Of a DNA stretch of 34,940 bases, positions 1-34,940 are shown piece by piece (the stretch's first letter is position 1; the number at the start of each line of letters is the position of its first letter). Below the pieces are notes generated by a model that saw nothing but the letters and a program-made list of their open reading frames with translations, was not told where the DNA came from and ran no database searches. This stretch comes from Pseudomonadota bacterium. Lineage in GTDB: Bacteria; Pseudomonadota; Gammaproteobacteria; Xanthomonadales; Xanthomonadaceae. The DNA is taken from contig JAFEEL010000024.1 of the NCBI GenBank assembly GCA_018241125.1, positions 1-34,940 of the forward strand. The letters are read 5' to 3'. Both the position numbers and the translations under genes were made by a program.

Positions 1-627
1 GCCCACGCACGCCCGAGGGCATCCGCAAGGTCACGCTCAATCTGGCGAAGGCATGGGCCGCGCGGCGAAATTCCAGAATCCTACAAAGGCGCGAATGACT
101 CTGCTGCGCGGATGCAGTCGGCAGGCTGGCTGATATAGATGACGTTATAACGTAACGTTCACGCGGCCTGCTTTCGGGGGGCGTCGCGCCACGATGGCGG
201 TAGTTTTGGCGGTACATTGCAAGCGGTGAAAACTGAAAGCCGCGCCACGACTACGTTTCCGGCGATTGTTTGATAGAGACACGACCCACCAAACACACTT
301 CCCGCCATACCCCGCAACACCCTTGAAACCGCGCTACGACGCAGTTTTTTTTTTTGTCCGCACGTCCGGCAAGGCATCGGAACATCCCTTGAGTACCGCC
401 AAGTTTGGCGGTAACTCTGACGGGAACCGGCCGGTGCGCATGGTGCGGTCTCTTGCGGCCTGGCAACCACGAAAATGGCTGCATCATGGGCGCGAAGTCT
501 GATCCTGCCCCTGTTTCACCCTTGGGCACGCCGCAACACATTGCACTGATTGGATATCTTGTGGGGATATCTCAGGCACTGGCCCGTCCCTGAAAGTCGG
601 TGTCAGTCCCCATGTTCCGCTTGCATC
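1..627. other. Gene-poor left edge next to tRNA-Gln
   Basis: I see no convincing gene here. Frame 3 of the first 95 bases could encode the tail of a protein entering from the left (PRTPEGIRKVTLNLAKAWAA, then 12 more residues and TGA), but I do not recognise it. Visible structure: a 12-bp palindrome ACGTTATAACGT at 142-153; several GGCGGTA motifs (195-202 and 207-213), including a near-perfect inverted repeat TACCGCCAA-GT-TTGGCGGTA at 394-413; an 11-T run at 345-355; and a direct repeat GGATATC near 553-573. In relatives I recall prs lying just beyond tRNA-Gln. No prs start can be read on the minus strand here, so this may be the end of an inserted element. Nothing in the sequence decides that. 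Confidence 0.4.
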
Positions 628-702
628 TGGCTGGGGCGGCAGGATTCGAACCTGCGTATGCCGGGATCAAAACCCGGTGCCTTACCGCTTGGCGACGCCC
701 CA
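628..702 (-). tRNA. tRNA-Gln (anticodon TTG)
   Basis: Read on the minus strand, the 75 nt begin TGGGGCGTCGCCAAGCGGTA and end CGCCCCAGCCA. The acceptor arms TGGGGCG and CGCCCCA match and CCA is encoded. The T arm contains GGTTCGAATCC and the anticodon loop is TTTTGAT, giving anticodon TTG (Gln, CAA/CAG). The D loop AAGCGGTAA is typical of tRNA-Gln. It lies 60 bp after the ispE stop on the same strand, so it may be co-transcribed with ispE. The 3' ends of tRNA genes are common integration sites, and the sequence beyond this 3' end is gene-poor. Confidence 0.97.
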
Positions 703-762
703 ACATTGGCGATGGACACGCGGCGTCCGGCCGACGTGAACATCAGATTCTCTCATGGCGCA

Positions 763-1647
763 TCAGCGCCAACTCTCGACCCGCTCGCGCAATGGCGAAT
801 GCGCTGCGCCGGCGACCACCCACGTCTGCCAGCGCCTGCCGAGCGCCGCTTGCGCGGCCTGGGCTTGCACCAGTGAGTCGAAGCCGACGAAACAACCCGC
901 CCCGCTGCCGGTCACCCGCGCGTGGCCGAACGCGGCCAACGCATCCAGCGCCGCCGCGATCTGCGGCTCGCGTGCGCGCAGCACGGGTTCGAACGCATTG
1001 CCCCAACTGGCCGAAAAAACGTCGTGTATTGTCCTTCGCGGGCTGTCGCGGGTCAATTCAGGCGCCTTGAACAACTCCGCAGTGGGTACCGGCACGCCCG
1101 GATCGACCAGCAGATACCAGCGCGGCGGCAGCTCGATGGGAGTGAGAATGTCGCCCACGCCCTCGGCCCAGGCGTTGCGACCACGCACGAACACCGGCAC
1201 GTCCGCGCCCAGGCGCAACCCCAGCGCGGCCAGTCGCTCCTCGCCCAGCTGCGTGCCCCACAGGTGATCGAGCGCGACCAGCACGGTCGCTGCATCCGAT
1301 GAACCTCCGCCGAAGCCGCCGCCCATCGGGATCACCTTGTCGATGGCGATCTCGCAGCCCTTGGTGCAACCGGTTTGGGCTTGCAGCAGGCGCGCTGCGC
1401 GCACCATCAGGTCGGCATCCGCGGGCACCGATTCATTGCCGGCCACGCGCACGATCTGGCCATCGGCGCGCACGCGCAGATGCACCGTGTCGCCCCAGTC
1501 GAGCAACTGGAACACCGTCTGCAACAGGTGATAGTCGTCGGCGCGGCGGCCGACGATGTGCAGGAACAGGTTGAGTTTGGCCGGTGCCGGCCACGCGCTC
1601 CAGCCGTCGGCATCGTCCGCGGCGTTCACGGTGCCGGCGGATTCCAT
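763..1647 (-). CDS. ispE: 4-diphosphocytidyl-2-C-methyl-D-erythritol kinase
   Basis: A cytoplasmic GHMP-family kinase that phosphorylates the 2-hydroxyl of CDP-methylerythritol with ATP in the MEP isoprenoid pathway. It is 294 aa from ATG 1647. Visible motifs are an N-terminal [16 protein letters not shown] (Lys24, equivalent to the catalytic Lys), the ATP-binding loop [15 protein letters not shown] at 106-120, LGADVPVF with Asp149, and a C-terminal ARVTGSGAG. The ATG overlaps the end of lolB by 22 bp. An alternative GTG at 1629 overlaps the lolB TGA as GTGA, the same arrangement seen at the next junction upstream, and would give 288 aa. I cannot decide between them. It forms an operon with lolB and the TPR gene, followed by tRNA-Gln. 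Confidence 0.95.
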
Positions 1648-2279
1648 TGATCCACCACCAGGCGCACGCGGTCGCGGCCGTCGTTGGCGAACACTTTTTT
1701 CGGCAACGCGATCGCGCTGCCTGCATCCCATGCCGGGTAGTCGACCGTCCAGCCGCGCTCGACCAGCCGCGCCGGTGCGCCATCGGCACCGAACTGCAGT
1801 TGCGTGTCGTCGGCATCGGCGCGCATCCCGCGCACCCACGCCGCCAGCGCATCCACCGGCACCACCCAGCCCAGCGCCTGTTGCAGCAACGCCTGCGCGT
1901 CGTCGCCTTCGCGCGTGCCGCCTTCCAGCCCTTCCAGCCGCACGTGCCCGTCCGAACGCACCATGCGCCAGCTCTGGCGCGTCACTGGCGCGCTCAGGCG
2001 GATGTCGAAATCGTCGCCGTGCTGACGCCAGTCGATGCGCCCACTGCCGCCATCCTTGCCATCGCTGATGGCGATGCGCCCGCTCAGCGACCAATCCGGC
2101 TGTGCGGCCAATGCCGCTTCGCGCTGCGCCTGCGCGGCCAGCAGCGCAGCATCGGCGCTACGGCGCACCGGCACCGGCGCGCAGGCGGCGAGCAGCAACA
2201 CCAGGGGACAGACAAGGGTTGTGAGGAAACCCGGGGTCTGTCCCCGATTTCCGCGTCGGTTGCCACGATGGTCGGTCAC
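1626..2279 (-). CDS. lolB: Outer-membrane lipoprotein LolB
   Basis: LolB receives lipoproteins from periplasmic LolA and inserts them into the inner leaflet of the outer membrane. The chosen start is GTG 2279, which overlaps the stop of the upstream TPR gene as GTGA and gives 217 aa. A lipobox LAAC places the lipidated Cys at residue 33. The mature part contains [22 protein letters not shown], typical of LolB, and ends with a strand-rich domain. The n/h-region of the signal peptide (about residues 12-26, [15 protein letters not shown]) is encoded by a REP-like palindrome at 2204-2245, an odd origin for a signal sequence. An upstream ATG at 2384 lies inside the TPR gene and is unlikely to be used. 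Linkage to ispE supports the assignment. Confidence 0.9.
2204..2245. repeat. REP-like palindrome inside lolB
   Basis: GGGGACAGAC at 2204-2213 and GTCTGTCCCC at 2236-2245 are perfect inverted arms of 10 bp. Inside them GGGTT (2216-2220) and AACCC (2228-2232) form a second stem. GATTT follows the right arm. From memory, GGGGACAGACCCC-type palindromes are dispersed in many proteobacterial genomes. This copy lies in frame inside the lolB signal-peptide region. Confidence 0.75.
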
Positions 2280-3961
2280 GGGTGATAGGTGTTGACGACG
2301 CGCTGCATCGCACGGTTGTCCTTGTCCAGCGCCAGCCCTTGCTTCCACACCGCGCGCGCGTCGTTCTTGTCGCCGCGCAACCACAGCACCTCACCCAGAT
2401 GGGCGGCGATTTCCGGGTCCTTGAGCAACGAGAACGCCCGCCGCAAGTTGCGCAGCGCCGGCTCGTCGCGGCCCAGTCGGTGCTGCACCCAGCCCAGTGA
2501 ATCGAGGAAAGCCGGGGAGTCGGGTTGCAGGCGCAGCGCGCTCTCGATCAGCTCCTGCGCTTCGGCGTAGCGATTGGTGCGGTCGGCCAAGGTGTAGCCG
2601 AGCGCGTTGAGCGCGGCGGCGTTGTTCGGGTCGGCGGCGATGATCGCGCGCAGGTCGGCCTCGGCCTCGGTGATGCGATCCATGTCTTCGAGTAATAACG
2701 CGCGACCGTACAGCAGATTCGGCTCGCCGTCGAAGAACGCCAGTCCGCGGTCGTAGGCGGCCAGTGCTTCTTTCTTCTGCCCGTGCTTGGCCAGCAGCTC
2801 GGCCTCGATGCGGTAGCTGTCGGCCTGCGCATCGACACTGGCAACGGCCGTGCCATGCTGGGCACGCAGTACCGCCAGCGCACCGCTGAGGTCGCCGCGG
2901 CCTTCGAGCACGATGGCGATGCGGTTTTGTGCCTCGTCGTGCGCGGCACCGTCGGCGACCCCGCGATACCACGCCAGTGCTTCGTCCGGGCGCTTGAGGT
3001 ACTCGGCGAGTTGACCGAGCAGCAGCCCGCGGTTCGAGCCGGGCGTTTGCGTGTGCGCTTTCACCTCGGCGTACAGCGCCGCCAACCCCGCGCGATCGTC
3101 GGCGCTCGCCAACCACGCCGCGCGCCCACCGTAGGTCGTATCGTCCTGCGCGCCGTGCGCCAGCGTTTCGGCGGCAAGGCGCGGATCGCCCAGTCGTGCG
3201 TAAGCGTCGGCGGCGAGCGCGCGGATCTTGGGATCGCCGTGCGCTTCGGCCAGCGCGCTGTCGATGGCTTTGCGCGCAAACGGCACGTTGCCCGCCTCCT
3301 TGAACACGTCAGCAGCGAGCAACCACACCCGCGGCTCGCGTGGGTAGCGCGTGATCGCCGCATCCACGATCCGCGACGCCAGCGCGATGTCGCCCAGTCG
3401 ACGCACGCCATCGCCCAGCGCCAGCAGGGCTTCGATGCCCGTCGGCCAGCGCCCGCTGGCATAGACATCGCCGGCCACCGCGTCCGCCACCGGGCTGTCG
3501 GTGGCCAACGCCAGTGTCTGCACCACCCGCTTCCAGCCATCGGTGGTGCCGAGCAACGCGCGGAGGCGCGCGCTCGCGGCGGCGCGATCGCCTTCGCGCA
3601 AGGCCAGCAGGGCTTCGAGCTGGGCCAGATCGACCGACTGCGGTGCGAGCTGTCGCCAGCGCCCCAGCGCGCGTGCGGCCATGGCGTCGTCGTGGGCGAG
3701 CAGGGCGATGCCGGCGGCGCGCTGCGCCAGCGCTGGATCGGTCGAAGCCTGCGCTGCTTGCAGGTAGTCCGCTGCCGCCCGCCCAGTGGCGCCCGATTGC
3801 AACAAGAACTCGCCGCGCAGCAGCGCCGACAGGCGCTCGCCGTCTTGCCGGGCTTCGCGCGAGGGCGGCAATGGCGCCGGCGAGGCGGCCATGGCGGTCG
3901 GTATGGCCAGCACCGCGCACACCACCACACACCGCAATGCAATCCCGAAGCGGCCCATCAT
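2276..3961 (-). CDS. Periplasmic or membrane-anchored TPR protein
   Basis: A 561-aa protein built of tetratricopeptide repeats, which act as protein-interaction scaffolds; the partner is unknown. It starts with a signal-like segment ([20 protein letters not shown]...AMA), so it is probably exported. The central and C-terminal parts contain recurring 34-residue helical pairs, clearest in the last 150 residues: [40 protein letters not shown], then [20 protein letters not shown]. Tandem ATG codons at 3961 and 3958 are the only starts downstream of the hemA divergence point. The much longer open frame continuing to 5482 is antisense to hemA and rejected. It is the first gene of the TPR-lolB-ispE operon. 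In relatives a TPR gene occupies this position, possibly linked to lipoprotein sorting; that is inference. Confidence 0.85.
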
Positions 3962-4043
3962 CCGGTGCCGATCCTGGTGCAGTTGCCGGAGTGCACGGCG
4001 GGACAGCGCACGGCGGGCCGCGACCGGGCCCGACCGCGGCAGG

Positions 4044-4049
4044 TACAAT
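4044..4049 (+). promoter_or_regulatory. Possible -10 element upstream of hemA
   Basis: TACAAT in AGGTACAATGGG lies 54 bp before the hemA ATG and fits a sigma70 -10 box. No good TTGACA-like -35 is visible 16-18 bp upstream (the sequence there is GC-rich), so this is weak. Confidence 0.35.
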
Positions 4050-4102
4050 GGGATCTGGATTCTGCGCGCATCACGCCAGTCTATCGCATCGACCGCCACA
4101 CC

Positions 4103-5384
4103 ATGCCTCTGCTGGCCCTTGGCCTGAACCACCAGACCGCCCCGATCGCGCTGCGCGAACAGGTGGCGTTCACGCCCGATGCGCTGCCAGCGGCGCTGGC
4201 GTCGCTGCGGGCGCTGCCCGGGGTGCACGAGGCGGCATTGCTTTCGACCTGCAATCGCACCGAGCTGTACGCACGCGTCGAAGCGGTCGCGGAACCGGCA
4301 CTGACCGACTGGCTGGCGCGCCACCATGCACTGGACGTGGCGGCACTGCGTGATTATCTGTACCGGCACGCCGACGCGGCCGCCGTGCGCCACCTGTTCC
4401 GGGTGGCCTGCGGGCTCGATTCGCTGGTGCTGGGCGAGCCGCAGATCCTCGGGCAGGTGAAAGAAGCCTGGCAACTGGCGCGCACCGCCCACGCCTTGCA
4501 GACCCCGCTCGATCGCCTGTTCCAGCACGGCTTCGCGATCGCCAAGCGGGTGCGTACCGACACCCGCATCGGTGCACACCCGGTGTCGGTGGCGTATGCC
4601 GCGGTGCGGCTGGCTCAGCAAGTGTTCGCGCGTCTGGATCATGCCTGCGTGCTGCTGGTCGGGGCCGGGGAGACCATCGAGCTGGCCGCCCGCCACCTCG
4701 TCGATGCCAACGTGCGCCGGCTGCTGGTGGCCAATCGCACGGTCGAACACGCGCAGCAACTGGCGCACCGTTTCGGTGGCGTCGCGCTGCCCTTGTCCGA
4801 CCTCGACCGCCACTTGGCCGAGGCCGACATCGTGATCTGCGCCACCGCCGCGCGCGAGCCGGTGATTTCGCGCACGATGATCGAGCGTGCGATCCACGCG
4901 CGCCGGCACGCGCCGATGTTCCTGCTCGACCTGGCGGTGCCGCGCGACGTCGAGGCCAGCGTGGCCGATCTGGAGGACGTGTACCTGTACACGGTGGACG
5001 ATCTGGAACAAGTCATCGACGAGAACCGTCGGACGCGCCAGCAGGCCGCCGGCGAAGCGCAGACCCTGATCGACCTGCAAGTCGAGCAGTTCATGGCGTG
5101 GTGGCGTGGCAGTACCCAGCAGGACACGCTCAAGGCGCTGCGTACACGAGGGGAAGCCGACCGCGACGCGCTGCTGGCGCGCGCCCGCGAGCAGATCGCC
5201 GCCGGACGCGACGTCGATCAGGTGCTCGAACAACTCGCCAACGGACTGACCAACAAATTGCTGCACGCGCCCACCGTCGGCCTGCGCCATGCCGCGCACG
5301 CTGGCGACGCGCAACTGCTCGCCGCGGCGGCGCGGTTGTACGGGCACGCCGACGCTGCGTCCGGCGTGGACACGGAAGACGCCA

Positions 5385-5413
<29 letters not shown>
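4103..5413 (+). CDS. hemA: Glutamyl-tRNA reductase
   Basis: Catalyses NADPH-dependent reduction of Glu-tRNA(Glu) to glutamate-1-semialdehyde, the committed step of C5-pathway tetrapyrrole synthesis. It is 436 aa, slightly longer than the usual 418-430. The N terminus [19 protein letters not shown] is the family signature, and STCNRTELY carries the catalytic Cys50. [20 protein letters not shown] is the conserved active-site segment. [17 protein letters not shown] is the NADPH-binding Rossmann loop, followed by LVANRT. The C-terminal helical dimerisation domain is complete, with an extra acidic tail. The start is the only ATG that gives the canonical N terminus; no clear Shine-Dalgarno precedes it. 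The 3' end overlaps prfA by 29 bp, the common hemA-prfA arrangement. Confidence 0.97.
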
Positions 5414-6470
<1,057 letters not shown>

Positions 6471-6487
6471 GTATTTTCATCGCTGAC

Positions 6488-6548
6488 CGTGGTTCGACAC
6501 GGCCCGGCTCGAACTGCGTTCTCGTCCGGTCCGGCTCACCACGAACGG
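6488..6548 (-). repeat. 61-bp palindromic repeat (GTTCGTGGTGAG family)
   Basis: Minus-strand copy: CGTGGTTCGA at the left end and CTCACCACGAACGG at the right end bracket an inner stem that reads CGGACCGG...CCGGGCCG on the minus strand, with one mismatch. It is the first copy after prfA of the family also found at 6596, 6689, 11509-11691, 14582 and 34687-34940. Confidence 0.8.
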
Positions 6549-6595
6549 GCATGTGGTGGCTCAACCGTTTGTGGTACGGACATGCGGTGACTCAA

Positions 6596-6749
6596 CCGTT
6601 CGTGGTGAGGAGGGTTTGTCGAAGCCGAAGGCCGAGCAAACCCGTCTCGAACCACGCTTGCCACGACCACGGACATGCGGTGACTCAACCGTTCGTGGTG
6701 AGGAGGGTTTGTCGAAGCCGAAGGCTGAGCAAACCCGTCTCGAACCACG
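6596..6749 (+). repeat. Two tandem 61-bp palindromic repeats (93-bp unit)
   Basis: Copies at 6596-6656 and 6689-6749 begin CCGTTCGTGGTGAGGAG and end GTCTCGAACCACG. The inner stem is GGGTTTG/CAAACCC and the outer stem CGTGGT/ACCACG. They lie in a 93-bp tandem duplication (about 6577-6667 and 6670-6760) that also includes CGGACATGCGGTGACTCAA upstream and CTTGCCACGACC downstream. The two copies differ in the loop (GGCCGAG versus GGCTGAG). The gene-free stretch 6471-6824 is essentially made of these repeats; the short ORFs across them are repeat translations. Confidence 0.85.
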
Positions 6750-6824
6750 CTTGCCACGACCGATGACGGCAGCATCGCAACCCCGATAGGCATGGCATCA
6801 TCACCCCATCGAACAGAGCAAACG

Positions 6825-7277
6825 ATGGCCATCATCCACCGCGCTACCACCCGCGACTTGCCAGCGCTCGCGCCGCTGTTTGATGCCTATCGGCAATTTT
6901 ACGAGCAGACCAGCAACATCGCTGGTGCGCATGACTTTCTCGCGCAGCGGATGGCGAACGACGAATCGGTGTTGCTGATCGCGCAGCGCGACGCTGTGGC
7001 AGTCGGTTTCGTGCAGTTGTACCCGACGTTTTCCTCGGTGCGCATGGGCCGCGTGTGGACGCTCAACGACTTGTACGTCGCACCCGATGCGCGCCGGCAT
7101 GGTGTCGGCCGCGCCCTGCTGGATGCTGCGGTCGCCTTCGCAGGTGGCGATGGCGCGCTCGGCCTGCAACTGGAAACCGGCGGCGACAACCGGCAAGCGC
7201 AGGCGTTGTATCGGCGGGCCGGATGGACGCAGGATACGAACCTGCACTTCCACATCGACTGCCGAGGATTGCCATGA
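6825..7277 (+). CDS. GNAT-family N-acetyltransferase
   Basis: A 150-aa Gcn5-related acetyltransferase; the substrate is unknown. It opens with MAIIHRATTRDLPALAPLFD, the usual first strand and helix of the fold. VWTLNDLYVAPDARRHGVGRALLDAA is the acetyl-CoA binding core (motif A, with the R/Q-x-x-G-x-G/A-type loop RRHGVGRA). LQLETGGDNRQAQALYRRAGW is motif B. ATG 6825 is chosen because it gives the family N terminus; an ATG 33 bp upstream adds an unrelated extension. Its TGA overlaps the moaB ATG (ATGA), so the two are co-translated. The upstream repeat cluster leaves little room for a promoter, and none is clear. Confidence 0.9.
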   Translation: MAIIHRATTRDLPALAPLFDAYRQFYEQTSNIAGAHDFLAQRMANDESVLLIAQRDAVAVGFVQLYPTFSSVRMGRVWTLNDLYVAPDARRHGVGRALLDAAVAFAGGDGALGLQLETGGDNRQAQALYRRAGWTQDTNLHFHIDCRGLP

Positions 7278-7834
7278 GCAGCGGCTGCACCGCCCCGAGC
7301 GCCACCGCGTTGAGCTTGTGCGTGCTCACCGTCTCCGACTCGCGCACGCCCGCCAACGACACCTCCGGCGATTACCTCGTGCAGGCCTTGAGCGACGCCG
7401 GCCATCGCCTGCACGAGCGCACCCTGTTGCCGGACGACCGCTACCAACTGCGCGCTCTGGTTTCGCGCTGGATCGCCGATGCGGCGGTGGACGGCATCCT
7501 CATCACCGGCGGTACCGGCTTCACCGGCCGCGATTCCACGCCCGAGGCGTTGATGCCGCTGCTGGACAAGATCATGGATGGCTTTGGCGAGATGTTTCGC
7601 GCGATCAGCTACCAGCAAATCGGCACCAGCGCCATGCAGTCGCGCGCTTTCGCCGGGTTGGCCAATGGCACCTTCGTGTTCTGCGTACCCGGATCGACAT
7701 CGGCCTGCCGCACCGCTTGGGAACACCTGATCCGCGCCCAACTCGATGCCACCACCAAGCCGTGCAACCTGGTGGCGCTGCGGCCAAGGTTGCGAGAAAG
7801 TGCGGATGTTCGGGCTGAGAGACGAGAGACGTGA
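7274..7834 (+). CDS. moaB: Molybdenum cofactor biosynthesis protein MoaB/MogA
   Basis: A cytoplasmic MoaB/MogA fold protein, which in the family adenylylates molybdopterin before metal insertion. It is 186 aa. Key segments are [21 protein letters not shown] at 15-35, [19 protein letters not shown] at 75-93 (Asp87 is the conserved catalytic-type Asp) and [19 protein letters not shown] near residue 140. The last residues ([10 protein letters not shown]) run into a heptamer tandem array, and the TGA stop lies in its third unit (GTGAGAC), so array copy number could change the C terminus. No other molybdopterin genes are nearby, so the physiological role rests on family membership. It is coupled to the GNAT gene by a 4-bp overlap. 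Confidence 0.88.
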
Positions 7835-7907
7835 GACGAGAGACGAGAGACGTGAGACGAGAGACGAGAGACGAGAGACGAGAGACGAGAGACGAGAGAC
7901 GAGAGAT
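7817..7907 (+). repeat. Heptamer tandem array (GAGAGAC x13)
   Basis: Thirteen consecutive 7-bp units from 7817. Units 3 and 6 are GTGAGAC, the last is GAGAGAT and the rest are GAGAGAC. The first two and a half units are within moaB and supply its stop codon. No matching inverted array is visible downstream. Short tandem arrays of this kind change copy number easily by slippage. Confidence 0.95.
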
Positions 7908-8025
7908 GATGGCTGCCTGCTGACGGGTACGGACAGGATTTCACTGCGCGATCTCCGGTCTTGTGCGTCGATCGATCGACTCGATTTTGGCCGCTCCCGG
8001 AACACCATCCATACGGTGCGGTTTG

Positions 8026-8061
8026 CCCCTCACCCCAACCCCTCTCCCGATGGGAGAGGGG
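8026..8061 (+). repeat. Dispersed hairpin motif (CCCTCACCCCAACCCCTCTCCC type)
   Basis: CCCCTCTCCC-GAT-GGGAGAGGGG at 8039-8061 is a perfect 10-bp hairpin, preceded by CCCCTCACCCCAA. An element of similar layout is at 23339-23377, and a related hairpin at 17090-17111. It lies 38 bp before the XRE gene. It has no T-tract on the plus strand, so I call it a dispersed palindrome rather than a terminator. Confidence 0.7.
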
Positions 8062-8098
8062 CTCCACCGTTCGCTCACCCATCCCCGGAGTCTTACCC

Positions 8099-8449
8099 AT
8101 GTCCCTCGATTCCACGCTTCGCTTGTTGGCCAAGGCGCGCGGGCTGTCGCCCACCGACATCGCCATGGCCATCCCCAAGGCCGGGGTGGCCACGGTCGCG
8201 GCATGGATGCGCGGCGACAAGACGCCCGGCAAGGAGCAGCTCGATGCACTCGCCAAGGCCTTTGGCGTGCCCGCCGGTGCGCTGCTGGCGGAGATCGCCA
8301 GCACGCTCGATCCATCGCGCACGAAAGGCGAGCACGAGCTGCTGGCGGCCTACCGCGAGCTGACCACGAAACAACAAGGTGCACTGCTGGAGATCGCTCG
8401 CGGGCTGGCCGACGTGCGCGCCGAGCGCCGGCGCGCCGCGAAGGATTGA
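8099..8449 (+). CDS. XRE-like helix-turn-helix protein
   Basis: A small 116-aa putative DNA-binding protein. Residues about 1-65 form an XRE-type helix-turn-helix: MSLDSTLRLLAKARGLSPTD, then helices around VATVAAWMRGDKTPGKEQLDALAKAFGVPAGAL, a layout close to phage-repressor HTH domains. The C-terminal half is a charged helix (EHELLAAYRELTTKQQGALL) that may mediate dimerisation. ATG 8099 gives the HTH at the N terminus; a GGAG lies about 14 bp upstream. It ends 7 bp before ppk2, so the two are probably one transcript. A regulatory role over ppk2 is conceivable from context only. Confidence 0.8.
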   Translation: MSLDSTLRLLAKARGLSPTDIAMAIPKAGVATVAAWMRGDKTPGKEQLDALAKAFGVPAGALLAEIASTLDPSRTKGEHELLAAYRELTTKQQGALLEIARGLADVRAERRRAAKD

Positions 8450-8456
8450 ACCGCAC

Positions 8457-9239
8457 ATGGAGCCGCTCAAGCGCAAGCGCTACGCGGAGTTGTTCGCGCC
8501 GATGCAGGGCGAACTGCTGCGCATGGCGCGCTGGGTCGAAAACACCGGCCAGCGCCTGCTGATCGTGTTCGAGGGCCGCGACACCGCCGGTAAGGGCGGG
8601 GTGATCGGCGACATCGCGCGCACCCTCAACCCGCGCCAGTGCCGCACGGTCGCGTTGGCCAAGCCGACCGAACGCGAAACCACCCAGTGGTACTTCCAGC
8701 GTTATCTCGCGCACCTGCCAGGCGCCGGCGAAATCGTGTTGTTCGACCGCAGCTGGTACAACCGCGCCGGGGTCGAAAAAGTGATGGGTTTTTGCAGCGA
8801 TGCGCAGTACCACGCCTTCCTCGCGCAGACGCCGGTATTCGAAAAACTCCTCACCGACGATGGCATCGTGCTGTGCAAGTACTGGTTGTGCGTGGATCAG
8901 GCCCAGCAGGAACAGCGTTTCGCCGAGCGTGCGGCCGACGCGCTCAAGCGCTGGAAGCTCTCGCCGATCGACCTCAAGGCCCGCACCCACTACGACGATT
9001 ACGGGCGCGCCCGCGACGCCATGCTGGAAGCCACGCACACAAAGAACGCACCGTGGACGCTGGTGGACTTCAACGACCAGAAGCGCGGGCGACTGAGCTT
9101 GATCCGTCACTTGCTCGATGCGCTGCCGGAAATGAAACTGGCCGAAGCCGCGATCGAGCTGCCCGCGCTCGGCCACGCACCCAAGCGCGAACACTTCCGC
9201 GGGCCGGTCAAGCCGATCCGTCCATTCCAGATCGATTGA
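8457..9239 (+). CDS. ppk2: Polyphosphate kinase 2 family phosphotransferase
   Basis: PPK2 enzymes use polyphosphate to phosphorylate nucleoside di- or monophosphates. This one is 260 aa, the length of single-domain class I enzymes. The P-loop FEGRDTAGKGG is at 38-48. ALAKPTERETTQWYFQRYL at 66-84 and FDRSWYNRAGVEKVMGF at 96-112 (Walker B and lid) are family signatures. KYWLCVDQAQQEQRF and SPIDLKA...YDDYGRARD follow as expected. The start ATG lies 7 bp after the XRE gene stop. The gene is convergent with acyP, with 3 bp between stops and no visible terminator. The substrate preference (ADP/GDP versus AMP) cannot be read safely from sequence. Confidence 0.93.
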   Translation: MEPLKRKRYAELFAPMQGELLRMARWVENTGQRLLIVFEGRDTAGKGGVIGDIARTLNPRQCRTVALAKPTERETTQWYFQRYLAHLPGAGEIVLFDRSWYNRAGVEKVMGFCSDAQYHAFLAQTPVFEKLLTDDGIVLCKYWLCVDQAQQEQRFAERAADALKRWKLSPIDLKARTHYDDYGRARDAMLEATHTKNAPWTLVDFNDQKRGRLSLIRHLLDALPEMKLAEAAIELPALGHAPKREHFRGPVKPIRPFQID

Positions 9240-9242
9240 GGC

Positions 9243-9509
9243 TCAGCTCATCCCGAACCCGGCCATTTCGCGCGGCTGCGCGCGCTGCCGGCCGACCCGT
9301 TCGACCTTCGCCAGCGGCGGGCCTTGCGCGATCCAGCGCGCGAATGCTTCCAGTGCCGGCGGAGACCCTTGCACGAACACTTCCACCTGCCCGTCCGGGC
9401 GGTTGTGCGCGTAACCGGCCAATCCCAATGCCAGCGCCTGATGCCGGGCGTTGGCGCGAAAGCTCACACCCTGCACGCGCCCGCTGACCAGAAAGAACAC
9501 CGCTTCCAT
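9243..9509 (-). CDS. acyP: Acylphosphatase
   Basis: Hydrolyses carboxyl-phosphate bonds of acyl phosphates; a small cytoplasmic ferredoxin-like fold of 88 aa. GRVQGVSFRAN at 10-20 matches the family phosphate loop (usually GRVQGVGFR) with catalytic Arg18, and GYAHNRPDGQVEV at 32-44 carries the catalytic Asn36. It begins 4 bp after the TlpA lipoprotein stop on the same strand, in an operon YihY-TlpA-acyP read leftward. Confidence 0.93.
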   Translation of the reverse strand: MEAVFFLVSGRVQGVSFRANARHQALALGLAGYAHNRPDGQVEVFVQGSPPALEAFARWIAQGPPLAKVERVGRQRAQPREMAGFGMS

Positions 9510-9512
9510 CGT

Positions 9513-10139
9513 TCAACCTCCGCCCTTGACCGGCCCGATTTTTTTCTGCACATCCTCGATCGCGACTGGCCCGAGGAACTTCTGCACCACCACGCCGTCT
9601 GGCCCGATCAGGTAGGACGTGGGCAGCGCACGCGGGGATTCGAAATCCGCCGGTGGGTGGTAGGGATCGACCACCGCGATCGGATACGCCGGTGCGTGCT
9701 GTTTGATGAACGCAGCCAGTGTCGGCGCGTCGATGCCGTCCTCGCTGTCCAGGCCGATCACCACCACGTCCTTGCGCGATTGCGCCAAGCGCGACAGCGC
9801 CGGCATTTCTTCGAGGCACGGCCCGCACCACGTCGCCCAGAAGTTCACCAATACCCAGCGCCCGCGCTGCTGCGCCAGATCGAAGCTGCCGCAGTCGAAG
9901 GTGGTCACCTTCAAGGTCGGGCGCGGCTGGTCGGAGGACGGCGTCGTCCTGCCATCGGAAGGCTGGATCAGGCAGTGCTGGGCGCTGGCGGTGCGGCTGG
10001 GCGCGGTGGCGGTTGCCGACCCGCGCGCCGCCGCCGGCGCTGCGTGCGATGGGTTGCCGGGTGGCGGCGAGTTGCAGGCCCCCAATGCAAGCAGTGCGAT
10101 GGCGATGGCCGCAGGGCAGAGCTGGCGAGCAAGGTTCAT
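9513..10139 (-). CDS. TlpA-family thioredoxin-like lipoprotein
   Basis: A 208-aa predicted periplasm-facing lipoprotein. The N terminus MNLARQLCPAAIAIALLALG ends in a lipobox with Cys22. A Pro/Ala/Ser-rich linker of about 50 residues follows, then a TlpA/AhpC-TSA thioredoxin domain with active site WCGPC (Cys105, Cys108) inside LVNFWATWCGPCLEEMPALS and a cis-Pro segment LPTSYLIGPDG. Such proteins reduce or resolve periplasmic disulfides, often in cytochrome c maturation; the client is unknown. A further pair of Cys residues (C56 and C83) is present. The start ATG overlaps the YihY stop (ATGA). Confidence 0.88.
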   Translation of the reverse strand: MNLARQLCPAAIAIALLALGACNSPPPGNPSHAAPAAARGSATATAPSRTASAQHCLIQPSDGRTTPSSDQPRPTLKVTTFDCGSFDLAQQRGRWVLVNFWATWCGPCLEEMPALSRLAQSRKDVVVIGLDSEDGIDAPTLAAFIKQHAPAYPIAVVDPYHPPADFESPRALPTSYLIGPDGVVVQKFLGPVAIEDVQKKIGPVKGGG

Positions 10140-11392
10140 GCGTTCGATGGCCCGGGGTTGGTCTGGCGGTCGTTCTGGAAAATGCTGCCGATGCTGCGTC
10201 GCAGCGGCCCGCGCAAGGGTTCGCGCAGGCTCGCCAACGCCGCACCGACGCGGCGTCCGAGCGCATCGCCATTGCAAGGCAGAACGGCATCGCCCAACGG
10301 AAGCGGCAACCCAACCAGCGCATGCAGCTGGCCCAGCTCGAGCGTATCCAGATCACGCAGCACCCGCCACTGCCCGTGACCGCCGCGTTCGATCACCCGC
10401 GGGACGGCGAGCAGTCCGAGCAAGTGCTGCAGCAGGTCGTCGTCGAGCATGGGTTCGAGCGTGAGCAGGCGTTCGCTGTGCAGCCCGCGCGCGCGCGCAT
10501 CGGCGTGCGCGAGGCGACCGAGCAGGCGCAGCAACGCGTAGAACTCGAAGCCGGGCGAGTGCTTTTGTGGCAGTGGACGGTGGCGGAACGCCGGCAACGC
10601 CGCGGTGAAGCTCGCGCCCAGCAACACCACCAGCCACGCCACCCAGATCCACAGCACGAAGATCGGCGCCACCGCCACCGCTCCGTAGATCTGCCGATAC
10701 GATGCGTGCGCGAGATAGACCGCAATCACGAACTTGGACGCCTCGAACAGCGCCGCGGCCAACAACCCGCCGGCCAGCGCGTGCAACAGGCGCACGCTGC
10801 GGTTGGGCACCACGACGTACGCGGCGGCGAAGGCGATCCACTCGAGCATGCCCGGCAGCAGGTGCAAGCCCGAATGCACGCCCGCCGCCTGCTCGGCGGT
10901 GGCCACCAGCGGCAGCGAAACCACATACGACGAGATCGCCAGGATGATCAGTCCCAACAGCGGGCCGAACACCAGCGCCGCGCAGTAGACGAGGAACCGC
11001 GCCCATGCCCGGCGTGGTGTCGCCACCCGCCAGATGCGGTTGAACACGTCCTCGATGCTGGCCATCGTCAGCAAGGCGGTGACCAGCAAGCCGGCCGCGC
11101 CCCAACCGGTCAGGCTGCGGGCGCTGTGCGCGAACGTGCGCACGTCGTCGGCGATACTCGCCGCCGCGCCTGGCACGAAGTGCCGGAACAAGAAGGCGGT
11201 GAGCGCGTCGCCGCCGTGCGCGTACACCGGGAACATTGCCGCCACGCCCAGCAGCGTGGCCGTCAGCGGCACCAGCGCCACCACCGATGTGTAGCTGAGC
11301 GCGCTGGCGGTTTCCAGGCAACGGTCGTCGAGAAACCGCCGCCACAGAAAGCGCGCGAACGCGCCGAGGCGTTCGGGGTCTACGGAGGGCAT
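10136..11392 (-). CDS. YihY/BrkB-family inner membrane protein (UPF0761)
   Basis: A 418-aa integral membrane protein of the YihY/BrkB family, whose molecular function is not established. The N-terminal cytoplasmic stretch FARFLWRRFLDDRCLETASALSYTS is the family hallmark. About six transmembrane segments follow (for example VALVPLTATLLGVAAMFPVY, LLVTALLTMASIEDVF, FGPLLGLIILAISSYVVSLP, VAPIFVLWIWVAWLVVLLGA), then a soluble C-terminal region resembling a winged-helix domain. ATG 11392 was chosen because it precedes the conserved N terminus; upstream ATGs fall in a repeat array. It is the first gene of an operon with the TlpA lipoprotein and acyP. Confidence 0.88.
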   Translation of the reverse strand: MPSVDPERLGAFARFLWRRFLDDRCLETASALSYTSVVALVPLTATLLGVAAMFPVYAHGGDALTAFLFRHFVPGAAASIADDVRTFAHSARSLTGWGAAGLLVTALLTMASIEDVFNRIWRVATPRRAWARFLVYCAALVFGPLLGLIILAISSYVVSLPLVATAEQAAGVHSGLHLLPGMLEWIAFAAAYVVVPNRSVRLLHALAGGLLAAALFEASKFVIAVYLAHASYRQIYGAVAVAPIFVLWIWVAWLVVLLGASFTAALPAFRHRPLPQKHSPGFEFYALLRLLGRLAHADARARGLHSERLLTLEPMLDDDLLQHLLGLLAVPRVIERGGHGQWRVLRDLDTLELGQLHALVGLPLPLGDAVLPCNGDALGRRVGAALASLREPLRGPLRRSIGSIFQNDRQTNPGPSNA

Positions 11393-11496
11393 CCAGCGAT
11401 GGGTGGGTGGCTGCACGCGGCAAGGATAGCCGATGGCAGGCCGAGCCTTTGTTTGAAACGTACACATCGAGGCGCGCGAGACGCGATCGAGGCGGC

Positions 11497-11691
11497 GTCT
11501 CGGAATCCCCGTTCGTGGTGAGCAGCCGTCGATGCGTGCGCAGTGCGAGGCAGACGGCGTCTCGAAATCCCCGTTCGTGGTGAGGAGGATCGGGCGAGAA
11601 CGAAGTTCGAGCCGATCCGTCTCGAAATCCCCGTTCATGGTGAGGAGGATCGGTCGAGAACGAAGTTCGAGCCGATCCGTCTCGAACCACG
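11497..11691 (+). repeat. Tandem array of 60-62 bp palindromic units
   Basis: GTCTCG(A/G)A recurs at 11497, 11559, 11619 and 11679, giving periods of 62, 60 and 60 bp. Units start CCGTTCGTGGTGAG or CCGTTCATGGTGAG (11509, 11571, 11631). Inner stems are GCCGTC/GACGGC in the first and GGATCGG/CCGATCC in the second and third. Internal units end GTCTCGAAATCC; only the last ends GTCTCGAACCACG. The array occupies the gap between the divergent YihY and wrbA genes (11393-11936), together with a degenerate copy at 11720-11784. Confidence 0.88.
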
Positions 11692-11719
11692 CCCCTCCTG
11701 CACGACACAGAACCAAACC

Positions 11720-11784
11720 CTGGTTCGATCGCGGCCGCGGCCCGCATGAAGCTCGTGTCTCGATCCGCGCCTGCCCACGAACGG
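11720..11784 (-). repeat. Degenerate copy of the 61-bp palindrome family
   Basis: TGGTTCGATCGCGGCC on the left and TCGATCCGCGCC...CCACGAACGG on the right match the ends of the copy at 34687-34753, with a diverged centre. The remaining bases to the wrbA start (11785-11936) show no gene; a GGAGG at 11926-11930 serves wrbA. Confidence 0.6.
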
Positions 11785-11810
11785 CAGTTTGAAGATTTCG
11801 ACCCGGTTGA

Positions 11811-12871
<1,061 letters not shown>

Positions 12872-12912
12872 TCGCTTGCCGGTGCCGCGTATCGATGCGC
12901 GGGCAGGGGCCC

Positions 12913-13869
12913 TCAGCGAATCGGATCGTCGGGCGCCGGGGCAGCGTGTCGGCGCACCCCGTCGATCCGCACCCAATCGTCTTGCCGGGTCACCGCCAGA
13001 TCGTCGAACCACGCGCCGTAGCGCGCCAGCAGCTCGTCCTGCTGGCCATCGAGGATACCCGACAACGCCAGCAAACCGCCCGGGCGCACGCGGGCGGCGA
13101 TCGACTCGGCCAACTCGACCAGCGCGCTGGCCAGAATGTTGGCCAGCACGATGTCGTAGCGCGCGTCGGGTGCGGCGATGGGCGTGAACACCGACAGCCG
13201 CTCGGCGACCTCGTTGCGCTGCGCATTGTCGGCGCTGGCCAGCAGCGCCTGCGGGTCGTTGTCGATGCCATCGGCGTGTGCCGCGCCCAACTTCAGCGCC
13301 GCGATGGCGAGGATCCCCGAACCGCAGCCGACATCGAGCACGGTTTTTTCTTGCACGATGCCGCGCGCGGCCAGCGACTCCAGCCATTGCAGGCACAACG
13401 CGGTGGTCGCATGCGTGCCCGAGCCAAACGCCAAGCCCGGATCGAGGCGCACGAGGGTCGCCGCAGCGCCTTGCGCCACCGCATCGGGCGGAATTTCCGC
13501 ATTCCACGGCACGATCCACAGCGACGGCCCGAAACGCAGCGGCGGGTAGTCGTCCATCCACGCCCGCACCCAATCCTGATCGGGAACCTGCCGAAACTGC
13601 GCCGATGCCAGATCGGCCTCGGGCACCAGCACCTCCAGCGCATACAGCAGGCCATCGGCATCGGCGTCGTCGGCAAACAGCGCGGTCAGTTGCAGCGCCT
13701 GCCACAACGGCATCGCGCCCACGCCCGGTTCCAGGATTGCGTGCTCGTCGGGCGTTTGCGCATCGGCGTCCATGAAGGTGACCGCCAGCGCGCCCAGCTC
13801 GTCGAGCGCGGCCTCGATGCGCGGATGCTCGCGCTGCGTGCTGCGCAGGGTGAGTTCGAGAAAGGGCAT
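12913..13869 (-). CDS. prmA: Ribosomal protein L11 methyltransferase
   Basis: Trimethylates ribosomal protein L11 using S-adenosylmethionine. It is 318 aa. An N-terminal L11-binding domain (about 1-100) with the conserved QDWVRAWMDDYPPLRFG segment is followed by the methyltransferase domain: GLAFGSGTHATTALCLQWL at 145-163, SAM-binding loop VLDVGCGSGILAIAALKLG at 177-195, acidic IDND near 202-205, and VLANILASALVEL with Asn244 in the substrate-contact motif. The start ATG shares one base with the pssA stop (TGATG), so translation is coupled. It lies between a convergent DUF2069 gene and pssA. Confidence 0.95.
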   Translation of the reverse strand: MPFLELTLRSTQREHPRIEAALDELGALAVTFMDADAQTPDEHAILEPGVGAMPLWQALQLTALFADDADADGLLYALEVLVPEADLASAQFRQVPDQDWVRAWMDDYPPLRFGPSLWIVPWNAEIPPDAVAQGAAATLVRLDPGLAFGSGTHATTALCLQWLESLAARGIVQEKTVLDVGCGSGILAIAALKLGAAHADGIDNDPQALLASADNAQRNEVAERLSVFTPIAAPDARYDIVLANILASALVELAESIAARVRPGGLLALSGILDGQQDELLARYGAWFDDLAVTRQDDWVRIDGVRRHAAPAPDDPIR

Positions 13870-14498
13870 CAGAGTTTGGGTATGCGGATCGTCTTGCTGA
13901 TCATCAGTGAACCCGACAGTACGAATGCCAGCACCAGCGGATGCAGCTTCAGCGATCCAATCGGAATCGTGCCGAACCAGATCGCCTCGCCGATGCGGCC
14001 CTGCCATGCCGCTACGCCGAGCGCGAGCACCAGCAGCACGCTGGACGGGATCGGCGTGCCCTCGAAGTATTTCACCTTGCCCGCGGCATTGGCCGAGAGC
14101 GCGTCGGCGGTGATGTTGTAGCGCGCCAGTCGGCTCACCCCGCAGGCGACGAAGTAGATCAGCGCCGCGCAGTCCAGATGGCTGTCCAATCCGCAGGCAT
14201 AGCCCATCGCTGCCGGGGCGACGCCGAACGAGATCGCATCGGCCAATGAATCCAGTTCGCGCCCGAGCGCCGACTGCTTTTGCCGCCAGCGCGCCACCCG
14301 CCCGTCGAGCACGTCGAACACCAGCGCCAGCGGGATCAGCCATGCGGCGTGGAACACGCCCTGCGGGTTCTTTCCGGCCAGATGCCCCATCAACGCCAGC
14401 ACCGCGCCCATGCCGCAGGCGGCGTTGCCGATGGTGAACCAGTCCGCGAGGTGGAAGCCGCGGATCATCGAAAAGTGCGGTGGGCGGTCGGCGGTCAT
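13869..14498 (-). CDS. pssA: CDP-diacylglycerol-serine O-phosphatidyltransferase
   Basis: Makes phosphatidylserine, the precursor of phosphatidylethanolamine, from CDP-diacylglycerol and L-serine at the inner membrane. It is 209 aa. The CDP-alcohol phosphotransferase motif D-x2-D-G-x2-A-R-x8-G-x3-D-x3-D is present with Asp62, Asp65, Asp83 and Asp87. Hydrophobic helices follow (ALIYFVACGVSRLARYN, SSVLLVLALGVAAW, LVLAFVLSGSLMI). The N terminus MTADRPPHFSMIRGFHLADW precedes the first helix. This is the integral-membrane (type II) enzyme rather than the E. coli type. It is coupled to prmA; upstream is a palindromic repeat rather than an obvious promoter. Confidence 0.92.
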   Translation of the reverse strand: MTADRPPHFSMIRGFHLADWFTIGNAACGMGAVLALMGHLAGKNPQGVFHAAWLIPLALVFDVLDGRVARWRQKQSALGRELDSLADAISFGVAPAAMGYACGLDSHLDCAALIYFVACGVSRLARYNITADALSANAAGKVKYFEGTPIPSSVLLVLALGVAAWQGRIGEAIWFGTIPIGSLKLHPLVLAFVLSGSLMISKTIRIPKL

Positions 14499-14581
14499 GG
14501 CGGGTGATTATCGCTTGGCCGGCGCTGAAACCAATCGATCGCATGCGCAGGCAACGTGCTTGGGCAGTCGCCGCCAAAGAT

Positions 14582-14641
14582 GTGGTTCGACACGGACCAT
14601 CTCGAACTGCGTTCTCGACCGGTCCGGCTCACCACGAACGG
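14582..14641 (-). repeat. Single copy of the 61-bp palindrome family
   Basis: GTGGTTCGA on the left and CTCACCACGAACG on the right. On the minus strand the inner stem reads CGGACC...GGTCCG, fully paired, where other copies have different complementary bases. It fills most of the gap between accC and pssA (14499-14752), which holds no gene. Confidence 0.8.
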
Positions 14642-14752
14642 ATTCGGCGGCCGGAAGCGCGTCGCTCGCGCGGTACGCACCCGCGCACAGGCGTGCAGGA
14701 TCGGGTGATGTCCGCGATGCGACACATCATGGGGCTGATCGCATCCGTCGGA

Positions 14753-16120
<1,368 letters not shown>

Positions 16121-16126
16121 AGGGAA

Positions 16127-16154
16127 GTGAATCGTGAATCGTGAATCGTGAATG
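16127..16154 (+). repeat. GTGAATC heptamer array, left arm (accC side)
   Basis: Four 7-bp units: three GTGAATC and one GTGAATG. It starts 6 bp outside the accC start codon and ends 2 bp before the stop of the four-helix-bundle gene. It is inverted relative to the array at 16533-16560; the two arms pair over 28 bp, with mismatches only at the seventh base of three units. Confidence 0.93.
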
Positions 16155-16156
16155 GT

Positions 16157-16546
16157 TCAAGGCCGGGCATCGGCAGCTCCGCGTCTTTCGAGGGCGTGGA
16201 TGAGCGCAGTCAGCTTTGCGAACAGTGAGTCGACTTGCTCGGCGATGGCTGGGTCTGTCGCGGCATAAAGCAGCCGGATCGCGATTTGCAGTTGGGTATC
16301 GAGTTCGGAAAGCGAGCCGCGGGCAATGGCGAGAAAGCGAAGTAGTTCGGGTGTTGAGCGTCGCGCTGCGCCTTCTGCGATGTTCGATGGAATGCTGACC
16401 GCTGATCGCCTGATTTGTGAGGTCAAACCGAAGCGTTCGCTGTCCGGGAATCGAGATGAGCAGGCGTAGATCGATTCCACCAGTGCCATGGCTTCCCGCC
16501 AGACATCCAGTTCCTCGTGTGGCCGCTTTTTCGATTCACTATTCAC
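16157..16546 (-). CDS. Four-helix-bundle protein (23S rRNA IVS-protein family)
   Basis: A 129-aa member of the family named after proteins encoded by 23S rRNA intervening sequences (S23/TIGR02436-like; related in fold to the Avd protein of diversity-generating retroelements). The signature is clear: RPHEELDVWREAMALVESIY, then FPDSERFGLTSQIRRSAVSI, PSNIAEGAARRSTPELLRFL and LSELDTQLQIAIRLLY. Biochemical function is unknown; some relatives bind nucleic acid. The start is probably GTG 16546, inside a GTGAATC heptamer array. Hand counts of three 60-base lines give about 60% G+C, lower than adjacent accC lines (63-75%), consistent with transfer. It interrupts accB-accC and is bracketed by inverted heptamer arrays. 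Confidence 0.88.
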   Translation of the reverse strand: MNSESKKRPHEELDVWREAMALVESIYACSSRFPDSERFGLTSQIRRSAVSIPSNIAEGAARRSTPELLRFLAIARGSLSELDTQLQIAIRLLYAATDPAIAEQVDSLFAKLTALIHALERRGAADARP

Positions 16547-16560
16547 GATTCACCATTCAC
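16533..16560 (-). repeat. GTGAATC heptamer array, right arm (accB side)
   Basis: On the minus strand the four units are GTGAATG, GTGAATC, GTGAATA and GTGAATC. It begins 5 bp after the accB stop codon, and the third unit contains the probable GTG start of the four-helix-bundle gene. It is the inverted partner of 16127-16154. Confidence 0.93.
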
Positions 16561-16565
16561 GCCTG

Positions 16566-17066
16566 TCACCCAATCACAAACAACGGCTCGTCGAACTCGA
16601 TCGGCTGGCCGGAGCTGGCCAGGATCGCCTTCACCGTGCCCGAGACGTCGGCCTCGATCGGGTTGAACATCTTCATCGCCTCGATGATGGCCAGGGTCTC
16701 GCCGGCTTTCACCGTCTGCCCGACTTTCACGAACGCCGGCGATTCGGGATTGGGCGAGGCGTAGAACGTGCCGACCATCGGCGAGCGCAGCACGTGGCCT
16801 TCGGGCAGTTCGCGCCCGCCCTTGCCCAGATGCGCCAGATCGGCGTGTGCAGGGGCCGGTGGCGCCGGATGCGGGGCGGCTGCGGGAACTGCCGTCGCAG
16901 CGGCGACCGGAACCGTCGCAGGCGCGGCGGCATAGGTCGGCACCGGCACGCCGCCCTTGGGCATGCGCGAGAGGCGGACGGATTCCTCGCCTTCCTTGAT
17001 TTCGATTTCCGCGAGGTTGGATTCGTCGAGCAGGTCGATCAGTTTCTTGATTTTGCGAAGATCCAT
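16566..17066 (-). CDS. accB: Acetyl-CoA carboxylase, biotin carboxyl carrier protein
   Basis: Carries biotin between the carboxylase and transferase sites of acetyl-CoA carboxylase. It is 166 aa. An N-terminal [20 protein letters not shown] segment is followed by an Ala/Pro linker (about residues 45-75) and a biotinyl domain with EAMKM, biotinylated Lys132, and the thumb-type segment [15 protein letters not shown]. The start has AGAGG upstream. In relatives accB is followed directly by accC; here the four-helix-bundle gene is inserted 19 bp after the accB stop. Confidence 0.97.
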
Positions 17067-17089
17067 GACATGAGCCTCTGGCTTGTCTG

Positions 17090-17111
17090 CTTCCCCCGCG
17101 TGCGGGGGAAG
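17090..17111. repeat. 10-bp hairpin between aroQ and accB
   Basis: CTTCCCCCGC-GT-GCGGGGGAAG is a perfect hairpin followed by GTCGGGATGGGG. It resembles the dispersed hairpins at 8026 and 23339. It sits in the 71-bp gap between aroQ and accB (both minus), without a T-tract. Confidence 0.65.
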
Positions 17112-17137
17112 GTCGGGATGGGGCGGAGGTCGGTTTT

Positions 17138-17581
17138 TCAGGATGTGCCGAGCCGTGCCAAGGCTGCTTCCAGCGCATAGCGGTAACCGTGCGCGCCGAA
17201 CCCGGCGATCACGGCCACCGCCAGATCGCTGAAATACGACTGCCGGCGGAACGGTTCGCGGGCGTGCGGGTTGGACAGGTGCACTTCGATGAAGCCGATG
17301 TGCACGGCGGCCAGCGCGTCGCGCAGGGCCACCGAGGTGTGGGTGAAGGCGGCCGGGTTGATCAGGATGAAGGCCGTGCCGTCGCCGGCGGCGGCCTGCA
17401 CGCGCCCGACCAGTTCGTGCTCGGCGTTGGACTGGAAGACCTCCAGTGCGTGCCCGGCCGCTTGCGCGCGGGTGGCGAGATCGGCGTCGATCTGCGCCAG
17501 CGTGGTGCGCCCGTAGATCTCCGGCTCGCGGCTGCCGAGCAGGTTGAGGTTGGGGCCGTGCAGGACGAGGATCTTCGCCAT
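17138..17581 (-). CDS. aroQ: Type II 3-dehydroquinate dehydratase
   Basis: Dehydrates 3-dehydroquinate to 3-dehydroshikimate in the shikimate pathway; a dodecameric cytosolic enzyme. It is 147 aa, the standard length. The N terminus [20 protein letters not shown] and EIYG with the catalytic Tyr22-24 region are typical. [27 protein letters not shown] and [20 protein letters not shown] are the remaining substrate-binding segments. ATG 17581 gives the canonical start; an earlier ATG adds 23 unrelated residues. It is upstream of accB on the same strand, an order I recall in several gammaproteobacteria. Confidence 0.96.
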
Positions 17582-17715
17582 CCGTGGGAATCGTGCCGCG
17601 TCATCGGAAGGCGCGCAGTGTCGCCCGTCGCGGCGGACATGTCCAGCCAATCGCGCCGGATTGCGCGAAGTTCACGGAAATTGAATGAATGTTCTGCGCT
17701 GACTGGAGCGAATGC

Positions 17716-18321
17716 TCAGTTTCCCGAAGCCACCCAGCGCTGCAAGGATTGCTGGTCGGGAAAGGCCCCGAGGCGGGAGCGCAGCAACTTGCCGTCGGCG
17801 TCCAGCAGGACCGAAAACGGCAGGATGCCCAGCGGGTTGCCCAACCGCGTGGCGGAATGGCCGTTGGCGTCGTCGAGCAGGGTGGGATAGGAAATCGGCG
17901 ACGTTCGCAGGAAATCCCGGATCGGTGCGGCGTCGTCCTCGGCGATGCCGACCACCACCACGCCGGTTCCGCCCTGTGCCCGGGCGAAGGCGTCCAACAG
18001 CGGCATCTCGTCCCGGCACGGCCCGCACCAGCTCGCCCAGAGGTTGACCAGCACGCGCCGACCGCTCGGCAGCGCCTGCGGCTTGCCGTCCAGATCGGTC
18101 AGCGACAGCGGCCCGACCGCTTGCCCGACGCCAGTCATGGCGACGCCGTTGACGGTCTTCACGCCCGCAGGGGCCGTGCTGGGCGCCGGAAGGTGCAACC
18201 AGCGGCCGACCGTCGAGTTCGCCAGCCACACGCGCTGTGCCGGCCCGGCGGCGAGCAGCCAGCCGCCTGCCGCCCCGAGCAGCGCAACCGCGAGCGTGGC
18301 GAGGATGTGCGCCGGCTTCAT
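17716..18321 (-). CDS. TlpA-family periplasmic thioredoxin
   Basis: A 201-aa membrane-anchored thioredoxin-like protein. An N-terminal hydrophobic segment (ILATLAVALLGAAGGWLLAA) anchors or exports it. The thioredoxin domain has WCGPC (Cys99, Cys102) within LVNLWASWCGPCRDEMPLLD, and a cis-Pro region ILPFSVLLDADG. It probably receives electrons from DsbD, whose gene is immediately upstream and coupled by an ATGA overlap (dsbD stop 18318-18320). Its substrate, such as apocytochrome c or another thiol protein, is not identifiable. The 134-bp gap to aroQ shows no gene. Confidence 0.9.
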   Translation of the reverse strand: MKPAHILATLAVALLGAAGGWLLAAGPAQRVWLANSTVGRWLHLPAPSTAPAGVKTVNGVAMTGVGQAVGPLSLTDLDGKPQALPSGRRVLVNLWASWCGPCRDEMPLLDAFARAQGGTGVVVVGIAEDDAAPIRDFLRTSPISYPTLLDDANGHSATRLGNPLGILPFSVLLDADGKLLRSRLGAFPDQQSLQRWVASGN

Positions 18322-20555
18322 CGCGATGCGCGCGCCAGTGCGCCGTCGACGATGGCTTGGGTGAGGATGTTCGGCAGCACTTCGCCGTCGCCGCCGCCGC
18401 GCGGATACACCACGTACAGCGGGATGCCGACCGCGTGGTGCTCGCCGAGGAAGGCGGTGATCGGCGCATCGACATTGGTGTAATCCCCCACCATGTACAC
18501 CGCGCCGGCGGTGCGCAGGGCCGCAGCAAACGCGGGTCGCGCCAGCACGGCGCGCTCGTTGGCCTTGCAGGTGATGCACCAGTCGGCGGTGATATCGACG
18601 AACACGACCTGGCCGTTTGCGCGCAGTTCGGCGAGTTTCGACGCTGAATAGGGCACGATCCCGGCCTGCGACGGAGCGGTCGCCGGCGTCGGCAAACGGT
18701 TCAGGGCGGGCAGGGGCATGATCGCCAGCAGCACCGCGACCACCGCGAAACCGCGCACGAGGTGCTGCCGCTTGGCATAGCGGCCGCGCTCCCACAGCCA
18801 CAGCCCGAGCGCCAGCGCCACCGCGCCGGCCAGCGCGTACAGCACCCCTTGCGCGCCACGCTGGCTGGCCAGCACCGATATCAGCCAAGCGGCGGTGAGA
18901 TACATCGGGAAGGCGAGCAATTGCTTGAGCGTTTCCATCCACGCGCCGGGTTTGGGCAGGCGCGATGCCAGTGCGGGTACGAGGCCGATCAGCAAGAACG
19001 GCAGCGCCAGGCCGATGCCGAGCGCGACGAACACCGCCATCGCCAGCGTTGCCGGTGCGGCGAACGCGAACGCCAGCGCGCCGCCCATGAACGGCGCGGT
19101 GCACGGACTGGCGACCACCACCGCCAGCACGCCGGTGAAAAAGTCGCCGGCGTGGCCGTATGTTTCCGTCAACTTCTGGCCGACACCGGCCAATCCAGCG
19201 CCGAGCTGCACCACCCCCGACAGCGCCAGCCCGACCGTGAGCATCACGTAGGCCAGTCCGGCCACCACCAGCGGTTGCTGCAACTGGAAACCCCAGCCCA
19301 GCGCCGATCCGGCCTGCCGCAGGCCGATCACCACCCCGCCCAGCGCGGCGAACGCGAGCACCACCCCGGCGGTGTACCACAACGCATGTCCGCGCGCGCG
19401 CGCGCGGCTTTCGCCGGATTGCACCAACGACAGCGCCTTGAGCGAGAGCACCGGCAACACGCAGGGCATCAGGTTGAGGATCAACCCGCCGCCGAGCGCC
19501 AGCAGCAGGGCCAGCCAGATCGAGGTGGACGATGGCAGTTCGCGCGGCGCGGCACCGGGCGGGATCGGTTGCATCGTGCTGACCGTGCCGCCGGCGGGCA
19601 GTGCCAACGCCACGCTGCGCTGCATCGGCGGGTAGCAGATGCCGTTGTCCTGACAACCCTGAAAGTTGGCGGTGACGGTCAGCGATTGCGCGTCGGCGGT
19701 TTGCCGCAGCAGCGGCAGCGGCACCTCGACCGGATCGAAATACACCGCCACGTCGCCGAAGTGTTCATCGTGGTAAGCCTTGGCGGCTGGCCATTGCAGT
19801 GGGCCGGGCAGGACGAGGGAGTTGCCGCCGGCGGTGCTGACCGTGGTCTTGTCGCGATACAGGTAATAGCCCTTGGCCGGGGTGAAACGCAGCAGCAGGC
19901 GGTTGGGCGTATCGACGATGGCCTCGAAGCCGAACGCTTGTTCAGGCGGCAGCGCGGCGGCATCGGTGGCGCCCGATGATGGGTCGTGCGCGCCGGCCAG
20001 TGCCCGCAGCGACACAGCGGCGGTGGCCGTGCCGTCGATTTTCGCCACCGCACCGGCCAGATCCGTCTTCGTCTGCGCTTGCGCGACCGGCCCGGCCGCT
20101 ACCGCGGGCAGGGCCACGCGCAGGTTGCGCTTCTGCGGCGGGTAGCAGACCCCGGCATCGGCGCAGCCTTGGTACTTGATCGCCAGATCGACGAACTGCG
20201 CGCTGGCCGCCGGCGTGCCGGTGAGGGTGGCGACCACGCGGTCGTGGTAGATCTGCACGTCCCCGAAGAACGGGTCGTGCTTGCGGATGCCTTCGGGCAG
20301 TTGCAGGCTGGCCTGTGCGAATGCGGCGTCGGGAACCGCGCCCATGCGCTCGCGGTACAGGTAATAGCCCTTGGCGATCTGCCAGTCGATTTCGACATGG
20401 CTGCGGTCGCTGGCGTGCGCGCTCAGCACGAACGCCTGATCGACCGGCAGCAGGTCGGCCTCGTTCACCGCGCGCGCCGGCGGGGTGGCGATCATGCCGG
20501 TCAGCGCCAGCAGCAACACGACCGTCATTTGCCAAATGCAGTGGCCGCGATTCAT
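18318..20555 (-). CDS. dsbD: Thiol:disulfide interchange protein DsbD with duplicated N-terminal domain
   Basis: Moves electrons from cytoplasmic thioredoxin across the inner membrane to periplasmic thiol proteins. It is 745 aa, longer than the roughly 570-aa E. coli protein. A signal peptide (about 1-29) is followed by two DsbD-alpha-like domains in tandem: one with KGYYLYRERMG and GCADAGVCYPP (Cys131, Cys137), the other with KGYYLYRDKTT and GCQDNGICYPP (Cys301, Cys307). A multi-helix membrane domain has Cys365 (NLMPCVLPV) and Cys485 (VASPCTAPF). The C-terminal thioredoxin domain has WCITC (Cys660, Cys663). It is coupled to cutA upstream and tlpA downstream. Confidence 0.95.
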   Translation of the reverse strand: MNRGHCIWQMTVVLLLALTGMIATPPARAVNEADLLPVDQAFVLSAHASDRSHVEIDWQIAKGYYLYRERMGAVPDAAFAQASLQLPEGIRKHDPFFGDVQIYHDRVVATLTGTPAASAQFVDLAIKYQGCADAGVCYPPQKRNLRVALPAVAAGPVAQAQTKTDLAGAVAKIDGTATAAVSLRALAGAHDPSSGATDAAALPPEQAFGFEAIVDTPNRLLLRFTPAKGYYLYRDKTTVSTAGGNSLVLPGPLQWPAAKAYHDEHFGDVAVYFDPVEVPLPLLRQTADAQSLTVTANFQGCQDNGICYPPMQRSVALALPAGGTVSTMQPIPPGAAPRELPSSTSIWLALLLALGGGLILNLMPCVLPVLSLKALSLVQSGESRARARGHALWYTAGVVLAFAALGGVVIGLRQAGSALGWGFQLQQPLVVAGLAYVMLTVGLALSGVVQLGAGLAGVGQKLTETYGHAGDFFTGVLAVVVASPCTAPFMGGALAFAFAAPATLAMAVFVALGIGLALPFLLIGLVPALASRLPKPGAWMETLKQLLAFPMYLTAAWLISVLASQRGAQGVLYALAGAVALALGLWLWERGRYAKRQHLVRGFAVVAVLLAIMPLPALNRLPTPATAPSQAGIVPYSASKLAELRANGQVVFVDITADWCITCKANERAVLARPAFAAALRTAGAVYMVGDYTNVDAPITAFLGEHHAVGIPLYVVYPRGGGDGEVLPNILTQAIVDGALARASR

Positions 20556-20884
20556 GGCGATGCGGATCCGTCGGTGGTTTCGGATTCGATCCAGCGCAGG
20601 TATTGCGCTAGTCCGGTGGTGGACTGGAATCCGAGAATTTCCGGCACGCGGTACGGGTGCAGCGTCACGATCCGATCCTTGAGTTGTTCGAACAGCGCCG
20701 GCGTGGTCTTGGCCAGCAGCAACACTTCCTCGGCCTGCTCGACCCGCCCTTCCCAGCGGTACACCGACCGCAATCCGGGCAGGATGTTCACGCACGCGGC
20801 CAGCCGCGCCTGCACCAGCGCGGTGGCGATGGCTTGCGCGCTCGCGGCGTCGGGACAGGTGCACAGAACCAGCAGGGCGGTCAT
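20552..20884 (-). CDS. cutA: Divalent-cation tolerance protein CutA
   Basis: A small trimeric protein linked to divalent metal tolerance; its exact role is unsettled. It is 110 aa. LVLCTCPDAASAQAIATALV, LAACVNILPGLRSVYRWEG and EEVLLLAKTTPALFEQLKDR are the characteristic segments, followed by HPYRVPEILGF and YLRWI. ATG 20884 is chosen because it gives the family N terminus; an upstream ATG at 20941 adds 19 unrelated residues. Its stop overlaps the dsbD ATG (ATGA). The cutA-dsbD order is common in proteobacteria. Confidence 0.95.
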   Translation of the reverse strand: MTALLVLCTCPDAASAQAIATALVQARLAACVNILPGLRSVYRWEGRVEQAEEVLLLAKTTPALFEQLKDRIVTLHPYRVPEILGFQSTTGLAQYLRWIESETTDGSASP

Positions 20885-21051
20885 CGGCTGAGTCGGGCAG
20901 AGGCAACCTCGCAGCGTAATGGTCGCGCCGTCGGCTGTCATGTGGCCGGTATGGCGCGCGCCCGATGCGACCGCCCCATCGGCTGCGCGGTGGTGATTGG
21001 CCGGTCGGCGGGCTGCCCGCACCGCGATTTCCCTTGGGTAGTGGCCAGCCC

Positions 21052-21080
21052 CTTGAAATTCGCCTGCCGGTCTCCCACAT
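21052..21080 (+). promoter_or_regulatory. Candidate heat-shock (RpoH) promoter of groESL
   Basis: CTTGAAA at 21052-21058 matches the sigma32 -35 consensus exactly. After 14 bp, TCCCACAT at 21073-21080 matches CCCCATnT-type -10 sequences at most positions. It lies upstream of the sigma70-like promoter and CIRCE. Inferred from consensus only. Confidence 0.55.
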
Positions 21081-21094
21081 CGGGGGCGTTGCCT

Positions 21095-21122
21095 TTGCAA
21101 GGCCACCGTCCGCGCGTATCAT
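21095..21122 (+). promoter_or_regulatory. Sigma70-like promoter of groESL
   Basis: TTGCAA at 21095-21100 and TATCAT at 21117-21122 are separated by 16 bp. The -10 abuts the CIRCE operator, so repressor binding would cover the expected transcription start near 21128. Confidence 0.6.
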
Positions 21123-21148
21123 TGGCACTCAACGAGGCCGAGTGCTAA
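21122..21148 (+). promoter_or_regulatory. CIRCE operator (HrcA binding site)
   Basis: TTGGCACTC-AACGAGGCC-GAGTGCTAA: the consensus TTAGCACTC-N9-GAGTGCTAA with one mismatch (G for A at position 3) and the exact 9-bp spacer. It lies 82 bp upstream of groES, over the start of the sigma70-like promoter. HrcA repression is inferred from the family; hrcA is not in this window. Confidence 0.92.
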
Positions 21149-21230
21149 CAATCGTGCTGGAGTCGTTGATTATCAATGATTTGTAGCATCGCCCCGTTCA
21201 TCCCCTCCGTTCAACCGCATGAGGTCACCC

Positions 21231-21518
21231 ATGAAGCTGCACCCGTTGTTCGACCGCGTCGTCATCAAGCGCATGGAAGAAGAGAAGCTGTCCGCCGGCG
21301 GCATCGTCATCCCCGATTCGGCTACCGAAAAGCCCATCAAGGGTGAAGTCGTCGCCGTCGGCCCCGGCAAGACCCTGGACAACGGCCACCACCGCGCCCC
21401 GAGCGTGAAGGCCGGCGACAAGGTGCTGTTCGGCAAGTATTCCGGCACCGAGGTCAAGCTCGACGGCGTCGAGTACCTGGTGGTGAAGGAAGACGACATC
21501 TTTGCGGTTCTCGGCTGA
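21231..21518 (+). CDS. groES: Co-chaperonin GroES
   Basis: The heptameric lid of the GroEL folding chamber. It is 95 aa, the usual length. [40 protein letters not shown] (the mobile loop), [20 protein letters not shown] and [15 protein letters not shown] are all canonical. ATG 21231 is preceded by GAGG and is preferred over an ATG 12 bp upstream. It is the first gene of the groESL operon, under CIRCE and a candidate RpoH promoter. An inverted heptamer element separates it from groEL. Confidence 0.98.
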
Positions 21519-21527
21519 TAGCCGAGC

Positions 21528-23311
<1,784 letters not shown>

Positions 23312-23338
23312 TCCGCGCCAGGTCCGCTTCAGACCGTT

Positions 23339-23377
23339 CCCTCCCTTTCGCGCAGCGAAGGGGAGGGTTGGGGTGGG
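23339..23377 (+). repeat. Dispersed hairpin motif after groEL
   Basis: CCCTCCCTTTCGC-GCA-GCGAAGGGGAGGG, with one mismatched or wobble pair, then TTGGGGTGGGG. This is the same layout, in opposite orientation, as the element at 8026-8061. It sits 27 bp after the groEL stop. Confidence 0.65.
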
Positions 23378-23409
23378 GTTGCCGTCATGCCCTTTGCGAA
23401 AAACAAGAA

Positions 23410-23433
23410 CCTCGCAGCGATGCGGGGTTTTTT
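23410..23433 (+). terminator. Rho-independent terminator of groESL
   Basis: CCTCGCA-GCGA-TGCGGGG, a 7-bp stem with one G-U pair and a 4-nt loop, followed by six T. It is about 100 bp after the groEL stop and also faces the convergent SnoaL-like gene. Confidence 0.85.
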
Positions 23434-23488
23434 GTTTTGGCCGTGATTGCCGCAGGCTGCTACGTGTTACGAGCGCAGGGAATACATC

Positions 23489-23989
23489 TCATGGCGCAGC
23501 CTTCGGCGCTTCGGCCTGATTCCACATTTCCTGCCGCACGCGCCAGCGGCCATCCTCGCCGCGATGCAGGACGAACAGCATCTTGCCGCGCCCGTCGAAT
23601 GCAGGCCGGCCGTCGGCGAATACCACCACCTGATGCTCGGTACACCATTCCGAAGCGAGGTCGCCGGAGACGTGGATGTCGAAACACTGTTGTTCGTAGG
23701 ATTGCATGTGCGCGCCGTGCAGTGCGTCGGTTACCTGGTCGAAAAAATGCGCGATGGCCGGTTTGCCGATGATCGGTGGCGTGGATGGCAGCAGGCTGAC
23801 GCCATCGTCGTCCCACAACGCCAGCGTGGCGGCGTTGTCCATGCTGCGGGTGGCTTGTTCGAGCGCGCGATTGAAGACGTCGATACCGGCGGTTGCAGTC
23901 CGGTCGATGGCGGCAGTCGTCGTGGCCATTGGCGAAGCAACCGCGTTCATCGACAGCATCAGCATCGATGCAAAAATCGTCACGCGCAT
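23489..23989 (-). CDS. Secreted SnoaL/NTF2-like protein (DUF4440-type)
   Basis: A 166-aa protein with a signal peptide (MRVTIFASMLMLSMNAVASP) and a cone-shaped NTF2-like fold: an N-terminal helix pair (IDVFNRALEQATRSMDNAAT), then LALWDDDGVSLLPSTPPIIG and GKPAIAHFF, then strands ending in GKMLFVLHRGEDGRWRVRQEMW. Such domains bind small molecules or act as minor enzymes; the role here is unknown. Only one Cys pair (FDIHVSGDLASEWC and QQC) is visible, possibly a disulfide. It is convergent with groEL and divergent from the barrel gene. Confidence 0.8.
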   Translation of the reverse strand: MRVTIFASMLMLSMNAVASPMATTTAAIDRTATAGIDVFNRALEQATRSMDNAATLALWDDDGVSLLPSTPPIIGKPAIAHFFDQVTDALHGAHMQSYEQQCFDIHVSGDLASEWCTEHQVVVFADGRPAFDGRGKMLFVLHRGEDGRWRVRQEMWNQAEAPKAAP

Positions 23990-24104
23990 GGATCGTCTCC
24001 TTCCGCGCCCGAAGGAGCGCCCTGCGCCGGATTATCGGCTTGGCGGAGCCCCGCCGCGACATGCCGCGGGACATCGCGCCGCCGCGACTTTGCACACGTC
24101 GCAT

Positions 24105-24132
24105 CTGACCACCCGCGCAGGATGGGTAAAAT
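24105..24132 (+). promoter_or_regulatory. Possible promoter of the outer-membrane barrel gene
   Basis: CTGACC at 24105-24110 and TAAAAT at 24127-24132, with a 16-bp spacer, 32 bp before the ATG at 24165. The -35 matches TTGACA at four positions. Confidence 0.4.
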
Positions 24133-24164
24133 GCCGCCCTTCCGACAAGCCCCATGCGTGATCG

Positions 24165-25214
24165 ATGCTCCTGCCCGCGCGTTGTTTCATTACTGTCATC
24201 GCACTGCTTCCCGTGCCCGCCTTCGCCTGCGCCAGTTGCGGTTGCACGTTGAGCACCGATGCCGCCGCCGGCTATTCCTCGCAGCCCGGTTGGCGGGTCA
24301 ACCTGGACTACAGCTTCATCGACCAGTCGCAGTTGCGTCACGGCGGCAGCAGTGCCACGCCCGATCAGGTGGTGAACCAGCCCGCTGATCCTGCTGCCGG
24401 CGGCGGGGAGATCGAGCGCGACACCCTCAACCGCTATCTGAGTCTCGCCGTCGCCTATCGGCCGAATGCGGATTGGGCTTTCACCGCGATCGTTCCGTGG
24501 ATCGCACGTAATCACACCACGTTCGGTACTCAGGACGCGCCATTCACGACCGCGCAGATCGCGCCCGACCAGATCAGTGGCGTGGCCTTGTCGGGCATCG
24601 GCGACATCAAGCTGCTGGCGAGCTGGCAGGGGCTGTTGCCCACGCACAACCTTGGTTTGCAGTTCGGACTGAAGCTGCCGACCGGCCAGTACGGCGGGCA
24701 AGACGTAAACACCGGCGCATTCGTTGGTCATCCGGCGCGCTTTCAGACCGGCCCGCAGACCGGTTCTGCGCTGGACACCAGCCTGCAAGCCGGCAACGGC
24801 AGTACCGATGCGATCGTCGGTGCGTACTGGTATCAGGCGGTGAGCCAGGATTTCGACGCCTATGCCAACGTGCAATACCAGGCCGCCATCATGCATGCAC
24901 TCGACCGGCCCGGCGCGGATTTCCGCCCCGGCAACCAGCTCGGCCTGACCGCGGGCCTGCGCTACGAGGCGAACCCGACGTGGGTGCCGCAGGTGCAGGT
25001 CAACCTGCTGCGCAAAAGTCGCGATCAGGGTGCGCTGGCCGATGCGTTCGACAGCGCCGGCACCGTGGCCTATCTAAGCCCCGGCCTCACCGTCAGCCTG
25101 AAGGACACGCTGCAACTGTACGGCTTCGTGCAGGTGCCCGTGTTCAGCCGCTTGCAGGGTTATCAGTTGTTCCCGCACTGGACGGCCACCGTCGGGGTCA
25201 GCGCGGGGTTTTGA
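24165..25214 (+). CDS. Outer-membrane beta-barrel transporter-like protein with Cys-rich N terminus
   Basis: A 349-aa probable outer-membrane protein. The signal peptide (MLLPARCFITVIALLPVPAF) is followed by CASCGCTLSTDA with Cys22, Cys25 and Cys27 right at the mature N terminus. The rest alternates amphipathic strands typical of barrels (WRVNLDYSFIDQ, YLSLAVAYRPNADWAFTAIV, GIGDIKLLASWQGL, NLGLQFGLKLPTGQYG) and ends in an aromatic residue (VGVSAGF), the outer-membrane signature. It resembles the phenol/MetA-type barrel family only loosely. The CxxCxC cluster could bind metal or be a target of the neighbouring TlpA thioredoxin; this is inference. Its 3' end overlaps the convergent TlpA gene by 17 bp. 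Confidence 0.75.
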   Translation: MLLPARCFITVIALLPVPAFACASCGCTLSTDAAAGYSSQPGWRVNLDYSFIDQSQLRHGGSSATPDQVVNQPADPAAGGGEIERDTLNRYLSLAVAYRPNADWAFTAIVPWIARNHTTFGTQDAPFTTAQIAPDQISGVALSGIGDIKLLASWQGLLPTHNLGLQFGLKLPTGQYGGQDVNTGAFVGHPARFQTGPQTGSALDTSLQAGNGSTDAIVGAYWYQAVSQDFDAYANVQYQAAIMHALDRPGADFRPGNQLGLTAGLRYEANPTWVPQVQVNLLRKSRDQGALADAFDSAGTVAYLSPGLTVSLKDTLQLYGFVQVPVFSRLQGYQLFPHWTATVGVSAGF

Positions 25215-25716
25215 TCGGCTCGGCAGGCTCGCGCAGCAGCGGCGGCAGTTCGCGATCCAGCGCGGCGGCATCCAGCGTAGGTGATGCCTTGAAACCGTCA
25301 CGGCGCAATACGCCGTGGCGGTCGATCACGAACGTCAGCGGTACCCGCCAGATGCGCCCGTACGCGCGGGCTTGAGTGTCTTCCAGCAACGCCGCCGCGA
25401 ACGCAAACGGGGCCATCACGGCCTTCACCTTGGGCAGGTCGTCGTGGGTGTCCAGGGTGATCGCGATGACGTCCAGTCCCTCGTCGCGGTGCGCGCGGTA
25501 GAAGGCATCCAGCGCAGGCATTTCGATTCGGCACGGCTCGCACCACGTCGCCCAGAAATGCACCACCACCACTTTGCCGTGTTCGGCGGACAGGTCGAAA
25601 CGACTGCCGTCCAGCGTCGTCGCGACGACCTCCGGCGCAGAAGCGCCCACGACCGGCCCTTTCGTGAACGCAAGGGCGGGCAGCAGGAAGGCGAGTACGG
25701 CAATCAGGGTGCGCAT
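25198..25716 (-). CDS. TlpA/ResA-family periplasmic thioredoxin
   Basis: A 172-aa secreted thioredoxin-like protein. The signal peptide is MRTLIAVLAFLLPALAFTKG. The domain has VVVHFWATWCEPCRIEMPAL with active-site Cys59 and Cys62 (WCEPC), IAITLDTHDDLPKVK, and a cis-Pro region WRVPLTFVIDRHG. It probably acts as a periplasmic disulfide reductant or oxidase. It is the third TlpA-type protein in the window. It is convergent with the Cys-rich barrel gene, overlapping by 17 bp. A TAAAAT-type -10 is visible on the minus strand at 25746-25741, without a clear -35. Confidence 0.9.
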   Translation of the reverse strand: MRTLIAVLAFLLPALAFTKGPVVGASAPEVVATTLDGSRFDLSAEHGKVVVVHFWATWCEPCRIEMPALDAFYRAHRDEGLDVIAITLDTHDDLPKVKAVMAPFAFAAALLEDTQARAYGRIWRVPLTFVIDRHGVLRRDGFKASPTLDAAALDRELPPLLREPAEPIKTPR

Positions 25717-25792
25717 GCATCTGCCGCAGGTGGGATTTGCATTTTAGCGTGCATGGGGCCACGACCGCCTGCCTTCAGATCGCTCACGCTCG

Positions 25793-26281
25793 TCAGTCAG
25801 GAACCTGACGCGCGGTCACCTGCGCCACCACATCGTGGCTGACCGTCACCCCGTACAACTCCAACAGCGCCCCCTCGATGTCGCGCGTGCTCATCCCGCG
25901 TGCGTACAACGCCAGTATCTTGTCCTCGAAGTCCCCCAGCCGCGTCTGCCGCTTCTTCACCAACTGCGGCTCGAACGTCCCCGCACGGTCACGCGGGGTG
26001 TTCACCTCGACCGTCCCGAACGTGCCCTTCACGCGCTTGGGCATGCTCCCGTTGCGTGCGTTCGCTCGCCGACCCGGACTCGACTTGTCGTGCCGCGCGT
26101 AACCCAGGTGCGCGTCCAGCTCCGCATTCAGACCCCGATCCAGCACCCGCTGCAGCATCTGCGTGTACAGCCCGGCCACGTCCTCGGGCGTCTTGCAGTC
26201 CGCCGTCAGCCCTTCCAGCATCGCATCATCCAGCTTGATCGCCATCGTCTGCTCCTTCGCGGCCTCCGCCGCATTGTCCAT
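25793..26281 (-). pseudogene. IS256-family transposase, N-terminal fragment
   Basis: The first part of a Mutator/IS256-type transposase. MAIKLDDAMLEGL, DAHLGYARHDKSSPGRRANA, RNGSMPKRVKGTFGTVEVNT, PRDRAGTFEPQLVKKRQTRL and DFEDKILALYARGMSTRDIE are the conserved N-terminal blocks. The similarity ends after ELYGVTVSHDVVAQVT, about 150 residues in; a full transposase is near 400 aa. The DDE catalytic core is therefore missing and the fragment cannot transpose. Either ATG 26281 or 26245 could be the original start. It lies beside a group II intron remnant. Confidence 0.9.
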
Positions 26282-26318
26282 CAGGGAGCAGTTACACAGT
26301 CGGGATTACGGACTCGAA
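25800..26318 (-). mobile_element. Truncated IS256-family insertion sequence
   Basis: The transposase fragment plus its upstream end. CAGTTACACAGTCGGGATTACG at about 26289-26310 is the region where the terminal inverted repeat of such elements lies (from memory, ACTGTGTAAC is common near their ends). The other end is lost, with the break near 25800-25815, close to the TlpA gene start. The exact right boundary is uncertain. Confidence 0.6.
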
Positions 26319-26387
26319 CCGGGTTCTGTCCATCGCCTACTTCGACCGCCTAGGCGGTCCTCGACTCTCATGACCTCAACTTCTCGG

Positions 26388-26456
26388 ACCGCCCGGTGCG
26401 GATCCGCATGCCGGGTGGTGTGGGAGGGGCTCGATCAGATTTCCTGACCGCCCCTA
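26388..26456 (+). mobile_element. Group II intron 3' remnant (domains V and VI)
   Basis: ACCGCCCGG (26388-26396) pairs with CCGGGTGGT (26411-26419), including one G-U pair. The upper stem TGCG/CGCA is capped by GATC, with a TG bulge at 26409-26410. This is the 32-34 nt domain V architecture. A domain VI-like hairpin follows: GGGGC...GCCCC at about 26426-26454 with inner TCAG/CTGA. The preceding CTCATGACCTCAACTT and hairpin GACCGCCTAGGCGGTC (26344-26359) also resemble sequences that follow intron-encoded reverse transcriptases. No reverse transcriptase ORF remains, so it is a fragment. Confidence 0.75.
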
Positions 26457-26535
26457 TCACGATTGCGGCGCGCCGGACGGATCGATGCGGCGATGTTCGA
26501 CGTACAATCCCTGCTCGGAAAAGACGGACACGGCA

Positions 26536-26667
26536 ATGAAGCTCGGATCACTCAAGCAAGGCGGTCGCGATGGGCGAGGTGGGGCTTTCGACGGATGCCT
26601 TGAATGGCATCCGGCGCCAACGAGCGCCCGCGTCGTGGTGCGCGGGCCGAAAGGAGAATCGCAATGA
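26536..26667 (+). CDS. Short ORF repeating the FAH N terminus (leader peptide or gene remnant)
   Basis: A 43-codon ORF whose first 13 residues, MKLGSLKQGGRDG, repeat those of the downstream gene (MKLGSLKEGGRDG). The DNA of the two 39-base stretches differs mostly at synonymous positions, so this is not a recent copy. The remaining residues (RGGAFDGCLEWHPAPTSARV, then 10 more) match nothing I know. The TGA overlaps the FAH ATG (ATGA), so ribosomes could be coupled. Inside it are a perfect hairpin CGGATGCC-TTGAAT-GGCATCCG (26592-26613) and GCCCGCG/CGCGGGC (26626-26647). TACAAT at 26503-26508 might be a -10. It could be the stub of a deleted paralogue or a leader. Confidence 0.45.
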   Translation: MKLGSLKQGGRDGRGGAFDGCLEWHPAPTSARVVVRGPKGESQ

Positions 26668-27647
26668 AGCTGGGCAGCTTGAAAGAAGGTGGTCGCGATG
26701 GAACGCTGGTGATCGTATCCCGCGACCTCACCCGCGCGGTGCGCGCCACCGGCATCGCCGACACGTTGCAACGCGCGCTGGAGGATTGGTCGAACGCCGC
26801 GCCACGCCTGAACGCACTGTCCGAACAACTCAACGCAGGCTGCGCGCCCGGCGCATTCGATCTGGACATGACCGCGCTGGCCGCGCCGCTGCCGCGCGCG
26901 TACGAGTTCGTCGACGGCAGCGCCTACCTGCCGCACGTCGAGCGCGTGCGCCGCGCGCGCGGGGCCGAGGTGCCGGCCAGTTTCTACAGCGACCCGCTGA
27001 TGTATCAGGCGGTCAGTGCCGGTTTCTACGGCCCGCGCGATGCGGTGGTCGTCCCGGATGCGGCGTATGGCATCGACCTGGAAGCCGAGGTGGTGGTAGT
27101 CACCGACGACGTGCCGATGGCCGCCACCCCGGCGCAGGCCGCCGCGCACATCCAGTTGATCGGGCTGGTGAACGACGTGTCCTTGCGCAATCTCATCCCG
27201 CCGGAACTGGCCAAGGGTTTCGGCTTCCTGCAATCCAAGCCGCGTTCGGCGCTGTCGCCGGTGTTTGTCACCCCCGACGAGCTGGGTGATGCGTGGCAGG
27301 GCAACAAGGTGCATCTGGCGATGCTCACCCACATCAACGGGCAGTGGTTCGGCGCGCCCGAGGCGGGCGTGGACATGCAGTTCGACTTCGCCCAGTTGGT
27401 CGCGCACGCCGCGAAAACCCGGCCGCTATCGGCTGGCACCATCGTCGGCTCGGGTACGGTGGCCAATCAGGATACCGCGCTGGGCGCGTCGTGCTTTGCC
27501 GAGCGGCGCACCGTGGAGACGCTGGAAACCGGCGCGCCCAAGACCCCGTTCATGGCCTTCGGCGACACCGTGCGCATCGAGATGCTCGACCGCGACGGGC
27601 GCAGCGTGTTCGGCGCGATCGAGCAAGTCATCCGCAAGGCCGGCTGA
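26664..27647 (+). CDS. Fumarylacetoacetate hydrolase-family protein
   Basis: Probably cleaves fumarylacetoacetate to fumarate and acetoacetate, the last step of tyrosine degradation, since the maleylacetoacetate isomerase gene follows. It is 327 aa. The N-terminal domain (MKLGSLKEGGRDGTLVIVSR) is followed by the catalytic FAH fold: FYSDPLMYQ (Asp110), GIDLEAEVVVVTDDV (Glu140, Glu142) and LVNDVSLRN (Asp171), which match the metal-binding acidic residues of the family, then AGTIVGSGTVAN. A strong AAAGGAG lies 8 bp before the ATG. A palindromic terminator separates it from maiA. Other FAH-family hydrolase activities cannot be excluded. Confidence 0.9.
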   Translation: MKLGSLKEGGRDGTLVIVSRDLTRAVRATGIADTLQRALEDWSNAAPRLNALSEQLNAGCAPGAFDLDMTALAAPLPRAYEFVDGSAYLPHVERVRRARGAEVPASFYSDPLMYQAVSAGFYGPRDAVVVPDAAYGIDLEAEVVVVTDDVPMAATPAQAAAHIQLIGLVNDVSLRNLIPPELAKGFGFLQSKPRSALSPVFVTPDELGDAWQGNKVHLAMLTHINGQWFGAPEAGVDMQFDFAQLVAHAAKTRPLSAGTIVGSGTVANQDTALGASCFAERRTVETLETGAPKTPFMAFGDTVRIEMLDRDGRSVFGAIEQVIRKAG

Positions 27648-27702
27648 GGCGCGCTGCCCACCGGCTCTGCGCACGGCGCCCAAGGCGACACCTGAATGCA
27701 TC

Positions 27703-27727
27703 AAAATGTGCGCTAGCGCACATTTTT
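27703..27727 (+). terminator. Perfect palindrome or terminator between fah and maiA
   Basis: AAAATGTGCGC-TA-GCGCACATTTT is a perfect 24-bp palindrome followed by one more T. As RNA it is an 11-bp stem with a very short loop and A/T tracts on both sides, so it may terminate transcription in both directions. A dyad this perfect could also be an operator for a dimeric regulator; both readings are open. Confidence 0.7.
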
Positions 27728-27762
27728 CGCATGGGTCGGTTCGATCGCGCAAAGCCCCTTTT

Positions 27763-27768
27763 TATTAT
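27763..27768 (+). promoter_or_regulatory. Possible -10 element of maiA
   Basis: TATTAT in CCTTTTTATTATCGC, 57 bp upstream of the maiA ATG and downstream of the palindrome. The -35 position (TTCGAT, 17 bp upstream) is poor. Confidence 0.3.
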
Positions 27769-27824
27769 CGCTGCGGCAAGCTAGCCTGCACCGATGGCGC
27801 CGCTTGCGGCGGGGGCCGGATCCG

Positions 27825-28505
27825 ATGACCGAGCAACACCACCACGAGCGGCTGCGGTTGTACAGCTACTGGCGATCGTCCGCCGCGTACCGCGTGCGCA
27901 TCGCCCTCAACCTCAAGGGTTTGCACTACGAGACCATCCCGGTGCACCTGCTGGACGATGGCGGTCAGCAGCACGCGCTGGAATATCGGGCGGTCAATCC
28001 GCAGGCGCTGGTGCCCTCGCTCAAGCATGGGCATCGGATCATCCGGCAGTCGATCGCGATCATCGAGTACCTCGACGAGACCTGGCCGGAGCCGCCGCTG
28101 CTGCCGGCCACCGCGCGCGACCGCGCGCGCGCGCGCGCCATCGCGCAGGCCATCGCCTGCGACATCCACCCGCTCAACAACTTGCGGGTGCTCAAGTATT
28201 TCGAAAACGAGTGGAATGTGCCGGCACCCGAACGCGAAGAATGGGTGCGGCACTGGATTCGCGAAGGTTTCGGCGCAGTGGAAAACATGCTCTCCGAGCA
28301 TCTGTCCACCGGCACGTTCTGCGACGGTGAGCACCCGGGTCTGGCCGATTGCTGCCTGGTGCCGCAGGTGTTCAACGCACGCCGCTTCGGCATTCCGGTC
28401 GATGCCTATCCGACCATCCGTCGCATCCACGACGCCTGCATGAAGCTGCCGGCGTTCGATGCGGCGCGCCCGGAGCGCCAGCCGGACGCGCCCAGCCCAG
28501 GTTGA
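27825..28505 (+). CDS. maiA: Maleylacetoacetate isomerase (zeta-class GST)
   Basis: Isomerises maleylacetoacetate to fumarylacetoacetate with glutathione in tyrosine catabolism. It is 226 aa. The N-terminal thioredoxin-like domain has LYSYWRSSAAYRVRIALNLKG with the zeta-class Ser-rich motif. NPQALVPSLKHGHRIIRQSI and IIEYLDETWPEPPLLP follow, with the glutathione-binding QS pair. The all-helical C-terminal domain includes ACDIHPLNNLRVLKYFE and HPGLADCCLVPQVFNARRFG. ATG 27825 gives the canonical start. The preceding FAH gene encodes the next enzyme in the pathway, so the two probably work together despite the terminator between them. Confidence 0.95.
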   Translation: MTEQHHHERLRLYSYWRSSAAYRVRIALNLKGLHYETIPVHLLDDGGQQHALEYRAVNPQALVPSLKHGHRIIRQSIAIIEYLDETWPEPPLLPATARDRARARAIAQAIACDIHPLNNLRVLKYFENEWNVPAPEREEWVRHWIREGFGAVENMLSEHLSTGTFCDGEHPGLADCCLVPQVFNARRFGIPVDAYPTIRRIHDACMKLPAFDAARPERQPDAPSPG

Positions 28506-28512
28506 TCATTGC

Positions 28513-28540
28513 AAGCCCGCGCTGGGATGTGCGGGCTTTT
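28513..28540. terminator. Bidirectional terminator between maiA and pilU
   Basis: AAGCCCGC (28513-28520) and GCGGGCTT (28531-28538), 8-bp stem with a 10-nt loop, then TT on the plus strand and AA on the left for the minus strand. It sits between two convergent genes. Confidence 0.8.
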
Positions 28541-28567
28541 GCGGATGGAGCGGCGTCAGATACCGCG

Positions 28568-29704
28568 TCAGTAGCCCTCGCCCTGAGTGATGCCCGGCGA
28601 GGTCGGCGCGAACACGTCGGCGTAGGGGTCGTGTTCGCCCTGCGCGCCTTCCGACAGGCGGATCTTCAACGCCAAGCCGTCGCGCGAGTCGGCCTTGCGT
28701 AACACTTCCTCCAGTTCGGCCTTGCCATCCTTGTACAGGCGATACAGCGACTGGTCGAAGCTGTGCATGCCCTCTTGCAGGGATTCTTCCATCGCCTGCT
28801 TGATCTCGTGCACCTCGCCGCGGCGAATCAAATCGCGGATCAGCGGGGTGTTGATGAGGATCTCGCTGGCCGGGATGCGCCGACCGTCGATGCCGATCAC
28901 CAGGCGCTGGCTGATGACGGCTTTGAGGTTCAGCGCCAGGTTCATCAGGATGTTCTTGTGCGCCGACTCGGGGAAGAAGTTGAGGATGCGCTCGAGCGTC
29001 TGGTCGGCGTTGTTGGAGTGCAGGGTGGCCAGACACAGGTGGCCGGTTTCGGCAAACGCGATCGCCGCTTCCATGGTGGTGGCGTCGAGGATCTCGCCGA
29101 TCAGGATCAGGTCGGGCGCCTCGCGCATGGCGTTCTTGAGCGCGTTGTGGAACGCGTGGGTGTCCAGCCCCACCTCGCGCTGGTTGACGATGGATTTCTT
29201 GTGGCGGTGCAGGAACTCGATCGGGTCTTCGATGGTGAGGATGTGCCCGGACTGGCTCTTGTTGCGGTGGTCGATCATCGCCGCCAGCGTGGTCGATTTG
29301 CCCGAGCCGGTCGATCCGACCAGCAGTACCAGGCCGCGCTGTTCGAGCACGATGTCCTTGAGGATCGAAGGCAGCTTGAGATCCTCGACGCTGGGGATCT
29401 CGGACTTGATCGCACGGATCACCATGCCCAGCTCGCCGCGCTGTTTGAACACGTTGACGCGGAAGCGCCCGGCCTCGCTGACCGAGATCGCCATGTTCAT
29501 CTCCAGGTCGCGTTCGAACACCGCCACCTGGGTCTCGTCCATCAGCGAATAGGCGATCTTCTTGACCAGGCCCGGCGGCAGGCCGGTGTTGCCCAGCGCG
29601 TACAGCTTGCCTTCGACCTTCATGTTCACCGGCGCGCCGGTGGTCAGGAACAGGTCCGAGGCGTTCTTCTCGGCCATCAACTTGAGGAAGTATTCGATAT
29701 CCAT
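28568..29704 (-). CDS. pilU: Type IV pilus retraction ATPase PilU
   Basis: A hexameric cytoplasmic ATPase that works with PilT in type IV pilus retraction and twitching. It is 378 aa. MDIEYFLKLMAEKNASDLFL is the family N terminus. Walker A GSTGSGKST is at 130-138, the Asp box region ILTIEDPIEF at 155-164, Walker B-type DLILIGEI at 198-205, and the His box GHLCLATLHSNNADQ at 221-235. AFAETGHLCLATLHSNNADQ points to PilU rather than PilT. The segment after Walker B reads EILDATTME, where PilT has an Arg (MRD or IRD); I recall a similar change in Xanthomonas PilU. pilT is not in the window. ATG 29704 gives the canonical start. Confidence 0.93.
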   Translation of the reverse strand: MDIEYFLKLMAEKNASDLFLTTGAPVNMKVEGKLYALGNTGLPPGLVKKIAYSLMDETQVAVFERDLEMNMAISVSEAGRFRVNVFKQRGELGMVIRAIKSEIPSVEDLKLPSILKDIVLEQRGLVLLVGSTGSGKSTTLAAMIDHRNKSQSGHILTIEDPIEFLHRHKKSIVNQREVGLDTHAFHNALKNAMREAPDLILIGEILDATTMEAAIAFAETGHLCLATLHSNNADQTLERILNFFPESAHKNILMNLALNLKAVISQRLVIGIDGRRIPASEILINTPLIRDLIRRGEVHEIKQAMEESLQEGMHSFDQSLYRLYKDGKAELEEVLRKADSRDGLALKIRLSEGAQGEHDPYADVFAPTSPGITQGEGY

Positions 29705-29805
29705 CGTGAGAGTCCCCGGAAGTTCTGCGGAACGGAAGTCGTTGCAAGGCCGGGCCCGGCTTGTGGACAATGGCCCGGTTGGCGTCCCCGATCCGTGGAG
29801 TGCTT

Positions 29806-30186
29806 ATGACACCATCGCGGCGAAAAATCCATCGTACCCTTGTCGCAGCCGGCTTGCTCGTGGCCTTGGCCGGTTGCGCCAGCCTGCCCCCACCGAATCA
29901 GGAGTTGGGCGCGGCGCAAGCAGCCGTGGCCGCAGCCGGTCAAGACGGCCAACGCTATGCGGCCGACGAACTGGCCACCGCGCAGCGCGAGTTGAACGAG
30001 GCACGCACCGCCATGACGCAGGAAGACTACACCCGCGCCCGCGCCCTGATTGCCGCCGCGCAGGCCGACGCCGATCTGGCCGGTGCCAAGGGCAGGGCGC
30101 TGGCCGGGCAGGCGCAAGTGGCCGCCAAGACCCGCGACAACGCCGAACTGCGGCGCCGCCTGCTCGATCAGGAGCCGTTGCCATGA
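29806..30186 (+). CDS. DUF4398 lipoprotein
   Basis: A 126-aa lipoprotein. The signal peptide ends in a lipobox LAGC (LLVALAGCASLPPPN). The mature part is helical and Ala-rich (AQAAVAAAGQDGQRYAADEL, ATAQRELNEARTAMTQEDYT, ARALIAAAQADADLAGAKGR), typical of DUF4398, which forms an antiparallel helical hairpin. GTGGAG at 29795-29800 supports ATG 29806. Its stop overlaps the OmpA-like gene start (ATGA). DUF4398 proteins often precede OmpA-domain proteins, suggesting a shared envelope role; the function is unknown. Confidence 0.85.
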   Translation: MTPSRRKIHRTLVAAGLLVALAGCASLPPPNQELGAAQAAVAAAGQDGQRYAADELATAQRELNEARTAMTQEDYTRARALIAAAQADADLAGAKGRALAGQAQVAAKTRDNAELRRRLLDQEPLP

Positions 30187-31181
30187 GCCGTATCATGGGC
30201 ACTCCCCTGCGGCGCGCAGGTGCGCTGCGTCTGGCGTTGGCCGCGCCGCTGCTGGCGCTGATCTTGGCTGCCGCACCGGCCTGCGCCAAGCCGCCGCACG
30301 ATCCGGAGCTGCAACGCCTGTCGGCGCAACTGGCACAGCTCGATACCGATCCGGAACTGGGCCCGCTGGGTGGCGTGGATCGCCTGAAGGCGCATCAGGC
30401 GCTGGCGGCGCTGGCGCAGACCGCGCCGCATTCATCCGAGCGCAAACCGGCCCTGTACATCGCCGAGCGCCGTGTGCAGGCCGCGCAGTTCGCCGCGCAA
30501 GCCGATCTGGCGCAAAAGCAGATCGACCAGCTCGATCGTGAGCACGACCGCATCCTGCTCGACGCCAGTCGCCGCGATGCCGACCGCGCGCGCATGGAAA
30601 ACGAGCGCCTGCGCATGCAGGACAAGGCGCGACAGGAAGAAGCCCAGCGCTCGGCGGACGCCCAGCAGGCGCAGCAGCAACAGCAAGCCAGTCTGGCGGC
30701 GGACGAGTCCGATCAGGCGCAGGCGCTGGCGCAGGCGCGCGCCAAGGCCGCCGCGCTGGCGCAGCAGGAAGCGGCCCTGACCGGCGGCAAGGCCGGCGCC
30801 ACCCCGGCCGCGGGCGGCGCGCGTGGCCCTTCGGTGCTGGTGAGCGGGGCGGCATTCGCCGCCGGCAGTGGCAGCGTGCGCAAGGATCGCGCCGCGCAGG
30901 CGCAGGTCCAGGCGGTGGTCGATTTCGTGCGCGCCCATCCGGATGCGGCGATCCGCATCGAAGGGCATACCGATACCAGCGGCGGGCCGCAAAAGAATCT
31001 GGCCTTGTCCAGGCAGCGCGCCGAGGCGATCAAGAACTACCTGCGAGCCGCCGGCATCGCCCCGACGCGCATCCAGGTGGTCGGGCTGGGTGCCGAGCAG
31101 CCGGTTGCCTCGAACGCCACCGCGGCCGGACGAGCGCGCAACAATCGCGTCGAGGTGATCGCGTTGGGTGGCGGAAATTGA
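30183..31181 (+). CDS. OmpA-family peptidoglycan-binding envelope protein
   Basis: A 332-aa exported protein. An N-terminal signal sequence (LALAAPLLALILAAAPACA) is followed by a second DUF4398-like helical region and a long coiled-coil segment rich in Gln, Ala and Arg (about 95-195, for example RMENERLRMQDKARQEEAQR). The C-terminal OmpA domain (about 215-332) has IRIEGHTDTSGGPQKNLALS, QRAEAIKNYLRAAGI and RARNNRVEVIAL, with the Asp and Arg that bind diaminopimelate in peptidoglycan. It is coupled to the DUF4398 lipoprotein. Together they probably bridge the outer membrane and the cell wall; inference from the domains. Confidence 0.9.
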   Translation: MSRIMGTPLRRAGALRLALAAPLLALILAAAPACAKPPHDPELQRLSAQLAQLDTDPELGPLGGVDRLKAHQALAALAQTAPHSSERKPALYIAERRVQAAQFAAQADLAQKQIDQLDREHDRILLDASRRDADRARMENERLRMQDKARQEEAQRSADAQQAQQQQQASLAADESDQAQALAQARAKAAALAQQEAALTGGKAGATPAAGGARGPSVLVSGAAFAAGSGSVRKDRAAQAQVQAVVDFVRAHPDAAIRIEGHTDTSGGPQKNLALSRQRAEAIKNYLRAAGIAPTRIQVVGLGAEQPVASNATAAGRARNNRVEVIALGGGN

Positions 31182-31322
31182 TATTTCAATCAACAGCTTG
31201 TAATGAAGCCACGGGCCATCTCTGGGCCCGCGTATCGCCGCGGCTGAGACCAGCCACATCGACAAATCAAGCACTTGGCGGGGCACTTGCGGACGCTGGC
31301 GTGCAAGAGTAGCTTCCATCTT

Positions 31323-31344
31323 CCATGCACCCCTTGGTGCATGG
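31323..31344. repeat. Perfect 9-bp hairpin in the OmpA-ydcH gap
   Basis: CCATGCACC and GGTGCATGG with a 4-nt loop CCTT. No T-tract follows, so it is unlikely to be a terminator. Confidence 0.7.
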
Positions 31345-31471
31345 AGGATCGGATCTGGCCCATGAGCGCAGTCGATTTTCCGGAGCACCGCAGCGTCTGG
31401 AGCATCCAGCTCCGCCATGCGGGTTCCGACGCAAAGGCGGCCCATGCAGCCGCTCCCGATCCGCAAGACGC

Positions 31472-31510
31472 AACGCCCCGCCGGCCCTCCGTGCGGGGCG
31501 TTTGCATTTT
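31472..31510 (+). terminator. Terminator upstream of ydcH
   Basis: AACGCCCCGC (31472-31481) and GCGGGGCGTT (31493-31502), a perfect 10-bp stem with an 11-nt loop, followed by TGCATTTT. It ends a transcript coming from the left, either the OmpA operon or a separate RNA. Confidence 0.85.
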
Positions 31511-31549
31511 CGCCCCCTGACAATCCGCCGCAAGAGGAGGTTTAGCGCC

Positions 31550-31771
31550 ATGTTCGAAAGCCAATCGCGCGATGAGCTGGATACGCTGCTCAAGTCCGAC
31601 ATCGAGTTTCGCCAGCTCTACCATCGCCACCGCGAGCTGGACAAACAGGTGATGGATGCCGAACTGGGCGTCCTGCCGCTCGACGACATCACGCTGGCCC
31701 AGATGAAGCGCGAAAAACTGCACGCCAAGGATCGACTCACGCACATGTTCGAGACCAAGCGCGCCCACTGA
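31550..31771 (+). CDS. YdcH/DUF465-family small protein
   Basis: A 73-aa helical protein of the DUF465 family, whose function is unknown. MFESQSRDELDTLLKSDIEF, FRQLYHRHRELDKQVMDAEL and LAQMKREKLHAKDRLTHMFE show the two long helices and the conserved RH.ELD and K..KL..KD motifs. AGGAGG at 31535-31540 gives a strong ribosome site 9 bp before the ATG. It lies between two terminators, so it is probably transcribed alone; its promoter would fall close to 31472-31535. Confidence 0.9.
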   Translation: MFESQSRDELDTLLKSDIEFRQLYHRHRELDKQVMDAELGVLPLDDITLAQMKREKLHAKDRLTHMFETKRAH

Positions 31772-31794
31772 CGGGCGGTACGCGAAAACTACAG

Positions 31795-31835
31795 GCGGTG
31801 GCGGCCATCCTCGTCGGTCGCCACCGCTTTTTTTT
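31795..31835 (+). terminator. Rho-independent terminator after ydcH
   Basis: GCGGTGGCG (31795-31803) and CGCCACCGC (31819-31827), a perfect 9-bp stem with a 15-nt loop, followed by eight T. Confidence 0.93.
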
Positions 31836-31897
31836 ACGCGCGCCGCTGCGGCGGCGCATACTGGCGCGCTTGCCGCACACCCTCGACGGGACTTCGC

Positions 31898-33316
31898 ATG
31901 AGCCTGCCCCCTTGTTTTGCCAGCACCGCGCACGAGGATGTCGCCCACGCGACCCCGCTGATCGCGCTGGATGCGGCGTCGTTGCCGAAGTACCTCGACG
32001 CGCAGCCCGAGCGCGTGCGGCGCTGGATCGCCACCGCCGATTTCAAGGCGCAGGCGCACACCTGTCTGCTGGTGCCCGGCGAGAACGGCGCGCCGTTGGC
32101 AGCACTGGCCGGCATCGGCGATGCCTCCGATCCGTTCGCGCTGGCGGCCTGCCCGTTCGGGTTGCCGCCGGGCACTTACGCGCTGGCCAAGCACGGCGTG
32201 CCAGGTGCCGGCGTGCGTATCGAACTGGCCGATGCGATCCTCGGCTGGGGTTCGGGCGCGTACCGCTTCGAGCGTTACCGCAAGCCGCAGCGCGCGCCGG
32301 CGCGGCTGGTGCTGGAAGACGCCCGCGCCACCAGCTCGGAAGCCTTCGCCATCCTCAAGGCCTGCACGCTGGTGCGCGATCTGGTCAACACCCCGACCCA
32401 GGACATGGGCCCGGCCGAACTCGAAGCGGTCGCGCTGCGCTTGGCCAAGGCTTACGGCGGTGAAGTGACGACCACCCTCGGCGACGACCTGCTGAAGGAA
32501 AACTTTCCGGTGATCCACGCCGTGGGCCGCGCCAGCCCGCGCGCGCCGCGGCTGATCGTGCTGCGCTGGGGCGACCCGTCGCATCCGCACGTGGTGGTCG
32601 CCGGCAAGGGCGTGTGTTTCGACACCGGCGGGCTGGACATCAAAACCGCCGACGGCATGCGCCTGATGAAGAAGGACATGGGCGGCGCGGCGCATGCGCT
32701 GGGGCTGGCGCAATTGGTGATGGCCACGAAACTGCCGATCCACCTGAGCGTGCTGATCCCGGCGGTAGAAAACGCCATCGCCGGCGATGCCTTCCGGCCC
32801 GGCGACGTGATCGTCTCGCGCGCCGGCATCAGCGTGGAGGTGGACAACACCGATGCCGAAGGCCGGCTGGTGCTGTGCGATGCGCTGGCATTTGCGGCCC
32901 AAATGCAACCGGCGCTGCTGCTCGACTTCGCCACCCTCACCGGCGCGGCGCGGGTGGCGCTGGGGCCGGAAATCCCGGCGCTGTTTTGCAACGACGACGT
33001 GCTGGCCGCCGATTGCCTGGCCGCATCGGCCAATGCACGCGACCCGATCTGGCGCATGCCGTTGTGGCCGCCGTATGCGGCCTACCTCAAGAGCAACATC
33101 GCCGATCTCGCCAACTCCGGCGCCAGCCGCATGGCCGGCGCGATCGTCGCCGGGCTGTACTTGCAACGTTTCGTCCCCGATGGCATCCCGTGGGCGCACC
33201 TGGACACCTACGCGTGGAACGACCGCGACCGCCCCGGCCACCCGGCCGGCGGCGAGGCGCTGGGCCTGCGCGCGATGCACGGTTTGCTCAAGGCGCGCTT
33301 TGCCGGTCGCGGCTAA
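31898..33316 (+). CDS. M17 leucyl aminopeptidase family protein
   Basis: A dizinc cytosolic aminopeptidase that removes N-terminal residues from peptides. It is 472 aa. The N-terminal domain is diverged. The catalytic domain holds GKGVCFDTGGLDIKTADGMR (Lys237, Asp242, Lys249), KKDMGGAAHALG (Asp260) and the family signature NTDAEGRL at 317-324 (Asp319, Glu321, Arg323). The start is the first ATG after the ydcH terminator. The last residues (AGRG and stop) lie at the edge of a REP-like palindrome (GCGGCTAAAAGCCGC), suggesting that the element set the C terminus. It is more like the second, PepB-like group than classical PepA (VCFDTGGLDIK instead of ITFDTGGISLK). Confidence 0.93.
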   Translation: MSLPPCFASTAHEDVAHATPLIALDAASLPKYLDAQPERVRRWIATADFKAQAHTCLLVPGENGAPLAALAGIGDASDPFALAACPFGLPPGTYALAKHGVPGAGVRIELADAILGWGSGAYRFERYRKPQRAPARLVLEDARATSSEAFAILKACTLVRDLVNTPTQDMGPAELEAVALRLAKAYGGEVTTTLGDDLLKENFPVIHAVGRASPRAPRLIVLRWGDPSHPHVVVAGKGVCFDTGGLDIKTADGMRLMKKDMGGAAHALGLAQLVMATKLPIHLSVLIPAVENAIAGDAFRPGDVIVSRAGISVEVDNTDAEGRLVLCDALAFAAQMQPALLLDFATLTGAARVALGPEIPALFCNDDVLAADCLAASANARDPIWRMPLWPPYAAYLKSNIADLANSGASRMAGAIVAGLYLQRFVPDGIPWAHLDTYAWNDRDRPGHPAGGEALGLRAMHGLLKARFAGRG

Positions 33317-33446
33317 AAGCCGCTCCCACACGACGACATCCCGGTGGGAGGGCCGTCCTCGGCCCGATGCGTTCCGCCGTCGCGGCGGGCTTTCACCAGC
33401 CGAAGGCTGGTCAAGCCGCTCCCACGCTGCGATATTGCGGTGGGAG
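33305..33446. repeat. REP-like palindrome cluster between convergent genes
   Basis: GCGGCT-AAA-AGCCGC at 33309-33323 is followed by CTCCCAC...GTGGGAG (33323-33350). A second unit has AAGCCGCTCCCAC (33413-33425) with GTGGGAG (33440-33446). A hairpin ACCAGCC-GAA-GGCTGGT is at 33395-33411. The GCGGCTxxAGCCGCTCCCAC pattern is, from memory, a widespread REP type in gammaproteobacteria. The cluster lies between the convergent aminopeptidase and CARF genes and includes the aminopeptidase stop codon. Confidence 0.8.
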
Positions 33447-33465
33447 AGCCCCTGATCGCCGCCGC

Positions 33466-34617
33466 TCAGTCGCCGGCGATCCAGTCCACCTGTTCGGCGT
33501 CGATGGCGATGGCGTAGATCGGCACGCCCTTGCTGCCGATGTTCTTCAGTTCCACCTGCGCGGCCAGGGTGCCGCCGAGCAACGCGCCCAGCGCGTTGTT
33601 CAGGCGCGAGCGGCGGTATTGCACGTCGCCCAGTGACAGGCCACGGCGCAGCGCGTCCTCGCTGCGACCGATGCGGGCGAACTTGCCGCTGGCGCTGCCG
33701 CGGTCGGCCAGCGCGCCGCAAAAATCGGCGAACGCCGCGCCCAACGCCTTGCCCTGCGCCTCCAGCAAGGCGCCGGAAAGGTCTGGCTCGTCGTTGCGTT
33801 TGCGTTCGAGCAGCCACAGGAAAAACGCCAGCTCGGCATCGCCCAGCGCATCGAGCGCGATGCCGGCGAACTCGAAGTGCATCCGTGCCAGATCCAGCCG
33901 CAGCCGCTGCGAGTGCCGGCCCAACTGCGCCTGCGCGATGGCAGCGGCGAAGCTGGTCACCCGATCCAGGAGCTTGGACGGGATGTCGTCGCGCAGGCGG
34001 ATGAAGGGGATCTCGGCCAGCGTCACCTGCGCCTGACGGGCATCGAGGGTGACCTTGCCGTCGCGGTGGATCGGCAGGCTGTACGGGGTGGGGTAGTAGA
34101 AATCGCGGTGACCCTCGAAGCCCTCGCCGACCAGCACGTGCGACAGCCGATCTTGCGCGCGCCCGAACAGCGACAGCGCGTAGCCGGCGTAGTACCCCAT
34201 GGTCTTGCGCCCACCGGCCATCGACACATGCAAGGCGGTATCGGCGTCGGCGGTGAACCGGCCGATCAGGCGGGCGATCTGGTCGGCGGCGGCCTCGTTG
34301 TCGGCCACCGAGCGAATGTCCGCCAGCGGCGCGCCCGCCGCGTCGGTGAGCACGTGGATGTTGGCTTCGCTGAAGATGCCCGGATCGAGCCGGTAGTCGG
34401 CGCACAGCGCGTGGAAATGCGCCTGCCCCTGCAGCAGGTTCAAGCGTGCGTGCGCCGCACCGTCGGCAGTGCTCAGGATGTGCACCTGAGTGGGCACGAA
34501 CGCCGGCTGGCGCGTGCACGCCAGCGCGTACAGCGTCTCGGTGACGATCTGCGGCGACATCCCGCTGACCGCCAGCAGGATGCGCCGCGGGAAGGATTCA
34601 GGTGGGCGTTCGGTCAT
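33466..34617 (-). CDS. CRISPR-associated NE0113-family CARF protein (ring-nuclease type)
   Basis: A 383-aa member of the Cas_NE0113 family (TIGR02584), which databases place with CARF-domain proteins of type III CRISPR systems and often name Csm6-like ring nuclease. Signature blocks are RRILLAVSGMSPQIVTETLY at 11-30, FVPTQVHILSTADGAAHARL, the glycine-rich CARF motif LHVSMAGGRKTMGYYAGYAL at 129-148, and LFGRAQDRLSHVLV. CARF domains bind cyclic oligoadenylate. The C-terminal part (RLRLDLARMHFEF...AELAFFLWLLERKR, 238-274) looks helical or winged-helix-like and I see no convincing HEPN R-x4-6-H. No cas1, cas10 or CRISPR array is in the window; others may lie past the right edge. It may be an orphan. 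Confidence 0.85.
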   Translation of the reverse strand: MTERPPESFPRRILLAVSGMSPQIVTETLYALACTRQPAFVPTQVHILSTADGAAHARLNLLQGQAHFHALCADYRLDPGIFSEANIHVLTDAAGAPLADIRSVADNEAAADQIARLIGRFTADADTALHVSMAGGRKTMGYYAGYALSLFGRAQDRLSHVLVGEGFEGHRDFYYPTPYSLPIHRDGKVTLDARQAQVTLAEIPFIRLRDDIPSKLLDRVTSFAAAIAQAQLGRHSQRLRLDLARMHFEFAGIALDALGDAELAFFLWLLERKRNDEPDLSGALLEAQGKALGAAFADFCGALADRGSASGKFARIGRSEDALRRGLSLGDVQYRRSRLNNALGALLGGTLAAQVELKNIGSKGVPIYAIAIDAEQVDWIAGD

Positions 34618-34686
34618 GCGGATTTCCTTGTCGGCGAACGGGAGGCGGGGGCGGTTAACCGGGCTTGTTTGCATCACTTTTTAGCA

Positions 34687-34787
34687 CGTGGTTCGATCGC
34701 GGCCTCGGCCCCGATGCAGCCCGGGGCCTCGATCCGCGCCTCACCACGAACGGGGTAGGCCTCGGGCAGCGCCTCACCACGAACGGG
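34687..34787 (-). repeat. 61-bp-family palindrome plus a half copy
   Basis: CGTGGTTCGATCGCGGCC...CTCACCACGAACGG at 34687-34753, minus-strand orientation, with GGCCTCGGCCCC...CGGGGCC in the centre. A second CTCACCACGAACGGG end is at 34773-34787. It lies just upstream of the CARF gene. Confidence 0.75.
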
Positions 34788-34810
34788 TATTTTGCGCAGC
34801 CTCCAAGTCA

Positions 34811-34871
34811 CCGTTCGTGGTGCGGAGGATGTGTCGAGATCGCAGATCGAGCACATCCGTCTCGAACCACG
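34811..34871 (+). repeat. 61-bp palindromic repeat upstream of the CARF gene
   Basis: CCGTTCGTGGTGCGGAG at the left and GTCTCGAACCACG at the right. The inner stem is GGATGTG/CACATCC, a different but complementary pair from the other copies. Confidence 0.85.
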
Positions 34872-34904
34872 CTTGTGCCGGCTGCATTGCATCCCTTTGG
34901 GGTA

Positions 34905-34940
34905 CGTGGTTCGATCGCGGCCTCGGCCCCGATGCAGCCC
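34905..34940 (-). repeat. Partial palindromic repeat cut by the window edge
   Basis: CGTGGTTCGATCGCGGCCTC and the 16 bases that follow are identical to the start of the copy at 34687. The right end is outside the window. Confidence 0.7.

What the first reader, a model, noticed from the sequence alone, without database searches (positions are those of the whole stretch)
16127..16560. Four-helix-bundle gene bracketed by inverted heptamer arrays inside the accB-accC operon, laid out like a 23S rRNA intervening sequence
Seen: four GTGAATC-type units at 16127-16154 and four inverted units at 16533-16560 flank an ORF of the four-helix-bundle IVS-protein family. The arrays abut accC (6 bp) and accB (5 bp). 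The arms pair over 28 bp, with mismatches only at the seventh base of three units. Established: this protein family was first found in 23S rRNA intervening sequences, which are bounded by self-complementary arms that RNase III cuts. Inference: this could be the same kind of element living in an mRNA intercistronic gap, cutting the acc transcript and separating AccB from AccC expression. The accC start has lost a Shine-Dalgarno, and the G+C is lower than accC. I know of no description of this arrangement.
Basis: partly seen in the sequence, partly recalled or inferred. Interest (0 to 1): 0.8.

Follow-up and report, generated by a model that had tools for sequence, protein, structure and literature searches.

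The report
Repeat-armed four-helix gene element in operons
A small gene of unknown function, found in many groups of bacteria, often sits between two mirror-image arrays of seven-letter repeats inside operons, and the gene and its repeats are inherited and swapped together, which points to a little-recognised genetic element that may have its own recognition code.

Summary
Confirmed, and larger than reported. The accB-accC element belongs to a widespread class. PF05635 four-helix-bundle (FHB) genes lie between inverted tandem arrays, mostly of 7-nt units: 91 of 105 in the order and 43 of 69 elsewhere, against 3 of 315 and 3 of 207 control intervals; a second batch gave 32 of 40. All four FHB genes of this genome have arms, with four different heptamers. 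In 40 accB-accC elements both arms share a hexamer class (38 of 40) while the seventh base is often unmatched. The heptamer follows the FHB protein (5 changes on its tree), not the host operon (16 changes). Near-identical operons carry diverged cassettes, so gene plus arms is exchanged as one unit. FHB residue 68 tracks heptamer base 2 (13 of 14 in the second batch), suggesting direct recognition; phylogenetic independence is not shown. Gene-less arrays are dispersed genome-wide. With arms paired, accB stop and accC start lie about 6 nt apart; empty relatives have 3-11 nt. RNase III cutting is untested. Heptamers (Rehm 2015) and protein (XCC0516, 23S IVS) were known separately; my ten searches found no paper joining them. 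How it moves is unknown.

The parts
16127..16154 (+). array arm: four GTGAATN units (read as NATTCAC it is the 3' arm on the acc coding strand), 6 bp before the accC ATG
16533..16560 (-). inverted array arm: four GTGAATN units, 5' arm on the acc coding strand, 5 bp after the accB stop; contains the predicted GTG start of the FHB ORF
16157..16546 (-). four-helix-bundle (PF05635/TIGR02436) gene, 129 aa; residues 68 (Leu) and 113 (Thr) are candidate heptamer-reading positions
16566..17066 (-). accB (biotin carboxyl carrier), upstream gene of the host operon
14753..16120 (-). accC (biotin carboxylase), downstream gene of the host operon; no Shine-Dalgarno-like tetramer upstream
21527..21651 (.). 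gene-less element of the same heptamer family (GTGAATN arms, 63-nt core) in this window

Best explanation
An intercistronic genetic element made of three parts that evolve as one unit: an FHB gene and two inverted arrays of tandem heptamers. SHOWN by comparison: such arms are the rule around FHB genes; an FHB lineage keeps its own heptamer; gene plus arms is replaced as a block at fixed operon sites; gene-less arrays of the same heptamers are dispersed in the genome. INFERRED: the FHB protein, which forms a five-membered ring in a solved relative and is related in fold to the Avd protein of retroelements, reads the arrays directly, perhaps one subunit per heptamer, with residue 68 sensing base 2 and residue 113 base 5. 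That recognition lets the element be exchanged, and gene-less copies spread, with help from an unidentified enzyme. It is tolerated inside operons because on the mRNA the arms pair and loop the gene out, putting the upstream stop and the downstream start back at about their original spacing.
For: Arms around FHB genes vs same-locus control intervals: 91/105 vs 3/315 and 43/69 vs 3/207; best lag 7 in 83/89 and 30/43. Second batch: 32/40 vs 5/157 cross pairs, lag 7 in 28/31. Six of 8 cyanobacterial plasmid FHB genes read reach score 30, a seventh 29. All 4 FHB genes of this genome have arms with different heptamers. accB-accC, n=40: both arms same class in 38; arms correlate at 0.90 and 0.95, 0 of 5000 shuffles. 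Heptamer class (5' arm / 3' arm): 16 / 18 changes on the AccB+AccC tree (shuffled 17.2 for the 5' arm), 5 / 6 on the FHB tree (shuffled 17.1). Nearest FHB shares class in 36/39, nearest AccBC in 18/39. L157/L028: AccBC fragments 100% identical, FHB 62%; DNA identity changes at about the accB stop and the accC ATG. 49 different-class pairs chosen for accC of 90% or more: cassette median 65%, flanks 90-93%. carA-carB shows the same. Residue 68: Tyr with GGGA 47/53, with GTGA 1/29; second batch 13/14. GGGAAT+GTGAAT hits: 20 or more in 12/15 genomes with an accBC-type FHB vs 1/23 without PF05635. Paired-arm spacing 6 vs empty 10 nt.
Against: No enzyme, target duplication or excision event was found; the FHB ORF has no other Pfam domain. 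Recombination in the flanks of old alleles can mimic block swaps; at carA-carB the edge after the 3' arm is not sharp (67.5% in the first 60 bp). On well-supported branches only 2 independent pairs bear on residue 68, one concordant, so co-evolution is not proven. Exceptions to the residue rule: 6 of 53 and 1 of 29, L252, L280 (strictly 2 of 3 plasmid copies fit). G005 has GGGAAT arms but 632 GGGATT vs 43 GGGAAT hits; G002 has GTGAAT arms but 219 GGGAAT vs 129 GTGAAT hits. Two of the 15 accBC-FHB genomes show no hit (their arms are GGGATT/GTGATT, not the heptamers counted), one genome without PF05635 has 32, and only 2 of 9 genomes with another FHB reach 20. At the nrd site FHB is antisense to the operon (13/13). 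RNA fold z -1.36. Arms below threshold in 14/105 and 26/69 and 8/40. One of 17 inverted pairs in the sample clearly has the opposite, C-rich-first polarity.
Confidence: 0.56

Rival explanations
1. One reading: an IVS-type element in mRNA. The arms form a duplex that RNase III cuts, removing the FHB stretch and separating AccB from AccC output.
For: Same protein family and inverted-arm layout as rRNA IVSs, for which RNase III excision was reported in Coxiella (PMC4990558 abstract and introduction); arms pair in the predicted fold.
Against: Seventh base unmatched in 17 to 26 of 40 elements, depending on the unit; arms recur in gene-less elements; paired arms would bring the genes together rather than apart. 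No RNA data here.
Confidence: 0.2
2. A regulatory system, not a mobile one: the FHB ring binds heptamer arrays in mRNAs, in the manner of TRAP (recalled), controls its own mRNA and those bearing dispersed arrays, and the swaps are allele exchange.
For: Ring of five subunits (literature) with tandem arrays, and a residue-base association; arrays mostly between co-directional genes in Xanthomonas (PMC4692102, section 10); the window FHB start lies inside an array.
Against: Rehm et al. say they could not identify a role of the repeats in gene regulation; the model does not by itself explain block replacement or dispersal of arrays.
Confidence: 0.27
3. FHB is a passenger. Arrays arise and homogenise by replication slippage and inverted-repeat gene conversion, and old alleles are kept and shuffled by homologous recombination.
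For: Heptamers may be slippage-prone, an earlier hypothesis quoted in PMC4692102; both arms change together, as inverted-repeat conversion would give.
Against: The heptamer follows FHB lineage, not site lineage; residue 68 predicts base 2 in the second batch.
Confidence: 0.2
4. G-quadruplex elements: arrays are selected for four G-tracts.
For: Preference for four units and G4 folding in vitro (PMC4692102 abstract).
Against: GTGAATN arms, as in this window, have no GGG tract yet the same four-unit inverted layout; many other arms lack GGG.
Confidence: 0.04

Closest known systems
rRNA intervening sequences with an S23p/FHB ORF (Leptospira, Coxiella, Brucella)
   Same: same protein family (PF05635), element of about 430 nt bounded by self-complementary arms, patchy distribution, recurrent sites
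   Different: lies in protein-coding operons, not rRNA; arms are tandem heptamer arrays; gene-less copies dispersed; cutting not shown
GGGNATC heptamer repeats of Xanthomonas and GGGGA(C/T)T of Nostoc (Rehm et al. 2015, PMC4692102)
   Same: same kind of arrays, four-unit preference, convergent inverted pairs (70 and 75 in two Xanthomonas genomes), mostly between aligned genes, groES among the repeat-associated genes
   Different: the terms 'four helix', '23S' and 'intervening' do not occur in that main text; in the parts read the arms are not tied to a gene, a residue or block swapping
Cyanobacterial STRR hairpins, e.g. between hupS and hupL
   Same: 7-bp tandem repeats forming hairpins, with translation coupling suggested (PMC2670836 passages)
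   Different: no FHB gene mentioned in the passages read
REPINs and RAYT transposases (Bertels and Rainey 2011, PMC3116915)
   Same: a gene linked to dispersed short inverted doublets that can form hairpins (abstract)
   Different: RAYT is an enzyme; FHB is not known to be; units here are tandem heptamers, not REP palindromes
Avd of diversity-generating retroelements
   Same: related fold (4dwl TM 0.65/0.74, Foldseek probability 1.00 but E 0.1; DGR RNP entries 8ube, 8ub7) and a weak PHROG match, E 7.6e-5
   Different: no reverse transcriptase or template repeat was looked for beside these FHB genes

Membership tests
PF05635 / TIGR02436 four helix bundle protein | score above the curated cut-off | tested here: met
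   116.4 vs 33.8 bits; 110.9 vs 24 bits
23S rRNA intervening sequence | inserted in an rRNA gene | tested here: not met
   lies between accB and accC; the only Rfam hit in the window is a tRNA at 631-702; no recalled 23S motif in any of 174 held loci
23S rRNA intervening sequence | bounded by self-complementary arms | tested here: met
23S rRNA intervening sequence | excised by RNase III without ligation | not testable with these tools
   needs RNA mapping
REPIN/RAYT | encodes a RAYT transposase | tested here: not met
   the element's ORF hits only 23S_rRNA_IVP in Pfam
REPIN/RAYT | dispersed gene-less inverted doublets of the same unit | tested here: met
   15 of 17 inverted pairs in about 433 kb of this genome lack a PF05635 gene; 37 pairs with loops of 15-200 nt in all loci held then
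Classical IS or MITE | target-site duplication | not tested
   empty accB-accC sites have only 3-11 nt between stop and start, too short and variable to read one by eye
Diversity-generating retroelement | reverse transcriptase with template and variable repeats next to Avd | not tested
   not searched for; only fold and family profiles were compared
Rehm GGGNATC quadruplex repeats | four G-tracts of three or more G | tested here: not met
   GTGAATN units have no GGG

The most novel reading that the evidence does not exclude
A class of protein-guided selfish elements spread over many bacterial groups: a non-enzymatic protein ring reads tandem heptamers by a short residue-to-base code, and with its matching arms it spreads, swaps lineages and seeds gene-less hairpins through operons, using the host's own enzymes.
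Probability: 0.35. Interest if true: 0.93.

Novelty: new variant of a known kind. Interest (0 to 1): 0.85.

Why it matters
It joins two open puzzles: what the FHB/S23 family does (XCC0516 solved in 2006; 'no known function' in PMC4990558) and what the abundant bacterial heptamer repeats are (role 'remains to be elucidated' in PMC4692102). It gives testable predictions: specific binding, a residue-68 switch, and re-coupled translation. It also offers another reading of FHB genes that were listed among CRISPR-associated functions (PMC3936711, passages): three of the eight plasmid copies read here sit in cas or cmr gaps, two with clear arms and one just below threshold.

Tried and rejected
Generic G4 function: rejected for this lineage, since GTGAATN has no G-tract. 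Phage origin: no tblastn match in 50,697 phage records. Defence gene: no PADLOC family. Conserved inner motif in gene-less cores: weak, 9 and 8 of 28 ends against 3 and 4 in the middle, so not claimed. Phylogenetically independent test of residue 68: too few supported pairs. Strand calls of neighbours by majority frame were unreliable in GC-rich DNA and were replaced by best-score frames. The first arm table did not orient minus-strand loci; corrected from then on. Residue numbers are one too low; corrected.

Rows dropped: 14 of 188 FHB hits lacked flanks or were duplicates; 92 of 174 elements were outside the residue-68 table because arms were weak, not period 7 or not GKGA, and 26 of 40 in the second batch, which contains near-duplicates such as L239/L240 and comes from the same list of genomes as part of the first; L039 was left out and L039 and L033 out; 3 of 20 genomes (two TT, one mixed) were left out of the GT/GA comparison and 16 of 60 genomes with unknown FHB status out of the presence test, where G278 and G301 were taken as lacking PF05635 because one search does not list them among its matches. 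The 40 accBC, 17 carAB and 13 nrd elements are orthologous groups, so the 174 are not independent. Arm scores are ungapped and gapped.

Full report
WHAT IS IN THE WINDOW. The element at 16127-16560 is as described: four GTGAATN units, an ORF of the four-helix-bundle family on the minus strand, and four inverted units, between accB and accC on the same strand. The 27-nt array pattern is absent from 100 shuffles. A second, gene-less copy of the layout lies at 21527-21651, and a 13-unit array of another heptamer at 7817-7906.

THE WHOLE GENOME. GTGAATNGTGAAT occurs 159 times in this 3.07-Mb genome and the reversed control 0 times. In about 433 kb (the window plus 20 stretches from contigs already known to hold arrays or an FHB gene, so not a random sample), tandem arrays passing a fixed score numbered 47 for period 7 and 0 for periods 4, 5, 6, 8, 9 and 10; periods 11-13 gave 1, 4 and 4, 15 gave 10, and 14, a multiple of 7, gave 32. 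Inverted pairs numbered 17 for period 7 against 0-1 for six other periods. The genome has four PF05635 genes, and all four are bracketed by inverted heptamer arrays of different sequence: GTGAATN (accB-accC), CGGGACT (carA-carB), GTGAGCG (S-adenosylhomocysteinase - MTHFR; only about two units per arm) and GTGAANN (a pair whose upstream protein has no Pfam hit). Heptamers equal or close to all four also occur as arrays elsewhere in the sample.

GENERALITY. 174 elements with both flanks were scored (188 hits, 14 dropped). Inverted arms reach the threshold in 91 of 105 from the order and 43 of 69 from other groups, against 3 of 315 and 3 of 207 same-length intervals elsewhere in the same loci, and 64 of 626 and 7 of 408 arms paired across loci. 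The best lag is 7 in 83 of 89 and 30 of 43 (8 in 8 of 43). The 5' arm has more G than C in 92 of 92 and 45 of 46. Many of the 105 are orthologous (40 accBC, 17 carAB, 13 nrd), so they are not independent; the 69 from other groups are more diverse. A second batch of 40 loci, fetched after these rules were set but from the same genome list, gave 32 with arms (cross pairs 5 of 157), lag 7 in 28 of 31. Eight cyanobacterial plasmid copies were read out of 30 records with matches: 6 reach score 30, L285 reaches 29, L286 has none; they lie in gaps such as nrdB-nrdA, cas6-cas4 and cmr2-cmr3.

SITES. Of 116 elements whose two neighbours could both be called, 95 lie between two genes reading the same way as FHB, 13 between two reading the other way (all in the ribonucleotide reductase group), and 8 are mixed. 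Pfam supports the identity of the biotin carboxyl carrier/biotin carboxylase, GATase/carbamoyl-phosphate synthase, S-adenosylhomocysteinase/MTHFR and ribonucleotide reductase small and large chain neighbours, each in one representative; other site names are my reading of translations. The Nostoc plasmid copy sits antisense between annotated ribonucleotide reductase beta and alpha genes, the same arrangement as L014 in the window's order.

GENE AND ARMS ARE ONE UNIT. At accB-accC, 40 elements were aligned. Both arms have the same state at positions 2 and 5 in 38 of 40; the arms correlate at 0.90 and 0.95 with no shuffle of 5000 as high; the seventh base matches in only 15, 23, 14 and 20 of 40. 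The class of the 5' arm needs 16 changes on the AccB+AccC tree, hardly fewer than shuffled labels (17.2; as low in 58 of 200), but 5 on the FHB tree (shuffled 17.1; as low in 0 of 200). L157 and L028 have identical AccB/AccC fragments but 62% identical FHB and different heptamers, and their DNA identity drops at about the accB stop and recovers at the accC ATG. Over 49 different-class pairs, chosen for accC identity of 90% or more, medians are 90-93% in the flanks and 65% in the cassette. At carA-carB, L057/L046 show 93.9% flank DNA and 62.5% FHB identity with GGGACCC versus GGGACTC arms, while L169/L057, both GGGACCC, share 87% FHB; there the first 60 bp after the 3' arm are only 67.5% alike, so that edge is less sharp.

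EMPTY AND GENE-LESS STATES. Of 60 family genomes 58 had an accB match and loci were returned for the best 30. Their accB-accC gaps are: 12 empty (stop to ATG 3-11 nt, median 10); 11 of 442-535 bp, of which 10 coincide with PF05635 hits and one (L213) I read as FHB from its sequence; 5 of 94-152 bp, of which L227, L230 and L231 have inverted arms at score 30 or more and L211 and L215 score 22 and 24; and 2 other. In FHB elements the stop-to-arm plus arm-to-start distance is a median of 6 nt (interquartile 5.5-13.5, range 2-20, 39 of 40 measurable), the 3' array touches the accC ATG in 26, and no Shine-Dalgarno-like tetramer precedes accC in 40 of 40. Pairing of the arms would thus bring stop and start back to about the empty-site spacing; this is inference. 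Translation coupling has been suggested for 7-bp-repeat hairpins of cyanobacteria (PMC2670836, passages).

DISPERSED ARRAYS AND THE FHB. In 47 genomes of the family, GGGAAT plus GTGAAT hits reach 20 in 12 of 15 with an accBC-type FHB, 2 of 9 with another FHB and 1 of 23 without PF05635. In the genus, G001 has GGGAAT arms at accBC and 147 GGGAAT against 15 GTGAAT hits; G000 has the reverse (7 and 159); G003 has GTGAAT arms with 97 and 650; G002 has GTGAAT arms but 219 GGGAAT against 129 GTGAAT; G004, 71% complete and without FHB, has 1 and 4. Between GT-type and GA-type genomes the GGGATT share differs (8 vs 9 genomes, one-sided p 0.012), and within four genera all 8 comparisons agree, some by small margins, with G005 a clear exception overall.

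RECOGNITION. Among 82 elements with period-7 GKGA heptamers, residue 68 is Tyr in 47 of 53 with GGGA and 1 of 29 with GTGA (Fisher 5e-15, which ignores relatedness); it is the alignment column with the highest mutual information with base 2 (0.59, next 0.38), and residue 113 is the highest for base 5 (1.13, next 0.96). The second batch fits the residue-68 rule in 13 of 14 usable cases. Of the plasmid copies with GGGA or GTGA units, L281 and L284 fit and L280 does not. Only two independent pairs lie on well-supported branches, one concordant, so shared descent is not excluded.

THE PROTEIN. The model of the window protein (pLDDT 92) matches XCC0516 (2gsc), BT_0352 (2rld) and, more weakly, Avd (4dwl; 8ube, 8ub7; E about 0.1, probability 1.00). 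XCC0516 is described as a toroidal homopentamer in a paper whose introduction I read (PMC4990558). The element's ORF has no Pfam hit other than 23S_rRNA_IVP.

LITERATURE. Ten searches of an open-access library found the heptamers (PMC4692102: abstract, passages and sections 10 and 16 read), other heptamers in Beggiatoaceae (PMC4679880, passages), the FHB protein in rRNA IVSs (PMC4990558, abstract and introduction), in cas loci (PMC3936711, passages) and in CPR rRNA insertions (PMC11270868, passages), STRR hairpins (PMC2670836, passages) and REPINs (PMC3116915, abstract). None of what I read joins the protein to the heptamers; subscription papers were not searchable.

VERDICT. A real and widespread class, IVS-like in parts and REPIN-like in behaviour. 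Arms and block inheritance are well supported; recognition is likely; mobility mechanism and RNA processing are open.

Noticed in passing
window 7817-7906: 13-unit tandem array of another heptamer (GAGAGAC); no FHB gene of this genome lies there.
   Followed up: no
window 21527-21651: Gene-less GTGAATN hairpin just before what I read as groEL (groES is among Rehm's repeat-associated genes).
   Followed up: partly
window 6576-6761 and 11558-11686: Direct repeats of 93 bp (2.0 copies) and 60 bp (2.2 copies) by TRF.
   Followed up: no
L281, L283, L285: FHB genes in cas6-cas4 and cmr2-cmr3 gaps on cyanobacterial plasmids, two with clear inverted arms and L285 just below threshold; may explain why this family was listed among cas-associated functions (PMC3936711).
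   Followed up: partly
L024: An FHB gene whose 103-nt arms are built of a much longer unit that itself contains small palindromes.
   Followed up: no
L220 (G122 accB-accC gap): A 338-bp insert in the accB-accC gap that shows no long inverted arms.
   Followed up: no
L280 and L014: FHB antisense between ribonucleotide reductase small and large chain genes both in Nostoc and in the window's order: the same site and orientation in two phyla.
   Followed up: partly
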